Source: Bacteroidota bacterium
Lineage (GTDB): Bacteria > Bacteroidota > Bacteroidia > Chitinophagales > Chitinophagaceae
Assembly: GCA_018267915.1 (NCBI GenBank)
Contig: JAFDXN010000044.1
Location: 1 to 64,000, forward strand
Direction of reading: 5' to 3'
DNA: 64,000 nucleotides
Every line of letters starts with the position of its first letter. The first letter of the stretch is position 1. The translations under genes were made by a program, and so were the position numbers. Positions 1 to 64,000 of the stretch are shown one piece after another. The notes beneath the pieces are model-generated. The model saw only the letters and a list, made by a program, of their open reading frames with translations. It did not search any database and was not told where the DNA came from.

Positions 1-697
1 AAATATTCTGGCGATCCAAGATTTCGTAGAAATATGGTATATTTTTATCGTAAACAACAAAACAACTCAACAGGTCAGGGAGCAACATTTTCTCAACCTT
101 TCCCTGGACCATATTGAGAAGATATTTCTTCGATGCCTTGGCATCCCCAAGCCATTGATCCATTTTCCTAGTTTCCAAACTTAGTAAGACATCAAGGAGA
201 GTATATTCGGTTATAAAGGACGTTTTGTTCGATGCGACGCGTTTAAAATGGTTGCGGTACTCTTTATACAAACGGCTTGCCTTTTCGTTCCGATCATGCA
301 AGGTTCTAAGATCGTACGAGTCAATAATCTCGTTGATAACCTTAGATTGCAGATATATATCCAATAGCAAAAGTGCATACACCTTGAAAATCCTGAGACC
401 AGCGTTTTCAATATCTTGAAACTGTTGTCTAATGTTGTCAATTGAAATAAACCAGTCGTTTCGTTCTGGAAAGAAGTGCATCCTTTTCATCTTTTGCTTT
501 ATCTCCTCATCCATAAAAAAGATAAAAGATTTGCTAAAATTGTACAGTTGGATTGCAAATTTCAAGTCATAATGTGCACCTTTAAAATTCCAGAATAAAA
601 ATTGCTCCTTCGACATCAGATACTGCTGTCTTTTTTGAGTTACATACTCTTCAAAAAGAGCCCCTTGCTCAGCCAAAAGTTTTTCCGGATTAATCAT
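1..697 (-). CDS. Unknown alpha-helical protein encoded in the element, C-terminus outside window
   Basis: An open frame runs from an ATG at 695-697 to the window edge without a stop, giving 232 visible residues. Its ATG lies inside the last codons of the integrase gene: the sequence ATGATTAA holds both the start here and the integrase stop (8-nt overlap), which suggests translational coupling. The protein starts MINPEKLLAEQG, is rich in aromatic and charged residues, and looks all-helical. I see no signal peptide, membrane segment or known catalytic motif. Overlap with an integrase suggests a role in the element's own recombination or maintenance, but that is inference. RteC was considered and does not fit the residues I can read. 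Confidence 0.7.
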   Translation of the reverse strand, partial: MINPEKLLAEQGALFEEYVTQKRQQYLMSKEQFLFWNFKGAHYDLKFAIQLYNFSKSFIFFMDEEIKQKMKRMHFFPERNDWFISIDNIRQQFQDIENAGLRIFKVYALLLLDIYLQSKVINEIIDSYDLRTLHDRNEKASRLYKEYRNHFKRVASNKTSFITEYTLLDVLLSLETRKMDQWLGDAKASKKYLLNMVQGKVEKMLLPDLLSCFVVYDKNIPYFYEILDRQNI

Positions 698-1937
698 ATT
701 TGAGGTGCTTATTTAAAAATTTCTGAAATTGCCCCTTGGCTTTAATCAATTGTTCAGTGGTCACAGTGTAGTAGACACTGTCGATGTCATGGGCGAGCGT
801 TTGTCCCATCATGGTTTTGACAAGCGCATAGTCCGTTATCCCGGCCTCTCCCAACAACTGTCTATAGGTATGTCGCGCTATGTGCGTAGTTATCGAAACT
901 GAAATTTCGGCTTTTTCAGCCAAAAATTTCAGATTTCTATTTAGATCCTGGTTGGAACGATTGGGAAAGATAAATGGCTTGACTGACCAACCAGATTTCC
1001 TGTACCTGTCTATTAATTGTCTGGCATAACTAACAAGAACCAGATGTGTAGAGACATCCGTCTTTTGCCTGTTTATTTGAATCGACAACTCGTTTTGACC
1101 GCTATCTAAAATATTAGCCATAGTCAGACACTGCATATCCTTATAGGCGAGACCGGTGAAAACGCCAAAAAGAAATAGGTCCCTTGAAATGGACAACTTT
1201 GGGTATAATGACAGGTCCAGTTCATATATCTTGCGGACCTGTTGAATGGTGAGCTTCGGTTTTTTAGGCGATCGGTTTCTAAGCTTAATACGGTCGAATG
1301 GATTACGGCTAATTAATTCATCCCAGACGGCACGCTCAAACACCGGTTTCAGTTTCTTGATAATAGCTGCTGCTGATACCTCGGTCATTGCATGCTTTTG
1401 GGCGCTTGGGATTTCGGAAATCAGATAGTCCTTGAAGCGCATTGCCATGCTTGGACCAAAATCCCCAAGAGTAATTTTAGTCTGCCTGTCAAAAACCAGA
1501 AAACGCCTAAGGTGATTAAAGGACTTCCGATAGTTAACTTTGGTCCCTTCAGTTAACCCCGGGTTGGGGCTGATGACGTCGTCAATATACCGCTCCGCGA
1601 AAGCCAAAACAGTTTCGGTTGACCGCGTTCTCCGGTCAAGGACAAAATCCAGTATCTGTTGGGCATTGAAACGCTCCAGGTTGAACCCGTGCAAAACCTG
1701 GAAGTCGTTGAAGCGCGCCTCAAGACTGGAAAAATAGCTATTCAGTCGGTTGCTGCGTTCGCTGAACCGCATTGTTCGGGTATCCCATTTTACCAGGCTT
1801 TGTTGGTCAGTTTCGACAGGTAGCCGGGCTTCGCACTTTTGCCGTTTAAAAGTAACCCGGATGTACATGGGGATTTTCTTCGTTTTGGGATTTTGCTTGG
1901 GCGTGTTGGGATAAAGACTCAAAGTAGGCCGGCTCAT
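690..1937 (-). CDS. Tyrosine recombinase / site-specific integrase of the Bacteroidota type
   Basis: A 415-residue integrase that would cut and rejoin the element's attachment sites with the tRNA-Ser target. The N-terminal part (about 1-100) is the arm-type DNA-binding region, about 105-215 the SAM-like core-binding domain, and about 225-400 the catalytic domain. Visible catalytic residues are Lys292 (RQKT), His352 and Arg355 in HIARH, and a nucleophile at Tyr389 or Tyr390. The usual Arg I position reads TGLA (Ala264), as in the IntDOT-like branch in which that arginine is missing, and the position of the usual LGH histidine reads MGQ. ATG start; the stop overlaps the next gene by 8 nt. Phased repeats lie 16-58 bp upstream. 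Confidence 0.93.
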   Translation of the reverse strand: MSRPTLSLYPNTPKQNPKTKKIPMYIRVTFKRQKCEARLPVETDQQSLVKWDTRTMRFSERSNRLNSYFSSLEARFNDFQVLHGFNLERFNAQQILDFVLDRRTRSTETVLAFAERYIDDVISPNPGLTEGTKVNYRKSFNHLRRFLVFDRQTKITLGDFGPSMAMRFKDYLISEIPSAQKHAMTEVSAAAIIKKLKPVFERAVWDELISRNPFDRIKLRNRSPKKPKLTIQQVRKIYELDLSLYPKLSISRDLFLFGVFTGLAYKDMQCLTMANILDSGQNELSIQINRQKTDVSTHLVLVSYARQLIDRYRKSGWSVKPFIFPNRSNQDLNRNLKFLAEKAEISVSITTHIARHTYRQLLGEAGITDYALVKTMMGQTLAHDIDSVYYTVTTEQLIKAKGQFQKFLNKHLKYD

Positions 1938-1952
1938 AACATTCTGCTTTTT

Positions 1953-1995
1953 GGTGAAACAATTTCGTTCACCCGGTGAAACAATGGTGAAACAA
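1953..1995. repeat. Four 10-bp repeats in exact 11-bp phase upstream of the integrase
   Basis: GGTGAAACAA occurs perfectly at 1953-1962, 1975-1984 and 1986-1995. An inverted copy matching 8 of 10 (GGTGAACGAA on the minus strand) fills 1964-1973. The four centres are 11 bp apart, so all copies lie on nearly the same face of the helix. They sit just 5' of the integrase ATG at 1937. Likely roles are arm-type integrase sites, excisionase sites or a repressor operator; the sequence alone does not decide between these. Confidence 0.75.
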
Positions 1996-2040
1996 AATCC
2001 GTCCGAAAGTGAATACTATCGTTATTTACCGAAATTATAA

Positions 2041-2068
2041 ATCCCACAATTACAATGAATTGTGGGAT
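2041..2068. repeat. Perfect 11-bp inverted repeat (hairpin)
   Basis: ATCCCACAATT at 2041-2051 pairs perfectly with AATTGTGGGAT at 2058-2068 across a 6-nt loop. No T-run follows on either strand, so it is not a clear intrinsic terminator. It lies between the integrase promoter region and the tRNA-like remnants and may be a recombination-related structure or a weak terminator. Confidence 0.6.
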
Positions 2069-2094
2069 TCTGGCACCTACTGAAAATGCTACAA

Positions 2095-2117
2095 GTGATC
2101 CGGATTGGACTCGAACC
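2095..2117 (-). pseudogene. tRNA 3'-end-like fragment
   Basis: On the minus strand GGTTCGAGTCC at 2117-2107 is a T-loop consensus, followed by residues that could form the 3' T stem (CCAAT), a 7-nt acceptor strand (CCGGATC) and an A discriminator. The 5' T-stem partner is wrong (GAAGG instead of ATTGG), and no matching 5' acceptor (GATCCGG) is found within 100 nt. It therefore looks like a displaced tRNA 3' end, possibly an older junction inside the element, not a working tRNA. The tRNA identity is not assigned. Confidence 0.4.
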
Positions 2118-2385
2118 TTCGAAAATTACGAAAGACATAGGATCTTATTATGTCCTACTGGATTGTACTTACTAGCCAAGACTAAATTTTATTTATTTTA
2201 AAAAAAAAAAATGAAGCTAACTTCTCTCAATACCCAGAATTCTAAATTCTAAGTGGGTAAAAAATTAAACCACCGGGCTAATAAAATTGTAGTAACTTTA
2301 TCCATATGCAGTTCTTAATTCGAATGAGTAAAACGTGAGTTGAGCTTTGAAGAAATTAAGTTCTTATTTGATAATCAATATATTA

Positions 2386-2415
2386 GGAGAGTCGGTTCGA
2401 ATCCCTCTCTCTCCG
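2386..2415 (+). other. Attachment-site junction: displaced 3' end of a tRNA-Ser gene
   Basis: GGTTCGAATCCC at 2394-2405 followed by TCTC and TCTCTCCG is the T-loop, 3' T stem, 3' acceptor strand and G discriminator of a bacterial tRNA-Ser of the GGAGAGA type. The 5' T-stem side (gtcgg) does not pair beyond two G:C pairs, so similarity stops inside the T arm, as expected when crossover occurred there. GGAGAG at 2386-2391, the sequence of a tRNA-Ser 5' acceptor, stands directly before it. This may be chance, or the region may be a tRNA-Ser that lost its middle instead of an att junction. Confidence 0.6.
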
Positions 2416-2419
2416 CCTT

Positions 2420-2468
2420 CGCCCGCCGAAGCGGGCTACGGCGGACAAAGTCCGCCAGTAGTTCGCGA
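2420..2468. repeat. GC-rich tandem palindromes
   Basis: Two perfect hairpins stand side by side in an otherwise AT-rich stretch: GCCCGC/GCGGGC with a CGAA loop at 2421-2436, and GGCGGAC/GTCCGCC with an AAA loop at 2440-2456, the latter extending to CTAC/GTAG at 2436-2461 with one bulged A. TTCGCGAA follows at 2462-2469. The layout resembles REP-type elements. No second copy was seen in this window. Confidence 0.65.
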
Positions 2469-2537
2469 AGGAGGGCCGCCCAGTAACACAGGCAATGTTC
2501 AACAGAGTTTGTACTTTGTTGGACATTTTTATTTTGT

Positions 2538-2711
2538 ATGTGGTACTACGTTTACATCCTTGAACTTGCCAACGGCAAACACTATGTTGGGTGTACTGAT
2601 CCGTTCCTCCGGTGTTTTGTAGGGCATCCAGTGGTGCAGACAGAAAGCCCATTTGAAATAGGTAGTCAAACCTATAACACTGAGGAAATTACTAAACCCC
2701 TGAGATATTGA
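2538..2711 (+). pseudogene. Short GIY-YIG endonuclease remnant
   Basis: A 57-codon frame starting ATG at 2538 reads MWYYVYILELANGKHYVGCT, which fits the GIY-YIG signature (YVYIL, then NGK and YVG). Full-length members are about 80-100 residues with the catalytic Arg and Glu downstream; here, after GCTDPFLRCFVGH, the rest does not resemble the family and it stops at 2709-2711. It is probably truncated or frameshifted. It lies directly after the tRNA-Ser 3' end and the palindromes, and before a strong terminator, so it was probably co-transcribed with the tRNA before the element arrived. Confidence 0.55.
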
Positions 2712-2838
2712 AACCAGGCAACCGCCCAGATTTCTGTACTTTATATCATTAAGCAGCAGCAATGTGAAGACCTTCAGAGAAGGGGTTTTATTGGTACCAC
2801 CGGATGCCGCAAGCGAACATCCGGAGGAACGGGAAAAT

Positions 2839-2864
2839 AAAACCCGCTTTGCGCGGGTTTTGTA
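2839..2864. terminator. Bidirectional intrinsic terminator
   Basis: AAAACCCGC (2839-2847) pairs with GCGGGTTTT (2853-2861), giving a U-tract on both strands. It closes the + strand tRNA/GIY-YIG unit and the minus-strand gluQ-RS gene. A second hairpin, CCGGATG/CATCCGG, lies at 2800-2824. Confidence 0.8.
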
Positions 2865-2892
2865 TTGTCGGGCCGGGTCATCTGTTGTCCTT

Positions 2893-3774
2893 TCAATTCA
2901 TTGATCCTAACACAAGACTTGCTAATTCAGTATAGCTATTAATCCGAAGCTTCGCTCCCAGCATCTGTTCTATCATCGTATACACTTCAATACTGCTTTT
3001 CCCTTCCTTTCGCAGGTATTGAACGGATATATCTCCTGCTGTTTTTGAAAGCTTTTCGCCGGTAGTTGTTTTCAATAAAGCATGATGATAAAATGTGGTG
3101 TCTTTAAATCTGTTCTCCGGCAAAAGTGATGACAAATAAAGCTGCGCCAGCGTGGAATCCCGAAGGTCTTCGCCGCGCACTATGAGGTCGATACCGAAAT
3201 GGAGATCATCGACGAGGGAACTAAGCTGATAGGCAGGAAAGCCGTCCTTTTTCCGCACGATGAAATCGCGCATAGTGTCGGGCAGGCTGCTTATGGTGTG
3301 GGTGCCATCAAAGTGTTTTACAGCCAATTGCCTGTCGTCTGTCCTCAGACGCCAGCTAACATTCTCAATATCTAGCGGAATACCTTTATCGCGGCATGTG
3401 CCGGGATAGCCGCCCGGGCCTGCCGCGGCTATTTGGGTTCTTGAACAATTGCAGGCGAAAAGTTGTCCACTGTCCCGGAGGTGCTGAAGGGCTGCATTGT
3501 ACAAGGGCAGACGATGCACTTGCGAATACTTGGCCTCAAATTCTTCGAAACTGCGGGGGCCATCATGCCAAGGTATCTCCAGGAACTGGAGCGTTTCGAA
3601 GATGTCCTGTACGTATTTAGGCTCAGCACGCTCGCGATCCATGTCATCGATACGCAGCAATATTGATGCACCTGAACGCCTTGCCAGCTCTGCAGTGATG
3701 GCAAAAGACAGCACATTGCCTATATGCAGGTAACCGCTTGGCGTGGGCGCTATGCGTGTTTTATTGCAGATCAA
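2893..3774 (-). CDS. gluQ: Glutamyl-Q tRNA(Asp) synthetase (GluQ-RS)
   Basis: A 293-residue shortened class I synthetase that activates glutamate without tRNA and attaches it to queuosine-34 of tRNA-Asp. HIGH appears as LHIGN (residues 16-20) and KMSKS as KLSK (241-244). The C-x-C-x12-Y-x3-C zinc set (Cys108, Cys110, Tyr123, Cys127) separates GluQ-RS from full GluRS, and the anticodon-binding domain is missing, as usual for the family. The start is a TTG at 3774; no ATG lies between the upstream stop and the catalytic core, so the exact start is uncertain. It shares the bidirectional terminator at 2839-2864. Confidence 0.9.
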   Translation of the reverse strand: MICNKTRIAPTPSGYLHIGNVLSFAITAELARRSGASILLRIDDMDRERAEPKYVQDIFETLQFLEIPWHDGPRSFEEFEAKYSQVHRLPLYNAALQHLRDSGQLFACNCSRTQIAAAGPGGYPGTCRDKGIPLDIENVSWRLRTDDRQLAVKHFDGTHTISSLPDTMRDFIVRKKDGFPAYQLSSLVDDLHFGIDLIVRGEDLRDSTLAQLYLSSLLPENRFKDTTFYHHALLKTTTGEKLSKTAGDISVQYLRKEGKSSIEVYTMIEQMLGAKLRINSYTELASLVLGSMN

Positions 3775-3887
3775 GGCAACGAAAATACTGTGAAACGAAC
3801 ATTTTTTCTGAAATCCCGGCCCAGGAAAAGCCGCAAGCGACCCACAGCTTTTATTTTATGCCTGTATTGATTAACTTCATGTCGCTT

Positions 3888-4145
3888 ATGAAGAAGATAA
3901 TATTCATGCTCATCGCCATCGGTTCACTGGCTGCCTGTAACAAAAAGGACGCGAAGTTTTGCTATACCTGCACCTACCAGGTGACTTACAGGGTAAAGGA
4001 CACGATACCGGCACACACCTTAACCAGGAGCAGTGAGTACTGCGACAAAACATATAAGGACATAGTGGCACTGGAGCAGGAAAACCCGGGTGTGGAGACC
4101 ACGGACTCCACTACATACCAACTGACCTGCGTGAGAGAACAGTAG
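3888..4145 (+). CDS. Small Cys-rich lipoprotein, unknown function
   Basis: An 85-residue protein starting MKKIIFMLIAIG with lipobox LAAC, so it should be a lipid-anchored envelope protein. The mature part contains FCYTCTY, YCD and LTC cysteines, enough for two disulfides after lipidation of the first Cys. Two further in-frame ATGs lie upstream (3858, 3879), but the lipoprotein signal begins at 3888. I recognise no domain. The next gene starts 27 bp downstream and may share its transcript. Confidence 0.75.
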   Translation: MKKIIFMLIAIGSLAACNKKDAKFCYTCTYQVTYRVKDTIPAHTLTRSSEYCDKTYKDIVALEQENPGVETTDSTTYQLTCVREQ

Positions 4146-4172
4146 TGCAAATAAACAAGCTTAGGCAATACA

Positions 4173-5693
4173 ATGCAACAATACCGGCCCGGCATTATCC
4201 TGTTCCTGATATTCCTCATTGCGGCGTTGCTGTGCTACAAGGACTATGGCATTTCTTTCGATGAGCCTGAGCAGCGCAAGATAGGCACGGTTAGCTTTAA
4301 CTATGTGGTGCGTAATGACGACAGTCTAATGCGATTTGGCAACCGGGTGTATGGCGTTGGTTACGAATTGCCCCTGATCGCGATGGAAAAAGTGCTGCAC
4401 CTGCAGACTACAAGAAGCATCTATCTTGCGCGACATATCGTTACTCATATCCTGTTTCTTTTTAGTGCGCTGTGTATGTATGTACTCAGCTACAGGCTAT
4501 TTCGCAGCAGGTTCCTGGGCTGCGCTGCCTTCCTGCTGCTGGTGCTTTTTCCCCGGTTATATGCCCACTCCTTTTTTAATACAAAGGATATACCCTTCCT
4601 TGCAATGGCAGTCATCCTGTTTACGGCAGCGCAATATGTGTTTGAAAAAAACCGGAGTGCGTTATATATCCTGCTGGGTATGCTTTGCGGGTATTGCGTA
4701 AGCATAAGAATATTGGGACTGATGTATTTCTACATCTTCGCATCATTTCTTATCATCGACCTGGTCGCTGCGCTTGTGGGCAAACAAAAACCTCTGAAAG
4801 CACTGGTCAATTTACTACTGTTTACCGGGGCAGCGGTGGCTACGGTATATATAGCGTGGCCCTTTATCTGGCACGATCCTATTGCGAGCCTCCGATACTC
4901 ATACGACACCTTTTCGCAGAATGCGTATGCGGGTGTGTTTTTTAAAGGCGCATACGTGGAGCCGGGGCATTTGCCTCAATCATACCTGCCTTTTTGGATA
5001 GCTGTTACCGTGCCAGTACTGTTGTTGCCTGCCGCCTTTGCGAGTATCATTTTGATCATCGTAGCGTTCTTTAAGCGACCGTTGAATTTCATTCTCAACC
5101 GGCCGGAACGTAACTTCAGCCTGTATATAGCCTGCTTCTCACTACCGGTGCTGTTCGTTGTCTTTTACAACTATAATATCTACGACGACTGGAGACATAT
5201 GTACTTTGTCTATCCCTGCCTGGTGTTACTAAGCATTTATACATTCCACATGCTGGCTCAAACACGCCTAAAGACACCTGCATATGGGATATTGGCAGTC
5301 CAGTGTTGCCTGTTATTGTGGTTTATTATCCGCAATCATCCTTTTGAGCAGGTATACTTCAACGAACTGATCTCACATAAGGACGAGTACCTCAGGAAGA
5401 ACTTTGATTTCGATTATTGGGGAGCTTCCACCAAGCAGGGCTACGATTATATCCTATCACATGACACCCGTCCGCTTATAAAGGTCAGCTACTCGCACGA
5501 GCCGCTTTATAACAATTACCTGATGCTGACCGAAGAACAGAAAAAACGCATTCAGCTGATGGAGAATAGCGACGACTACGACTATTACATGACCAACTTC
5601 AGGTGCCACCCGGACGACTTTAATTTCCCTAATACAGTCTACAATGTGAAAGTTCTTAATAGCACGGTACTGCGTGTGTATAAGGCCCGGTGA
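4173..5693 (+). CDS. Multi-pass membrane glycosyltransferase, GT-C type
   Basis: A 506-residue integral membrane protein with about 10-12 hydrophobic segments. Shortly after the first membrane helix stands YGISFDEPEQ, the acidic DE pair in the first periplasmic loop that marks GT-C enzymes, which use polyprenyl-phosphate sugars (ArnT/PMT-like). A soluble C-terminal tail of about 100 residues follows the last helix. Donor and acceptor cannot be read from the sequence. The gene lies 27 bp behind a small lipoprotein gene on the same strand. Family-level call only. Confidence 0.75.
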   Translation: MQQYRPGIILFLIFLIAALLCYKDYGISFDEPEQRKIGTVSFNYVVRNDDSLMRFGNRVYGVGYELPLIAMEKVLHLQTTRSIYLARHIVTHILFLFSALCMYVLSYRLFRSRFLGCAAFLLLVLFPRLYAHSFFNTKDIPFLAMAVILFTAAQYVFEKNRSALYILLGMLCGYCVSIRILGLMYFYIFASFLIIDLVAALVGKQKPLKALVNLLLFTGAAVATVYIAWPFIWHDPIASLRYSYDTFSQNAYAGVFFKGAYVEPGHLPQSYLPFWIAVTVPVLLLPAAFASIILIIVAFFKRPLNFILNRPERNFSLYIACFSLPVLFVVFYNYNIYDDWRHMYFVYPCLVLLSIYTFHMLAQTRLKTPAYGILAVQCCLLLWFIIRNHPFEQVYFNELISHKDEYLRKNFDFDYWGASTKQGYDYILSHDTRPLIKVSYSHEPLYNNYLMLTEEQKKRIQLMENSDDYDYYMTNFRCHPDDFNFPNTVYNVKVLNSTVLRVYKAR

Positions 5694-5758
5694 TATTTTT
5701 TGCGCTTCCTATGCTGTTTCGGCACTTTTTTTGTAACTTATGTTGTAAATAGTTGGTT

Positions 5759-6475
5759 ATGACGAACTTGAGCGAAACATGGTTCATAGAAGGGTATATA
5801 GATTTTGAGCTGCAGAAATACCGTCTACTGGCCTACCTGCAAGAGGTGAACAAATATTTTAAAGAAACCAAGCTATACCCTTTATTGTCCGATGTTGTAT
5901 TCCACTACAATAACCTGGTAAGCTTCAGGGATAACAAAAAGCTACTGCAGGACAACTTTCCTAAAAAGCTCAATAATATCGACCTGCAAAAACTGGAGGT
6001 GGTATACAGCCAGATGCTGCAGGACGACGAACTGATGCAGGAACTGGAACGGATAACGCAATATGCGCTGGATGAAATGAAGGCGACGATTGACAATGGC
6101 GCCGAGATATATGAACTGATAGAAAAGCAGATGCGCATTGAGCCGGTTGGTATAATGCCGCTCTACAAGAATGAGGGGTATATGCTGCTGCGCTACGGCA
6201 ATCATTCCGAGACAAGGGCATACTCTTATAACATAACTTTTTTCGAGCACCATGCTGCACGATACCGAGGGATCAAACTGACCTATATCGACAGCTGGAC
6301 AAAAAACCTAACCAATACGTACGAGCAGATAAAACGTAACCTCATCAACCAGTTGCGCACCTTGCCCAACCCGGCAGTTTACAGTGTCGAATCTCCGCTG
6401 CAAATACCGCTGGATGAGACCTTACTGCCTGTGGCAAAGCGGATGCTGGTGAGGCAAATACAGCTGGAAGCCTAG
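5759..6475 (+). CDS. Conserved-looking cytosolic protein, unknown
   Basis: A 238-residue protein starting MTNLSETWFIEG. An in-frame TTG lies 6 nt upstream, but the ATG at 5759 is the better start. It is acidic, helical in the first 140 residues (many Leu/Glu/Gln) and more mixed afterwards, with no signal peptide or membrane segment. I do not recognise a domain. It ends 3 bp before the convergent ABC-permease/peptidase gene and stands 65 bp behind the glycosyltransferase gene. Confidence 0.75.
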   Translation: MTNLSETWFIEGYIDFELQKYRLLAYLQEVNKYFKETKLYPLLSDVVFHYNNLVSFRDNKKLLQDNFPKKLNNIDLQKLEVVYSQMLQDDELMQELERITQYALDEMKATIDNGAEIYELIEKQMRIEPVGIMPLYKNEGYMLLRYGNHSETRAYSYNITFFEHHAARYRGIKLTYIDSWTKNLTNTYEQIKRNLINQLRTLPNPAVYSVESPLQIPLDETLLPVAKRMLVRQIQLEA

Positions 6476-6478
6476 TAT

Positions 6479-9400
6479 CTACTTTTTTGCATGCGGTGCA
6501 CTGACGGTCAAACGCTTTTCATTGTCGTTAAGGTCTTTGTCGATAAGCAACAGGTTGGGGTCTACGACGATCTTTGCCGGCTTTTCAGCAACGACAATTG
6601 AAAGTCTGGAGGTACCACCCGGCAATTTATATCGCTGCAGACCAATCAATTTCCGTTTCTCATTGTAAACACCCACCTCTATATAATCATTTGAAGGCAC
6701 TGCTTTCTCGTAGCCTGAGCTGTCAGCATACAGTTTTTGAGAAGCCACACTAAAGTTGATGGTGTATTGCCCGCCGGGGGTTTCCGTTACAGCTGCATCG
6801 CTGAGCTTATTGTTATAGAGCGTGATATTCTCGAAAACATCCTTTACAAAATATTGCATCGAGTCAGGTGTCACCTGCTTTATATAGCGTATCAGATCGA
6901 GCGAGGTTGGGTATGGCGCCCCTTTAAATGCATACTGTTTTAAAAAACGCTGCAATGCATGATTAAGGCTGTCCTCACCAATGTAGTGACTTAGGGCGTA
7001 CATCTCTATCCCACCCTTTTCATACCTGATATAGCTCTGCGCCTGGTCGATGTAAGCCAGCGGCTTTTCCTTTTCTCCCTCATTGGAACGAGCCGACAAA
7101 TACCGGTCCATTTCATAATGCAGGAACTTATGCAGTTTCTCTGGTGTGTAATCCTTTTGCATAACCATAATGGCACCGTATTGCGCCATTGTTTCAACCA
7201 GTATCACAGAGCCCTCAACATCTGCACCTATTACCTGGTGTGCCCACCACTGGTGCGCTACCTCGTGAGCAGTGATATAAAGCGGGTAGTTTATATCTTC
7301 CTTGCTGCTATCATCGACCTTCGCTATAAACCCGATGCCTTCCGAGAATGGGATGGTATTAGGAAATGACTGTGCAAAAGTGCTGTAGCGCGGAAACTCT
7401 AAAATGCGTACCTGCCTGTGCTGGTAAGGAGAAAAATTCACGGAATAATAGTCCAGCGCCTTTTTCATGCCTTGAAACATGCGCTCCAGGTTGTATTCGT
7501 GACCTTCCTGGTAATATATCTCCAGGCTTACATCGTGCCACATCTCCTTCTTCACCTTGTACCTTGCGGAAAGGAAAGAATAAAAATTAAGTATGGGGCT
7601 ATCCATTTTGTAATGGAAATAATGCCTGCCATTGGTAGTCCATTCCTTTTGCAGGTAGCCGGGCGCTATAGCTATTTGGTCGGGCACTGTACTTACCGTG
7701 GCATCAAAATCAATAAAGTCTGCGTCCGAGGCCAACTCATTAACCTGGTATGCCTGGGTGTCTGTAATCGGATTTTCGGTGGGACGGTAGCCCAGCCCGT
7801 GTTTCTTTCGTTTATTATTGTCAGCGATCTCGATATTCCTGTTGTAGCCAATGGAGGGCACAAAAGAAGTGTTATTGACAAAAGTGCCATTGTATATAGG
7901 CGCGCCAAGCCCGGTAAAATTCTCTTTGAATCCTTTGCTGGTCAGATCAGTTTTAAAAGAAAATTGAAGGGAGTCGCCCGGCTGCAGGGCTTGTGCCAGC
8001 GTATATATCCTGTAACCAACTACGGAATCGTAATAGGTATGCCTGAGGCCGGTGCTGAATTTCGCTTCGCGCAGTTTAGCATCGTCATTCAATAATACGT
8101 GAATGGAGTCGATAGGCTGACTGGTTTTATTCTTGAGTACTAAAGTGCCGCTGGCATAGAGATTCCTTTCCCTTGGATAAATGTCCACGTTCAGCTTTAC
8201 GGATGTGATCTTAGGCTGCGGCGCATGCTGGTATTTCTTATAAAGTTGCTCGTATTTCGCCTGCAGTTCCTCCTGCTGAAAGTCGCTGAGATCCTTGTTC
8301 AACACCATTGTGTTGTAATAAACATAGGCGCCACAACCAATGAAAAACATCAAAGCGGTTACAATAACTACCCAGCCGCCCCGCATCTCCTTTAAGCGGG
8401 CGTTCCGCCACCTGCGCTTCAGGCCCGTCTCGCTGCCGCGCGCCCACAAAAGGCTGGAAAGACCAGCGAAACAAAGTGCCAGCACACCCCAGTATACTTT
8501 AAATACGAGATACGGGTAGCCGGCATGCCCAAAACCATTCATGTCCGAGTACTCTACGCCCGGATCTGACATGTAGATAAACAGGTTGTGCTTTAAAACA
8601 AGCAGAGCAAAAGTACTATTCCACAAATAAAAGATAGCCAGGATGAAATAGCCTACGTATTTATTGCTTACCAATGTCTGCACAAGCACGGCAAGCACTG
8701 CCAGATACCATAAGTCGAGCAATTTGAAGCCAAACAGGAAACCTAAGTACACGCCGGGCTCAAAATTCGTGTAACCCATAAAAGCCTGCACGATCATGCC
8801 GCATATCATAACAAGCAGCAGCAATATCACTTGCATGAACATCAGGCCAACCAGCTTGCTGAGATAGAAGACCCAGTTGGGCACAGGCAGCGCATCAAGT
8901 ATATTACTCATCCTGAAATCCCGGGCTTTCCAAACCAGTTCGCCCGAGAACATGAACGTGATAACGACTATGATGATGTGGAAAGTGCCTTCGAAATACT
9001 CCGCAACCATATAGGTAACCGGGTATGTAGCGGTATCGTAAAGCTTGCCGAGCTGAATGGAGACAAGAAACAGCAGCAACATACCAAAAAGCAGGATAAT
9101 GCGGAAATAAGTATTGCGCAGCAAAGCACGGCATTCGTTCACCGACAGGCCCCAAAGGTTTTTCAGATAGATGCCCGTGCTGAATACAGGCTTTACCTTT
9201 GGCAACGCGTCCATATTGAGGTCGGACCGCTTAAATACCGGGACGCTACTTTCGCGAAGCCTCACCTTGCTACCAAACAGCCGCCTGGCAGTGGCCGTAA
9301 AAGAGAAAAATGAATAGCCGATACCGAGTATGATAAAGGAGATACCCATCCACAACAGTCTGTTCATTAAGAACAGCCCGGTCATAGGATAGGTAAAATG

Positions 9401-10105
9401 ATTTTTCTGGTAAGTTGTCCAGTATTTTGCCAGTGCACGTTTGGCATGTGCGCCTAAGGGATCGATAAGTGCGGAAAGTGTTTCGTGCTCGAGCGAGGAA
9501 AAATAGGAATTAGATACACCGATGGCAATGAAAAACACGATGAGCGACAACCAGATGACAAAAATATCCCGGGCTATCAGGCTGACGGCAAAGAATATAG
9601 CACCGTCGAGCAACGCATTAGGTATTACCGTTTGCCAATAGGTAGTAATATAGTAAGACAAGTGGAAGGCCTCCATCCGGTCAGCGCTTACCCATGGCGT
9701 AGCGTAGGCTGCCATCAAACCAAGGCCGGTTGCGGCAAGTATGATGAGCACGATAAATAACGAAGCGAAAAAGCGCCCAAAGAGGTAGTTGAACTTAGAA
9801 ACGGGCGTAGTAAATATCAGCGACGAAGTATTAGCGGTAAAATCTTTCAATACCGAGTTGCCGATAACTGCAACGATAATGATGAGGCCGACGTAATTAT
9901 TAATACCGGCGAACATCGCATCGATAATAGCGGGCGAATTGGCGAATATTTTTTCTCCGCCGAAATTCACGCTGACGCCGGGCCAGGTGCCGGCTATCAG
10001 TAATCCTGTAAAAAAGGCAACAAGGAAGAGCACCAGTATATATACGTACATGGCTATCGACCTGAACCAACGCCTTACTTCAAACTTAAATATGTGTGCG
10101 AACAT
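6479..10105 (-). CDS. ABC transporter permease fused to an M1-family aminopeptidase
   Basis: A 1208-residue fusion. Residues 1 to about 590 hold two ABC-2-like permease halves, each with about six membrane helices and a large loop. A last helix near 590-610 leads into a C-terminal part of about 570 residues that carries the M1 zinc peptidase site HEVAH (around 945-949) with the following Glu in ETMAQ. The peptidase domain should be outside the membrane, and the protein could couple export with peptide trimming. The ATPase partner gene ends 12 bp upstream on the same strand, so the two form an operon. The fusion recurs in Bacteroidota; its substrate is unknown to me. Confidence 0.88.
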   Translation of the reverse strand: MFAHIFKFEVRRWFRSIAMYVYILVLFLVAFFTGLLIAGTWPGVSVNFGGEKIFANSPAIIDAMFAGINNYVGLIIIVAVIGNSVLKDFTANTSSLIFTTPVSKFNYLFGRFFASLFIVLIILAATGLGLMAAYATPWVSADRMEAFHLSYYITTYWQTVIPNALLDGAIFFAVSLIARDIFVIWLSLIVFFIAIGVSNSYFSSLEHETLSALIDPLGAHAKRALAKYWTTYQKNHFTYPMTGLFLMNRLLWMGISFIILGIGYSFFSFTATARRLFGSKVRLRESSVPVFKRSDLNMDALPKVKPVFSTGIYLKNLWGLSVNECRALLRNTYFRIILLFGMLLLFLVSIQLGKLYDTATYPVTYMVAEYFEGTFHIIIVVITFMFSGELVWKARDFRMSNILDALPVPNWVFYLSKLVGLMFMQVILLLLVMICGMIVQAFMGYTNFEPGVYLGFLFGFKLLDLWYLAVLAVLVQTLVSNKYVGYFILAIFYLWNSTFALLVLKHNLFIYMSDPGVEYSDMNGFGHAGYPYLVFKVYWGVLALCFAGLSSLLWARGSETGLKRRWRNARLKEMRGGWVVIVTALMFFIGCGAYVYYNTMVLNKDLSDFQQEELQAKYEQLYKKYQHAPQPKITSVKLNVDIYPRERNLYASGTLVLKNKTSQPIDSIHVLLNDDAKLREAKFSTGLRHTYYDSVVGYRIYTLAQALQPGDSLQFSFKTDLTSKGFKENFTGLGAPIYNGTFVNNTSFVPSIGYNRNIEIADNNKRKKHGLGYRPTENPITDTQAYQVNELASDADFIDFDATVSTVPDQIAIAPGYLQKEWTTNGRHYFHYKMDSPILNFYSFLSARYKVKKEMWHDVSLEIYYQEGHEYNLERMFQGMKKALDYYSVNFSPYQHRQVRILEFPRYSTFAQSFPNTIPFSEGIGFIAKVDDSSKEDINYPLYITAHEVAHQWWAHQVIGADVEGSVILVETMAQYGAIMVMQKDYTPEKLHKFLHYEMDRYLSARSNEGEKEKPLAYIDQAQSYIRYEKGGIEMYALSHYIGEDSLNHALQRFLKQYAFKGAPYPTSLDLIRYIKQVTPDSMQYFVKDVFENITLYNNKLSDAAVTETPGGQYTINFSVASQKLYADSSGYEKAVPSNDYIEVGVYNEKRKLIGLQRYKLPGGTSRLSIVVAEKPAKIVVDPNLLLIDKDLNDNEKRLTVSAPHAKK

Positions 10106-10117
10106 GTAATTGATGGC

Positions 10118-10978
10118 TTAGGCGATATTTGAAAAGTAAATGTCTTCAAGGCTTACGCGTTCTGCCGCGAATCCGCTGCCAGGGTCCTGATCGCTAAGCA
10201 CATGTATCACCACATCCCCCGCCGATAGTTTGGACAATATCACATTGTATTGCTGTTGATATGCAGCTACTTCATCCTTCTTGATTCGCTTGCTCCATAT
10301 CCTATCGCGCATATCTGCTACCAGCGCTTCCGGGTTGCCACACTGCACCACCTGCCCGCTGGCTATTATGGCCATGTCGTTGCAAAGCTCACTTACATCG
10401 TCAACGATGTGGGTCGACAGTATTACCACAATGTTCTCGCCGATCTCACTGAGCAGGTTATTAAAACGTAAGCGCTCGGCGGGGTCCAGCCCTGCGGTGG
10501 GCTCGTCGACTATGATAAGCTTGGGATTGCCGATAAGCGCCTGCGCGATACCGAAGCGCTGCTTCATGCCACCGGAGTAACCCCCGAGGAACTTGTTTTT
10601 ATGGTTGATAAGGTTCACCTGTTTCAGGAGGGCGTTCACCAGTTCTTTCCTTTCCCTGGCATTGTCTATTCCCTTAAGCCGGGCGATGTAATGCAGCATT
10701 TCCTCGGCGGTAACTTTAGGATACACGCCAAACTCCTGTGGCAGGTAGCCCAGCACTTTACGGAGCTCGTGCTTTTGCTTCATCACGTCGATCCCATCGA
10801 ATGTGATGCTGCCGGAGTCGGCATCCTGCAGGGTGGCGATGGTGCGCATTAACGTAGATTTCCCCGCGCCGTTGGGCCCCAGAAGGCCAAACATGCCGTT
10901 GCCGATATTTAAGGACACGTCCTTGAGTGCCTGTACCCCGTTGGGGTAGGTCTTTGATAAGTTCTTTACCTGTAACAT
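10118..10978 (-). CDS. ABC transporter ATP-binding protein
   Basis: A 286-residue ATPase that should power the permease/aminopeptidase encoded directly downstream. Walker A is GPNGAGKST (residues 34-42), the signature reads YSGGMKQR, Walker B is LIIVDEPTAG, and the switch His stands in LSTHIVDD. After about residue 215 there is a short C-terminal extension typical of ABC-2 export ATPases. ATG start. The spacing of 12 bp to the permease gene fits one transcript. Confidence 0.93.
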   Translation of the reverse strand: MLQVKNLSKTYPNGVQALKDVSLNIGNGMFGLLGPNGAGKSTLMRTIATLQDADSGSITFDGIDVMKQKHELRKVLGYLPQEFGVYPKVTAEEMLHYIARLKGIDNARERKELVNALLKQVNLINHKNKFLGGYSGGMKQRFGIAQALIGNPKLIIVDEPTAGLDPAERLRFNNLLSEIGENIVVILSTHIVDDVSELCNDMAIIASGQVVQCGNPEALVADMRDRIWSKRIKKDEVAAYQQQYNVILSKLSAGDVVIHVLSDQDPGSGFAAERVSLEDIYFSNIA

Positions 10979-11059
10979 ACGAGCGCTTGAAAAACAGTAT
11001 ATCGTAAAAGGTACTGCTTTTGTTACAGAAGTGAAATATTTGGGCCTAAATATCCCGTG

Positions 11060-12361
11060 TTAAGCGTGAGCCGCCTCCTCGAGGCTATGGTGCTCCTCAC
11101 CCATTTCCATTTGCTTACGGGTGGGAAGCAGGATCAATCGCAGGGTAGTATCGTTGGTAAAGTAGCTGATAGCCCAGTTAATGAATATCATGAGCTTGTT
11201 CTTTACGCTCAGTATCAGCATCAGGTGCAGGAACATCCATGTAAACCAGGCAAAAAGGCCCTGGAAACTAAGAAAAGGCAAGTCAACCACTGCTTTGCGT
11301 TTGCCGACGGTAGCCATGGTGCCGGGGTTTTTATACTTAAACTCCTGCATGGGCTTATTCCGGAGCATATTTTTAATATTGTCTGCGAGGTTTTTAGCCT
11401 GGTTGATCGCTACATTGGCCAGTTGAGGGTGGCCTTTAGGAAAGCCGTCCGTTTCCATGTAGGCCACGTCGCCTAACACGAAGACATTTGCGATGCTTTC
11501 GGCAGCATTGTATTTGTCAACTTTGATTCTGTTGCCTTTTACTATAGACTGAGAGGGAATACCATCGGGCACATTCCCCTTCACGCCGGCGGCCCAGATA
11601 AGTGTGCGCGTGGGTATGGTCCTGCCATCTTTCAGACTTATCTTTACGCCATCATAATCCTGCACCAGTGAATTATTCCACACGTTAACGCCCATGCGCT
11701 CCAGGTATTCCTGCGATTTGCGTTGCGAAGCTTCACTCATGGCCGCGAGTGTATGGGGACCACCCTCTACCAGGAATATATTGAGTTTGGTAAAATCCAT
11801 ATCAGGATAGTCGCGCGGCAGCACATACTTTTTCATTTCAGCAAGGGCTCCCGCAAGTTCCACGCCTGTGGGACCACCACCCGCCACCACTATATTCATG
11901 ATACCTTCCACCTCTTCCAGCTTTGCTTTGAGGGCATCTTCAAAATTCAAAAGTATGCGGTTGCGCAGAGCGATCGCGTCCACGGTGGACTTCATGGGAA
12001 AGGCGTAACGCTCAATATTCTTATTACCAAAATAGTTTGTTGTGCAGCCTGTTGCTATCACCAGGTAGTCGTAGTCGAAAACGCCTTCAGTGGTTATCAC
12101 CTGTTGGGCATCGGTGTCCACATGCTCCACAACGGCTATGCGAACGTGTACGTTCTTCCGTCCCTGAAAGACCTTCCGCAGGGGAAATGAAATAGCACTG
12201 GGCTCAAGCCTTGCAGTGGCTACCTGGTAAAACAGGGGTTGAAACTGATGGAAATTATACTGGTCGATAATTGTGATATCGCATTGTGTATCTTTTATTC
12301 TCCTCGCTAACTGCAGGCCTGCGAAACCTGCACCCAGTATCACTATCTTTTTGCAAGTCAT
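11060..12361 (-). CDS. Type II NADH dehydrogenase-like FAD oxidoreductase
   Basis: A 433-residue flavoprotein that would oxidise NADH and reduce quinone at the membrane without pumping protons. An FAD-binding GAGFAG lies at residues 10-15, a second nucleotide motif AGGGPTGVELAG near 160 binds NAD(P)H, and VFVLGDVA near 295 completes the FAD site. The C-terminal 60 residues are hydrophobic with basic edges (FLSFQGLFAWFTWMFLH), as in membrane-attached NDH-2 enzymes. It stands alone on the minus strand. Family members with other acceptors exist, so the exact reaction is not proven. Confidence 0.88.
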   Translation of the reverse strand: MTCKKIVILGAGFAGLQLARRIKDTQCDITIIDQYNFHQFQPLFYQVATARLEPSAISFPLRKVFQGRKNVHVRIAVVEHVDTDAQQVITTEGVFDYDYLVIATGCTTNYFGNKNIERYAFPMKSTVDAIALRNRILLNFEDALKAKLEEVEGIMNIVVAGGGPTGVELAGALAEMKKYVLPRDYPDMDFTKLNIFLVEGGPHTLAAMSEASQRKSQEYLERMGVNVWNNSLVQDYDGVKISLKDGRTIPTRTLIWAAGVKGNVPDGIPSQSIVKGNRIKVDKYNAAESIANVFVLGDVAYMETDGFPKGHPQLANVAINQAKNLADNIKNMLRNKPMQEFKYKNPGTMATVGKRKAVVDLPFLSFQGLFAWFTWMFLHLMLILSVKNKLMIFINWAISYFTNDTTLRLILLPTRKQMEMGEEHHSLEEAAHA

Positions 12362-12489
12362 AATACAGTGATTTATAATACAAAGCTACGTCGCTTATGC
12401 AAACACGTCAAAGAGATAAAAGCTATGCCAGTATGGTGAAAACTGATGCCCGATGCAAGAACCTGCATGCGGGTATTATGTGCGTTAAA

Positions 12490-12525
12490 TGAAAAAACTG
12501 CAGCAGCCGGGCTGCTACAGTTTTC
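12490..12525 (-). terminator. Intrinsic terminator of rny
   Basis: AAAACTG-C-AGCAGC (12494-12507) pairs with GCTGCT-A-CAGTTTT (12511-12524), and on the minus strand a six-base U-tract follows. It lies 25 bp past the rny stop codon. Confidence 0.85.
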
Positions 12526-12549
12526 ATATAAGTTGCTTATGCAACAGTA

Positions 12550-14124
12550 TTATCTTGCTATGTTCACGGCGCGCAGTTCGCGGATCACTGTTACCTTGAT
12601 CTGGCCCGGGTATTGCATTTCTTTCTGGATCTTATCAGCGATCTCGAATGAGAGTTTGTCGCTGTCGCCATCGCTTACCTTGTCGGCTTCCACTATCACA
12701 CGCAGCTCACGGCCGGCCTGTATAGCGTATGCCTTTTCCACGCCATTATAGGCCATCGCCAGGCTTTCCAGATCTTTGATACGTTGCAGGTAGCTCTGCA
12801 TCATTTCACGCCTTGCACCCGGACGGGCGCCGCTTATGGCGTCACAGGCCTGCACTATCGGCGAAATAATGTAGGTCATCTCCATTTCATCGTGGTGGGC
12901 ACCTATCGCATTCACTATCGCTGCGTGTTCACCGGCTTTCTCGGCCAGCTTGGCGCCCAGCAGTGCGTGGCTCAGTTCTGTTTCTTCATCGGGCACCTTG
13001 CCTATATCGTGCAGCAGGCCGGCACGTTTTGCCAGTTTCACTACTTTTTGGCCGAGGCCCAGCTCAGCCGCCATAATGCCACACAGGTTAGCTGTTTCTT
13101 TTGAGTGCATCAGCAGGTTCTGTCCGTAAGACGAACGGAAACGCATCTTACCTACCATGCGCACGAGGTCTTTATGCAGGCCGTGGATGCCCAGTTCAAT
13201 GATAGTACGCTCCCCTATCTCCATTACCTGCTCTTCCAGTTGCTTCTTGGTCTTTTCCACCACTTCCTCGATACGGGCGGGGTGTATACGGCCATCCTGC
13301 ACCAGGCGCTGTAGCGACAGGCGCGCCACCTCACGGCGCAACGGGTCGAAACAGCTTAGTACTATCGCTTCAGGGGTGTCGTCTATGATCAAGTCAACGC
13401 CGGTGGCGGCTTCCAGGGCACGGATGTTACGACCTTCACGACCGATGATCTGGCCTTTGATCTCATCGCTCTCCAGGTTGAACACCGTGATGGCGTTCTC
13501 GATGGTCTGCTCCGCGCCGGTGCGCTGTATGGTCTGGATGATGATCTTTTTGGCTTCCTTGGTAGCGTTTACCTTAGCCTCTTCCATGATGTCCTTCACA
13601 TAGGCAAGGGCCTGTGTGCGTGCCTCTTCCTTAATGGCTTCCATCAACTCGGCCTTGGCTTGCTCTGCTGAAAGGCTTGCCACTTTTTCGAGGCGCTTGA
13701 TGTGCTCTTCCTGGTGACGCTCCAGTTCGGTGCGCTTGATATTTACAACCTCCAGCTGGCGGTCGAGGTTCTGCTTCAGCTGATCATATTCCTGTATCTG
13801 CTTCTGCAGGGCGCCGTTCTTGTCGTTAACGCTTTGCTGTTGCTGCTTTACGCGGTTCTCAGCTTCCGATAATTTCTGGTTGCGCTGTGAAACCTCTTTT
13901 TCGTGTTCGCTCTTAAGTTGTAAAAATTTCTCTTTTGCTTCTAAAATCTTTTTTTCTTTAAGCGTCTCTGCGTGTACTGTTGCGTCGTCTACTATTTTCT
14001 TTGCTTGTTGTTCAGCTTCTTCAACTTGCTTGCGGGTATTTTTGGCAAAGATCATCTTGCCTAAAAAGATACCTATAAGTATAGCCACCACCCCTACGGT
14101 GATGGCAAGGCTCATATTGTCCAT
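12550..14124 (-). CDS. rny: Ribonuclease Y
   Basis: A 524-residue membrane-anchored endoribonuclease that starts mRNA decay. Residues about 6-26 form one membrane helix, 30-200 a long charged coiled coil, about 210-280 a KH RNA-binding domain ([12 protein letters not shown]), and about 330-430 the HD phosphohydrolase domain with GLLHDIGK supplying metal ligands. Length and domain order match the family. The codon and residue composition of the coiled coil is typical. A strong terminator follows. The gene is monocistronic as far as the window shows. Confidence 0.97.
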
Positions 14125-14310
14125 GTTTGTTTGTGTGTTTAATCCGGTAAATATTCATATTATGCTTTACCCTAACCTATTTGATATTATGCAATTTCAA
14201 AATGGGTAAATTATCAGAGCGCTAAGTTAATAAATTATGTTGGGAATTTGTGGAACGGGGGTCTCATTGCATTTCCGGCTTTCCTATCTTTAAAAGCTAA
14301 AACTGCTCAT

Positions 14311-15084
14311 ATGAAAATTGCTACATACAATGTAAATGGTATCAACGGACACTTATCCATAGTGCTGCGCTGGCTTGAAGAATCGAAGCCCGATGTGGCC
14401 TGCCTGCAAGAATTAAAGGCTCCCAATGAGAAATTTCCCTTAGAAGCTATCGAAGGCGCCGGCTACAAGGCCATATGGCACGGGCAAAAAAGCTGGAATG
14501 GCGTAGCTATACTCACCCGTGGGCTCGATATCCAGGAGGTGGGCCGTGTGCTGCCCGGCGACCCCGAAGACCTGCATAGCAGGTATATCGAGGCGCTGGT
14601 GAACGGCATACACATTGGTTGCCTGTACCTGCCTAATGGTAATCCCTACCCCGGGCCTAAGTTCGACTACAAATTGCAGTGGTTTGAGCGCTTGAACCTG
14701 CACGCAGAGGCACTGATGAAAGCAGGAACACCAACTATTCTCACAGGCGACTACAATGTAATGCCCCAGGAGATAGACGTGTACAAGCCCGAACGCTGGG
14801 GAAATGATGCGCTCTTCAGGCCGGAGAGCCGTGAGGCGTTTCACAAGCTCATCGGTCAGGGCTGGACAGATGCTATACGAAAGCTCTACCCGGATGAAGT
14901 GATCTATACGTTCTGGGACTATTTCCGCAATGCATACGAGCGCAATGCAGGTTTACGCATCGACCACTTCCTGCTAAGCCCCAACGTGGACAAGCGCCTT
15001 AAGGCCGCAGGTGTGGACCGCAATGTGCGCGGCTGGGAAAAGAGCAGTGACCATGCCCCAGTGTGGATAGAGATAGCAGATTAG
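14311..15084 (+). CDS. xth: Exodeoxyribonuclease III
   Basis: A 257-residue AP endonuclease/3'-5' exonuclease of base excision repair. MKIATYNVNGIN is the classic N-terminus with the metal-binding Asn, CLQELKAP has the catalytic Glu, TGDYNV the Asp/Asn pair, and SDHAPV the final catalytic His. The frame extends 21 codons further upstream, but the ATG at 14311 fits the family. A promoter-like TATCTTTA lies at 14285-14292, so the transcript would start close to this ATG. Confidence 0.95.
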   Translation: MKIATYNVNGINGHLSIVLRWLEESKPDVACLQELKAPNEKFPLEAIEGAGYKAIWHGQKSWNGVAILTRGLDIQEVGRVLPGDPEDLHSRYIEALVNGIHIGCLYLPNGNPYPGPKFDYKLQWFERLNLHAEALMKAGTPTILTGDYNVMPQEIDVYKPERWGNDALFRPESREAFHKLIGQGWTDAIRKLYPDEVIYTFWDYFRNAYERNAGLRIDHFLLSPNVDKRLKAAGVDRNVRGWEKSSDHAPVWIEIAD

Positions 15085-15114
15085 ATAGTTAATGAGTGAA
15101 GCGTGAAGAGTAGA

Positions 15115-15258
15115 ATAATAAACCGGAATACGAAAATGTGCAGCCTGGAGAATGGAAGTTAAAATGTTTTTGCCTTGGGAAGTTCTTGTGTGTCGCTCTG
15201 GTACCCCGGTTTATTATCAACACTACAAAGGAACATAGATACCGCCGCGATATCTATG
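15115..15258. repeat. Structured intergenic region with long-range inverted repeat
   Basis: ATAATAAACCGG at 15115-15126 has a perfect inverted copy at 15206-15217, 79 bp away. A second hairpin, CATAGATA/TATCTATG, spans 15234-15258, followed by the palindrome ACTTAAGT at 15259-15266. No coding frame of note lies here (15085-15314). It sits between convergent genes, so an RNA-structure or termination role is possible. Confidence 0.45.
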
Positions 15259-15314
15259 ACTTAAGTCACCCGGACAAGATAACTCTGGTTACTGTATTGC
15301 TTCTGCATCTGTGA

Positions 15315-16637
15315 TCACTCTGCCCTTCTCATACCGATGAGAATGATAAGCGCCAGGCTGCAGCAGATACAATTCCAGTAGAAATAGCGAAAGTCGGTAT
15401 CAGTTTGATACACGAAGAAAGACGGCAACTGGTAAAATATACCGGAGAGGCATAGGGCGATATAAAGCCAACGATGCACGCCTTTGGCCACAAAGGGTAT
15501 GAACAATAACAAAATAAAGTTGACAAAAAACCAGAACCAGGGTGCCATATAAGGCATAAAACTCTGAAAGCTGATCGCTTCGAACGGGATCTCGCCACAG
15601 TAGTCCCTGCCTTTTTGATAACCCGGCAGTTCAGCACATGCATATGGAAAATAGTAGTGAAAGTTGATATTTCTCCGCTTCAGACGCAGGTAGTATAAAA
15701 AACCATCGGCATGGTTTGCCATGTATGCGGCAGGATGTTTTTTTATTGCGCTCAGCCAAGCTGCTTTCAATGCTACACTCACTTCTTTTGTGCCTTCCGG
15801 TATCACTTCAACGCTGTCCGCATTCCACCATATATCATCAAAAGTTGCGGGAATGTAGTGCGTACGTAAATAGGCTGTATCAAAGCGCGGATTTTGGTAC
15901 AGGAACGAGGGAAACACGTTATCGCCGGTAGCGTTGTATATACCGGTAAGATCATACATGTATATCTTAAAGGTGGGATACTGCATGTCATCTTCGTGCA
16001 CTACCCCGTACTGCAGGGAATTGCAGAGGACGATGAAAAGCATGAAGCTCACACCAGCGGCAACTTTCACAAAGCGTCTGCTATCGCGAAACAGCACCCA
16101 GGCAAAAAGGAAACATAGCGGCAATGCCGCCGGCGGGGCGTTGGGACGCACTATGCTGCCGTAAACCAGCAGTATGGCGCAAAGCATTATCTCCCACTTT
16201 GCTTCGCTAAATTTTTTAATGCCTATCCGCAGCATCAGCACAACAGCCAATAGCAGGCTCAGGGCCATCTGGCTGTCCTTTATAATGTAACCGGAGAAGT
16301 TCTGAACAAACGGTGCCCATGCAAACATAATAACACAGATATACCACTTTACACTTTGCCGCTGCGTCAGTAGCAGCCAGCAAGCGCCCCAGAGCAGGAG
16401 CATTTGCAATAGCAGCATGATCTGTGGCCCCTTCACAATATAATTGAGCAAATGCCAAAGCATGGCCATCACAGGGGGATGCCAATCAGTATAGCGGCCG
16501 GCGAGTGCCTGGTGGTATTGATCTATTGTGTCGGGGGATGCAAAGCCGGGATAGCAGGAGTAATAGTTGAACAGGAAGCCGGCAATGCAAAAAAACAAAG
16601 CAAAATACTTGTACCTCGTGCTTACGGCCCATTTCAT
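15315..16637 (-). CDS. Polytopic membrane protein, probable GT-C-like glycosyltransferase
   Basis: A 440-residue integral membrane protein with about 10-12 hydrophobic helices. After the first helix stands a loop with SPDTIDQYHQA and then DWHPPV, a pattern seen in membrane proteins of the oligosaccharyl/glycosyltransferase type, where the acidic residue acts in the periplasm. The ATG at 16637 is preferred to a TTG four codons earlier. Sugar and acceptor are not deducible. It lies alone, facing exonuclease III across a structured intergenic region. Confidence 0.65.
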   Translation of the reverse strand: MKWAVSTRYKYFALFFCIAGFLFNYYSCYPGFASPDTIDQYHQALAGRYTDWHPPVMAMLWHLLNYIVKGPQIMLLLQMLLLWGACWLLLTQRQSVKWYICVIMFAWAPFVQNFSGYIIKDSQMALSLLLAVVLMLRIGIKKFSEAKWEIMLCAILLVYGSIVRPNAPPAALPLCFLFAWVLFRDSRRFVKVAAGVSFMLFIVLCNSLQYGVVHEDDMQYPTFKIYMYDLTGIYNATGDNVFPSFLYQNPRFDTAYLRTHYIPATFDDIWWNADSVEVIPEGTKEVSVALKAAWLSAIKKHPAAYMANHADGFLYYLRLKRRNINFHYYFPYACAELPGYQKGRDYCGEIPFEAISFQSFMPYMAPWFWFFVNFILLLFIPFVAKGVHRWLYIALCLSGIFYQLPSFFVYQTDTDFRYFYWNCICCSLALIILIGMRRAE

Positions 16638-16840
16638 ATCCTGCTTCAAAAATAGGCAAGCTTAGGTGCTTTACAAGGAACAGAAAAAGTCCATTTGTAT
16701 CAGACAGTGGAAAAGATAATATGGCCGGTATGCGGTCAGCCTACGTTGCCAGTTGAGGTGCATCGAGCGAATGCCGGCAGTGAATAATTGCGGTAATTCT
16801 GAATATCTTTATCGCCTAAGTACCCGGAGACAAATAGCTG

Positions 16841-18088
16841 ATGATAGCCAAAATGCTTTATAACTTTGCCATTCACCTATACGGCTTAGCCATACGTATT
16901 GCCGCAGGTTTTGATCTTAAAGCTAAGCTGTGGGTCAACGGCAGGCGTGACTGGCAGGGACAATTAAAGCAAAAGGCAGCAGCAGTTAACGGCAAGCGAA
17001 TAATATGGCTGCATTGTGCCTCGCTAGGCGAGTTTGAGCAGGGAAGGCCTTTGATAGAAGTTATTAAGCAAAGGCATCCGGAATATGCTATCCTGCTCAG
17101 TTTTTTCTCACCCAGCGGCTACGAGGTAAGAAAGGATTATGAAGCGGCGGATATTGTATCCTATCTGCCGCTGGATACAGCAGCGAATGCACATCGCTTT
17201 ATCGATATAATCCAACCAGCGATGGCCATATTCGTAAAGTATGAGTTTTGGCTTAACTACCTCGATGTGCTGAAAGAAAAAAATATCGACACTTATATCG
17301 TTTCCGCCATCTTCAGGCCGCAACAGGTCTTTTTCAAATGGTACGGAGGCATTTTCAGGAAGGCCCTACGAAGCTTCAAGACCATCTTTGTTCAAGATGC
17401 TGCTTCGGAAAAACTGTTAGAATCAATAGGCATTAGCAGAACACTGGTCTGTGGAGATACCCGCTTTGACAGGGTAATGGAGATCAGGGACAGGTTCAAA
17501 CCAATACCGGAAATTGAACAATTCAAAGGCGACAGCAGGCTTATCGTTGCCGGGAGTACGTGGCCAAAGGACGAAGACCTTTTACTGGAAGCCTTCGACA
17601 AATTTCGGAGTGAGAATGTAAAGATGATATTGGTGCCGCACGATATTAAAGACGATCTTCTTAATGTAACCGCCGATAAACTGCGCAAATACCGGCTCGA
17701 CTATTGTTTATATACCGAGGGGATAAAAGCCGGTGCGCAAGTATTGGTGCTGAATACCATCGGGCTGCTGTCGCGACTGTATTATTATGCAGATGTGAGT
17801 TATATAGGTGGTGGTTTTGACGGTGGACTGCACAACTGCCTTGAAGCGGCTGTATATGGCAAGCCCATCACATTCGCCGACCCCAAATATGCCAAATACA
17901 ATGAAGCTGTAGCCCTGCTTCATATCGGCGCAGCGGTCAATGTTTCAAATGCTCATGAACTGCAAAAAGTATGGAAAACATTCCTTGCGGATGAAGTGAT
18001 GCGAAAGGCGATCGCTGTGAAAACGGGGCAGTATTTTATGCAAAATGCCAGAGCAACCGATAAGATACTGGCGGAGCTATCGCTATAA
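16841..18088 (+). CDS. waaA: 3-deoxy-D-manno-octulosonic acid (Kdo) transferase
   Basis: A 415-residue membrane-associated GT-B enzyme (GT30) that adds Kdo from CMP-Kdo to lipid A precursor. An N-terminal hydrophobic anchor is followed by HCASLGEFEQ with the catalytic Glu64. The C-terminal Rossmann half has AGSTWPKDE and the CMP-Kdo-binding GGGFDGGLHNCLE. Length matches the family. A promoter-like TATCTTTA stands at 16804-16811. The gene ends exactly where the convergent MFS gene ends (adjacent stop codons). Confidence 0.95.
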   Translation: MIAKMLYNFAIHLYGLAIRIAAGFDLKAKLWVNGRRDWQGQLKQKAAAVNGKRIIWLHCASLGEFEQGRPLIEVIKQRHPEYAILLSFFSPSGYEVRKDYEAADIVSYLPLDTAANAHRFIDIIQPAMAIFVKYEFWLNYLDVLKEKNIDTYIVSAIFRPQQVFFKWYGGIFRKALRSFKTIFVQDAASEKLLESIGISRTLVCGDTRFDRVMEIRDRFKPIPEIEQFKGDSRLIVAGSTWPKDEDLLLEAFDKFRSENVKMILVPHDIKDDLLNVTADKLRKYRLDYCLYTEGIKAGAQVLVLNTIGLLSRLYYYADVSYIGGGFDGGLHNCLEAAVYGKPITFADPKYAKYNEAVALLHIGAAVNVSNAHELQKVWKTFLADEVMRKAIAVKTGQYFMQNARATDKILAELSL

Positions 18089-19333
18089 TTATTCCTCGAT
18101 ATAGTCCAGGTTTTTACCAAAGGTTTCTTCAGTAAGTAAAACGGCGATAATACTGACGGCCATTACAACGATCCCTGTGTAAGCGCCCGCGTTTATATAG
18201 CCATAAGCAGGCTTCAGATAGTTGAAGAGAATGATAATGAGTGGTAATGATCCGCGCACCATATTGGGTACTGTAGTGGCCACAGTAGCACGGAGATTGG
18301 TACCAAAGTGCTCAGCAGCCATCGTTACGAATAGCGCCCAGAAGCCCGTACCAAAACCCATAAACATACATATGGCGTACATCGTACTCACACTACCGTT
18401 GTGCTGCATGAAGTACAGCACAATGCTGATGACCGTAAGCACATAGAATATATAAAGCGCTTTTTTGCGGCTCTTAAGCGCATTGCTGACGAAGCCGATG
18501 AGCAGGTCGCCGATGGCTATAGCTACATAAGCCAGCATCACTGCCTTACCGGGGTCTACAGCCCCATTGATACCAAAATGTTCGCCGAACTCTTTAGAAA
18601 AAGTAATAAGCACACCTATCACATACCATGTGGGCAGACCGATAAGTATGGCTAAAAGGTATTTTTTAAAGCGGCCTTTCCTGAAAAGCATGAAAAAATT
18701 GCCACGCTCTACATTGGTGTTCTGGATGCTCTTATACATGCCCGACTCAAAAACGCTGATACGAAGTATGAGTAACAACAGGCCAAGTCCGCCACCAATG
18801 TAATAACACACCCTCCAGTCGAACTGCTTTGCAATAAAAAAAGCCACAACAGCTCCCGTAAGACCGACGCCCGCTACGATAGAGGTGGCAATACCTCGTT
18901 TTTCTTTGGAAATCAGCTCACATACAAGAGTGATACCGGCCCCCAACTCGCCCGCAAGGCCAATACCGGCTACAAAGCGGCAGATACCATATTGGGTAAC
19001 ATTCTGAACAAAGCCGTTAGCGATGTTGGCGAGTGAATAAAGAATGATAGAGCCAAACAATACGCTAAGTCTACCCTTCTTGTCGCCCATGATGCCCCAG
19101 ATGATACCACCGATCAGCAGTCCGTACATCTGTACGCTTATGATGAACTTACCTTCCGAGTCCAATAAAGCATCTGTAAGCCCAAGCCCTTTCAGGCTTT
19201 TCACACGAATGATGCTGAACAGGAGCAGGTCGTAGATATCAACGAAGTAGCCTAGCGCTGCTACCAGTACAGGGATACTTAATACAGATAAAGTGCTGGT
19301 CTTGGGGGGAAATATGCTGCGCGTATTTTCCAT
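18089..19333 (-). CDS. MFS transporter
   Basis: A 414-residue carrier with 12 predicted membrane helices. The loop after helix 2 reads GIMGDKKGRLSVLFGS, the MFS signature GxxxD(R/K)xGR; the helix-4 region CRFVAGIGLAGELGAG resembles the sugar/metabolite:H+ symporter branch. The substrate is unknown. The gene starts 6 bp after the DedA gene on the same strand, so both are likely on one transcript, possibly with the symporter gene upstream. Confidence 0.88.
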   Translation of the reverse strand: MENTRSIFPPKTSTLSVLSIPVLVAALGYFVDIYDLLLFSIIRVKSLKGLGLTDALLDSEGKFIISVQMYGLLIGGIIWGIMGDKKGRLSVLFGSIILYSLANIANGFVQNVTQYGICRFVAGIGLAGELGAGITLVCELISKEKRGIATSIVAGVGLTGAVVAFFIAKQFDWRVCYYIGGGLGLLLLILRISVFESGMYKSIQNTNVERGNFFMLFRKGRFKKYLLAILIGLPTWYVIGVLITFSKEFGEHFGINGAVDPGKAVMLAYVAIAIGDLLIGFVSNALKSRKKALYIFYVLTVISIVLYFMQHNGSVSTMYAICMFMGFGTGFWALFVTMAAEHFGTNLRATVATTVPNMVRGSLPLIIILFNYLKPAYGYINAGAYTGIVVMAVSIIAVLLTEETFGKNLDYIEE

Positions 19334-19339
19334 CGGATA

Positions 19340-20008
19340 TTATGAAGCGCTGTCGTTGGGTCCGCCAACAGTCGGTTTCTTTTTTACAAAGAACATCCTG
19401 AAGAGCACCGGCGCTGTAGTGATAAAAATAATAAGTATCACTATTTTCTCAAGGTTATTTTTAACCCACACATTCTCGCCAAGTAGGTAGCCTGCCATTG
19501 TCATGCTCACCACCCATGCAATGCAGCCGATAATATTATAGGAGAAAAACTTCTTGCGATCCATCTCGACAATGCCTGCCACTATGGGGGCAAAGGTGCG
19601 GACAATTGGCAGGAAGCGAGCGAGGATAATGGCTGTACCGCCGCGTTTATCATAAAACTCTTTTGCCTGTACCAAGTGCCTGCGCTTGAAGAGCCATGTT
19701 TCTTTTCTTTCGAATAAGAGCGGCCCCGATTTGCGGCCAAACCAATAGCCCACCATATTACCTATTATACCCGCAACCGAAATAAGGGTGATCCAGTATG
19801 CGAGATTGCCGACATCCGCGCCGAGGGAAACATTAAGATTAGCGATGATCATACCGGTGATGAATAAAAGTGAATCGCCCGGTAAAAAGAAACCGACAAA
19901 TAAACCGGTTTCGGCAAAAATGATAAACATTACTATGTACAGCCCACCATGACTATTGATCCAAACCGGATCAGTCAGGTTTTTAAATAGCTCCAAAATC
20001 GAGTGCAT
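19340..20008 (-). CDS. DedA family membrane protein
   Basis: A 222-residue protein starting MHSILELFKNL; the open frame has 17 more codons upstream, but this ATG fits the family. It shows the VTT/SNARE-associated domain: AETGLFVGFFLPGDSLLF, then GYWFGRK, and ARFLPIVRTFAPIVAG with the conserved Arg residues. DedA proteins are thought to act in undecaprenyl-phosphate or other lipid translocation across the inner membrane. It is likely co-transcribed with the MFS gene, 6 bp downstream. Confidence 0.9.
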   Translation of the reverse strand: MHSILELFKNLTDPVWINSHGGLYIVMFIIFAETGLFVGFFLPGDSLLFITGMIIANLNVSLGADVGNLAYWITLISVAGIIGNMVGYWFGRKSGPLLFERKETWLFKRRHLVQAKEFYDKRGGTAIILARFLPIVRTFAPIVAGIVEMDRKKFFSYNIIGCIAWVVSMTMAGYLLGENVWVKNNLEKIVILIIFITTAPVLFRMFFVKKKPTVGGPNDSAS

Positions 20009-20107
20009 CCTTATTCTATTGCTTGAAGAGGTGAAAATAGGAAAAATTATGCAGAACACAGGGTTATAAAAGCATAAAAGACAATATGTATTGCCTGCTA
20101 AAATTTA

Positions 20108-21496
20108 TCAGTCGATGGTTTTTTCCCATCTGCTGACTACTGCTGTGGCGATGCTGTTGCCGATCACATTAGTAGCGCTGCGGCCCATATCCATCAATGG
20201 GTCTATGCCGAGCAGCAAGGCGATGCCGGCCTCAGGTATTTTGAATGTGGCTAGTGTACCCGCAATAACCACGAGGGCTGCGCGGGGCACGCCAGCAATG
20301 CCCTTGCTTGTAAGCATCAGCACCAGCAGCATGGTGAGTTGTGTGCCCAGGTCCAAATGAATGCCATAGGACTGCGCAATGAACAGCGATGCGAAGGTCA
20401 TATACATCATGGAACCGTCGAGGTTGAAAGAATAACCAAGTGGCAATACAAAGCTCACGATCTTGTTAGGGCAACCAAAGCGCTCCAGTTCAAGCAAGAG
20501 CTTAGGAAATGCAGCCTCACTGGTGCTGGTACTGAAAGCCAACAGCGCGGGTTCTTTGATATGACGCATTAGGGCAACAATACGCTTACCTATAAATAGC
20601 GCACCTGCAGCAAACAGGATGATCCACAGAATTAACAGCCCTGAATAGAACTCACCAATGAAAATAGAATAAGTTGACAGGATACCTAAGCCTTGCTTGG
20701 CTATTACTACCGCGATTGCCCCGAACACAGCGAGCGGCGCCAGGCTCATAACATAACCTGTAACTTTCAATATCACATTTGCAGCCGCGTCCATGAATTT
20801 AATGATGATCGCTCCCTTCTCCCCTATCGCCGCAGTGCCGACCCCAAAGAACAAGGCGAAGATCACGATCTGCAATATTTCGTTCTTAGCCATAGCATCT
20901 ATCACGCTCGTAGGGAAAACGTGGTAGAGAAACTCCCGAAGGCTGAGGGCGGTCTTCTTCACACCGGTATCCGCAAGCGCATCCGGCAGTGGCAGATGCA
21001 TAGATACCCCCGGTTTGAAGAAATTGACCAACATCATTCCCAGGAAAAGACTCACAAAAGAAGCGCAGATAAACCAGAACAGGGTTTTGCCCCCGATACG
21101 CCCGACTGATTTGATATCCCCAAGACGCGCCACGCCCACCACAAGTGTTGTGAAAACCAAGGGTGCTATGATCATCTTTATCAAGCGAAGGAATAACTCG
21201 GCCATCAGCGAGAACGGCTCCAGTTTATTATCCCGGGCTTCTAACACTTTCGTTTTGGTCTCACTAAGTTTTGCTTTGAAGGCCAGCAGGTTATGGTAGC
21301 TCTGTAACGTGGTGTCTTTTGCAGCCTTCATTTGACCCTGGATCGATCGCAGTGAAGACTCGATTGTGGTCAATTGGTTGTTTTCGCTTTTCACATAGCC
21401 GTTATTGAACCAAAAGCCCAGGGCAATGCCTGCCGCCAGCGCGATAAGAATGTATAAAGTGAGCCGGTTACCCTTCGCAGAACTAATACCTGTCAT
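20108..21496 (-). CDS. Dicarboxylate/amino acid:cation symporter with a periplasmic insert
   Basis: A 462-residue DAACS (GltP/DctA) carrier. The helical hairpin motif STSTSEAAFP near residue 310, LPLGYSFNLDGSMMY and TSKGIAGVPRA form the substrate and Na+/H+ site. Unusually, about 70 polar residues (roughly 30-100: NNQLTTIESSLRS to DNKLEPF) lie between helix 1 and helix 2, probably as a coiled helical loop outside the membrane; most family members have a short loop there. The gene is 29 bp behind the PLP-enzyme gene, in a same-strand run with era, dedA and the MFS gene. Confidence 0.92.
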   Translation of the reverse strand: MTGISSAKGNRLTLYILIALAAGIALGFWFNNGYVKSENNQLTTIESSLRSIQGQMKAAKDTTLQSYHNLLAFKAKLSETKTKVLEARDNKLEPFSLMAELFLRLIKMIIAPLVFTTLVVGVARLGDIKSVGRIGGKTLFWFICASFVSLFLGMMLVNFFKPGVSMHLPLPDALADTGVKKTALSLREFLYHVFPTSVIDAMAKNEILQIVIFALFFGVGTAAIGEKGAIIIKFMDAAANVILKVTGYVMSLAPLAVFGAIAVVIAKQGLGILSTYSIFIGEFYSGLLILWIILFAAGALFIGKRIVALMRHIKEPALLAFSTSTSEAAFPKLLLELERFGCPNKIVSFVLPLGYSFNLDGSMMYMTFASLFIAQSYGIHLDLGTQLTMLLVLMLTSKGIAGVPRAALVVIAGTLATFKIPEAGIALLLGIDPLMDMGRSATNVIGNSIATAVVSRWEKTID

Positions 21497-21525
21497 GAAT
21501 TTGCATTAACAATACAAGATAATAC

Positions 21526-22431
21526 TTAAATGCGGCTATTGTACACCAGCTTTGCAGCAACCGAGCTATTGCCCTGCAAGCCACCACTGTGTATACACAA
21601 CACGCTTGCATCGGGCCGGAAGAAATGCTCTTTGAGCATGTCATCTAAGGCAAACATCATTTTGGAAGTATAAACTATATCTAATGGAATATCATTCATT
21701 TCATAAAACGAGTTCATGAAATGAAGCAGGTCATCATTCCATTTACCAAAACCACCAAAATGCCAACGATCGAATAGCTGCCAATTGTCGTCCTGGTCGG
21801 CCCTCAGATGTTGAGCGATCTCATTTTCCAGATACCTGCCATTTTTCATTGGTGCGAAGCCCAACAGGTTTTGAGATACTGGCAGCGCGTTATGCAAACC
21901 AATGAAGGTGGTGCCGCTGCCAACAGACACTGCAACATGCGAATAACCTGAGGGTATAATGCGTGCTATTTCCTCCGCGCCCAGCCTACCCTGCTCATTC
22001 GCGCCTCCCTCCGGTATTATGAATGGGTCTCCAAACTGTGCAGCTATCGACCGCAGCCAGGCAGTATCATTCCTCCTGGCGTAATCTTCACGGGAGACAA
22101 AATGCAATTGCATGCCATATGCCGCACATTGTTTCAGCGTTTCGTTCAGTTCACCGCCATCATTGCCCCGTACAACGCCAAGGGCCTTTATGCCAAATTC
22201 ATTTGCCGCTGCTGCAGTTGCAATAAGATGATTGGAATAGGCTCCTCCAAATGTAAGGATCGTGCTATGCCCGTTATGCTGTGCATACTGAAGGTTATAC
22301 TTCAGCTTGTACCATTTATTACCGGAGACGACGGAGTCTATCAGGTCGAGCCTAAGCATATCTATTGCTGCGACCTTCCCGTCATACCATCCCTTATTCA
22401 ATGATTGTACTACTACTTTCGACTCATCCAT
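21526..22431 (-). CDS. ACC deaminase / D-cysteine desulfhydrase family PLP enzyme
   Basis: A 301-residue fold-type II PLP enzyme. SGNKWYKLKYN contains the PLP lysine (Lys39), and TFGGAYSNHL is the following cofactor-binding stretch with the catalytic Ser. VSVGSGTTFIG binds the phosphate. The family splits into 1-aminocyclopropane-1-carboxylate deaminases and D-cysteine desulfhydrases, which sequence alone separates poorly; in Bacteroidota the second is at least as likely. Its ATG overlaps the era stop by 8 nt (ATGGATGA), so translation is probably coupled. Confidence 0.85.
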   Translation of the reverse strand: MDESKVVVQSLNKGWYDGKVAAIDMLRLDLIDSVVSGNKWYKLKYNLQYAQHNGHSTILTFGGAYSNHLIATAAAANEFGIKALGVVRGNDGGELNETLKQCAAYGMQLHFVSREDYARRNDTAWLRSIAAQFGDPFIIPEGGANEQGRLGAEEIARIIPSGYSHVAVSVGSGTTFIGLHNALPVSQNLLGFAPMKNGRYLENEIAQHLRADQDDNWQLFDRWHFGGFGKWNDDLLHFMNSFYEMNDIPLDIVYTSKMMFALDDMLKEHFFRPDASVLCIHSGGLQGNSSVAAKLVYNSRI

Positions 22432-23311
22432 TATAGCCGTATTCTCGGAGGTAGGTATCGTTGTCGCGCCATTTGGGGCGCACTTTTACGAAGAGCTCAA
22501 GATGCACCTTTCGCTGCAGGAACTCCTCTATCTTTTTACGCGCATTGATGCCCAGCTGCTTGATCATGCTGCCGCCCTTGCCCACTATAATGCCTTTTTG
22601 CGTTTCCCGGCTCACTACTATCTCTGCTTTTATCACATCGAGCGTCTCTTTCTCTTCAAACGACTGGATAATGACGGCAGCGTGATAAGGGATCTCCTCG
22701 TGAAAGAGATTATATATTTCCTCACGTATCAACTCGCTTACGAAGAAGCGCACGGGCCTGTCAGACATACTGTCTTCGGGATAGTAAGAAGGTGCTTCGG
22801 GCAAATGCTGCAATATGAACGGTAGTATCTTATCAACGTTCGACTTAGTCTTTGCGGATACATGCAATATCTTCCAGCCGGGGAATTTCTCTGCATAGAG
22901 CTTAATCCTCTCGTCTATCTCCTTCTTATCTTTTAAAAGATCAGCCTTATTGAGCAACAATAAAGTGGGCACCTTCAGCTTTAGCATGTTGGCAACGATC
23001 TCCAATGCCTCGGCTGGCTCCGTGATGTCGTGCATCACCAATGCTACATCCCCATCTTCCAGTGCATTCTTCACTTGCTGCATCATGCGCTGGTGCAGCT
23101 TGTACTTAGGCTCAATGATGCCCGGAGTATCCGAGAACACTACCTGGTAATCCGGTTCTGTCAGGATACCCAATATGCGGTGACGGGTGGTTTGCACCTT
23201 ATGCGATGTAATAACCAGGTGCTCGCCCAGCAGGGCATTCAGCAAGGTGGACTTGCCCGCATTCGGCGGACCAAAAATGTTTACAAAACCTGATTTATGC
23301 GCTTCGGCCAT
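22424..23311 (-). CDS. era: GTPase Era
   Basis: A 295-residue ribosome assembly GTPase that binds 16S rRNA near its 3' end. G1 is GPPNAGKST, G3 SDTPGI, G4 LNKADLL, and the C-terminal KH domain shows GIIVGKGGSMIKQLG. The open frame extends 34 codons further upstream, but MAEAHKSGFVNIF is the family-like start (ATG at 23311). The stop overlaps the next gene by 8 nt. First gene of a minus-strand run down to 18089; no terminator is visible within it. Confidence 0.97.
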   Translation of the reverse strand: MAEAHKSGFVNIFGPPNAGKSTLLNALLGEHLVITSHKVQTTRHRILGILTEPDYQVVFSDTPGIIEPKYKLHQRMMQQVKNALEDGDVALVMHDITEPAEALEIVANMLKLKVPTLLLLNKADLLKDKKEIDERIKLYAEKFPGWKILHVSAKTKSNVDKILPFILQHLPEAPSYYPEDSMSDRPVRFFVSELIREEIYNLFHEEIPYHAAVIIQSFEEKETLDVIKAEIVVSRETQKGIIVGKGGSMIKQLGINARKKIEEFLQRKVHLELFVKVRPKWRDNDTYLREYGYNG

Positions 23312-23397
23312 GGAGCGTAAAAATACGGCCATAGCCTGTAATATGTCCAGGACTAAATAAAAAGCAAGTTTCGTCTTGTTTTCTCGGCATATTGCGC

Positions 23398-23405
23398 TAT
23401 CTTTG
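23398..23405 (+). promoter_or_regulatory. -7 promoter element of tRNA-fMet
   Basis: TATCTTTG fits the Bacteroidota -7 consensus TAnnTTTG exactly and ends 10 nt before the tRNA, placing transcription start at or just before the mature 5' end. Confidence 0.7.
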
Positions 23406-23415
23406 CCGTCCACAT

Positions 23416-23487
<72 letters not shown>

Positions 23488-23498
23488 CAACTAAGGGA

Positions 23499-23554
23499 GA
23501 GCCACGTTACATTTTTGCAAAAAAGCAGGATGGTAACGTGGCTCAAACTTTTTA
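23499..23554 (+). terminator. Terminator after tRNA-fMet
   Basis: GAGCCACGTTAC (23499-23510) pairs perfectly over 12 bp with GTAACGTGGCTC (23533-23544), followed by AAACTTTTTAG. The 22-nt loop contains TTTTTGC/GCAAAAA-like pairing. It starts 12 nt after the tRNA. Confidence 0.65.
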
Positions 23555-23642
23555 GCTCTTTTGTTAACGCTTTGTTTTTGAATTAAAGAAACTTTAATTG
23601 TATCGTTGGTTTATATATTTTTAACCGCAAAATTTCACCAAA

Positions 23643-24155
23643 ATGAAAAAAGTATTATTCCTGCTTGTAGCTGTGGCCTTTGTGATCGGTTCTTGCCACA
23701 AGGGTGAGGAAAAGAAAATAAATAAGCGCTTTGAGATCATCCGTAACCACAAGTGGAAGCTTGTATCACAGACGATCAATGGCGTCGATCAACCTATATC
23801 CGACTGTGAAGCAGGTAACTACTGGGTGTTCAAAGCCGATGAGTATGGCTACGAAGCCAACGTGACTTGCGGAGATACCCAGGTTGTAGTGGTTGATTCG
23901 ACGAACAATAACGGTACTGATACCACTAAAGGTGCAGGAAGTGCTCACAAAGCGAGCGCTACCCCTACCCAGATCGACTTTACATGGTCCATTACTGGCG
24001 ATCAACGCTACTGCTATATTAAAGACTTTGGCGTACCGGGCAACAATATCGACTGGTTCTTTGTGTACATGGACGATACCAAGTTTGATGTAACGGGTAA
24101 CTATGAAGTGAATGGCACCGATTATGCCTATCACAAGTATTTCGTCGCAGAGTAA
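23643..24155 (+). CDS. Secreted lipoprotein, lipocalin-like
   Basis: A 170-residue protein with a signal peptide and lipobox IGSC. The mature part reads IIRNHKWKLVSQTINGVD, then a series of beta-strand-like segments (YWVFKADEYGYEANV, IDFTWSITGD, FFVYMDDTKFDVTGNYE) with a low-complexity Thr/Asn/Ala linker in the middle. This W-K-L start followed by strands resembles the lipocalin-like lipoproteins common in Bacteroidota. No ligand can be proposed. The gene is monocistronic by spacing. Confidence 0.75.
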   Translation: MKKVLFLLVAVAFVIGSCHKGEEKKINKRFEIIRNHKWKLVSQTINGVDQPISDCEAGNYWVFKADEYGYEANVTCGDTQVVVVDSTNNNGTDTTKGAGSAHKASATPTQIDFTWSITGDQRYCYIKDFGVPGNNIDWFFVYMDDTKFDVTGNYEVNGTDYAYHKYFVAE

Positions 24156-24266
24156 AACATAATTTATTATTCGATACCTGTTTCATGTGCAATGGAACAG
24201 GTATTGTTTTTTATAATAGCTTGGCTCAGAATCTATTAACTAAATGTTATTTAGCTGCCAAAAAGC

Positions 24267-24297
24267 TTGCATGGACAGCCCGAATTGACTATTTTTG
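24267..24297 (+). promoter_or_regulatory. Promoter of the NlpC/P60 gene
   Basis: TTG at 24267-24269 and TATTTTTG at 24290-24297 with 20 bp between match the Bacteroidota -33/-7 promoter (TTTG and TAnnTTTG). The start codon lies 19 nt downstream. Confidence 0.7.
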
Positions 24298-24315
24298 GCA
24301 ACGTTAATCAAAAAC

Positions 24316-25113
24316 ATGCTGATGAATAAAATGAGACTAGGCCTTGCTGCTGCATGTATTACTGTGCTGATGACAGCCGCAAGCTGCCGTACCGACCAGT
24401 CGTTAACTTCTTTCCTGGGGTATGAAGATGAAACTTATGTAGCATCCAATAAGCCACACTTTATCAACGACATATCAATGGGTTCATCGCGCGACAACAG
24501 TATTTCTATGAATACTGTCATTGATCGTCATGTGGTAAACACCCTAAATGATGCGGATCTTGATGGCGTGGATCGTGAGGACATGACTGCCCCGGCAGCA
24601 AAAGGACCCGGTATGGCGGCCATTAATCGTGACAAAGATCGCGAAACGGCCAAAATACAACCCGCAGAAGGAAATACCCTGACAAAGAAATACGCGAGCA
24701 TCCTGGGTGTACTGCCCAACATGCTTTGCAATTACTCGCTGTATAAGTTCATCGACGAATGGTATGGAGTTCGTTATCGCTATGGCGGCACCGACAAAGA
24801 CGGTATAGATTGTTCAGCTTTTGTACAACGGCTGTACGAACAAGTATTCAATACCAACCTGGTGCGCACTGCGTTCGAGCAATTCCAAAACGCAAGCCTG
24901 ACACGCCGTATCGAAAACCTCCGCGAAGGCGACCTGGTGTTTTTCCGAATACACAGCCGCAAGCGCATCACGCATGTTGGCATCTACCTCATGAACAATT
25001 TCTTCGTGCATGCTTCTTTAAGCCAGGGAGTAATGATCAGCAACCTTGGCGAGGAATACTGGCAGCGCTTCTTTGCAGGCGCGGGCCGCATATTGAAGAA
25101 TAACAACGGTTAA
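24316..25113 (+). CDS. NlpC/P60 (C40) peptidoglycan endopeptidase, lipoprotein
   Basis: A 265-residue lipoprotein (lipobox TAASC, lipid Cys24) with a long variable linker (about 25-140) and a C-terminal C40 domain. The catalytic residues are Cys166 in DCSAF, His220 in THVGIYL and His232 in FVHAS. Such enzymes cut D-Glu/DAP bonds in muropeptides. ATG at 24316 is used; ATG at 24322 is equally possible, while a TTG 21 nt upstream lies inside the promoter element and is unlikely. A bidirectional terminator follows. Confidence 0.9.
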   Translation: MLMNKMRLGLAAACITVLMTAASCRTDQSLTSFLGYEDETYVASNKPHFINDISMGSSRDNSISMNTVIDRHVVNTLNDADLDGVDREDMTAPAAKGPGMAAINRDKDRETAKIQPAEGNTLTKKYASILGVLPNMLCNYSLYKFIDEWYGVRYRYGGTDKDGIDCSAFVQRLYEQVFNTNLVRTAFEQFQNASLTRRIENLREGDLVFFRIHSRKRITHVGIYLMNNFFVHASLSQGVMISNLGEEYWQRFFAGAGRILKNNNG

Positions 25114-25133
25114 AATAAACACACACAATACAG

Positions 25134-25158
25134 AAAGGCTGCTAATTAGCAGCCTTTT
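25134..25158. terminator. Bidirectional terminator between the C40 gene and selD
   Basis: AAAGGCTGCT (25134-25143) and AGCAGCCTTT (25148-25157) pair perfectly around AATT. A U-tract follows on the + strand; on the minus strand the transcript ends soon after selD. Confidence 0.8.
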
Positions 25159-25162
25159 CCTT

Positions 25163-26218
25163 TTACGCCTTTACAGTAATGACTTTCTCTGCCGGTGGCT
25201 GGATCAGCCCGATAGGTGTCGTAAACTGCGACAATCCATTTTCCTTCAGCAACTCTTTTACTTCTTCCATGGCATCTTCGGATACTGCGATAAGCAATCC
25301 TCCGTTTGTTTGCGGATCAGGCAACAGACTGAACGCTTCCATTACGTTCACACCTGGCTCAAAACCTGTTTTCGAGCTATAACTATTCCAGTTGCGGTAA
25401 GTGGCATCGGGTATTACACGTTGTGCAAGATATTCCCTGGCACCTTGCAGTACTTGTAGCTGCGAATAATATATCTCAGCTGAAAAGCCACTTCCCTCAG
25501 CCATCTCGATCAAATGCCCTAGCAGCCCAAAACCGGTTACGTCGGTCATGGCAGTAACACCTTTTACTTTACCAAGGGCCTCCCCTACTTTATTAAGGCT
25601 GCACATTTGTGCCGTAAGTGTTTCCAGCTCATCTTCCTTGATAAGTCCGCGTTTCTGCGCAGTAGACAATATACCCGTTCCCAATGCTTTTGTAAGAAAT
25701 AAATAATCGCCTGCTTTAGCGGTGTTGTTCTTTTTTAGGTTCGTAATCCCAAGCAATCCATTCACCGACAGCCCAAATACCGGCTCGGTAGTATCTACAC
25801 TATGACCACCCGCCAAAGGAATGTTTGCTTCGGCACATATAGCCCTGGCACCGTTTAGTACTTGTTGGGCCAGGCTGGCGGGCAATTTGTCCACCGGCCA
25901 ACCCAGTATAGCGATGGCCAATACCGGCTTGCCACCCATGGCATACACATCGCTTATGGCATTCGCCGCGGCGATACGGCCAAAGTCGTAAGCATCATCT
26001 ACGATAGGCATGAAAAAATCGGTTGTCGAAACTAAGGCGGTGCCATTACCCAGGTCATATACCGCAGCATCGTCTCTGCTGCTGTTGCCCACCAGCAATT
26101 TGTCATTTGCCGCTGCCGGCATATCTGTCTTTAATATCTCCTCCAACACTGCCGGCGCTATCTTGCAGCCGCAACCTGCGCCATGCGCATACTGCGTAAG
26201 TTTTATCTCCTGTCTCAA
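25163..26218 (-). CDS. selD: Selenide, water dikinase
   Basis: A 351-residue enzyme that makes selenophosphate from selenide and ATP. GAGCGCK holds the catalytic Cys16 and Lys19 (Cys17/Lys20 in E. coli); this is a Cys, not a selenocysteine form. PIVDD, DVTGFGLLGHL and QTNGGLL are further family motifs. The start is best placed at TTG 26216-26218, which overlaps the mnmH stop as TTGA; the frame runs further upstream only inside mnmH. Together the pair makes 2-selenouridine in tRNA. Confidence 0.93.
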   Translation of the reverse strand: MRQEIKLTQYAHGAGCGCKIAPAVLEEILKTDMPAAANDKLLVGNSSRDDAAVYDLGNGTALVSTTDFFMPIVDDAYDFGRIAAANAISDVYAMGGKPVLAIAILGWPVDKLPASLAQQVLNGARAICAEANIPLAGGHSVDTTEPVFGLSVNGLLGITNLKKNNTAKAGDYLFLTKALGTGILSTAQKRGLIKEDELETLTAQMCSLNKVGEALGKVKGVTAMTDVTGFGLLGHLIEMAEGSGFSAEIYYSQLQVLQGAREYLAQRVIPDATYRNWNSYSSKTGFEPGVNVMEAFSLLPDPQTNGGLLIAVSEDAMEEVKELLKENGLSQFTTPIGLIQPPAEKVITVKA

Positions 26219-27276
26219 TTTTGAATGTTCACTTTTAGATTTTGAATTAAGCCCGCATTTGTTTTTGCATCTACGGTTTCGCAGGTGATCTTCGTTACCA
26301 ACTCGTTCCAATGCTCACGGGCCTGCAATGCTTTGTTATAGTATTTGTCGTAGTACCTCAACAGTACCCTGAAGGCTTCTTTATGGTTATCTTCCAGCAG
26401 GAAATTGATCGCATTTTTTGTATCCAGTCCGCCAAGACGTTTTTGTATGCGTATAACGGCATTCACCAGCTCCTCCTTTTTTGCCCTGCCATATTCCCCG
26501 GTGATGTGATCAAGCCGTACTTCGAAAGGAACATCGAGAAAATACACTGATGCTTTGCGCATGTTATCCCAAAAAGCCTTGGGGAGATTAGTCAAACCGA
26601 TGCGCTGGCTTTCGTCTTCCAGCCATATACGGTCGGGATTCGAGCGCATTACCCTTCTCAGCTCTGTCGCCAGCAGGTTGTCGAACATCTCTTGCGTAGG
26701 CTGAACCGGCATGTCCAATGCGCCGAATGCTGACCCTTTATGACAAGCGATCTGCTCAAGGTCGATGATGGTCTCACCTTTGCGCTGTAGTTCTTTCAAA
26801 ACAATGGTTTTGCCGGAACCTGTATAGCCTCCCAGTACCACAAAAGGATACGACTTGCTAAACTGTTGCAACACCCAGTTGCGGTAAGCCTTATAGCCGC
26901 CTGCAAGCGTGTACACTTTAAAACCATACAGGTCGAGCAGCCATGCAACGCCGGCACTACGCATGCCGCCACGCCAGCAGTGCACCAGCACTGTCTTGCT
27001 TTCATTCTGCCGTTCCGAAACTATTGCCTCCACTTCCTCCACCATCCTACGCATCTTCGGCCCAAAATAATCGAGCCCGATCTTGATCGCGTCTTCCCTG
27101 CTCTGCTGCTTGTATGTGGTTCCCACCACTTTGCGCTCATCATCGGTAAAAAGCGGTAAGCTAAAGGCGCCTGGAATACGTGCATGTTTATATTCGCCGG
27201 GGCTGCGAACATCCAGAACGGGATGTTCATCTGCCATTGCCAGGAAGGCTTCGATATCTATCTTCTGTATCGGCAT
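26215..27276 (-). CDS. mnmH: tRNA 2-selenouridine synthase
   Basis: A 353-residue enzyme (SelU/YbbB) that converts 2-thiouridine at the wobble base of Lys, Glu and Gln tRNAs to geranyl- and then selenouridine. The N-terminal rhodanese domain carries the catalytic Cys100 in HCWRGG, followed by a P-loop domain with GGYTGSGKT (149-157). The frame extends 65 codons upstream, but ATG at 27276 (MPIQKIDIEAF) fits the family. It is translationally coupled to selD and divergent from the SDR gene, 53 bp away. Confidence 0.94.
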   Translation of the reverse strand: MPIQKIDIEAFLAMADEHPVLDVRSPGEYKHARIPGAFSLPLFTDDERKVVGTTYKQQSREDAIKIGLDYFGPKMRRMVEEVEAIVSERQNESKTVLVHCWRGGMRSAGVAWLLDLYGFKVYTLAGGYKAYRNWVLQQFSKSYPFVVLGGYTGSGKTIVLKELQRKGETIIDLEQIACHKGSAFGALDMPVQPTQEMFDNLLATELRRVMRSNPDRIWLEDESQRIGLTNLPKAFWDNMRKASVYFLDVPFEVRLDHITGEYGRAKKEELVNAVIRIQKRLGGLDTKNAINFLLEDNHKEAFRVLLRYYDKYYNKALQAREHWNELVTKITCETVDAKTNAGLIQNLKVNIQN

Positions 27277-27329
27277 GAAAACGGCCGAAAAGATACGAAA
27301 TGTAAGGCCGACAGCCGTATATTGCCTTA

Positions 27330-28076
27330 ATGGAAAAGGATTTGCAAGGAAAAATTGCCTTGGTAACAGGTGCGGGCTCGGGTATCGGGCAGGCTGTGGC
27401 TTTGCTATATGCTGAGCATGGCGCCACCGTGGTAGTGAATGACATGAGCGAGAAGCGTGGCAATGAAACAATGGAATTACTAAAAAACGCCGAAGCCATA
27501 TTTTTACAAGCGGACGTAAGCAAACATGAAGAGGTAGAAGCCCTCATTAACAAAATAGTGGCGCAATACGGACGACTCGACATTGCCTGCAACAATGCCG
27601 GCATTGGAGGCGAAATAAGCAACATGGCGGACACAACCATCGAAGAATGGCATAAGGTGATCAGTGTGAACCTGAGCAGCGTCTTCTACTGTATGAAGTA
27701 CCAGCTCGCTCAAATGGAACGACAGGGGTACGGCGCGATAGTGAATATGACTTCTGTATTGGGCACAGTTGGCCTTGCCGGCTCTGCCCCATACACAGCT
27801 TCAAAACATGGCGTCGTGGGCCTTACGAAAAATGCTGCGCTTGAATACTCGGCAAAAGGCATACGTATCAATGCGGTAGCCCCCGGCTTTACTGATACGC
27901 CTTTACTACGCCACATGGACGAAGCCGCGCGGAAGCATGTTGCCAACTGGCATGCAATGAATCGCTTTGGCACCTCAAGAGAAGTGGCTGAACTGGTGAT
28001 CTGGTTGAGCTCGGACAAGGCTTCGTTCGCGACAGGCGGTTATTACCCTGTAGACGGTGGTTATTTGGCAAAATAG
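27330..28076 (+). CDS. Short-chain dehydrogenase/reductase
   Basis: A 248-residue classical SDR. TGAGSGIG binds the dinucleotide, NNAG is present, NMTSVLG supplies the catalytic Ser and YTASKHG the Tyr and Lys. The residue after the second strand (VNDMSE, Asp) favours NAD(H). The C-terminal GYYPVDGGY is typical of glucose-1-dehydrogenase-like and 3-oxoacyl reductase-like members. The substrate is unknown. It starts 53 bp from the divergent mnmH. Confidence 0.9.
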   Translation: MEKDLQGKIALVTGAGSGIGQAVALLYAEHGATVVVNDMSEKRGNETMELLKNAEAIFLQADVSKHEEVEALINKIVAQYGRLDIACNNAGIGGEISNMADTTIEEWHKVISVNLSSVFYCMKYQLAQMERQGYGAIVNMTSVLGTVGLAGSAPYTASKHGVVGLTKNAALEYSAKGIRINAVAPGFTDTPLLRHMDEAARKHVANWHAMNRFGTSREVAELVIWLSSDKASFATGGYYPVDGGYLAK

Positions 28077-28126
28077 AGCCAACCGCACAGCCCCTATATA
28101 TGTCTTAGAATAAAAACAGACCAATA

Positions 28127-28675
28127 ATGAAACTGTTACTCCCCATCATGGCAGCCTGCCTTCTTTTTGCTGGCTGTATCAAGACAGACTTAAAAGGACT
28201 TGACCAGGATTACCAGCACGGTCGGCTGTTACTTGAGTTCGACGACACCACCCACCTGCAAACTGCTGCAAATATCTGTTTTGAAAACGGTACGCCCATC
28301 GTAAAAGCGGTCGGCTTCAGCTTCATCTCATCGATCCCAATCGACAGTCTGCAGGCATTGCGTAGCGTGCTGCTATCAAAAAGCTACGTCGATGCAAGCT
28401 CGGTTGATCGTTCGCTAATTGCTTCGAGTCCTAACAAGATCCTCATAGACGGACTGATACTAAAGAATTTAAATGAGCAAAACTTCATGGACTTCAAAGG
28501 CCTAGAGGAAAGCGTAAACCTGACGGAATATACCTACAAAGGTGGTACTTATCCTAATTGCAGGAGCATGCTGGTACAGGTGCCAGACAGCAATGAAGCA
28601 AAGTATGCATGGATCTTCTATGAATACAAGTTCATCAAGCGTATAGGCCTGTATAATGCCAATATGGAAAAGTGA
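28127..28675 (+). CDS. Lipoprotein of unknown function
   Basis: A 182-residue protein with signal MKLLLPIMAACLL and lipobox FAGC. The mature part has no domain I recognise; it contains mixed alpha/beta character (RLLLEFDDTT, VKAVGFSFI, SMLVQVPD) and one further Cys pair. It follows the SDR gene by 50 bp on the same strand and is convergent with the E1 gene, 4 bp away. Confidence 0.75.
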   Translation: MKLLLPIMAACLLFAGCIKTDLKGLDQDYQHGRLLLEFDDTTHLQTAANICFENGTPIVKAVGFSFISSIPIDSLQALRSVLLSKSYVDASSVDRSLIASSPNKILIDGLILKNLNEQNFMDFKGLEESVNLTEYTYKGGTYPNCRSMLVQVPDSNEAKYAWIFYEYKFIKRIGLYNANMEK

Positions 28676-28679
28676 AGAA

Positions 28680-31076
28680 CTACTCTGCCATCATCTCCTC
28701 AATAGTCGCTGCAATATCCTCAGCATTTGGCTTTGAGAAGTAGTCACCATCAGTAGCATAAGCAGGACGGTGCGCCTGCGCAGTTATTGTGCGCGGAGCT
28801 ACATCCAGCCAGCGGAAACCGCCTTGCTTTTCCATCACTTGCTGGAACATATAAGCGCTGGCGCCGCCCGGCACATCTTCATCTACGAACACGATGCGGT
28901 TGGTCTTTTTCAGCGACTCAACGATCATGTGATTTATGTCGAATGGCAACAGCGTACGCACATCTATCACCTCGCAGGATATACCGGCAGGAGCTAGATA
29001 ATTATCGATTGCCTCATCGATAACGCGCAACGTAGATCCGTAAGAAACTATGGTTATGTCGCTGCCCTCGCGTGTCACTTCAGGCACACCGAAAGGCACC
29101 GTGTATTTACCCAGGTTAGAAGGCAATTGCTCCTTCAGGCGGTAGCCATTCAGGCACTCTACCACTATCCCGGGTTCATCGCTTTGCAGCAGTGTGTTAT
29201 ACATACCTGCCGCCTGCGTCATGTTGCGGGGCACACAGAGATACATGCCGCGCACACTGTTCAGTATCATGCCCATCGGCGATCCGCTATGCCATATGCC
29301 CTCCAGCCTGTGGCCGCGGGTGCGCACTATCAGCGGGCATTTCTGTCCACCACGGCTGCGGTAAAGCAGCGTTGCCACATCATCGCTCAAGGGCTGCAAG
29401 CCATAGATCAGGTAGTCGAGATACTGTATCTCCGCTATCGGGCGCAGGCCGCGCATGGCCATACCTATACCCTGCCCGATGATCGATGCCTCACGTATGC
29501 CGGTGTCAAAAATGCGCAACTCGCCATATTTATCCTGCAGGCCCGCAAAGCCCTGATTCACGTCGCCTATCTTACCCAGGTCTTCACCAAAGGCAAATAC
29601 CGCGGGATTGGTACCGAAAGTATGATCGAAGAATTTGTTCAGCACTTCGTAGCCGTTCACCACCGGTGCTTCCGCCAGGTACATTGCCGGCACTTCCTGC
29701 ACTTTCATCGCCGAGTGGCGCGATTCCGAATGCAGGTGCGATGAGAATTTATCCCTGTTGTCCTGCATCAGGTAATCGTAGAAGTTCCGTAATGCACGCA
29801 CAGCATCCGATTCCCCTTTTGCCATGCCCAATACTCTGCGCACTGTTTGCATCACATCTTTGCGTATGGGTTCTTTCAGGGCATTCATGTCCTGCACCAG
29901 CTGTGCTATTTCCGAAGCATGTTCACCTCCTTCGTACACCACCTGGTTGCACATGGTAGTTGCCTGCTGTATTTGCTCGCGTATCGGTGCTATGAAGGCA
30001 TTCCAGGCGCGTTGCTTGGCATCACGTGCTTCCTGTTTGGCCTGCTCTTCTATGTCATTTACTTCGTTCTCAGAGGCTATCTCATTGGCTACAATGAATT
30101 CGCGCATGCGCACCAGGCAATCCATTTCCTTTTCCCACTCCAGGCGCTCTTTGCTCTTGTACCGCTCGTGCGATCCCGACGTCGAATGGCCCTGTGGCTG
30201 TGTTACTTCCTGTATGTGGAATATGGCAGGTATATGTGTTTCGCGCACCCGATCTATACCGCGGCTAATGGTCTCTACGAGCCCGGCATAGTCCCAGCCT
30301 TTAGCGGTGTAAATATTGATACCGCCCTTACGGTCATTCCATTGCATGCCCGAAAGTGCTTCCGATATCGAGTTTTTCGTTGTCTGGTATTTACGCGGTA
30401 CCGATATGCCATACCCATCATCCCAGATGAATATCGCCATCGGCACCTGCAGCACACCCGCAGCATTTACACTCTCCCAAAAGAGACCTTCGGAAGTAGA
30501 GGCATCACCTATCGTACAGAATATTACTTCATTCCCCTTATCAGAAAATCTCTCAAAACCATGTTGCAGCTCCGTTACGTTGCGGAACATCTTAGATGCA
30601 AAGGCCAGACCTAACGCGCGTACCATCTGCCCTGCAGTGGGCGATATATCGCAACTAGATTGCGGATCCTTGGTCAGGTCTTTCCACTCACCGTGTTCAT
30701 CCAGCCAGCGGGTGCTGTAGTGACCGTTCATCATACGTCCTGCCGATGCCGGCTCATGCTCGATATCCGGGTTGGCATACAGTTGCGCGAAGAATTGCTC
30801 CATGTTACTCATGCCGGTAGCAAACATCAGGGTCTGGTCGCGATAGTAGCCCGAACGTATGTCGCCTGGCCTGAAGCACTTGGCAGCAGCTATTTGCGCC
30901 AGTTCCTTACCATCGCCAAAGATGCCGAACTTGGCTTTGCCGGTCAGCACCTCGCGGCGCCCCATAAGGCTTGCCTCACGGCTGGCCACCGCCAAGCGGT
31001 AGTCATCCAGTACTTCCTGCTTAAATTCTTCGAACGATAGCCTCGCTTCTTTTGTGGTCGTAGCTTGCTGCAACAT
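28680..31076 (-). CDS. Fused alpha/beta E1 component of a 2-oxoacid dehydrogenase
   Basis: A 798-residue thiamine-diphosphate enzyme in which the alpha subunit (about 20-420) and the beta subunit (about 460-798) are joined. The ThDP motif GDASTSEG, then IFIWDDGYGIS, lies near 190-225. The beta half shows FGEDLGKIGDVNQGF, FDTGIREASIIGQG and the C-terminal FVDEDVPGGAS. It probably decarboxylates branched-chain or related 2-oxoacids and passes the acyl group to a lipoyl E2 encoded elsewhere. Single-chain E1 is common in Bacteroidota. A TACCTTTG promoter lies at 31107-31114. Confidence 0.92.
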   Translation of the reverse strand: MLQQATTTKEARLSFEEFKQEVLDDYRLAVASREASLMGRREVLTGKAKFGIFGDGKELAQIAAAKCFRPGDIRSGYYRDQTLMFATGMSNMEQFFAQLYANPDIEHEPASAGRMMNGHYSTRWLDEHGEWKDLTKDPQSSCDISPTAGQMVRALGLAFASKMFRNVTELQHGFERFSDKGNEVIFCTIGDASTSEGLFWESVNAAGVLQVPMAIFIWDDGYGISVPRKYQTTKNSISEALSGMQWNDRKGGINIYTAKGWDYAGLVETISRGIDRVRETHIPAIFHIQEVTQPQGHSTSGSHERYKSKERLEWEKEMDCLVRMREFIVANEIASENEVNDIEEQAKQEARDAKQRAWNAFIAPIREQIQQATTMCNQVVYEGGEHASEIAQLVQDMNALKEPIRKDVMQTVRRVLGMAKGESDAVRALRNFYDYLMQDNRDKFSSHLHSESRHSAMKVQEVPAMYLAEAPVVNGYEVLNKFFDHTFGTNPAVFAFGEDLGKIGDVNQGFAGLQDKYGELRIFDTGIREASIIGQGIGMAMRGLRPIAEIQYLDYLIYGLQPLSDDVATLLYRSRGGQKCPLIVRTRGHRLEGIWHSGSPMGMILNSVRGMYLCVPRNMTQAAGMYNTLLQSDEPGIVVECLNGYRLKEQLPSNLGKYTVPFGVPEVTREGSDITIVSYGSTLRVIDEAIDNYLAPAGISCEVIDVRTLLPFDINHMIVESLKKTNRIVFVDEDVPGGASAYMFQQVMEKQGGFRWLDVAPRTITAQAHRPAYATDGDYFSKPNAEDIAATIEEMMAE

Positions 31077-31106
31077 ATAATACTATTTCGCTATTGTATC
31101 CGTTTG

Positions 31107-31114
31107 CAAAGGTA
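31107..31114 (-). promoter_or_regulatory. -7 promoter element of the E1 gene
   Basis: On the minus strand TACCTTTG matches TAnnTTTG exactly, 30 nt before the ATG. Confidence 0.6.
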
Positions 31115-31156
31115 ATAGCTTGGGAGGTTTAAGATACAAAAAGATGGCTAAATGCT

Positions 31157-31189
31157 AAAAAAACCACCATGAATTAATATATGGTGGTT
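31157..31189 (-). terminator. Orphan minus-strand terminator-like hairpin
   Basis: AACCACCAT (31162-31170) pairs with ATGGTGGTT (31181-31189); on the minus strand seven U follow. It lies upstream of the E1 promoter and no minus-strand gene precedes it, so it would end an unannotated short transcript or antisense RNA from the ligD start region. Confidence 0.5.
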
Positions 31190-31263
31190 CCTCACACTAT
31201 CTCTACCATTGGCACAATTTTAAACCAAAGTTTATTGCATGAACTTTATTTAAATCTCAACAG

Positions 31264-33318
31264 ATGCCTGCCTCTGCAAAAACAAACAAACCAATACCTG
31301 CAATAAAAGCGGGTTTAAAGAAAAAGCTCAGCACGGCACCCGCGGGTACCTTCCCTGCTTTTGCAAAACCGATGCTGGCCACCCTCGTCGATAAACCATT
31401 CGATAATCCGGGCTGGCTCTTCGAGGTGAAATGGGATGGATACAGGGCGCTTGCTTCTGTCAATAAAGGTGAAGTGCAGCTTTGGTCGCGCAATAATAAA
31501 AGCTTCAACGATAAGTTCTACCCCATTTATGAAGCGTTGCAGAAATGGAAGATAGATGTGGTGCTGGATGGCGAAATAGTGGCGCTCGACGAGAGCGGCA
31601 TATCAGTATTCGAAGCTCTGCAGGGCTGGCGTAGCGAGGCCGATGGTGAACTGATCTATTACGTGTTCGATATACTGTGGCTCGATGGCCATGACCTTAC
31701 CAACCTTCCTTTGACAGAGCGTAAAGCCATTCTGCAGGAACTGCTGCCACCTACTGATCTTATCCGCATCAGCGAGAGCTTCGACGGTTCCGGACTCGAC
31801 CTGTTCAATGCTGCGAAGAAAATGGGCCTTGAGGGTATTATTGCTAAGAAATCCGATAGTATATACCATACCGGCGACCGCAGCAGGGACTGGTTAAAAA
31901 TCAAATCACAAAAGCGACAAGAGGTTGTCATTGGCGGGTATACCAACAACGAAGGCTCGGGTAAATTGTTTAGTTCCCTGCTTGTGGGTGTCTTTGAAAA
32001 TGGTCAGTTGCAGTACACCGGTAAGATCGGGACCGGCTTCACGGTGAAAACCCAAACCGAACTGATGAAGCAATTCAAACCGCTTATTACAAATAAATCA
32101 CCTTTCTCAGTAGTACCCGATATCAATAAACCGTCGCGCTTCAGGCCCAATCCACCCCAGGCGACAGCAACCTGGCTGAAGCCTAAGCTGGTGTGCGAAG
32201 TAAGCTATGCCGAAATGACCTCCGACGGTGTAATGCGTCACCCCTCGTTTGAAGGTATGCGTGTCGACAAAGGTGCAGCTGATGTTATTTACGAAAAGGC
32301 CACCAGCGCCGGCAAAGCGCTCAAAGAGACTGCAGCCCTCCAGGAAAAAAAGGTGATAGTTCCCCCCGGCAAAAAAGTCCGGAAGACGCTCCTTAACCCA
32401 ACCGACGAGACACAGGTCCGTGAGGTGGGTGGCCATGAGATCAAGTTCACCAATCTCAGCAAAATATTCTGGCCAAAGGAAAAGGCCACCAAGCGCGACC
32501 TGCTGAACTACTACTACCAGGTGGCGCCCTATATGGTGCCTTATCTTAAAGACCGGCCTCAGTCGCTCAACCGCTTCCCCAACGGCATCGAAGGCAAAAG
32601 CTTTTACCAAAAAGACGTAACAGGCAAAGTGCCCGACTGGATCGAGACCTTCCCCTATCACAGTAGCGCCGATGACCGTGACCGCAATTACCTCGTCTGC
32701 ACCAGCGAAGCAGATCTCCTCTACATGGCTTCACTAGGCAGTATAGAGATGAACCCCTGGAGCAGCCGCGTGCAGTCGCCCGACAATCCCGATTGGTGCA
32801 TCATCGACCTGGATCCTGACAAAAACGCCTTCAACCAGGTAATCGAATGCGCACAGGTAACACACCAGTTGCTCGAGAGCATCGGCGTGCCATCCTATTG
32901 CAAAACATCTGGTTCAACCGGTCTGCATATCTATATACCACTTGGCGCAAAATATGATTACGAACATTCAAAGGAATTTGGCCGCGCCATAGCAACGATA
33001 GTGCATCGCGAGTTGCCAAAATTCACCAGCATAGAGCGGCTGACCGCCAATCGCGGCGGTAAGATGTATATCGACTTCCTGCAAAACCGCCCACAGGCTA
33101 CCTTGGCAGCACCCTACTCCGTGAGACCAAAACCGGGCGCTACTGTTTCGATGCCCTTACATTGGGAAGAAGTTAAGAAGGGACTCAAGCTCAGCGACCA
33201 CAATATGTTCAACGCAGTCGATCGCCTGAAGAATGAAGGAGACATCTTTAAGCCGGTGATCGGAAAGGGTATCAATATGCAGAAGGCTGTAAAGGCATTG
33301 ATGTCACTAAAAGGTTAG
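31264..33318 (+). CDS. ligD: DNA ligase D (ligase-polymerase, no phosphoesterase domain)
   Basis: A 684-residue end-joining enzyme. Residues about 30-330 are the ATP-dependent ligase domain (adenylated Lys56 in EVKWDGYR, then DGEIVALDE and the oligonucleotide-binding part). A linker of basic residues leads to the primase-polymerase domain from about 385 on, with metal site IDLDPD near 513 and GSTGLHIY. The 3'-phosphoesterase domain usually found in LigD is missing at both ends, leaving ligase first, polymerase second. A partner Ku gene is not in the window. The last 4 bp overlap the convergent transporter gene. Confidence 0.94.
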   Translation: MPASAKTNKPIPAIKAGLKKKLSTAPAGTFPAFAKPMLATLVDKPFDNPGWLFEVKWDGYRALASVNKGEVQLWSRNNKSFNDKFYPIYEALQKWKIDVVLDGEIVALDESGISVFEALQGWRSEADGELIYYVFDILWLDGHDLTNLPLTERKAILQELLPPTDLIRISESFDGSGLDLFNAAKKMGLEGIIAKKSDSIYHTGDRSRDWLKIKSQKRQEVVIGGYTNNEGSGKLFSSLLVGVFENGQLQYTGKIGTGFTVKTQTELMKQFKPLITNKSPFSVVPDINKPSRFRPNPPQATATWLKPKLVCEVSYAEMTSDGVMRHPSFEGMRVDKGAADVIYEKATSAGKALKETAALQEKKVIVPPGKKVRKTLLNPTDETQVREVGGHEIKFTNLSKIFWPKEKATKRDLLNYYYQVAPYMVPYLKDRPQSLNRFPNGIEGKSFYQKDVTGKVPDWIETFPYHSSADDRDRNYLVCTSEADLLYMASLGSIEMNPWSSRVQSPDNPDWCIIDLDPDKNAFNQVIECAQVTHQLLESIGVPSYCKTSGSTGLHIYIPLGAKYDYEHSKEFGRAIATIVHRELPKFTSIERLTANRGGKMYIDFLQNRPQATLAAPYSVRPKPGATVSMPLHWEEVKKGLKLSDHNMFNAVDRLKNEGDIFKPVIGKGINMQKAVKALMSLKG

Positions 33319-34226
33319 TCGCCTATCGCGCCTTTCTCCTTTATATACCCCGGTGACGTATCCTTTGGCTTCAGTAACCGTAACATCTGTAACACAACCG
33401 ACAGGCATATTAACCCCATGCCTATGAAAAACCCACCATGCAGCTCCTTATTCTCGTTAAAAAACAGGAAGGCCAGCAATATGCCATACACCGGTTCCAG
33501 GTTCACACTCAGTGTGGCGGTGAATGAACTGATGTGCTTTAACGAGCTCAGTGCCAGCGACTGCGCCCAAACCGTACAACAGAGGCTAAGCAACACCAGC
33601 CATACCCAGTCCATCCCCATGGGCAGCAGCACAGTATCCGGCTGATACATGATCTGCAGCGGCATCATCAAAGTGATGAACAGCCAGCCCGCGCCCATCT
33701 CGTAAAACACCATCGGCCTGGTAGGATACTTATTGGCGATCCGCTTGTTCAGCACCGTAAATACCGAACTTAATATAGCCGCCGTTACCCCGAAGAAAAT
33801 ACCCATCCCGAAGCTTAACTCGGTTCGATAAATGAAGTAAACACCCGCCAGGGCCAGCGCGCCCAGCAACAACTCCTTAATATCATATTTACCCTTGTTC
33901 ACCAGCGGGTCCAGCAGCGAAGTGAATATGCTGGCCGTCGATAGGCACACCAGGGCGATTGAAATGTTAGAAAACTTAATAGCTCCATAGAAAGCCACCC
34001 AGTGCAGTCCCATCAGGCTGCCTATCAGGGCCAACTGAGCGATATCCCGCTTTGCAATACGCACCCATTGCTTCCGGTAGAAAATGATCACAGCTATGAA
34101 AATGGCTGTCAGCAGCATGCGGTACCACACCAGCACCGGCGCACCAAGCGTTATCGCCCTGCCCAGCACTCCCGTGAATCCCCAAAGCACAACAGCTATA
34201 TGTATCTGCAAAAGCGCTTTCTTCAA
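33315..34226 (-). CDS. DMT family (EamA) transporter
   Basis: A 303-residue membrane protein with ten predicted helices in two EamA repeats. VLWGFTGVLGRA is a usual N-terminal start, and the second half has SSVFTVLNKR and LNLEPVYGILLAFLFF, the EamA-2 signature. It probably exports amino acids or other small metabolites. The start must be TTG at 34226: no ATG lies between the upstream stop at 34278 and this point. Stop codons of this gene and ligD overlap by 4 bp. Confidence 0.88.
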   Translation of the reverse strand: MKKALLQIHIAVVLWGFTGVLGRAITLGAPVLVWYRMLLTAIFIAVIIFYRKQWVRIAKRDIAQLALIGSLMGLHWVAFYGAIKFSNISIALVCLSTASIFTSLLDPLVNKGKYDIKELLLGALALAGVYFIYRTELSFGMGIFFGVTAAILSSVFTVLNKRIANKYPTRPMVFYEMGAGWLFITLMMPLQIMYQPDTVLLPMGMDWVWLVLLSLCCTVWAQSLALSSLKHISSFTATLSVNLEPVYGILLAFLFFNENKELHGGFFIGMGLICLSVVLQMLRLLKPKDTSPGYIKEKGAIGD

Positions 34227-34320
34227 AACCTCGGTTTGCTGCGCAAAATAGCCAAAAGGCCCGATGCTAATGATTTTTTAATATTGTCGGGCAAAAGTGT
34301 CTTGCATCGCATCAAATTAT

Positions 34321-34328
34321 TACTTTTG
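34321..34328 (+). promoter_or_regulatory. -7 promoter element of the arginine decarboxylase gene
   Basis: TACTTTTG matches TAnnTTTG exactly; a TTG stands 16 bp upstream at 34302-34304. The leader would be about 50 nt. Confidence 0.6.
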
Positions 34329-34384
34329 TTTGCACTTTACTAAATGGTAATTTATCGTTGACTTTTCGCCTCGTCAATCAGTAG

Positions 34385-35800
34385 ATGAACAATACATATC
34401 ACGATCTCGTCCACCAGACGTTCCACTTCCCGCAAGAGGGTTTTGATGTAAATGATGATAACTACCTCGAGTTCAACGGGGTGGACATCAAAGCACTTAT
34501 CGACAAATATGGCACACCCTTTAAGCTCACCTATCTGCCCAAGATCGGCATGCAGATCGCAAAGGCGAAAAAGATGTTCAATGATGCAATAAAAAAGCAC
34601 AAGTACGATGGTAAGTACTTCTATTGCTATTGCACTAAAAGCTCTCACTTCTCGTTCATCGTAGAGGAGACACTGAAGCACAACGTGCATATCGAAACCT
34701 CTTTCGCTTACGACATTGAGATCGTTAAGCAGCTATACAAGAGGCGTAAAATCACAAAGGATACTTATATCATCTGCAATGGCTTTAAAACCAAACCTTA
34801 CACCCGCAACATAGCCCGCCTCATCAACGACGGCTTTAAGAACGTAATACCCATCCTCGACAATAAGAACGAGTTCGAGGATTACAAGCGACTGATACGC
34901 GCGAAAGACCCGGTAAACATCGGTATCCGTATAGCCAGTGAAGAAGAGCCCACTTTCGACTTCTATACCTCGCGCCTCGGCATTCGCAGCCGCGACGTGC
35001 TCGAGTTTTATGTCGACAAGATAAAAGGAAGTGGCAAGTTTAACCTCAAGATGCTGCACTTCTTTATGAACAAAGGCATTAAGGACGATGTCTACTACTG
35101 GAGCGAGCTCAACAAAGTACTGAACCTTTACTGCCAGCTGAAGAAGATATGCCCTGAACTGGAAGGCCTGAACATCGGCGGCGGTTTACCCATCAAGCAC
35201 TCCCTCGGTTTCGACTACGATTATAACTATATGGTCAACGAGATCGTATCGACCATCAAGAAGGTATGCAAGCGCAATAAGGTGGACACGCCTGATATCT
35301 ATACCGAATTTGGCTCCTTCACCGTAGGAGAGTCAGGCGCGGTGATATACAGTGTGCTTGATGATAAGATGCAGAACGACCGTGAGATATGGTACATGAT
35401 CGATAGCTCTTTCATCACTACCCTGCCCGATACCTGGGGCATCGGCGAGAAATTCCTGATGCTGCCTATCAATAAATGGGAGAAAGAATACCAGGAAGTA
35501 CATCTCGGCGGCCTCACCTGCGATAGCCACGACTTCTATACTTCCGAAGAACACATCAATGCCGTGTTTCTACCAAAGCTCGATAAAGACAAAGGTTCCG
35601 AACCGCTTTACATAGGTTTCTTCCATACCGGCGCCTACCAGGATCAACTGGCAGGCTATGGCGGCATCAAACACTGCATGATCCCATCACCCAAGCACGT
35701 GGTAGTAGAGATAGGTAAGAATGGCAAGCCTGAAGATTGGCTGTACGCCAAGGAACAGAGCTACCAGAGCATGCTGAAGATATTGGGTTACATACGCTAG
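34385..35800 (+). CDS. speA: Arginine decarboxylase (fold-type III PLP enzyme)
   Basis: A 471-residue alanine-racemase-fold decarboxylase. The PLP lysine stands in YCYCTKSSH near residue 80, GGGLPIKH binds the cofactor phosphate near 280, and GLTCDSHD near 380 contains the catalytic Cys with the C-x-S-x-D set of decarboxylases. It is shorter than E. coli SpeA and matches the Bacteroidota enzymes annotated as biosynthetic arginine decarboxylase, making agmatine for polyamines; lysine or diaminopimelate as substrate cannot be fully excluded. A terminator shared with hsp20 follows. Confidence 0.85.
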   Translation: MNNTYHDLVHQTFHFPQEGFDVNDDNYLEFNGVDIKALIDKYGTPFKLTYLPKIGMQIAKAKKMFNDAIKKHKYDGKYFYCYCTKSSHFSFIVEETLKHNVHIETSFAYDIEIVKQLYKRRKITKDTYIICNGFKTKPYTRNIARLINDGFKNVIPILDNKNEFEDYKRLIRAKDPVNIGIRIASEEEPTFDFYTSRLGIRSRDVLEFYVDKIKGSGKFNLKMLHFFMNKGIKDDVYYWSELNKVLNLYCQLKKICPELEGLNIGGGLPIKHSLGFDYDYNYMVNEIVSTIKKVCKRNKVDTPDIYTEFGSFTVGESGAVIYSVLDDKMQNDREIWYMIDSSFITTLPDTWGIGEKFLMLPINKWEKEYQEVHLGGLTCDSHDFYTSEEHINAVFLPKLDKDKGSEPLYIGFFHTGAYQDQLAGYGGIKHCMIPSPKHVVVEIGKNGKPEDWLYAKEQSYQSMLKILGYIR

Positions 35801-35819
35801 CAATTAAACAACATAAAAT

Positions 35820-35850
35820 AATAAAGGCGGCGCAGAAGCACCGCCTTTTA
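35820..35850. terminator. Bidirectional terminator between speA and hsp20
   Basis: AAAGGCGG (35823-35830) pairs with CCGCCTTT (35841-35848). The minus-strand side carries the better U-tract (TTTATTATTTT), the + side has four U. Confidence 0.8.
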
Positions 35851-35871
35851 ACCTACTCCACTCTGTCAATC

Positions 35872-36306
35872 TTAAGCCACATTTATTTGCTGGCTGGTCG
35901 GCTCAGCAGTTTCTTTCTTCGGCAGGGTCACGGCTAACACACCATCGGTATATTTAGCATTAATACCGCTCGCGTTCACTTTATCGTTCAGGGTAAAGCT
36001 CCTTTTGAACGACCGGAAGCGATACTCGTTACGCAACCATTTACCTTCCTGTTCTTTATTTTCTTCTTTTTGCTCAAAAGATACAGTAAGGATATCCTGC
36101 TCCAGGTTCACCTTAAAATCTTCTTTGTTCAGGCCCGGTGCTATCACATGCAGTTCGTAAGCACCATCGGTCTCCTTGATGTTTACCGGCACAAAACTGT
36201 GCGCACCCTTGTCGTCAGCAAAGACGCGGTTCCAGTTGTTTGAGAACATGTCTTCCATCAATCCGTTGAATGCCCTTGGCATCATTCCATATTTTTTGTG
36301 GTACAT
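35872..36306 (-). CDS. Small heat-shock protein Hsp20 (first copy)
   Basis: A 144-residue alpha-crystallin-type chaperone that holds unfolding proteins. The alpha-crystallin domain (about 38-135) begins VPVNIKETDGAYELHV and includes APGLNKEDFKVNLEQD, the family hallmark, and a C-terminal strand DGVLAVTLPKKE. The N-terminus carries RAFNGLMEDMF. The 5' leader is AT-rich with no Shine-Dalgarno. A duplicated palindrome (36375-36422) lies 69 bp upstream, probably its operator. A second Hsp20 gene is at 52227. Confidence 0.95.
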   Translation of the reverse strand: MYHKKYGMMPRAFNGLMEDMFSNNWNRVFADDKGAHSFVPVNIKETDGAYELHVIAPGLNKEDFKVNLEQDILTVSFEQKEENKEQEGKWLRNEYRFRSFKRSFTLNDKVNASGINAKYTDGVLAVTLPKKETAEPTSQQINVA

Positions 36307-36374
36307 AAACTTTAAAATTTTTAGTTTTTTTGGTTATGCTTTACCTGTTCAAAGCCTGTACCAGGCTAGAAAAC

Positions 36375-36422
36375 AAGACATTTTGTCAAAATAAGAGATA
36401 ATTTAAAGACATTTTGTCAAAA
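36375..36422. promoter_or_regulatory. Duplicated palindromic operator upstream of hsp20
   Basis: The 17-bp sequence AAGACATTTTGTCAAAA occurs perfectly at 36375-36391 and 36406-36422. Each copy contains the inverted repeat GACA-TTT-TGTC; the centres are 31 bp (about three helical turns) apart. Just before it lies a small hairpin AGCCTG/CAGGCT (36353-36367). It looks like two sites for a dimeric regulator of hsp20, of the + strand transcript that ends at 36660, or of both. Confidence 0.6.
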
Positions 36423-36660
36423 ACGGAACGCCATTCTGTTATTGACAAAGATGTTCAGGAGCTCGTCTAACCCAGAAATTGAGCCTCTTATAAGTGAAAA
36501 AATAATGCATTGGCTTAGGAATTATTTAACCTCCCAGGCGACAAATGCTGAAAAATTTTATTTCCAATTCCCAAACCTTTTTCAGATATTTGCTATACTT
36601 ACGATGGGTTAGTAAGTACAGTCCTACCGTCCGGGCGTATTGTTCGGACGGTTCTTTTTT
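36423..36660 (+). ncRNA. Candidate small RNA ending at an orphan + strand terminator
   Basis: The 400-bp gap between hsp20 (start 36306) and the rmlD-like gene (stop 36706), both on the minus strand, holds no coding frame of note. Yet at 36627-36660 there is a clear + strand intrinsic terminator: CCGTCCG/CGGACGG followed by TTCTTTTTT. It cannot serve either neighbour. A + strand transcript must therefore start within 36423-36620; a weak promoter match, TATACTTA, lies near 36593-36600. The exact 5' end is unknown. Confidence 0.4.
36627..36660 (+). terminator. Intrinsic terminator (orphan)
   Basis: CCGTCCG at 36627-36633 pairs with CGGACGG at 36645-36651, followed by TTCTTTTTT on the + strand. 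A perfect DnaA box, TTATCCACA, lies just beyond at 36666-36674. Confidence 0.8.
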
Positions 36661-36705
36661 GCCCTTTATCCACAGAAAATACACAGCAATAAAGCCGCGC
36701 GAGCA

Positions 36706-37581
36706 CTAGCTGTTCATCAGCTCCTTCATGTAGCTGTCTACGTTACCAAACAGGAAATCAGGATATTCGTTACTGAACTTCATCTTCACGAAACCACCAA
36801 GCAATGGCCTCGCCGCAGGTTGTTTTAACTCAGCAGTGCTGACCGGTATTAATTCGTACTCAGCATCGGGGAAATACTTGAGCACATTCAATGCAAGCTC
36901 CACCCGGTTCATATAGTCCGTACCGCCGATGTGGTAGATGCCGCTCTTACCATCGCGCAGCAGCATGAACATCGCGCGCGCTATATCCCATGAGTTGGTA
37001 GGCGATGCATATTGATCATAAGGCAGTTTCAGAGTGAGCTTCTGTTTGTTCCTGCATTGCTCCACTATACGCGCCACAAAGTTGCGGCCGCGTATCTCGT
37101 TGCCATATACATTCGTCACCCGCAATACCAAAGCATTCGGAGCATTCCGCAGTGCTGTTTCCTCGGCCTCCAGCTTATGCCGGCCATATACGCTTAGTGG
37201 GTTCACTGCTGCATCTTCACGGTATGGGCCTTGTTTGCCGTCAAATACATAGTCGGTTGATATATAGACGAGTTTAGCATTGCAGCTTTTAGCGAGGGCT
37301 GCCAGGTTGATGGTGCTTTGCACTGTATTAGTATAGCTTTCGTCTTCGTGTGTTTCGCAGTAGTCCACATGGGTCATCGCACCGCAGTGCACGATTGCAT
37401 CGGGCTTAAAGCCTGCCACATCAAAGTTGTCAGGATTGCCCGGTTCCAGTGTATTGTAAAACACCGTCCCTTCGGTGGCAAAAGAGAAATGCGAACCTAC
37501 CACTTCCCATCCCATTTCCTTGAAATGCTTCATGCAATTACCACCTAGCTGTCCCGATGCACCTGCTATAAAAACTCTCAT
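36706..37581 (-). CDS. dTDP-4-dehydrorhamnose reductase-like SDR
   Basis: A 291-residue extended SDR of the RmlD type. GASGQLGG (residues 7-14) binds NAD(P), HCGAMTHVDYCE is the family's second motif, YISTDYVFDG contains the catalytic Ser/Thr, and YGRHK the Tyr and Lys. It may reduce a nucleotide-linked 4-keto sugar, but no other rml genes are near, so another sugar or a non-sugar substrate is possible. The AONS terminator lies in its upstream region. Confidence 0.8.
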   Translation of the reverse strand: MRVFIAGASGQLGGNCMKHFKEMGWEVVGSHFSFATEGTVFYNTLEPGNPDNFDVAGFKPDAIVHCGAMTHVDYCETHEDESYTNTVQSTINLAALAKSCNAKLVYISTDYVFDGKQGPYREDAAVNPLSVYGRHKLEAEETALRNAPNALVLRVTNVYGNEIRGRNFVARIVEQCRNKQKLTLKLPYDQYASPTNSWDIARAMFMLLRDGKSGIYHIGGTDYMNRVELALNVLKYFPDAEYELIPVSTAELKQPAARPLLGGFVKMKFSNEYPDFLFGNVDSYMKELMNS

Positions 37582-37594
37582 GTCGCTAAAATAC

Positions 37595-37624
37595 GAAAGC
37601 CATCCTTATCACAAGGATGGCTTC
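37595..37624 (-). terminator. Terminator of the alpha-oxoamine synthase gene
   Basis: AAGCCATCCTT (37597-37607) and AAGGATGGCTT (37613-37623) pair perfectly, with TTTCGTATTTT following on the minus strand. It overlaps the promoter region of the next minus-strand gene. Confidence 0.75.
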
Positions 37625-37643
37625 AATAAATATTGTATTATGC

Positions 37644-38906
37644 TTATGCAGGCACTGCTGCCGGTCCATTGATAGAGGGCATCTCCTGCGGGTACATTTT
37701 CTTTTCCAGCTTTTCACGCAGCGCGCTGAAGGCGGAAAGTGTCAGGTCAATATCCTCATCGGTATGTGCGGCAGTGGGTATCAGTCGCAGGATAATAACG
37801 CCCTTCGGAACTACGGGATATACCACCACAGAGCAGAATATGTTGTAGTTCTCACGCATGTCGAATATCAGCTGGGTAGCATCGAACAGGCCACCTGCCA
37901 TCACAACGGGTGTAACCGGGGTATTGGTGGTGCCAATATTGAATCCGCGCTCCTTCAGGCCATTCTGCAGCCTGTTCACATTGTGCCACAGCTTCTCGCG
38001 CAACTCAGGATGTGTGCGGAGTAGTTCCAGCCTTTTCAAGTTGCCTACCACTATCGGCATTGGCAGCGATTTGGCAAATACCTGCGAACGCATATTGTAA
38101 CGCAGGTAGGTGAGTATCTTTTTATCCGCAGCAAGGAAACCGCCTATGCTGGCCATCGACTTAGCAAAAGTCGAAAAGTAGATATCTATTTCATTGATGC
38201 AATCCTGCTCTTCACCTATGCCTGCACCTGTCTTTCCCATGGTACCGAAACCGTGTGCATCGTCCACGAAAAGGCGGAACTCGTATTTCGATTTAAGGGC
38301 TGCTATTTCTTTAATTCTCCCCTGGTTGCCTGACATACCGAACACACCCTCGGTTATTACCAGTACGCCGCCACCTGTTTCGGCAGCCATCTTCGTTGCG
38401 CGCTGCAGTTGCTTTTCGCAGTCTTCCACATCGTTGTGCTTGTACACATACCGATGGCTGGGTATCAGGCGCAGACCATCGATGATACACGCATGCGATT
38501 CCGCATCGTAAACCACCACGTCGTGGCGGCCGCAAAGACTGTCGATGGCCGATACCATGCCCTGGTATCCATAGTTGAACAGCATAGCATCTTCCTTGCC
38601 AATGAATTCCGCCAGTTGCTTTTCGAGTTTTTCGTGGTTATCCGAGTTGCCGCTCATCATGCGCGCGCCCATCGGTGTGGCTAGTCCGAACGCGGCTGCA
38701 GCCTCAGCGTCTGCCTTACGCACTTCAGGGTGATTGGCTAGGCCCAGGTAATTGTTCAGGCTCCACACGATCTTCTCCTTACCGCGAAATTTCATCCTGT
38801 TTGCTATTTCACCTTCCAGTTTCGGAAAGGCAAAGTAACCGGGCGCTTGTTCTGCATAATCTCCGATCGGGCCCAGGCGTTTCTCAAATTTGGCAAAAAT
38901 ATCCAT
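37644..38906 (-). CDS. Alpha-oxoamine synthase family PLP enzyme
   Basis: A 420-residue fold-type I enzyme that condenses an amino acid with an acyl thioester. NNYLGLANHPEV, the His of ESHACIIDG, FVDDAHGFG (PLP Asp/His) and TFAKSMASIGGF with the PLP lysine near 246 are all present. Members include serine palmitoyltransferase, KBL, BioF and the cysteate acyltransferase of sulfonolipid synthesis. With no bio or threonine genes nearby, sphingolipid or sulfonolipid synthesis is the likeliest role in this phylum, but that is inference. A terminator follows. Confidence 0.85.
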   Translation of the reverse strand: MDIFAKFEKRLGPIGDYAEQAPGYFAFPKLEGEIANRMKFRGKEKIVWSLNNYLGLANHPEVRKADAEAAAAFGLATPMGARMMSGNSDNHEKLEKQLAEFIGKEDAMLFNYGYQGMVSAIDSLCGRHDVVVYDAESHACIIDGLRLIPSHRYVYKHNDVEDCEKQLQRATKMAAETGGGVLVITEGVFGMSGNQGRIKEIAALKSKYEFRLFVDDAHGFGTMGKTGAGIGEEQDCINEIDIYFSTFAKSMASIGGFLAADKKILTYLRYNMRSQVFAKSLPMPIVVGNLKRLELLRTHPELREKLWHNVNRLQNGLKERGFNIGTTNTPVTPVVMAGGLFDATQLIFDMRENYNIFCSVVVYPVVPKGVIILRLIPTAAHTDEDIDLTLSAFSALREKLEKKMYPQEMPSINGPAAVPA

Positions 38907-39002
38907 ATGTCTCTGTTCGTTTTGCGATGCCGCGAAATTATAAAAAAATAACAGGCCAAATGAATATTGTATTGCATTTTTGTATCGTCATACTCACTAT
39001 AC

Positions 39003-40613
39003 ATGCGACGTATTTTATCTTTTTTAGTTCTGTTTGCTTCCTTTAATGCCAGTGCCCAGCACAAGGGTCTCGAACGCCCAAAGCTCGTGGTAGGTATCGT
39101 TGTCGACCAAATGCGGCAGGACTATCTCTACCGTTACAACGAGCTTTACGGCAATACAGGCTTTAAGCGCTTACTGAACGACGGCTTCAACTGTAATACG
39201 GCGATGATAAATTATCTGCCATCGTTTACTGGCCCGGGGCACACATGTATATATACGGGATCGGTACCATCCATACATGGCATTGCGGCAAACGATTGGA
39301 TAGATAATATGACCGGCTGTGGCCTCTACTGCGCTGCTGATACATCAGTTCTGTCGGTAAGCGGCAGCATTGCGGCGGGCATGATGAGCCCGAGGAACTT
39401 GCTGGTGAGCACCATTACAGATGAATTGAGGCTGGCAACTAATTTTCACTCGCGCGTGTTTGGCGTGGCTATCAAAGACCGCGGCAGCATACTCCCCGCA
39501 GGCCACCTGGCTAATGCGGCCTATTGGTTCGATGACAGCTCCGGCAACTTCATCACCAGCACTTATTATGCCAGTCAGTTGCCCGCCTGGCTCAATACAT
39601 TCAACAGCAAGCATTACCCTGATGGCTTCATAAAGGAAGACTGGAACCTGATGCACAATGCCGCCGAGTACACGGCCAGCCTCCCTGATGAAAATAATTA
39701 TGAAGGGAAAGGTGCAATATTCCCCCACCTTGCAAAAGACCGTCCGACAAAAAATTACAGTGCAATACGTTCCTTACCCTGGGGCAACACGCTCACGTTG
39801 ATGGCTGCCAAAGCCTGTATGGAAGGTGAGAACCTGGGCAAAGGAAACACTAGCGACTTTCTTTGTATCAGCCTTTCAAGCACCGACTACGCCGGTCACC
39901 AATATGCGCCAAATTCAGTGGAAGTGGAAGATATGTACCTCCGGCTCGACACGGCGCTTGGCAACCTCTTCAAATACCTGGATGAGCATGTTGGCAAAGA
40001 CAACTATCTCCTGTTCCTGACAGCCGATCACGGCGCTGCGCACAACGCAAAATACTTGCAGGACATCAAGCTACCCGGCGGCTTTGAATCTGAGCAAAAC
40101 CTGCAGAAGGACATGACCAGCTACCTGAAGCAGCATTTCGGAAAAGACTCATTGGTTAAATCATATATCAACTACCAGGTTTATCTCAACGAGCTGCAAA
40201 TAAATCGTTCGGGACTCGACCGCAATAAAGTAAAAGCAGCGATAGTACAATGGCTTCGCCAGCAGCCACAGGTTAGCTACGCCGTGGACATGGAAAATAT
40301 GGAAAATGCCGGTGTCCCCGAGCCGATAAAAACAATGTTGGTGAACGGCTACAATGCCAAACGCAGTGGCTGTATCCAGGTGATACTCAACTCGGGCTGG
40401 TACGATGGCTATGGTCCTACGGGCACCACGCACGGCACATGGAATCCTTACGACACACACATACCGCTGCTCTGGTATGGCTGGCATATACCACATGGCG
40501 AAACCAGCCGTACGGTTCACATGACCGACATCTCAGCTACACTCGCAGCTTTACTGCATATACAAATGCCCAGTGGCTGTATAGGTGCTCCCATTACAGA
40601 GCTCACAAAGTAG
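39003..40613 (+). CDS. PafA-like secreted alkaline phosphatase
   Basis: A 536-residue secreted phosphatase (signal peptide ending in NASAQ). VVDQMRQDYL gives the first metal Asp (35), SFTGPGHT the probable nucleophile Thr76 (Thr79 in PafA), TADHGAAH a metal Asp/His pair, and THGTWNPYDTHIPL the last His ligands. This fits the metal-independent-of-Ca, Zn-type phosphodiesterase/phosphatase PafA of Bacteroidota. The frame continues 12 codons upstream, but the signal peptide begins at ATG 39003. It probably releases phosphate from organic monoesters. Confidence 0.88.
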   Translation: MRRILSFLVLFASFNASAQHKGLERPKLVVGIVVDQMRQDYLYRYNELYGNTGFKRLLNDGFNCNTAMINYLPSFTGPGHTCIYTGSVPSIHGIAANDWIDNMTGCGLYCAADTSVLSVSGSIAAGMMSPRNLLVSTITDELRLATNFHSRVFGVAIKDRGSILPAGHLANAAYWFDDSSGNFITSTYYASQLPAWLNTFNSKHYPDGFIKEDWNLMHNAAEYTASLPDENNYEGKGAIFPHLAKDRPTKNYSAIRSLPWGNTLTLMAAKACMEGENLGKGNTSDFLCISLSSTDYAGHQYAPNSVEVEDMYLRLDTALGNLFKYLDEHVGKDNYLLFLTADHGAAHNAKYLQDIKLPGGFESEQNLQKDMTSYLKQHFGKDSLVKSYINYQVYLNELQINRSGLDRNKVKAAIVQWLRQQPQVSYAVDMENMENAGVPEPIKTMLVNGYNAKRSGCIQVILNSGWYDGYGPTGTTHGTWNPYDTHIPLLWYGWHIPHGETSRTVHMTDISATLAALLHIQMPSGCIGAPITELTK

Positions 40614-40637
40614 AATTCAAAAGGGTGATATTTAGCT

Positions 40638-40663
40638 AAAAGCCGGTAAATACTGGCTTTTTT
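40638..40663 (+). terminator. Terminator of the phosphatase gene
   Basis: AAAAGCC (40638-40644) pairs with GGCTTTT (40655-40661), with an inner GTA/TAC pairing, followed by T-rich sequence. Confidence 0.75.
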
Positions 40664-40702
40664 ACGCCATTACGTTTATTTTGCCGGTCTAAATATCCGA
40701 GC

Positions 40703-42850
40703 ATGCTCACGGCTAAGAAAGTACTGGTGGTTGGTTTGTTACTACCCTGCTGCATCAAGGCAAACGCCCAAAAGAAATTCACAATGGCAGAGGCCACCAA
40801 CGGTGTGGCCACCACCCTGGCCCCTCAAAGCCTGAAGCAGGCCGCATGGGTTCCCAATAGCAATTTGTTCGGGCAGGTAATAAAAGATGGCAACGAAGAG
40901 GTGTACCAGGTTACCGCCTACCCTAATGGCACTACCACGCGGCTTTTTACGCTCAGCAATATCAATTCAGCCCTGCACAGCGATCTTAAGGCTATGCCCG
41001 CCATCAAGTGGCTCGATGAAGAGCACGTTTACATTAATAACAATGGTACGCTATACAAAGGCGTGGTACAACCGGGAGGTACAACCTGGAAGAAATGGAT
41101 CACAATACCTGCAAAGGCCGAAAATCTGGCGATCGACAAGAGCGGTGAAGCTGCTTACACGATAAATAATAATCTTTGGATAGTGCACAACGGCATAGCC
41201 AAAGCGGTGACTCACGATGCCAATAAGAATATTGTGAACGGCAAATCAGTGCACAGAGAGGAGTTCGGGATCGATCACGGAATATTCTTCTCGCCCTCCG
41301 GTAAGTACCTTGCTTATTATCGCATGGACCAAACCACGGTGAAGGACTATCCTATCATAAAATGGGACACCGTACCCGCCATTGCCGACCTGATCAAGTA
41401 TCCTATGGCCGGCGGCACATCACACCATGTAACTCTTTGTGTTTACAACCCCGCTACCGGCCACACGGTTACCCTGCAGACAGGTGAGCCAAAAGATCAC
41501 TACCTGACCTGCGTAACCTGGGCCCCTGACGACAAAAGCATTTACATAGCCATACTAAACCGCGACCAAAACCACCTGTGGCTGAACCAATACGACGCCC
41601 GTAGCGGTAAAATGATCAAAACACTCTTTGAGGAAACCGACAAAAAATACCTCCACCCGGAGCACTCGCTCACCTTCACACAGAACGACGATAAACAATT
41701 CATCTGGTGGAGCGACCGTGATGGCTACAGGCACCTCTACCTCTACAATACCGGGGGCAAACTGGTAAGACAGCTCACTAAAGGCAACTGGATGGTGAAC
41801 GAGTTTCTCGGCTTTGCGAACGGCGGTAACAGCATATTGATAACCGCATCCAAAGAAAGCCCGATGGAAAAGCATGGGTACATCGTTAACATGCAAACCG
41901 GCGAAATGACACGTGTCGACAAAGGAGCAGGCATGCACACCATCGCTGCAAATGCAGGCGGACAATTTATCTACGATGTGTACAGCAATGAAGATGTAGC
42001 CAGAAAAGCTGTTATCCGCAGCACAGATGGTAAACTCAACAAAGTGCTCCTCAACGCCCCCGATCCGCTCGCCGACTACGATCGTCCTGAGATAAAGAAC
42101 GTAACGCTCGAGGCCAGCGATGGCACACCGCTCTACGGCAAACTAATACTGCCTACCCATTTCAACCCTGCTCGCACGTACCCCGTGATCGTGTACCTCT
42201 ATAATGGGCCTAACGTACAGCTGTTGCACAACTCTTTCCCGGCCAGTAACAACCTGTGGTACGAGTACATGGCACAGCATGGCTACGTGGTGTTCACCAT
42301 GGATGGCCGCGGCAGCAGCAACCGGGGCATGGCTTTCGAGCAGGCTACCTTCCGCCACCTGGGCGAGGTAGAGATGGAAGACCAGATGCGCGGCGTTGAC
42401 TACCTGCGCTCACTACCATATGTTGACCAGGATCGCATGGGCCTGCACGGCTGGAGCTTTGGTGGGTTCATGACCACCAATATCATGCTCAAACATCCGG
42501 GGGTATTTAAAGCCGCAGTCGCCGGTGGCCCGGTGATGGACTGGAAGATGTACGAGATCATGTACACGGAGCGCTACATGGACCGCCCGCAGGACAACCC
42601 CGATGGCTACGAACAGGCTAACCTGCTGGACAAAGTGAAGAACCTGAAGGGCAAGCTCTTACTCATACATGGCACACAGGATAATGTAGTGGTTTGGCAG
42701 CACTCCATCCGTTTCCTGAAAGCTTGCGTGGACGAAGGCGTGCAGGTGGATTATTTCGTATACCCGGGCTATGAGCACAATGTGCGCGGCAAAGACCGCG
42801 TGCACCTGATGCAGAAGATCACGGATTATTTTAACGAATATTTGAAGTAG
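40703..42850 (+). CDS. Dipeptidyl peptidase IV-like S9 peptidase
   Basis: A 715-residue secreted serine peptidase (signal peptide ending KANAQ). The N-terminal part (about 30-450) is a DPP-IV beta-propeller, with EEFGIDHG containing the substrate-binding Glu pair region; the C-terminal alpha/beta hydrolase has the nucleophile in GWSFGGFM (Ser near 585), Asp in HGTQDNVV and His in YEHNVRG. It would remove X-Pro or X-Ala dipeptides in the periplasm. It follows the phosphatase gene but a terminator separates them. Confidence 0.94.
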   Translation: MLTAKKVLVVGLLLPCCIKANAQKKFTMAEATNGVATTLAPQSLKQAAWVPNSNLFGQVIKDGNEEVYQVTAYPNGTTTRLFTLSNINSALHSDLKAMPAIKWLDEEHVYINNNGTLYKGVVQPGGTTWKKWITIPAKAENLAIDKSGEAAYTINNNLWIVHNGIAKAVTHDANKNIVNGKSVHREEFGIDHGIFFSPSGKYLAYYRMDQTTVKDYPIIKWDTVPAIADLIKYPMAGGTSHHVTLCVYNPATGHTVTLQTGEPKDHYLTCVTWAPDDKSIYIAILNRDQNHLWLNQYDARSGKMIKTLFEETDKKYLHPEHSLTFTQNDDKQFIWWSDRDGYRHLYLYNTGGKLVRQLTKGNWMVNEFLGFANGGNSILITASKESPMEKHGYIVNMQTGEMTRVDKGAGMHTIAANAGGQFIYDVYSNEDVARKAVIRSTDGKLNKVLLNAPDPLADYDRPEIKNVTLEASDGTPLYGKLILPTHFNPARTYPVIVYLYNGPNVQLLHNSFPASNNLWYEYMAQHGYVVFTMDGRGSSNRGMAFEQATFRHLGEVEMEDQMRGVDYLRSLPYVDQDRMGLHGWSFGGFMTTNIMLKHPGVFKAAVAGGPVMDWKMYEIMYTERYMDRPQDNPDGYEQANLLDKVKNLKGKLLLIHGTQDNVVVWQHSIRFLKACVDEGVQVDYFVYPGYEHNVRGKDRVHLMQKITDYFNEYLK

Positions 42851-42895
42851 GCGCAATTAAGACGTTTTTAGGACAACATGAATGCATCGTTCCCA

Positions 42896-43123
42896 CTAGT
42901 GGGCAAGATGTCTCCATAAGTATGCAATTATATTTACCATACCGGCAATTACCAAAAGCCCTACAAAGGAATTTAACATCAAATTTCCGTGATTCAACAC
43001 CTCCGAATACGACCGCTTTCGTCCGGTGATAACCCAGACAATCAATGCGCCAGGGTATTCACAAATGATAGCGAATATTACTCTACCCACAAATTTGAGA
43101 ATGGCTTCAAAAACTGGTTTCAT
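42896..43123 (-). CDS. Small membrane protein, unknown
   Basis: A 75-residue protein with two predicted membrane helices (about 10-32 and 50-68) and a basic loop GRKRSYSE between them. I recognise no family. It is the last gene behind dapB, 41 bp downstream on the same strand, so it may belong to that operon. Its stop codon lies in the 12-bp palindrome CCCACTAGTGGG (42892-42903). Confidence 0.6.
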   Translation of the reverse strand: MKPVFEAILKFVGRVIFAIICEYPGALIVWVITGRKRSYSEVLNHGNLMLNSFVGLLVIAGMVNIIAYLWRHLAH

Positions 43124-43164
43124 AGGTTATGACGGTGTAATTATTATCAGAATGTACTAATTTA

Positions 43165-43884
43165 TTACTTGATCCCGAGCACATCCTTCATCGTAAATAT
43201 CCCCTGCTTGCCGGCAATGAATTCTGCAGCGAGAACTGCGCCCATCGCAAAGCCATCACGGTTATGGGCCGTATGGATGATCTCGATATCGTCGATCGCG
43301 GAACTGTATTTGACGCTATGCGTGCCGGGAACGTTTTCGATCCGGTGCGAGATGACGGGCATTACATCCTGCCCATTGCTTTCGCCTTTTACCCAATGTT
43401 GTATGCGCTTGAGGTTTTCAAGGGCTTGTTCTGCCAGGGTAATGGCAGTGCCGCTGGGGGCATCCTTCTTCTGCGTATGATGGGCTTCTTCTATCGACAC
43501 ACTGTATTCGGGATGCTCGCTCATTAAGGTCGCCAACAGCTTATTTACTTCGAAAAAGATATTCACACCGATACTGAAATTGGACGCCTGGAGAAATCCG
43601 ACACCTTTTTCAGCAGCCTTCATTTCTGCCTTCACCACCTCCTCGTTCCATCCGGTAGTGCCACATACAACGGCTACACCGGCTTCGAGACAGTTCAGCA
43701 CGTTTTCTTTTGCCGCTTCGGGACGGGTAAACTCGATCGCAACATCGGCCTTTTGCAGGTTGGGTTCGGTCATCTCATCTTTGTTTGATGAGCTGATACG
43801 GAGCACAACATTATGCCCACGTTCGGTGGCAATGCGCTCGATAGCGTGCCCCATTTTACCGTAACCTATCAGTGCGATGTTCAT
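43165..43884 (-). CDS. dapB: 4-hydroxy-tetrahydrodipicolinate reductase
   Basis: A 239-residue enzyme of the diaminopimelate/lysine pathway. GYGKMGHAI binds NAD(P)H at the N-terminus, CGTTGWNEE follows, and EAHHTQKKDAPSGTA is the catalytic signature with the His pair and Lys. Length is normal for Bacteroidota. Its ATG follows the ubiA-like stop codon without a gap (TAG then ATG), so the two are on one transcript, which may include the DUF1573 gene too. Confidence 0.96.
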   Translation of the reverse strand: MNIALIGYGKMGHAIERIATERGHNVVLRISSSNKDEMTEPNLQKADVAIEFTRPEAAKENVLNCLEAGVAVVCGTTGWNEEVVKAEMKAAEKGVGFLQASNFSIGVNIFFEVNKLLATLMSEHPEYSVSIEEAHHTQKKDAPSGTAITLAEQALENLKRIQHWVKGESNGQDVMPVISHRIENVPGTHSVKYSSAIDDIEIIHTAHNRDGFAMGAVLAAEFIAGKQGIFTMKDVLGIK

Positions 43885-44772
43885 CTAAAGTAGTAATGAA
43901 AGTATAGTGAATGCTCCAAAAATAACACTGGCGATACCGTTAGTATTGGCAAACGCCATGTTCACTTTGCTCAGGTCATTCGGCTTTACCAGCAGGTGCT
44001 GGTAGGTGAGCATGCAAACATAGAAGATAGCCCCCATCCAGTAAACCCAATGAAAAGGACCGATAATTCCGGCATAAATAATAAAGCCTGCGGAAAACAC
44101 ATGCAATATCGTGGATACAAGCAGTGCATTACGAGTCCCTAAGGCTGCCGGTATCGAATGTAGTTTGTTCGTCCTGTCGAACTCTTCGTCCTGCAATGCA
44201 TAGATAATGTCAAAACCCGAAACCCAGGTTATTACAGATAGCGAGAACAACACCGGAACAATATCAAAATGCTCGTATACTGCAAGGAATGCACCGATGG
44301 GTGAAAGTGACAACCCGACACCCAACACGATGTGGCAAAGCGCAGTGAACCGTTTGGTATAACTATAGAATAGTATTACAAACAAGGCAATAAATGAGAG
44401 ATAAAGACAAGCGACATTGATAAAATAAGTTGTGATAACGAACAGTATGCAGTTAACGATAGTGAAGGTCAATGCATGTTCCGGCTTGATGATACCCGCC
44501 GGTACCTCTCGCTTCGCAGTCCGGGGATTCAGCGCATCATACCTGCGGTCGAGATAGCGGTTAAAGGCCATTGCGGCACTGCGCGCAAAGACCATGCAAA
44601 GCACCACTTTGACGAGCAGTAACGGCCAGTTTAGCGAGGGATGCGGGTATTTGAACCACGCGAGTGTAAAACCTATCATCGCAAAAGGCATAGCAAATAC
44701 CGTGTGGCTGAACTTGATCAACGACAGGTAGTTCCTGACTTTTTGCAATACCGGCATGCTTACTGTGCTCAT
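43885..44772 (-). CDS. UbiA-family polyprenyltransferase
   Basis: A 295-residue integral membrane prenyltransferase with about nine helices. NRYLDRRYDALNPRT is the first Asp-rich motif (N-x3-D-x3-D-like) and LQDEEFDRTNKLHS the second. The family includes UbiA and MqnP; in a menaquinone-making Bacteroidota, MqnP of the futalosine route is a fair guess. The ATG overlaps the DUF1573 stop by 4 nt (ATGA) and the stop touches dapB, so this is the middle gene of a tight operon. Confidence 0.88.
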   Translation of the reverse strand: MSTVSMPVLQKVRNYLSLIKFSHTVFAMPFAMIGFTLAWFKYPHPSLNWPLLLVKVVLCMVFARSAAMAFNRYLDRRYDALNPRTAKREVPAGIIKPEHALTFTIVNCILFVITTYFINVACLYLSFIALFVILFYSYTKRFTALCHIVLGVGLSLSPIGAFLAVYEHFDIVPVLFSLSVITWVSGFDIIYALQDEEFDRTNKLHSIPAALGTRNALLVSTILHVFSAGFIIYAGIIGPFHWVYWMGAIFYVCMLTYQHLLVKPNDLSKVNMAFANTNGIASVIFGAFTILSLLL

Positions 44773-45263
44773 TTTACGTCCGCTTCAAAACCTATTGAGA
44801 TCGCCTCGAGCTGGCCATTGGAATGCACGATCACGTTCTTATGCTGGTGGCCGGGATGGCCCTTACTGTTGTATTGTACGTCGATCTTACCCTCTGCACC
44901 TGGTGCTATCGGCTCCTTGCTGAAGCTTGGCACAGTACAGCCGCAGGACACATCTGCTTTAGATATCAGCAGTGGGTTTGTTCCGGTATTCTTAAAGCGA
45001 AATGCGTGCGTTACCACATCGCCTTCTTTAATACTACCGAAGCTATAAAAGCTGTCTATGAATTGGATTGTGGTCTTTGGCATAGCAGCAGCCTGCTGTA
45101 TGCGGTTGTCGGCCTCACTGGTAGTCATGCCTGTGCTGCTACTGCCTATATGGTACTTATTAAAAAGGGCAGTCTGGCTTACGCCACTGAGTTCTACCAA
45201 TGCTATTACAAAACATGACAGCGTCAGCACTGTCAGCAGGATGGTCTTTAATTGCGGATTCAT
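44769..45263 (-). CDS. DUF1573 domain protein
   Basis: A 164-residue exported protein: one N-terminal hydrophobic segment (about 8-27, signal or anchor), then a DUF1573 immunoglobulin-like domain (about 65-160) with FRFKNTGTNPLLI, SCGCTVPSF and GKIDVQYNSKG. The paired Cys residues in SCGC may bind metal or form a disulfide. Function unknown. It overlaps the next gene by 4 nt. A near-consensus promoter TAACCTTG lies at 45286-45293 on the minus strand. Confidence 0.88.
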   Translation of the reverse strand: MNPQLKTILLTVLTLSCFVIALVELSGVSQTALFNKYHIGSSSTGMTTSEADNRIQQAAAMPKTTIQFIDSFYSFGSIKEGDVVTHAFRFKNTGTNPLLISKADVSCGCTVPSFSKEPIAPGAEGKIDVQYNSKGHPGHQHKNVIVHSNGQLEAISIGFEADVK

Positions 45264-45292
45264 ATTATCTAAATGATCTTTTTATTTCAAGG

Positions 45293-46543
45293 TTAGCTTT
45301 TTTCTTCCCATATCTGTGACAGGTGCACCAATATCTCTACAGCCTTTTCCATATCCTGTACACTTACATACTCCTGTTTGGAGTGTATGCCCATTTCGCC
45401 GGTAAAGAGGTTAGGACAAGGCAAGCCCATGAATGAAAGTCGTGAACCATCGGTACCGCCACGGATACTCATTCGTTCTGTCTTTATGCCCGCACGCTGG
45501 TAGGCAGCGTCCGCATAGTCCATCACCTGGGGATGCTGGTCCAGTATCTCTTTCATATTGCGGTACTGCTCCTTGATCACTACATCAGCAGTAGCACCGG
45601 GGAATTCAGCCAGGGTTTTGCTCACCAGTTCCCTGATGCGCTCTTCATGATGCGCCAACTGTGCCGTTTCAAAATCGCGAACGATGAACTGAACTGTGGC
45701 CCGCTCAAGTGCAGCCTCCAAATGAACCGGATGCACGAAGCCTTGCTTACCCTCCGTCACCTCGGGGCACCATTCATTGCGCGGTAACTTATCTATAAAA
45801 GCGGATGCCACCTTGATTGCGTTCACCATTTTGCCCTTTGCATAACCCGGATGCGCGCTGACACCATTGAATGTCACCGTCGCGGCATCAGCCGAAAAGG
45901 TCTCGCCTTCCAAATGCCCGCGCTCTCCGCCATCCAGCGTATAGCCTAAGTCGGCGCCCAGCTTCTTCATATCCACCTTAGCCACTCCCCTGCCTACTTC
46001 CTCATCGGGCGTAAAGAGAATGCGGATCTTGCCATGTTTTATTTCAGGATGCTGAATAAGGTAGGCAGCCAGGTCCATTATGATCGCCACGCCGGCCTTA
46101 TCGTCCGCACCCAGAAGCGTTGTACCCGATGCCGTGATAATATCATCGCCAATGCGCTCTTTGAGGTAGGGGTGTTCTTTAGTTGTGATCACCACTGTCG
46201 GATCATCCGGCAGCACGATGTCTTTCCCATCATAGCTCATATGCAACACCGGCTTCACACCCGTGCCACTGCAGTCGGGCGCCGTGTCCACATGTGAACA
46301 GAAACACAATACGGGCACCTGCTTGTCGGTAGTTGCCGGAATAGTGGCATACACATATCCGTGCTCGTCGAGCTCTGCATCTGTGATGCCTATCTGCTTT
46401 AGCTCCTCAGCCAATATGCGGCTCAAGTCCTTCTGCTTCATGGTTGATGGCTGTGTGGGCGATGCCGGATCGCTCTGGGTATCTACCTGCACATAGCGCA
46501 TAAAGCGATCGGCTACTGTATGTTTATAATTATCGAGAGACAT
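45293..46543 (-). CDS. pepT: Peptidase T (tripeptidase)
   Basis: A 416-residue M20 family enzyme that removes the N-terminal residue of tripeptides. Zinc ligands and catalytic residues lie in CSHVDTAPD (His, Asp), LLGADDKAG (bridging Asp) and TPDEEVGRG (catalytic Glu, ligand Glu), with YTLDGGE and the final IRGGTDGSRL. ATG at 46543 is preferred over a TTG three codons upstream. It is divergent from marC and separate from the dapB operon. Confidence 0.96.
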   Translation of the reverse strand: MSLDNYKHTVADRFMRYVQVDTQSDPASPTQPSTMKQKDLSRILAEELKQIGITDAELDEHGYVYATIPATTDKQVPVLCFCSHVDTAPDCSGTGVKPVLHMSYDGKDIVLPDDPTVVITTKEHPYLKERIGDDIITASGTTLLGADDKAGVAIIMDLAAYLIQHPEIKHGKIRILFTPDEEVGRGVAKVDMKKLGADLGYTLDGGERGHLEGETFSADAATVTFNGVSAHPGYAKGKMVNAIKVASAFIDKLPRNEWCPEVTEGKQGFVHPVHLEAALERATVQFIVRDFETAQLAHHEERIRELVSKTLAEFPGATADVVIKEQYRNMKEILDQHPQVMDYADAAYQRAGIKTERMSIRGGTDGSRLSFMGLPCPNLFTGEMGIHSKQEYVSVQDMEKAVEILVHLSQIWEEKS

Positions 46544-46632
46544 TTCGTTCAATTGAGGGCGTAAAAATAGCGGATTAGCTTAATAAAATCATGCGATAGG
46601 TTCTGATTATAAAGACACCGCTGACGAAGGTG

Positions 46633-46640
46633 TACCTTTG
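46633..46640 (+). promoter_or_regulatory. -7 element directly before marC
   Basis: TACCTTTG matches TAnnTTTG exactly and ends 4 nt before the marC ATG, so the mRNA would have almost no leader. Confidence 0.65.
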
Positions 46641-46644
46641 CGGG

Positions 46645-47226
46645 ATGAATTGGAGCAACAAATTAGACTTTTCGCAGATAGTTACGCTCAGCTTCACCCT
46701 CTTTGCGGTGATAGATGTGCTGGGCTCCATACCCGTTATAATTGGGCTGAAGAAAAAGATGGGCGACATCAGCGCCACGCAGGCGACCCTGGTCTCAGGC
46801 GCTTTGATACTGGCATTCTTTTTCGTGGGTGAGCAGATGCTCAATTTCATGGGGTTGGATATACATTCGTTTGCCATAGCAGGGTCTATTGTCATATTCA
46901 TATTGGGTTTGGAAATGGTACTTGGGTTCGACTTCTTTAGGCATGAGAACGACAGCAAGTCGGGTAACGTGGTGCCTATAGCGTTCCCGATCATTGCAGG
47001 CTCGGGCACACTCACCACCGTAATGTCGCTGAAGGCCGACTATAATGCCTATAATATCCTGATCGCCATCCTCATCAACCTGGTTTTTGTATTTCTCACG
47101 CTCCGTTCTATCAACCTGATCGAAAAAATACTGGGGCCATCCGGCATCTCCATAATCCGCAAGTTCTTTGGGGTGATACTGCTTGCTATTGCTGTTAAGA
47201 TCTTTCGTGGTAATGTAGGGTTTTAA
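46645..47226 (+). CDS. MarC family membrane protein
   Basis: A 193-residue protein with six predicted helices. FAVIDVLGSIPVIIGL, GSIVIFILGLEMV and AFPIIAGSGTLTTVMSL are typical of the MarC/UPF0056 family, whose transport role is unproven. The ATG at 46645 is preferred to a GTG 15 nt upstream that lies in the promoter. A hairpin follows the stop. Confidence 0.9.
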   Translation: MNWSNKLDFSQIVTLSFTLFAVIDVLGSIPVIIGLKKKMGDISATQATLVSGALILAFFFVGEQMLNFMGLDIHSFAIAGSIVIFILGLEMVLGFDFFRHENDSKSGNVVPIAFPIIAGSGTLTTVMSLKADYNAYNILIAILINLVFVFLTLRSINLIEKILGPSGISIIRKFFGVILLAIAVKIFRGNVGF

Positions 47227-47230
47227 AGAA

Positions 47231-47256
47231 CCAGGCCCCGCTATCGCGAGGCCTGG
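47231..47256 (-). terminator. Hairpin between marC and the M13 peptidase gene
   Basis: CCAGGCC (47231-47237) pairs with GGCCTGG (47250-47256). The U-tract is poor on the + strand and modest on the minus strand (TTCTTT), so it more likely ends the M13 peptidase transcript. Confidence 0.55.
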
Positions 47257-47276
47257 CAATCAGTTATTAAATCATA

Positions 47277-49325
47277 CTACCACACCCTTGCACGCTCGTT
47301 CTCCGGGCGATACATTTTGGCGGTGGTTGGTATATTGAATGCTTTATACCATGCTTCCATATTGCTTATCGGCATGTTGCACCGCAGCATTACCGGTGAG
47401 TGCGGATCCGTCTTCAGGCGAAGGGCCATTTCTTCAGGGCGGGTATTGGCGCGCCACACCTGGGCCCAGCTCAGGAAGAAACGCTGATCGGGTGTGAAGC
47501 CGTCGATCTTTTCATTTCCCTGGCCTTGCTTGGTCTTCTTAAATGCTTCGTAAGCAATGTTCAAACCGCCGAGGTCGGCAAGGTTCTCTCCTTCAGTCAG
47601 TTTGCCGTTTGCATGCGTAGTGTCGATAACTACCATTTTGTTGAACTGGTCAACTACCATGTTAGCCTTCTGCATGAAGTGTGCAGAGTCGTCTGATGTC
47701 CACCAGTTGTTGAGGTTGCCATCTACATCATAGAGGCGGCCCTGGTCGTCGAAGCCGTGTGTCATTTCGTGACCGATAACTGCACCTATACCGCCATAGT
47801 TAACGGCATCATCAGCATCTGCATCGAAGAACGGATACTGCAGGATACCGGCCGGGAACACGATCTCGTTGAAAGCAGGATTGTAGTATGCGTTCACTGT
47901 AGGCGGTGTCATGCCCCACTCTGTTTTGTCAACAGGCTTGCCCAGTTTATTGATGTTATAGTCATATGCCCATTGTGCAGAGGCGATCACATTCTTCACA
48001 TAGTCGTTGCCAACGATCGTGATCTTGCTGTAGTCTTTCCACTTGTCGGGATAGCCGATCTTTTTCATGAAACCATTGAGCTTGGCCAGTGCTTTTTGCT
48101 TGGTACCTTCGCTCATCCAGTCGAGGCGCTTGATGCGCTCAGCATAGGTCTGCTGCAGGTTGTTCACAAGGTCCAGCATACGCTTCTTTGCTTCAGGCTT
48201 GAAGTGTTTGTCCACATACATCTGGCCCAGCAATTCACCGATGGAACCGTCAATTACACTCAACACCCTCTTCCAACGTGGCCTTTGCAGTTTCTGGCCA
48301 CGAACAGTGCGACCATAAAAATCGAAGCTCGCTTCGTCGATGTCGCGGCTGAGATAGCCCGCCATTTCGTTAACGAGATGGAACTTCAGATACTTCTTCC
48401 AAACATCAACAGGCGTAGCCTTTAGTTGATTGCTTACTTCAGTAAAGAACTTAGGCATACCAACGATCATGCTGTCCTGGCCGCCTACTTTCAGTGCCTG
48501 GAACAGTGCTTTCCAATCCATACCCGGGGTCTGCTTAGATATGCCATCGATGTTATACTTGTTGTACAGTTTGTAAGGGTCACGCATATCGACCCTCGTC
48601 ATTGACGCGCCGGCAAGGGCAGTTTCGAGCTTGTAGATATCCGCAGCATCTTTTGCGGCAGTGGCAGCATCCTCGCCCATAAGGGTGAGCATCTTTACCT
48701 GGTATGCCTTGTACGCGTCACGTATCTTAGCTGTGCGCTCATCCTTCTCGAAGTAATAGTCACGATCGGGCATACCCAGGCCGGCTTGCGAGAACTGACA
48801 GATCTCTTTCGTCACATTCTTATCATCAGGCGATACACCGAAACCAAAGAGCGGACTGAGGCCCTCAGTATGCTCGATGGCTATTTCGTTCAGCACACCC
48901 GCGCCATCTTTAATACCGTCGATACGAGTGAAAAGATCTTTGAGTGGTGCGATACCGGCTTTGTCGATAGCTACGCTGTCCATACCGCTGCGGTAGAAGT
49001 CGCCCACTTTCTGGTCATTGCTTCCCGCGGCTGCGCTTTTATTATTTGCAGCGGTTTCCAGTAATTCCCTGAGCGCCTTATAGTTATTATCAGCCAGCTG
49101 GTCGAAGCTACCCCAGCGGGTCTTATCGTCCGGGATAGGATTCTTTTTCAGCCATGCGCCGTTGGCATATTGGAAAAAGTCGTCGCCGGGCTTAACAGTA
49201 GTATCCAGGTTAGCAGGATCAAGCAGCTTTATGGCTGAGCCTGAACTACCGTTGCCACCTGACTGCTGGCATGAACTGATAGCCAATATGGCCGCAGCGC
49301 CAAGAAGTGTGTGCTTAAAATTCAT
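47277..49325 (-). CDS. M13 family metallopeptidase (neprilysin/PepO-like), lipoprotein
   Basis: A 682-residue zinc peptidase anchored by a lipid (lipobox ISSC, then QQSGG). The N-terminal M13 domain carries DFFQYANGAW; the catalytic site is HEMTH near 518 with the third ligand Glu in GENLADLGG near 580, and the C-terminus ends CNMP...FNIP...MYRPENERARVW as in the family (key residues only). It probably trims peptides in the periplasm. A TACATTTG promoter lies at 49348-49355, and the upstream region is unusually structured. Confidence 0.95.
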   Translation of the reverse strand: MNFKHTLLGAAAILAISSCQQSGGNGSSGSAIKLLDPANLDTTVKPGDDFFQYANGAWLKKNPIPDDKTRWGSFDQLADNNYKALRELLETAANNKSAAAGSNDQKVGDFYRSGMDSVAIDKAGIAPLKDLFTRIDGIKDGAGVLNEIAIEHTEGLSPLFGFGVSPDDKNVTKEICQFSQAGLGMPDRDYYFEKDERTAKIRDAYKAYQVKMLTLMGEDAATAAKDAADIYKLETALAGASMTRVDMRDPYKLYNKYNIDGISKQTPGMDWKALFQALKVGGQDSMIVGMPKFFTEVSNQLKATPVDVWKKYLKFHLVNEMAGYLSRDIDEASFDFYGRTVRGQKLQRPRWKRVLSVIDGSIGELLGQMYVDKHFKPEAKKRMLDLVNNLQQTYAERIKRLDWMSEGTKQKALAKLNGFMKKIGYPDKWKDYSKITIVGNDYVKNVIASAQWAYDYNINKLGKPVDKTEWGMTPPTVNAYYNPAFNEIVFPAGILQYPFFDADADDAVNYGGIGAVIGHEMTHGFDDQGRLYDVDGNLNNWWTSDDSAHFMQKANMVVDQFNKMVVIDTTHANGKLTEGENLADLGGLNIAYEAFKKTKQGQGNEKIDGFTPDQRFFLSWAQVWRANTRPEEMALRLKTDPHSPVMLRCNMPISNMEAWYKAFNIPTTAKMYRPENERARVW

Positions 49326-49347
49326 TACGATGATTTTTTAGAAGGGA

Positions 49348-49355
49348 CAAATGTA
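49348..49355 (-). promoter_or_regulatory. -7 promoter element of the M13 peptidase gene
   Basis: On the minus strand TACATTTG matches TAnnTTTG exactly, 22 nt before the ATG. Confidence 0.6.
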
Positions 49356-49752
49356 CAAATAAACCAATCCGTATGCCACCATTTATTAAATATATGAGGG
49401 TGAAAATTGAGGGGAAATACCGTTGCTACCTTGCAAATGCGGAAGAGGATATCCGGAAAAATTACTCCCCCGTATTTTTATTGATAATCAATAGGTTACC
49501 TCGAAAAATTTCCCCATTTTTTACCCACTTTTTCCCCACCTACAAGCCATTTTTACCGGATTTTTCCCATTTTCAATCGCGCTATCAGGCCAGGGTATCT
49601 ACCCAGGCTGTCCAGCCCATAGCAAGGTACAACCGCTAACAGCATCCAGCCAAAATTTGTGGATAAAGGGATATAAAATTGAAATTACTAATGCGCACCT
49701 CTCAATGAAAAGCGGAGTCTTAAAGGTTGCGCGTAGCGCTGACCTCCTAATA
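49356..49752. other. Long non-coding intergenic region with palindrome and DnaA box
   Basis: No credible gene is seen; the one open frame here has odd composition and no homologous motif. It contains the perfect palindrome TATTGATAATCAATA (49479-49493), phased TGGGG repeats (49512-49538, minus strand), AT-rich stretches, and a perfect DnaA box on the minus strand (TTATCCACA, 49658-49666). It serves at least as the upstream region of the M13 peptidase gene and as the downstream region of the Tudor-like gene. Confidence 0.5.
49512..49538 (-). repeat. Three TGGG(G/T) repeats in exact 11-bp phase
   Basis: On the minus strand TGGGG (49538-49534), TGGGT (49527-49523) and TGGGG (49516-49512) are separated by six A-rich bases each. 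Phased TGGG direct repeats are the binding pattern of MraZ, but no mraZ or cell-wall cluster is in the window, so the protein that would bind is unknown. Confidence 0.55.
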
Positions 49753-50142
49753 TTATAGCTTTTTGATCTCTTTCTCGGTTACCCATTTGTCGCCATAAAC
49801 CGACTTGTCGTATTTGACGTGGTATTTGTTATCGCCTATTTCGCTAATAGTGGCAGGCTCAGGTATCATCCCGTACTCCACTTCCACATGGTCGCCCACT
49901 TTGAACCTGGTAAGGGGTTGCGCTTTTGCGAATCCCCGCAGGTTGTCTATCGCGACCCACTCATTCCAACTATCATCCCAACCATCATAGCTGACGAAAT
50001 ACTTATCGCCTTCCGTTTTGAGGATCTTCCCGGGATACCAGGCGCCGCTATGCTGAATTTCTACTTTTTCATTCACCTTTTGGGCCTTGGTAGCAAAAGC
50101 CGCAAAGCAGATCAACACAATTAAGAGTAAGCCTTTTTTCAT
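49753..50142 (-). CDS. Secreted Tudor/SH3-like double-repeat protein
   Basis: A 129-residue exported protein with a signal peptide (ending FATKAQ) and two consecutive small beta-barrel repeats. The first (about 25-68) reads VEIQHSGAWYPGKIL, then YDGWDDSWNEWV, the pattern of Tudor-knot/Agenet domains; the second (about 82-127) repeats VGDHVEVEYG, ATISEIGDNKYHVKYD and DKWVTEKEI. The ligand outside the cytoplasm is unknown; methyl-lysine binding known from eukaryotic Tudor domains should not be assumed. Confidence 0.8.
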   Translation of the reverse strand: MKKGLLLIVLICFAAFATKAQKVNEKVEIQHSGAWYPGKILKTEGDKYFVSYDGWDDSWNEWVAIDNLRGFAKAQPLTRFKVGDHVEVEYGMIPEPATISEIGDNKYHVKYDKSVYGDKWVTEKEIKKL

Positions 50143-50302
50143 AAATTCAATTTAATGCTGTGAATATCAATGCTTCTTATAGGGTTAAGAAAATATCTTT
50201 TTAAAGTAAGCATATAATGTGCCAAACTTGCCCCGTTGCCTTTAAATATATGAAAAATTAATGGTGATGACCACGGTTATTTTCCGGACCGGGTATTCGT
50301 AC

Positions 50303-50310
50303 TAAGTTTG
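50303..50310 (+). promoter_or_regulatory. -7 promoter element of the FMN-binding protein gene
   Basis: TAAGTTTG matches TAnnTTTG exactly, 18 nt before the ATG at 50329. Confidence 0.6.
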
Positions 50311-50328
50311 TGTAAGAAAATCAGGGAT

Positions 50329-50787
50329 ATGTTAGGCGATCTGAATGAAGAGGAAGTAGTAGAGATACTGCAGAATAATATAATAGGCCGTATTGGATGT
50401 ACTGACGGCAGCAATGTGTACGTAGTGCCTGTGAGCTATGTAATAGTGGATGGTAATGCCCTATGCCATTCGCATATGGGGATGAAGATAGAGATGATGA
50501 GAAGGAATCCGTCTGTATGCTTCGAAGTGGATGAAGTGCGAAGCTATAACGACTGGCGCTGTGTGATAGCATGGGGTACTTACACAGAACTAACGAATGA
50601 AGAAGAAATAAAACAAGCGAAATCGTATTTCTCTGAATACATGCTTGATATGAAGACGAGCAAAAATCCTTCATCGCCGGAAACGCAGGCAGAGCGCCAG
50701 CATGAAGGTATGGCATCGTTCGAAGTGCCGATATTCTACAAAATAGCCTTTACCAAGATAACGGGAAGGTTTGAAAAACAATCCTAG
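50329..50787 (+). CDS. Pyridoxamine 5'-phosphate oxidase-like FMN-binding protein
   Basis: A 152-residue split-barrel flavoprotein. GRIGCTDGSNVYVVPVSYV is the family N-terminal strand pair, SHMGMKIEMMRRNPSVCFEVDE binds FMN phosphate, and NDWRCVIAWGTYTEL follows. It is probably a flavin reductase or nitroreductase-like protein, not a true PdxH. ATG at 50329 is preferred to the TTG at 50308, which overlaps the promoter. Its last 4 bp overlap the convergent CoA-transferase gene. Confidence 0.88.
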   Translation: MLGDLNEEEVVEILQNNIIGRIGCTDGSNVYVVPVSYVIVDGNALCHSHMGMKIEMMRRNPSVCFEVDEVRSYNDWRCVIAWGTYTELTNEEEIKQAKSYFSEYMLDMKTSKNPSSPETQAERQHEGMASFEVPIFYKIAFTKITGRFEKQS

Positions 50788-52073
50788 TAACAAAGAGGCG
50801 TGCCGAACCGCTCGCGGGAGGCTCTTTCCAGTGTTTCTCTATGATCGGGGTGGGCAATACCGGTAAGCAGGCGGGCGCGCTGCTCCATATTTTTCCCATA
50901 CAGATTCACCACTCCATACTCTGTGGCTACATAATGCACATGGCCCCGTGTGGTGACCACGCCTGCGCCCTCCTTCAGGACAGGCACGATACGGGAAACG
51001 CCATGATTAGTAACAGATGGCATGGCAATAATTGGCTTACCACCATCAGAAAGAGAAGCCCCCCGCATGAAGTCCATTTGGCCTCCTATTCCGGAATATT
51101 GATAAGTGCCGATCGAATCCGCACAGACCTGGCCCGTAAGATCGATCTCAATAGCGCTATTGATAGCAACCACTTTAGGGTTGCTGCGGATGACGCTCGT
51201 GTCATTGACAAAGGACACATCCATGAGATTGACATAAGGATTGTCGTCTACAAAATCATAGACCTTGCGCGTGCCAAGTACAAATGAACTTATGATCTTG
51301 CCGGGTTCTACCTTTTTATACTCATTTGTGATCACGCCTTTCTCAACCAGGGGCACTACGCCATCGGAAAACATCTCCGTATGAATACCGAGTCCTTTAT
51401 GGCCCTTAAGCGCGGCAAGGACCGCATCTGGAATAGCACCAATGCCTAATTGCAACGTGGAACGGTCCTCAATAAGAGCCGCGACATTGCTACCGACCTT
51501 GCGGCTTATTTCATCGGCCTTGGCCGAATAGTCAAGCTCAATCAAGTCGGCTTCAGTCCATACCATGGCATTGATGGCCGATATGTGCAGGATGCCATCG
51601 CCGTGCACGCGAGGCATGCGGGGATTAACCTGGGCTATAACTGTTTTTGCATTCCGTACCGCGCTGAGCGCAGCATCGACGGATGTGCCGAGTGTACAGT
51701 AGCCATGCGCATCGGGCGGTGAAACATGAACGATAGCTACATCGAGCGGCAATATCTTCCTTTCAAAGAGTTGTGGTATCTCGCTGAGGAAGACCGGCAC
51801 ATAGTCACCGTGTTCACTATTGACCCAATCACGGACGTTGCCGGATACAAAGAGCGAATTGAGATAAAAGCTGTCGAGCACTTCCGGGCGATTCCAGTTT
51901 ACATCACCATAGGTACTAATGGATACTAATTCCACATTACGGAGTTCACTTGCTCTATCGAGCAATGCATTGAACAAAACAAGCGGTGTAGCAGCACTGC
52001 CATGAATAAAAACACGATCGCCGCTTTTAACGAGCGATACCGCATCCATGGCCGAAATATAAGTTGGTAACAT
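50784..52073 (-). CDS. Acetyl-CoA hydrolase / CoA-transferase
   Basis: A 429-residue family I CoA-transferase that moves CoA between acetyl (or another short acyl) and acetate or a dicarboxylate. GIHTEMFSDG contains the catalytic Glu near 231; GIGGQMDFMRGAS and VVTTRGHVHYVATEYGVV are conserved C-terminal motifs. It would act in overflow or fermentative acetate metabolism. Its promoter (TACTTTTG, 52081-52088 on the minus strand) mirrors that of the divergent hsp20 gene; start codon about 7 nt after it, so the leader is minimal. Confidence 0.92.
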   Translation of the reverse strand: MLPTYISAMDAVSLVKSGDRVFIHGSAATPLVLFNALLDRASELRNVELVSISTYGDVNWNRPEVLDSFYLNSLFVSGNVRDWVNSEHGDYVPVFLSEIPQLFERKILPLDVAIVHVSPPDAHGYCTLGTSVDAALSAVRNAKTVIAQVNPRMPRVHGDGILHISAINAMVWTEADLIELDYSAKADEISRKVGSNVAALIEDRSTLQLGIGAIPDAVLAALKGHKGLGIHTEMFSDGVVPLVEKGVITNEYKKVEPGKIISSFVLGTRKVYDFVDDNPYVNLMDVSFVNDTSVIRSNPKVVAINSAIEIDLTGQVCADSIGTYQYSGIGGQMDFMRGASLSDGGKPIIAMPSVTNHGVSRIVPVLKEGAGVVTTRGHVHYVATEYGVVNLYGKNMEQRARLLTGIAHPDHRETLERASRERFGTPLCY

Positions 52074-52080
52074 AGTAACA

Positions 52081-52176
52081 CAAAAGTATCACAGCGGGCA
52101 TGCAAGGACATTGATGAAAGTCACAATAATGGCTGACCATAGTCATTTACAGTCATGAAAGGGCAGGATACTTTTG
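52081..52176. promoter_or_regulatory. Mirror-symmetric divergent promoter pair with two Crp/Fnr-type boxes
   Basis: The -7 elements are identical: TACTTTTG on the minus strand at 52081-52088 (CoA-transferase) and on the + strand at 52169-52176 (hsp20). Between them stand TTGAT-GAAA-GTCAC (52111-52124) and CTGAC-CATA-GTCAT (52133-52146), both close to the Crp/Fnr half-site pattern TTGA(T/C)-N4-(G/A)TCAA. Their centres (52117.5, 52139.5) are 22 bp apart, and each lies 29.5 bp from the nearer -7 element, about -41 from the expected start. Neither promoter has a good -33 element, as expected for activator-dependent promoters. Confidence 0.6.
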
Positions 52177-52214
52177 ACCTGAAATTGAAAACAAATATTC
52201 AACACACTTAGAAA

Positions 52215-52221
52215 AAGGAGG
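52215..52221 (+). promoter_or_regulatory. Strong Shine-Dalgarno before hsp20 (second copy)
   Basis: AAGGAGG, five nt before the ATG at 52227. Such a full Shine-Dalgarno is uncommon in this phylum and no other gene in the window has one this good. Confidence 0.7.
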
Positions 52222-52226
52222 ATCAT

Positions 52227-52667
52227 ATGTCACTCAAATCACTGCTAAGGGCAAACAGCTCTTTCCCCGAAACGATCAACGATTTATTTAAACCAATGAA
52301 CGAATGGCTGGACGATGCGTTCTGGAACAAGCCAATGTTATCGCCGGCGGTGAACATTTCTGAAAGCGACAAAGAGTACACCATGACGGTGGCTGCACCG
52401 GGAATGAAAAAAGATGACTTTAAAGTGGACGTAGAAAACGGCACATTGAGCATTAGCGCGAAAATCGAGGAAAACAAAGAAGAGAAAGAAAAAAACTACA
52501 CCCGCAAGGAGTACAATTATTCGTCATTCTCACGCTCGTTCAGCATACCAGAGAGCGTAAAAGAAGACCAAATAGAGGCCAGCTATAATAACGGTGTACT
52601 GACGCTGACATTGCCTAAGGAAGAGACAAAAACAAAGAAAAACGGAAAATCGATAGCGGTTAAATAA
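52227..52667 (+). CDS. Small heat-shock protein Hsp20 (second copy)
   Basis: A 146-residue alpha-crystallin chaperone. The domain (about 42-138) starts PAVNISESDKEYTMTV, includes APGMKKDDFKVDVENG and ends with NNGVLTLTLPKEE; the C-terminal tail is Lys-rich. It differs clearly from the copy at 35872. It has a strong Shine-Dalgarno and lies under the divergent Crp/Fnr-type promoter shared with the CoA-transferase gene, so it is likely induced by oxygen limitation or stress instead of by heat alone. A terminator follows, then a universal stress protein gene. Confidence 0.95.
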   Translation: MSLKSLLRANSSFPETINDLFKPMNEWLDDAFWNKPMLSPAVNISESDKEYTMTVAAPGMKKDDFKVDVENGTLSISAKIEENKEEKEKNYTRKEYNYSSFSRSFSIPESVKEDQIEASYNNGVLTLTLPKEETKTKKNGKSIAVK

Positions 52668-52686
52668 GCCGTAACGAAGAGAACGG

Positions 52687-52724
52687 CAAGCCCCTGCCGC
52701 AAGGGCGGGGGCTTGTTTTATTTA
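52687..52724 (+). terminator. Terminator of hsp20 (second copy)
   Basis: CAAGCCCC (52687-52694) pairs with GGGGCTTG (52708-52715), followed by TTTTATTTAT. Confidence 0.85.
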
Positions 52725-52760
52725 TGCAACAAAAAACTTGTAATTTCTAAAATAAAGATC

Positions 52761-53573
52761 ATGAAAAAAATATTAGTGGTATTTGACGGCTACAACTTTT
52801 CCCCGGCAGCGCTTGACTTCGTACAAAGCCTGTCGCTAAATGGATCTTTCCTGCTAACCGGTGTATTCCTGAGCTCTATAGACTATAAGGTGTTACTCGG
52901 CTATCCATTTGCATCTCCCAGCTATATCACCGCAGTTGAGTATGACAATGACCTGTTCGTTAAGAACGTGGCTTACTTCAAAAGCTATTGCGAGAGGAAC
53001 GGTCTGGAATACAGGGTACACGACGACCTTGGTGGCGAAGCGCTGAACACCTTAAAAAAGGAGACTCGCTTTGCCGACACCTTAATACTGGGAAGCGAGA
53101 CTTTCTTTAAAGATGTGGAACTTAACACCCCTGGAGAATACCTGAAAGAGATCTTACACGATGCGGAATGTCCGGTGTTGCTTTTGCCGGAAAATTGCCC
53201 CTTCCCCGAAAGGATCGTTCTGAGCTACGACGGATCGAGGCAATCGATGTATGCGCTAAAACAATTTGCTTATGTGTTCCCCGAACTGTGCAATAAAGAA
53301 ACATTGCTGGTATATGGCAGCACTGAGGACGAAGAGCTACCGAACATAGACCTGCTTGAAGAGTTTGCGGGCAGGCACTACAGCAATCTTACGCTTATGA
53401 AGCTGGACCTGGACCCGAAAGTATATTTCGACACCTGGCTCGTCAACCATAAAAATGCGCTGGTTGTATCAGGGGCTTATGGACGTTCAGGTGCATCGAT
53501 GCTCTTTAAACACAGTTTTATGAACGAAATAATAAAGGAGCATCAACTGCCCTTGTTGATCGCGCATACCTGA
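52761..53573 (+). CDS. Universal stress protein (two UspA domains)
   Basis: A 270-residue protein starting MKKILVVFDGYN; the frame runs 16 codons further upstream, but this ATG is family-like. It contains two UspA folds: residues 1-140, ending DAECPVLLLPE, and about 150-270, with IVLSYDGSRQ and the C-terminal VVSGAYGRSGASMLFKHS, which resembles the ATP-binding G-x2-G-x9-G-S/T motif. Usp proteins support survival under starvation, hypoxia and oxidative stress. It lies 93 bp behind hsp20; the terminator between them may be partly read through. Confidence 0.9.
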   Translation: MKKILVVFDGYNFSPAALDFVQSLSLNGSFLLTGVFLSSIDYKVLLGYPFASPSYITAVEYDNDLFVKNVAYFKSYCERNGLEYRVHDDLGGEALNTLKKETRFADTLILGSETFFKDVELNTPGEYLKEILHDAECPVLLLPENCPFPERIVLSYDGSRQSMYALKQFAYVFPELCNKETLLVYGSTEDEELPNIDLLEEFAGRHYSNLTLMKLDLDPKVYFDTWLVNHKNALVVSGAYGRSGASMLFKHSFMNEIIKEHQLPLLIAHT

Positions 53574-53606
53574 TATAACAATTTCGCCTCAACAATTACC
53601 TTGAAT

Positions 53607-54860
53607 ATGGTCATCCGCCGCCTCGCAAGCATCGTAACAATATTGCTTTTAGGCTCCTGCATTACGAAAAGCAGAGCCGATGAGCGACTAATACGCCCAC
53701 AACTTACAAACCGGTTCTACACTATGGGTGAGAACCGGCTGATCTGGACCGGACCTGATGCAAATTCGGAAAGGCTTAGAGCAGAATTGATTGAATGGAT
53801 AGACAGCGCGGCTAGTTTCGGTTTGGATAAGGATGATTATCACTATAGCTATATAACGCGGGAGCTACGGCTGTATAATGACATCGGTGCGGACAAAATA
53901 TTTACAGATGCGGTTCTCTCCCTTGCGGCAGATATCTACATGGGCAAAATGCAAGGTAACATGCTAGGATATGATGGCGTGAAGCCACGCTACCAGGCAA
54001 GGCAGGAAGAATACTTGCTGAAGAGCCTGCTAAAGGTACAGGATGTAGGTAGCCTGCATAATTTTCTTAGTTTACTTGAACCGGCCAACCAGGACTACTT
54101 GTTGTTAAAACAGGAGCTTGCCACCCAAAGGAAAGCAAAGGCAGGCAGGAAAGTCGATATGCTCGAAATGTCTCTGAACTATTACCGGAAGATCCATAAC
54201 TATCATTTCAAACAATGCATTGTGGTCAATATCTGCAATGCATCGCTCAACTACTACGAGAATGAAAAGGTGATGCTGAACATGAAAGTGGTGGTGGGCA
54301 AGCCAAAGACAAAGACGCCCAGATTTACCGCCTTTTGCTATGAGGCCATCATGTATCCTTACTGGAACGTACCTGCCAGTATTGCGGTAAAAGAGATACT
54401 GCCCAAATACCGGCGCAACAAGGCTGCGCTCAACGCACTCAACCTGCAGGTGGTGGATAGCCGCGGCCATGTGATGGATCCATCGGTGCTTGCAGGCGGC
54501 CTGGCCGGCTATCGCCTCAGGCAATCGACTGGATGTGACAACGCCCTTGGAGTATTGAAGTTCAATATCTCGGACCCATACAGCGTTTACATGCACGATA
54601 CCGACTATAAAAATGCGTTCAAGCTAAAAAAGCGGTATTTAAGTCACGGCTGCATCCGCCTTGAAAAACCACTGGAACTGAGCGACTACCTGCTACCGGG
54701 CAAGATCAATAAATCGCTACTCCAGGCCTGCGTAAGATCTCAAACACCAACGACAGTAAAAATAGCCGATCCTGTACCTGTGTTTGTAATATATATGCCG
54801 GCCGATGTGGAAAATGGGGCTGTGGCGTATTATGAGGATATCTATCATATCCTGAAATAA
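53607..54860 (+). CDS. L,D-transpeptidase (YcbB-like), lipoprotein
   Basis: A 417-residue periplasmic enzyme anchored by lipid (lipobox LGSC). The N-terminal part (about 30-190) looks like the helical scaffold of YcbB/LdtD enzymes (LIWTGPDANSERLRAEL, FGLDKDDYHY), and the C-terminal YkuD domain holds the catalytic site SHGCIRLE with Cys near 349 and His in VYMHDTD. It forms 3-3 peptidoglycan crosslinks or attaches proteins. ATG at 53607 is preferred to a TTG two codons upstream. A paralogue follows 68 bp downstream. Confidence 0.9.
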   Translation: MVIRRLASIVTILLLGSCITKSRADERLIRPQLTNRFYTMGENRLIWTGPDANSERLRAELIEWIDSAASFGLDKDDYHYSYITRELRLYNDIGADKIFTDAVLSLAADIYMGKMQGNMLGYDGVKPRYQARQEEYLLKSLLKVQDVGSLHNFLSLLEPANQDYLLLKQELATQRKAKAGRKVDMLEMSLNYYRKIHNYHFKQCIVVNICNASLNYYENEKVMLNMKVVVGKPKTKTPRFTAFCYEAIMYPYWNVPASIAVKEILPKYRRNKAALNALNLQVVDSRGHVMDPSVLAGGLAGYRLRQSTGCDNALGVLKFNISDPYSVYMHDTDYKNAFKLKKRYLSHGCIRLEKPLELSDYLLPGKINKSLLQACVRSQTPTTVKIADPVPVFVIYMPADVENGAVAYYEDIYHILK

Positions 54861-54928
54861 CAGGAGGTTTAAACGTTCAATAATTCCGGTGGCAAGATAT
54901 TTTCTTACCACCTGGTGGAGTTATTGAT

Positions 54929-56230
54929 ATGACAGGATCTGCCTCGCTACATATTCGGAAAAGTCTGAAGTTACTGATCATCTATTTTGGTGCATTATGG
55001 AGTGGCGTATGTGCATCGCCGCGAGCGGTAGCAGAAACATTGCGCTATCCTCAACTGGTAGATAAGTTTTATACGGCCAATTCAAACAATCTCATATGGA
55101 CAAGTACCGGCTCCGACGCTCAACGGTTACGAGCTGAACTGGCAGGAATGCTTGACAACGCCGCCAAACTGGGGCTTGATAAACAGAAATATCATTACCA
55201 ATATATAAGGGGCGCACCGGATGTGGCGAACGATATGGAAGTCGACCGTGTGTTCACAGACGCTGCAATTGCAATGCTGAAGGATATATATGCCGGTAAT
55301 CTTGGAGAGGAACTGATGGAATACGACGAAGTAAATAGTAAACACCAGCAAAGTGAAGCAGACTATATAGTGAATAAACTAGCAAGAGTACAGACGGCTG
55401 AACAACTGGAAACCCTGGCGCAAGCTTTGGAACCGGATGATGAAAACTATAAGGTGCTTAAAGGAGAACTTAGTCAACAAATAGCTAGCGGCGCCACCGG
55501 CAAAGTGCGGGCATTGAACGTCGCAGTCAACTACTACCGCAGGGTGCACCATTACAAGTTTGACCAGTACGTGCTGGTGAATATCTGTAAAGCGATGCTG
55601 ACATACTACCAAAATGGTGTGCCCGCCCTTGAGATGAAGGTTGTAGTTGGTAAACCCACAAAAATGACACCCAGGTTCAGCGCATATTGTTACGAAGAAG
55701 TAATGTATCCCTACTGGAACGTGCCCGATGACATAGGCACCGGGGAGATACTTCCGGATGTGAAGCGCAACAGCGCCAGGCTCAGGGCCCTCCATATGGA
55801 AGTGATAGATAACAGCGGAAAGGCTGTAAACCCCGCAACGATTAAATGGGCCGACTACAGCAAGAACAATTTTCCTTACAGGTTCCGGCAGAAGACCGGA
55901 TGCTTTAACTCGCTGGGGGTATTGAAATTCAATATTTCCGATCCCTTTAGCGTCTACATGCACGATACCGATTATAAAGGGGCCTTTAAACTCAGCAAAC
56001 GCTACCTGAGCCATGGATGCATAAGGCTGGAAAAGCCATTGGAACTGGGCGATTTGCTGCTGCCGGGACAAATCGACGGCGAACTTTTAAAACAATGCCT
56101 GACAGGCCAGGAGCCAACTACAATAAAACTGGCGGAGCCGGTGCCGGTATTTGCCGTATATATGCCGGTGGGGGTACAAAACGGGCAGGTGGTATATTAC
56201 CCGGATGTGTACAAGCTATTAGCCAATTAA
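54929..56230 (+). CDS. L,D-transpeptidase (YcbB-like), paralogue of the preceding gene
   Basis: A 433-residue protein with the same layout: signal or anchor segment (about 10-30), helical scaffold (about 40-205), and YkuD domain with SHGCIRLE (Cys near 364). Long blocks are shared with the upstream copy, such as MYPYWNVP, LGVLKFNISDP, YMHDTDYK and the ends, so the pair is a tandem duplication. The N-terminus lacks a lipobox, so this copy may be membrane-anchored or soluble. A terminator for the facing tRNA-Arg lies at its stop. Confidence 0.9.
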   Translation: MTGSASLHIRKSLKLLIIYFGALWSGVCASPRAVAETLRYPQLVDKFYTANSNNLIWTSTGSDAQRLRAELAGMLDNAAKLGLDKQKYHYQYIRGAPDVANDMEVDRVFTDAAIAMLKDIYAGNLGEELMEYDEVNSKHQQSEADYIVNKLARVQTAEQLETLAQALEPDDENYKVLKGELSQQIASGATGKVRALNVAVNYYRRVHHYKFDQYVLVNICKAMLTYYQNGVPALEMKVVVGKPTKMTPRFSAYCYEEVMYPYWNVPDDIGTGEILPDVKRNSARLRALHMEVIDNSGKAVNPATIKWADYSKNNFPYRFRQKTGCFNSLGVLKFNISDPFSVYMHDTDYKGAFKLSKRYLSHGCIRLEKPLELGDLLLPGQIDGELLKQCLTGQEPTTIKLAEPVPVFAVYMPVGVQNGQVVYYPDVYKLLAN

Positions 56231-56265
56231 AAAAAAGCCGCTCTGCCTGGAGGCAGAACGGCTTT
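56229..56265 (-). terminator. Terminator of tRNA-Arg, opposite the L,D-transpeptidase stop
   Basis: AAAGCCG (56234-56240) pairs with CGGCTTT (56259-56265), extended by CTGCC/GGCAG inside. On the minus strand eight U follow, so it ends the tRNA-Arg transcript; on the + strand the U-tract is short. Confidence 0.8.
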
Positions 56266-56267
56266 CG

Positions 56268-56341
56268 TGACCTTGTCAGGATTCAAACCTGAAACCTTTT
56301 GATCCGTAGTCAAATGCTCTATTCAGTTGAGCTACAAGGCC
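56268..56341 (-). tRNA. tRNA-Arg (ACG)
   Basis: The 74 nt fold as a cloverleaf: acceptor GGCCTTG/CAAGGTC with a G:T at 2-71, D arm GCTC/GAGC, anticodon stem TTTGA/TCAAA with loop CTACGGA (anticodon ACG, read as ICG), T arm TCAGG/CCTGA with loop TTTGAAT, discriminator A. CCA is not encoded. Confidence 0.95.
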
Positions 56342-56407
56342 ATCCCTTAATTGGGACTGCAAATGTAGGGCATTTGCCCCTATTTTGCAAAATTTGTGTC
56401 GGCAATC

Positions 56408-56914
56408 TTATTTCCCTGCGCTATAGTGCTTCATAAACTCTAAAATGCGCATGTAGTATTTTTTAGAGGTCGCGTCGGGATAGTCGCCGGAATTGATCTT
56501 GTCCTCCAGCCATTGTACTGTATTTTTGCCCGAAGCCAGCTTATGGTGGAGGTCGTAATTTGTTTGCGTGATGATGAACGCAACGATGGGATCGGCCATA
56601 TCGTTAATGGCTGTCTGCAGGAAATTTAATTCCTTATGTTGACAAGCGCTTTTGCCCATAGTTACCGTCATACTGCGACAGGGAAGATCGTAAGCATAGT
56701 GCTCGTAAAAATATTTGACCTGGCTGAGGCTATCGCCGGGCAGGCGACCGGACAGGAGTCCGATGCCCATATTATAACCCTCGAGACTGTTCATACAGAT
56801 CATCTCGCAGGTTTGGTCGCGGAAGTCGCTATTGATGAGCGCTTCCTGTGCTCCAACCCGGCAGGCTGCGAACGATAAAAAGAGAAAACAAGGTATCAAC
56901 CTAAACGGAGACAT
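56408..56914 (-). CDS. Exported protein of unknown function
   Basis: A 168-residue protein with a signal peptide (MSPFRLIPCFLFLSF, cleavage after VGAQ). The mature part has six Cys (CEMIC, PCRS, SACQH among them) that could form disulfides, and is mostly helical. I recognise no family. ATG at 56914 is preferred to a GTG two codons upstream. It is divergent from rlmH, 57 bp away. Confidence 0.75.
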   Translation of the reverse strand: MSPFRLIPCFLFLSFAACRVGAQEALINSDFRDQTCEMICMNSLEGYNMGIGLLSGRLPGDSLSQVKYFYEHYAYDLPCRSMTVTMGKSACQHKELNFLQTAINDMADPIVAFIITQTNYDLHHKLASGKNTVQWLEDKINSGDYPDATSKKYYMRILEFMKHYSAGK

Positions 56915-56971
56915 TGCCACAAATTAGCTATTAAATTGCGACAATCGGCAGCAACAGTTTATACTTGCAAT

Positions 56972-57445
56972 ATGAATATCGAAATATGGAGCGTGGGCAA
57001 GGCGAACGAGACCTTTATAGAAGAAGGACTGCGCTACTATTTCACTAAAACAAAGCCCTGGAACAACGTAGAACTGGTAGTGCTGCAAGTGCCTAAGAAA
57101 GCCCAGACAACAGATGCCGAACTTGCGAAAAAACGTGAAGAGGAACTGATTCTAAAAAGGTTGCAGCCCGGCCACTACCTGGTGGTACTCGACGAGCGCG
57201 GCAAGCAGCTTAACTCTATACAGTGGTCGCAACAAATGCAGCAGATGATGAACACGGGTGTTAAAACATTGGTAATATTGATAGGCGGGGCCTTTGGCGT
57301 TACCGAGGCAGTAAAGAAGCAGGCTAAGCAGGTCTGGTCGCTCTCGGCGCTGGTTTTCCCTCACCAACTGGTGCGCTTAATTGTGGCCGAGCAGGTGTAC
57401 AGGGCGTTTAGCATCCTGAACAATTCGCCTTACCATCATTCATAA
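56972..57445 (+). CDS. rlmH: 23S rRNA pseudouridine-1915 N3-methyltransferase
   Basis: A 157-residue SPOUT methyltransferase that modifies helix 69 of 23S rRNA. The C-terminal trefoil knot with LIGGAFGV and the ending LVRLIVAEQVYRAFSILNNSPYHH are diagnostic; the family ends YH or YHR. ATG at 56972 (MNIEIWSVGKAN) is preferred over 12 upstream codons. A near-consensus promoter TATACTTG lies at 56960-56967, so the leader is very short. Confidence 0.97.
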   Translation: MNIEIWSVGKANETFIEEGLRYYFTKTKPWNNVELVVLQVPKKAQTTDAELAKKREEELILKRLQPGHYLVVLDERGKQLNSIQWSQQMQQMMNTGVKTLVILIGGAFGVTEAVKKQAKQVWSLSALVFPHQLVRLIVAEQVYRAFSILNNSPYHHS

Positions 57446-57476
57446 AAATGTATTTTCGCCGTCAATTGGCGGATAT

Positions 57477-58085
57477 ATGAGCTATACCATCATTCTTATC
57501 ATAATTACCTGCATTATTTCGGTCATCGCGTTCAGCAATGATGAACTGAAAGACAGGCTTATCCTTTGGCCAAAGAGAATGGACAGGCCGGAGGAATACT
57601 ATCGCTTCCTCAGCTCGGGATTTATACATGCCGATATCATGCACCTCGCTGTCAACATGTGGGTATTGTATTCGTTTGGCAGTATATCTGAAGAATGGTT
57701 CGCGGCGATAGGAATGCGCTTTGCGTACGTAGTGCTGTACCTGCTGGCTATCGTAGTCGCATCAGTGCCCTCTTTCATGAAGCATAAGAACAATGCCTAT
57801 TACCGTTCGCTGGGTGCATCAGGCGGTGTTGCTGCTATCCTGTTCTCAAGCGTATATTTCAATCCCTGGTCGGGAGGCATTGGTCTGCTATTTGTACCGG
57901 GAATCACCATCAAGCCCATCATCTTTGCCATATTATACCTCGCATACAGTGCCTATATGGATAGGCGTGGTGGCACCAATATCAACCATGGCGCACACTT
58001 CTGGGGCTCGGTATTTGGCTTTGTATTCACATTACTTGTAGAGCCCACACACGGGCAGATGTTCATTCAGCAGATAATGCAGTAA
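57477..58085 (+). CDS. Rhomboid-family intramembrane serine protease
   Basis: A 202-residue membrane protease with six predicted helices. HADIMHLAVNMW, the catalytic Ser115 in GASGG, and the His174 in HGAHFWGS are the family's active-site elements. It cleaves membrane-spanning segments of substrate proteins. It follows rlmH by 31 bp on the same strand, and its 3' end overlaps the convergent tilS by 23 bp. Confidence 0.92.
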   Translation: MSYTIILIIITCIISVIAFSNDELKDRLILWPKRMDRPEEYYRFLSSGFIHADIMHLAVNMWVLYSFGSISEEWFAAIGMRFAYVVLYLLAIVVASVPSFMKHKNNAYYRSLGASGGVAAILFSSVYFNPWSGGIGLLFVPGITIKPIIFAILYLAYSAYMDRRGGTNINHGAHFWGSVFGFVFTLLVEPTHGQMFIQQIMQ

Positions 58086-59406
58086 GGCGGCACACCAGTA
58101 CCTTACCGGTATTTTCTTTTACTTTAAAGCGCTCATCAGGGCGCATGCCTGCAAGCCACGCGACGCGTTTGTTACATTCCAGCAGCCAGACATGTTCTTT
58201 TTCGTGTAGCGGCACTTTCTGATCGATGAGATAGCGGCTCACCTTTTTCTTCTTCATGCCCATACCGAAGGGATAGAAATAATCACCCAGCTTCCACTTG
58301 CGGAGTAAAATCGGGAACTCGATATTTTTCATATCAAGGTAGGCAACCTTTTGATCAGCGGGAATAGCCGCCGGCTTATCTTCGATAGCGAAAGTGAAAT
58401 GACGTGCGCCAAGGTTTACCTCGCATGGAGCACCCTCTATCACTACCAGGTCTGTTGCACCGGCAGGTGAGGCTGTTAATATCAGGAAGTCGCGGTTACG
58501 AATGATGCGATGGGTGTCTGAACTGATATACCGCCCCGTCTCTGCATCCATTAACTGCAAGATATGCGGTACCTGTGCTGCACTGAAACCATATGGATTG
58601 AACATTTCATAACATACCGTTTCCGGCACGGCTTCTTTTTTCAGCTTTAGAACAGGAATGTAATAGTCTTGGCCACGCTTTTCCATCAGCTTCTTTATAT
58701 GCAGCCCGACCGCCTCTTTGTACAGCGTTTCGGCCTGCGCAAAGCGTACAATGCTATCATTGATATGCCCCGTAACGTTCGGAAAAAATTCCGCTATAGC
58801 AGGAATGATCTTGTTTCTTATCGCATTCCGCTGGTAAACATCAGTGCTGTTCGATGCGTCATCGCGGTAAGGCACGTTGTGATCTTTGGCATATTCAAGT
58901 ATCGAGTCTTTACTTGCAAATAACAATGGCCGGATGATATCTCCGTTGCGCTCAGGTATGCCATGCAGTCCGGTAATGCCCGTGCCTTTAAAGAGATTCA
59001 TCAGCAAGGTTTCTACATTATCGCCGGCATGGTGGGCCGTCGCAAGAAAGGCATAACCATGCTCCTTGCAGATCATGTCGAGCCACTCGTATCGCAGGAT
59101 GCGCGCTGTCTCCTGCACACCTTTTTTCCATTCTTCCATTCGCTGTTTGGTTTCAAAGCGGGTATGGTGGAACGTGATGTCATTCCGCGTGGCCCAGTCG
59201 CGCACCAGCGACTCATCAAGATCGGACTCTGTGCCGCGTAGCTGAAAATTGCAATGGGCAATGCCGAATGAAATACCTGTACTCAGACAAAGGTGGGCCA
59301 TTACCATCGAGTCAACCCCGCCACTTACAGCCAGCAGTACCTTCTGTCCCGACGGAGCAAAATGCTTTTTCAGCCAGTTGTCTTTAAAATCCTGTAGCAG
59401 CGGCAT
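58063..59406 (-). CDS. tilS: tRNA(Ile)-lysidine synthase
   Basis: A 447-residue enzyme that changes C34 of tRNA-Ile(CAU) to lysidine. The PP-loop SGGVDSM (28-34), GIAHCNFQLRG, LATAHHADDN-like FLATAHHAGDNVET and the C-terminal TilS domain (VSRYLIDQKVP) are visible. The usual HHxDD motif reads HHAGD here. The frame continues 73 codons upstream inside the TPR gene, but ATG at 59406 fits the family and lies 1 bp behind that gene. It overlaps the rhomboid gene by 23 bp in the opposite direction. Confidence 0.95.
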   Translation of the reverse strand: MPLLQDFKDNWLKKHFAPSGQKVLLAVSGGVDSMVMAHLCLSTGISFGIAHCNFQLRGTESDLDESLVRDWATRNDITFHHTRFETKQRMEEWKKGVQETARILRYEWLDMICKEHGYAFLATAHHAGDNVETLLMNLFKGTGITGLHGIPERNGDIIRPLLFASKDSILEYAKDHNVPYRDDASNSTDVYQRNAIRNKIIPAIAEFFPNVTGHINDSIVRFAQAETLYKEAVGLHIKKLMEKRGQDYYIPVLKLKKEAVPETVCYEMFNPYGFSAAQVPHILQLMDAETGRYISSDTHRIIRNRDFLILTASPAGATDLVVIEGAPCEVNLGARHFTFAIEDKPAAIPADQKVAYLDMKNIEFPILLRKWKLGDYFYPFGMGMKKKKVSRYLIDQKVPLHEKEHVWLLECNKRVAWLAGMRPDERFKVKENTGKVLVCRLTALSAE

Positions 59407-59407
59407 A

Positions 59408-59722
59408 TTAATATGCGAGGTCTTCGTAAGCGCCCTGTAATTCGTTATAGCTATGCATGTCGCCGGCCGCCTTTGCCTGCTGCATACCGCGTTCGTAGGT
59501 GTTGATAGCCTTATCCTGGTCGCCCTGGCGCTCCAATAATTTACCGAGGTGATAGTAAGTGGCCACATAAGCGGGATCGTGAAGCAGGTTTTTTTCAAAA
59601 AGCTGCCTTGCATCACCGTCTTCACCTGCCTTTATATATTCCAATGCCAGGGCATGATTGAGAAAACAGTCCTCGGGACTTGTTTTGAGAAATTCCTTCA
59701 GCTTTTCGATCCTATCGTTCAT
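59408..59722 (-). CDS. Tetratricopeptide-repeat protein
   Basis: A 104-residue small protein with about two and a half TPR units: CFLNHALALEYIKAGEDGDARQLFEKNL (key residues A, Y, G, A, F), YYHLGKLLERQGDQDKAI and a third partial unit. It has no signal peptide. It lies 1 bp upstream of tilS on the same strand, so both are co-transcribed. It is probably an adaptor; partner unknown. Confidence 0.85.
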   Translation of the reverse strand: MNDRIEKLKEFLKTSPEDCFLNHALALEYIKAGEDGDARQLFEKNLLHDPAYVATYYHLGKLLERQGDQDKAINTYERGMQQAKAAGDMHSYNELQGAYEDLAY

Positions 59723-59759
59723 AAGGCCGTAAAATTAGTAAAGGCTAAGACATAATGCT

Positions 59760-59788
59760 AAAAAATAAGGCCGCTTGCGCGGCCTTAT
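59760..59788 (-). terminator. Terminator of the PNGase F-like gene
   Basis: ATAAGGCCGC (59765-59774) pairs perfectly with GCGGCCTTAT (59779-59788) around TTGC; on the minus strand the stem is followed by six U. Confidence 0.85.
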
Positions 59789-59816
59789 GGGGTATATGTA
59801 AGTAAGGGGTAGGTTT

Positions 59817-61784
59817 TTATTTAGCTATTAGCAGACGCGTCTGCAGCTTTGCCGAAGCATTATTCTTGTCCGTGAAAACAAGCGTGTAAACTCCATTAGG
59901 CAATTGCGATATTTCAAGGTTTTCAGAAATATTATTGCATTCCTTTTGCAGCACTACCCTACCCAACGCATCAAGCAGTTGTAAAGTACCTGAAACCTCC
60001 GCTATACCGCTGATATTAACCGCAACAGTGTTTTTGGCAGGGTTCGGGAAGGCTTCGACCTGTTGCGGCACCGCCGATAAGTTGGTAACCCCTGCTGGGA
60101 ACCCAAGTGTAGTAAAGTACTGAGTGAAGCCGCAACCGAAGTCGTCATGGTAAGTACCACCGCTTGGATTGCCGTCAAGGGTAATATAAACGGGGACCTG
60201 TGTGATTTTCCGTACCCTTATTGAGCCTGCAGTTATGCCGGTTTGGTCCCCTACCCACCAGTGGAGGCCATCGCACCCTGCATCATTCACAACGAGTTTA
60301 TAACAACCTGCACCCACCACCACAGTATCGGCATAGGTGGTGCTTATGGCATTTTGCACCCGCTGCCTGATAACATTATTGTTCATATCCAGTATCTGCC
60401 ATGAGGTTTCGCTGTAGTTACTATTGTTAGCGTCTGGCTCATTGTTCGTACTGAGATTGACAATAAACTTGTTAGGCCATTGCGGCGCCGGTTTAAAATA
60501 AGAGGTCAATGTATCATTGTGCACATCCGCATCCGGGTTGCCATTTACGTCAACGATCTCTGCAATAAACTTATGCAGCAGGGTGTCGGCCACGTTCTCC
60601 AGGTCGCTGAAAGGGGGTAGTGCTATCTCTGCATCCTGCAAGGAATTGAGACTTCCGGTCCAGGTAAAGTCGGAAAGCGACTGGTTGTCCATGCCGTACC
60701 TGAAGTGTATAGCCGAGATAGGCGTACTTCCGGTATTTTTTACATGTACAGAAGGAGAGCCACAGTTGGGATTGGCCCTGAAATGCCCTTCATAATTGGT
60801 AGGTGCAGTGATATCATCCAGCGAAGCATCCAGATTTTTGTTCATGCTGCCGTAGTAGAAGACGTGCGCCTCGGTTGTATAACTGGCCCCGCCGTTGCCC
60901 GAATAGGGTTCAAAATTGATATCCACGTTGTAGCTGTTGCCGCCTACCACACCAGGCAGATCATGGAAGTTAGGGCGTACCAGGGCACCGGGACACCAGT
61001 TGCCCCGCTCATAAAGCCAGGTACCCGATTGAGGATACAGGTCGTTGGATCCGCAATCGCTGCGCCAGATGTTTTTATGGTCCACCTGCGAGGCATTCAG
61101 CAGCACATCGTAGTATTTAGAGCAGAACTCCGAGCACTGGTTGTTATCGCTGCCGTGGCCCGTCACTGTAAACTTAAGGGTAGCATTCTGCGTGCCGGCC
61201 GGCGCCGTTTTCGATATCGGGGGGAAGTAGGTATCGATAGCTGTTGCGCCGCCAAAGCCGAAACTACCGTTCCATAAGCGCTGAACGCCCTTCACATCCC
61301 TTTCCGGTGTGCCTTCCACAAAGGCAAACTTAATATTGCCAGTGAAGCCACCGCTGTAGCCCGAATAGAATATACGGATCGTTGCAGCATTCTTCAATAC
61401 AGGATAATAATCGGTAACATCGTAAACATAATGCTGTGTCCATGTCCATGGTGTCCTGGGAGCGCTCGCATTAGCGTAAGGGCTTATTAACCTTCCCAGT
61501 TCCAGGGTGTCACCGGTGGGGGTCATCAGGTAATTTTGAATGGTATAATCCCAGTCGCCGCAATATTGGGGATTGCCCGGGCACTGGTGCTTGCCGAGGG
61601 TAAAGATCATGTATATCTTGCGGTAGCTCGTAGCACCATTCGGAAAAGTAACGGCGGTGTCGTAACTGCCGTAGCCGTCGAGCCAGATGCCGTTGTGTGC
61701 CTGTACCCATGTGGTATCGCCAGGCGCCGCACTTGCTCCGAGATAAAAGAAAGTGCAAGCCAGTAAAGTAATCAGTTTCCTCAT
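59817..61784 (-). CDS. PNGase F-like secreted protein with T9SS sorting domain
   Basis: A 655-residue secreted protein. After the signal peptide, the first 330 residues match the two-part PNGase F fold: the C-x-D-W-D region YCGDWDY (Asp79 is a candidate for the catalytic Asp), RIFYSGYSGGF, and GHGSDNNQCSEFCSKYY with a conserved Cys set. A linker with beta-sandwich-like repeats (about 340-560) follows, and the last 80 residues are a type A T9SS sorting domain (FPNPAKN ... LPNGVYTLVF). It may remove N-glycans from glycoproteins outside the cell. A strong terminator follows. Confidence 0.85.
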   Translation of the reverse strand: MRKLITLLACTFFYLGASAAPGDTTWVQAHNGIWLDGYGSYDTAVTFPNGATSYRKIYMIFTLGKHQCPGNPQYCGDWDYTIQNYLMTPTGDTLELGRLISPYANASAPRTPWTWTQHYVYDVTDYYPVLKNAATIRIFYSGYSGGFTGNIKFAFVEGTPERDVKGVQRLWNGSFGFGGATAIDTYFPPISKTAPAGTQNATLKFTVTGHGSDNNQCSEFCSKYYDVLLNASQVDHKNIWRSDCGSNDLYPQSGTWLYERGNWCPGALVRPNFHDLPGVVGGNSYNVDINFEPYSGNGGASYTTEAHVFYYGSMNKNLDASLDDITAPTNYEGHFRANPNCGSPSVHVKNTGSTPISAIHFRYGMDNQSLSDFTWTGSLNSLQDAEIALPPFSDLENVADTLLHKFIAEIVDVNGNPDADVHNDTLTSYFKPAPQWPNKFIVNLSTNNEPDANNSNYSETSWQILDMNNNVIRQRVQNAISTTYADTVVVGAGCYKLVVNDAGCDGLHWWVGDQTGITAGSIRVRKITQVPVYITLDGNPSGGTYHDDFGCGFTQYFTTLGFPAGVTNLSAVPQQVEAFPNPAKNTVAVNISGIAEVSGTLQLLDALGRVVLQKECNNISENLEISQLPNGVYTLVFTDKNNASAKLQTRLLIAK

Positions 61785-61885
61785 CGTTATATTACATTAA
61801 TTAACAGGCGCTAAAGGTAAGGTTAAAATAGACTATGTGGTAACACTATTTTAACATTGATAAACAAAAGCTGCATATAATGAAG

Positions 61886-61893
61886 TACCTTTG
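61886..61893 (+). promoter_or_regulatory. -7 promoter element of der
   Basis: TACCTTTG matches TAnnTTTG exactly, 17 nt before the ATG. Confidence 0.65.
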
Positions 61894-61910
61894 CAGGCCA
61901 AAATTTTAGT

Positions 61911-63227
61911 ATGCCCGGATTTACCGTAGCGATTGTAGGAAGGCCCAATGTAGGAAAATCGACGCTTTTTAACCGTCTGCTCGAGCAGCGCAAGGCCATC
62001 GTGGATGACCAGAGCGGTGTTACGCGCGACCGCCAGTACGGTATTGCCGAATGGAATGGAAAAAACTTTAACCTGATTGATACGGGGGGCTTTGTATCTA
62101 AATCGGACGATGTTTTCGAACGCGAGATCAAGAAACAGGTGTTGATAGCTTTGGACGAGGCCGACCTGCTGCTTTTTGTGGTGGATACCACCACCGGCAT
62201 TACCGACCAGGATGAAGAGATGGCCGATGTACTGCGCCGTTCGTCAAAGCCGGTGTTACTGGTGGTGAATAAAGTAGACAATGCCGAACGCGCGCTCTAT
62301 GCCACCGAGTTCTATGCCCTCGGTATGGAAAACGTATTTTTCCTGTCCTCCATATCCGGCAGCGGCACGGGGGAATTGCTCGACGAATTAACATCACACA
62401 TCACGGAAGAGCAGGCCGAAGAAGAGGATGCTGACCATATACCCCAGTTTGCTATTATCGGCCAGCCTAATGCAGGCAAGTCGACCCTGCTGAATGCGCT
62501 GGTGGGAGAAGAACGGACCATCGTTTCGGATATACCGGGTACCACGCGCGATACCATACACACGCACTATAAGCTATTCGGTAAAGAGTTTACCCTCATC
62601 GATACTGCGGGCCTCAGGAAGAAAAAGAGCGTGAACGAGGACCTTGAGTTCTACTCGGTGATACGCGCTATACGTGCCATGGACGAGGCTGATGTGTGTA
62701 TGCTGCTAATAGATGCAGAGAAAGGTATGACCGCGCAGGACGTGAATATCTTCAGCCTGGCGGCGCGCAAGGGTAAGGGTATCGTGATATTGGTAAACAA
62801 GTGGGACCTCGTATCGGAGAAGGAAACCAACACGGCAAGAGATTACGAAAAGCAACTGAAAGAGAAGATCGAACCCTTTACCGATGTACCCGTGATCTTC
62901 ATTTCAGCGAAAGATAAAAAACGCATCTTCCAGGCCATGGAGAAAGCGCTGGAAGTGTACGACAACCGCAAGCGGAGCATACCTACCTCGCAGCTCAACG
63001 ATGTGCTGCTGCCCGAGATAGAGCGCTACCCTCCCCCCATATCGCGCGGTCATGCTGTGAAGATCAAGTTCATAACGCAACTGCCTGTGGTAGTGCCCTC
63101 CTTTGCATTTTTTGCCAACTTCCCTGATGCGATCAAAGACTCCTACAAGAACTTTTTAGAGAACAAGCTGAGGGAACGTTACAACTACAGCGGTGTGCCG
63201 GTTAGAATTTTCTTCAGGAAAAAATAG
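61911..63227 (+). CDS. der: GTPase Der (EngA)
   Basis: A 438-residue 50S ribosome assembly GTPase with two G domains. The first has GRPNVGKST (9-17), DTGG and NKVDN; the second has GQPNAGKST near 186, DTAG and NKWDL; a KH-like domain follows and ends with VPVRIFFRKK, the family ending. ATG start with a consensus promoter 17 nt upstream. rimO follows 44 bp downstream on the same strand. Confidence 0.98.
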   Translation: MPGFTVAIVGRPNVGKSTLFNRLLEQRKAIVDDQSGVTRDRQYGIAEWNGKNFNLIDTGGFVSKSDDVFEREIKKQVLIALDEADLLLFVVDTTTGITDQDEEMADVLRRSSKPVLLVVNKVDNAERALYATEFYALGMENVFFLSSISGSGTGELLDELTSHITEEQAEEEDADHIPQFAIIGQPNAGKSTLLNALVGEERTIVSDIPGTTRDTIHTHYKLFGKEFTLIDTAGLRKKKSVNEDLEFYSVIRAIRAMDEADVCMLLIDAEKGMTAQDVNIFSLAARKGKGIVILVNKWDLVSEKETNTARDYEKQLKEKIEPFTDVPVIFISAKDKKRIFQAMEKALEVYDNRKRSIPTSQLNDVLLPEIERYPPPISRGHAVKIKFITQLPVVVPSFAFFANFPDAIKDSYKNFLENKLRERYNYSGVPVRIFFRKK

Positions 63228-63271
63228 GGTACAACTTTTTGCTTTTGAATTTTGACTTTTGAATTGATAAC

Positions 63272-64000
63272 GTGAAGACGAAGAAGATAACACGCGATAA
63301 GGTAAACATCATAACGCTTGGCTGCTCCAAGAACATGGTGGATAGTGAAGTGCTGAGTGGTCAGCTCAATGCCAACGGCATCAAAGTGGTGCACGAGAAT
63401 GGCAGGCTCGACCATAATATAGTGGTGGTGAATACCTGCGGCTTCATTGACAAGGCGAAGGAAGAGAGCATCAATACCATACTGGAGCAGGTGGACCTGA
63501 AGAAGGAAGGACGCCTGGATAAAGTATATGTGACCGGCTGCCTGAGCGAGCGCTACCGCCACGACCTCACCAATGAGATACCGGAAGTGGATGCCTGGTT
63601 CGGCACTATGGAACTGCCGCTGATACTGAAACAATTCAATGCCGACTATAAGCAGGAACTGGTGGGCGAACGCCTGCTGGCAACGCCTAAGCACTATGCT
63701 TATCTTAAAATATCGGAAGGCTGTAACCGTACCTGCTCGTTTTGTGCTATACCGCTGATGCGTGGCGGCCACGTATCGAAGACCATTGAAGAAGTAGTAG
63801 CCGAGGCGAAGAAGCTGGTGCAGATGGGTGTGAAAGAGATAATGCTCATAGCGCAGGAACTTACCTACTACGGACTGGACATTTATAAGAAACGTGCCCT
63901 ACCCGAGTTGCTGAAGCATCTCTCAGACGTGCCGGGCCTGCACTGGATACGCCTGCACTATGCCTATCCTTCCAAATTTCCGCTGGAGATACTGGATGTG
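63272..64000 (+). CDS. rimO: Ribosomal protein uS12 methylthiotransferase, N-terminal part
   Basis: 243 residues are visible before the window ends. The protein adds a methylthio group to Asp88 of ribosomal protein S12 using two 4Fe-4S clusters. The N-terminal cluster cysteines stand in TLGCSKN (Cys18), NTCGFI and VTGCLSERY; the radical SAM motif is CNRTCSFC, followed by AIPLMRGGHVSK, which separates RimO from MiaB. The start is GTG at 63272; an in-frame stop lies 10 nt upstream (63260-63262), so no earlier start exists. Confidence 0.95.
   Translation, partial: MKTKKITRDKVNIITLGCSKNMVDSEVLSGQLNANGIKVVHENGRLDHNIVVVNTCGFIDKAKEESINTILEQVDLKKEGRLDKVYVTGCLSERYRHDLTNEIPEVDAWFGTMELPLILKQFNADYKQELVGERLLATPKHYAYLKISEGCNRTCSFCAIPLMRGGHVSKTIEEVVAEAKKLVQMGVKEIMLIAQELTYYGLDIYKKRALPELLKHLSDVPGLHWIRLHYAYPSKFPLEILDV

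Follow-up and report, generated by a model that had tools for sequence, protein, structure and literature searches.

The window (the whole stretch of DNA analysed here, 64 kb in length) carries two divergent genes, an acetyl-CoA hydrolase/CoA-transferase family gene on the minus strand (429 aa; 50784..52073) and the small heat-shock protein gene hsp20 on the plus strand (146 aa; 52227..52667). The -7 element of the CoA-transferase promoter, TACTTTTG, lies at 52081..52088 on the minus strand, so that the top strand reads its reverse complement, CAAAAGTA; the -7 element of the hsp20 promoter is again TACTTTTG (52169..52176, plus strand). Transcription start sites (TSSs) are predicted at ~52076 and ~52181, respectively. 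These outward-facing TAnnTTTG elements flank two boxes, box A (TGATGAAAGTCA; 52112..52123) and box B (TGACCATAGTCA; 52134..52145), of the form TGAT-N4-GTCA and TGAC-N4-GTCA. A 10-bp spacer (52124..52133) sets the box period at 22 bp from start to start, or two DNA turns. On either side, 23 bp separate a box from its nearer -7 element, and the box centre stands 29.5 bp away from that element's first base. Positions relative to the predicted TSSs were computed from the placement of the Bacteroidota -7 box, which spans -12 to -5 (PMC9723704). On this basis, box A is predicted to be centred at -41.5 for the CoA-transferase promoter and at -63.5 for hsp20, and box B at -41.5 for hsp20 and at -63.5 for the CoA-transferase promoter. 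A weak, T-rich, -33-like stretch, TTTAC, lies directly 3' of box B (52146..52150, plus strand). Our results thus agree with the initial annotation of this DNA, which had described a mirror-symmetric divergent promoter with two boxes at the class II activator position and poor -33 elements.

A Shine-Dalgarno-like sequence, AAAAAGGAGG, precedes hsp20 (52212..52221, plus strand). The ATG of the CoA-transferase gene (52073) is only ~3 nt from the predicted TSS (52076; ~0-1 nt in the sister genome G002), and its mRNA would therefore be nearly leaderless. Behind hsp20 follows a universal-stress-like gene, usp (52761..53573, plus strand), which owes its name to the initial annotation and whose product had no Pfam or NCBIfam match at 1e-5. 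The suggestion that usp is driven jointly with hsp20 was not borne out: a strong intrinsic terminator (14-bp stem and U-rich tail; 52685..52717, plus strand) intervenes, and usp has no box pair of its own at this locus. Further downstream lie two neighbouring, clearly related genes (53601-54860 and 54929-56230), an apparent tandem duplication, whose products look by eye like L,D-transpeptidases (YLSHGCIRLEKPLEL motif).

From base composition, 0.0003 exact box pairs are expected in 64 kb, and 2e-11 when both -7 elements at 23 bp are included; no second convincing pair was found in the window. In G002, the 31/22/35 bp spacing is the same as here. The alignment showed that mainly CAAAAGTA, TTGA..AA..TCA, TTGACC..GGTCATTTAC, TA.TTTTG, and AAAAGGAGG are fixed; that is, the -7 elements, the box arms, TTTAC, and the Shine-Dalgarno sequence are kept, while most spacer sequence has changed, including that between the boxes, where length is kept and sequence is not. 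G002 also carries a one-mismatch pair between hsp20 and the following 270-aa gene.

Recurrence and spacing of the box pair

To describe the pair in other genomes, we used the 34-bp pattern TGAY-N4-RTCA-N10-TGAY-N4-RTCA, with the reversed pattern as the control. Of 197 genomes in the family, 121 had it, with 361 forward sites compared with 4 for the reversed control. When spacers of 0-30 bp were allowed in ten genomes, 75 pairs had the 10-bp spacer versus 29 over all other spacers, as tallied from the listed places. The 53 pairs examined for location were nearly all intergenic, and among their 106 sides TAnnTTTG lay exactly 23 bp from the box in 19 with no mismatch (0-1 at other offsets) and in 46 with at most one mismatch (0-3 at other offsets). 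Six of these 53 pairs had a -7 element on both sides with at most one mismatch, and those with none were this locus and its G002 counterpart. Runs of three or four boxes with a strict 22-bp period were seen at G179:C333:5122-5199 and G019:C2:2518584-2518639, which suggests room for more than two dimers in a row.

With regard to the half-site, it reads TGAY; conservation extends neither to the outer T of FNR nor to the TG of CRP. Among oriented boxes, only 17% of the distal and 17% of the proximal ones have a T before TGAY, and an A follows RTCA in 22% (distal) and 7% (proximal). The initial annotation had called the boxes Crp/Fnr-type; the palindromes are indeed of this kind, but the FNR consensus TTGAT-N4-ATCAA does not describe them. 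Since the outer T/A is not conserved, the search that it proposed, TTGAY-N4-RTCAA (TTGAYNNNNRTCAA), misses the signal and was uninformative genome-wide (20 matches versus 16 for the control). A TGAY box tied to a -7 element gave 13 matches versus 1 control match. Several single-box matches in the own genome (L035, L037, L040, L044, and L045) lie inside open reading frames, have no partner box, and were taken as chance. Both boxes had also been recognised in the initial annotation, although singly, whereas they form one operator with a fixed 22-bp spacing.

The Pfam families tallied among genes adjoining pairs were HSP20, acetyl-CoA hydrolase/transferase, E1-E2 (FixI-type) ATPases, and Usp, together with Rrf2, hemerythrin, ScdA, Crp, and NiFe-hydrogenase families. 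A pair plus a -7 element precedes 10 of the 18 hsp20 genes of the family, compared with 0 in 300 shuffles. On contig C26 of the own genome, ccoNO (fused COX1-FixO) and the FixI-type ATPase operon each have upstream a pair with a -7 element at 23 bp (one and two mismatches), in keeping with the low-oxygen theme of the initial annotation. A further mirror-symmetric promoter of the paired kind, flanked on each side by TACTTTTG, was found at L099:12139-12172 (G000:C24, ~168139), ahead of a gene for an OmpA-like lipoprotein and of a small ORF. In two species of the genus, a pair also separates divergently oriented genes for an MlaE permease and a P-type cation ATPase (L103:5869-5902, G000:C3:93868, in the own genome, and L104:12440, G003:C53). 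The surrounding region of the latter (G003:C53:10000-29999) holds several pairs close together, with PagL-like, baeRF3, hsp20, FtsH-like protease, and P-type ATPase genes, and is reminiscent of a stress-regulon island.

A receiver-Crp fusion associated with the pair

Four proteins with cNMP domains are encoded in the own genome. One of them, 351 aa long, is a fusion protein that joins Response_reg, cNMP_binding, and HTH_Crp_2 domains (C26:53410-54462), and its gene adjoins that of a PAS histidine kinase, near ccoNO/FixI. The phospho-acceptor Asp of the receiver domain is conserved in a CDIMMP-type motif. The own-genome fusion has no N-terminal cysteine cluster, its only Cys being that of the VCDIMM motif, and its recognition helix reads GTAKESLIRTLSDF. 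Read by eye, its CNB domain (GEFLGYVAMLENSTYKETAEA) lacks the RS pair found in cAMP sites, as would fit a protein controlled by phosphorylation and not by cAMP. No NCBIfam model scored above cut-off for the fusion; CNB domains joined to CheY-like receivers were noted in a 2007 survey, with no function given (PMC2246266).

A histidine-kinase gene lies upstream of the fusion gene in 28 of 30 and in 75 of 80 loci. The PAS domain of the own-genome kinase matched FixL best (PDB 1d06, 3.4e-14), and DosP was matched as well. The heme-ligand (proximal) His of FixL is aligned in this homologous domain, but the regulatory Arg of FixL is replaced by Met; given this replacement, and because a His at the heme position is possible in other PAS domains, heme is not assured.

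The remaining cNMP proteins include two with diverged recognition helices and a Crp-family protein (C57:22545-22805, HTH 22263-22439; L095:7231-7869) with an FNR-like E-xx-S-R helix. The promoter of the latter has a single box 23 bp from the -7 element. Its gene adjoins MBL-rhodanese, rhodanese, and TauE-like genes, and the protein looks like a sulphur-compound regulator.

The pair follows the fusion across genomes. A full-length fusion was present in 140 of the 197 family genomes, and these held 343 pairs (110 genomes with a pair), compared with 18 pairs (11 genomes) in the 57 without it. Within the 19 genera having both states, fusion genomes were richer in pairs in 13 and poorer in none, with 6 ties (p=1.2e-4); kinship was corrected for by genus only, and the co-occurrence counts were copied by hand from search tables. 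In a phylum-wide sample, pairs occurred in 28 of 43 genomes with the fusion versus 10 of 253 without (p=3e-20). Nonetheless, the correlation is imperfect, considering that 15 of the 43 lack the exact pair and that some pairs occur without a fusion.

Pairs also cluster around the fusion gene. In 463 kb surrounding it (80 separately fetched named records; at most one mismatch; spacers of 4-24 bp tested), 45 pairs had the 10-bp spacer versus 0-3 for each other spacer, and 38 of these 45 had a -7 element at 23 bp. The genes that these pairs would drive include members of the Usp, HSP20, acetyl-CoA hydrolase/transferase, glutamyl-tRNA reductase, and FixI-type families, and at four of the 80 loci the operon behind the pair is that of the kinase. 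An hsp20 gene lies less than 10 kb from the fusion gene in 11 family genomes, and within ~0.5 kb in six.

Regulator and signal

That the boxes are palindromes arisen by chance next to two ordinary promoters is extremely improbable. Only the shortness of the motif speaks for chance; against it are the small number of exact pairs expected in the window, the conservation of the pair in G002, and the reversed-pattern controls, which were near zero across hundreds of genomes. Judged from these sequence comparisons, the paired-box layout of the divergent promoter is real. A quite unlikely reading is that an ordinary stand-alone Crp/Fnr protein, either a [4Fe-4S] FNR or the C57 Crp of the own genome, binds the pair and that the fusion merely co-occurs. 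This would be consistent with the presence of a stand-alone Crp homologue (an open frame of 235-259 aa) in all nine searched genomes that bear pairs and lack the fusion (G036, G094, G108, G115, G128, G154, G164, G192, and G220). In the three that were read (G094, G128, and G164), this protein has an N-terminal CxxC-x8-C motif and a helix, GTATExxIRLLSEF, almost like that of the fusion. Given these FNR-type cysteines and the near-identical helix, FNR is the probable reader of this box in those species, and FNR would probably share the site wherever a species has it. The own genome, however, has no such FNR among its four cNMP proteins, and besides the fusion only the C57 protein has an E-xx-S-R helix. 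That pair numbers go with the fusion within genera, and that pairs cluster around its gene, also argues against a stand-alone regulator.

It is somewhat unlikely that the receiver-Crp system is right and that it responds, instead of to oxygen, to nitric oxide, to the redox state, or to some other ligand of the PAS domain; as this reading only modifies the explanation that we prefer, the two overlap in probability. Hemerythrin/ScdA-type, Rrf2, and globin genes beside pairs, which are linked to nitric oxide and iron-sulphur damage, point in this direction, as does the replacement of the regulatory Arg of FixL by Met. On the other hand, the genes with a pair in front of them include those for ccoNO, FixI, and glutamyl-tRNA reductase, which together form a microaerobic set. 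Together with the FixL-like PAS domain, the target genes support low oxygen as the signal.

We return to the explanation that we prefer, in which the locus is likely a bidirectional, activator-dependent class II promoter belonging to a low-oxygen regulon of the receiver-Crp fusion and its FixL-like PAS kinase. The initial annotation had named a Crp/Fnr-type regulator; the family appears correct, but a free Crp/Fnr protein is less likely than the fusion with its kinase. Two Crp-type dimers would bind side by side, two helical turns (22 bp) apart, each in contact with RNA polymerase at its own promoter (position -41.5) and placed at -63.5 of the opposite one, and the bound dimers would stand in for the weak -33 elements. 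As to the regulator, the receiver-cNMP-HTH_Crp fusion is the most likely candidate, and it would be phosphorylated by the adjacent PAS histidine kinase. Once phosphorylated, probably at low oxygen and perhaps with heme as the sensor, the fusion would switch on cbb3 oxidase, FixI, hemerythrin-type proteins, hsp20, and the CoA-transferase. It is also possible, at somewhat less than even odds, that a large branch of the Bacteroidota (Chitinophagales and Cytophagales) has a one-step FixL-like kinase/receiver-Crp system in which a dimer pair is held at an obligatory 22 bp, receivers bridge the dimers, phosphorylation controls their cooperative occupancy, and mirror pairs switch two divergent operons.

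Known systems and implications for Bacteroidota

Class II Crp/Fnr promoters have a palindromic TGA-N6-TCA at -41.5 and a weak upstream core element, as is the case here relative to the predicted TSSs. They differ in that here a second box is fixed 22 bp upstream, the -7 element is the Bacteroidota TAnnTTTG, and two promoters share one pair in mirror image. The rhizobial FixL-FixJ-FixK2 cascade (fixNOQP/fixGHIS) is alike in its PAS kinase, its Crp-type end regulator, and its cbb3 oxidase and FixI targets, but here receiver and Crp are joined in one 351-aa protein, with no LuxR-type FixJ step and with paired boxes. The [4Fe-4S] FNR of E. coli reads the same box family, with N4 between half-sites, and stand-alone relatives in some genomes keep its N-terminal cysteines; the regulator proposed here, in contrast, is without this cysteine cluster, and the paired boxes do not keep the outer T of TTGAT. 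In Mycobacterium tuberculosis, hsp20 (hspX) and usp genes of the DosR regulon are turned on at low oxygen via heme kinases, but DosR is LuxR-type, and neither the regulator nor its site is known to be homologous to those described here.

In the literature covered, judged by title and abstract and with most subscription journals outside it, we found no account of the pair, of a receiver-Crp system, or of such a regulon in Bacteroidota. The parts are of known kinds (class II Crp promoters and FixL-type kinases); their combination, with a receiver-Crp fusion, an obligatory 22-bp pair, and mirror promoters, may be new relative to that literature. The cells probably turn on a low-oxygen gene set in a way that the literature covered does not describe. 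Combined with a -7 element at 23 bp, the 34-bp pair provides a signature for recognising a probable low-oxygen regulon in the genomes of a phylum about whose regulation little is known. This signature is in turn connected with a kinase/receiver-Crp system that is as yet uncharacterised. Given the fixed spacing, one may ask whether the receiver domains bring about cooperation between neighbouring Crp-type dimers.
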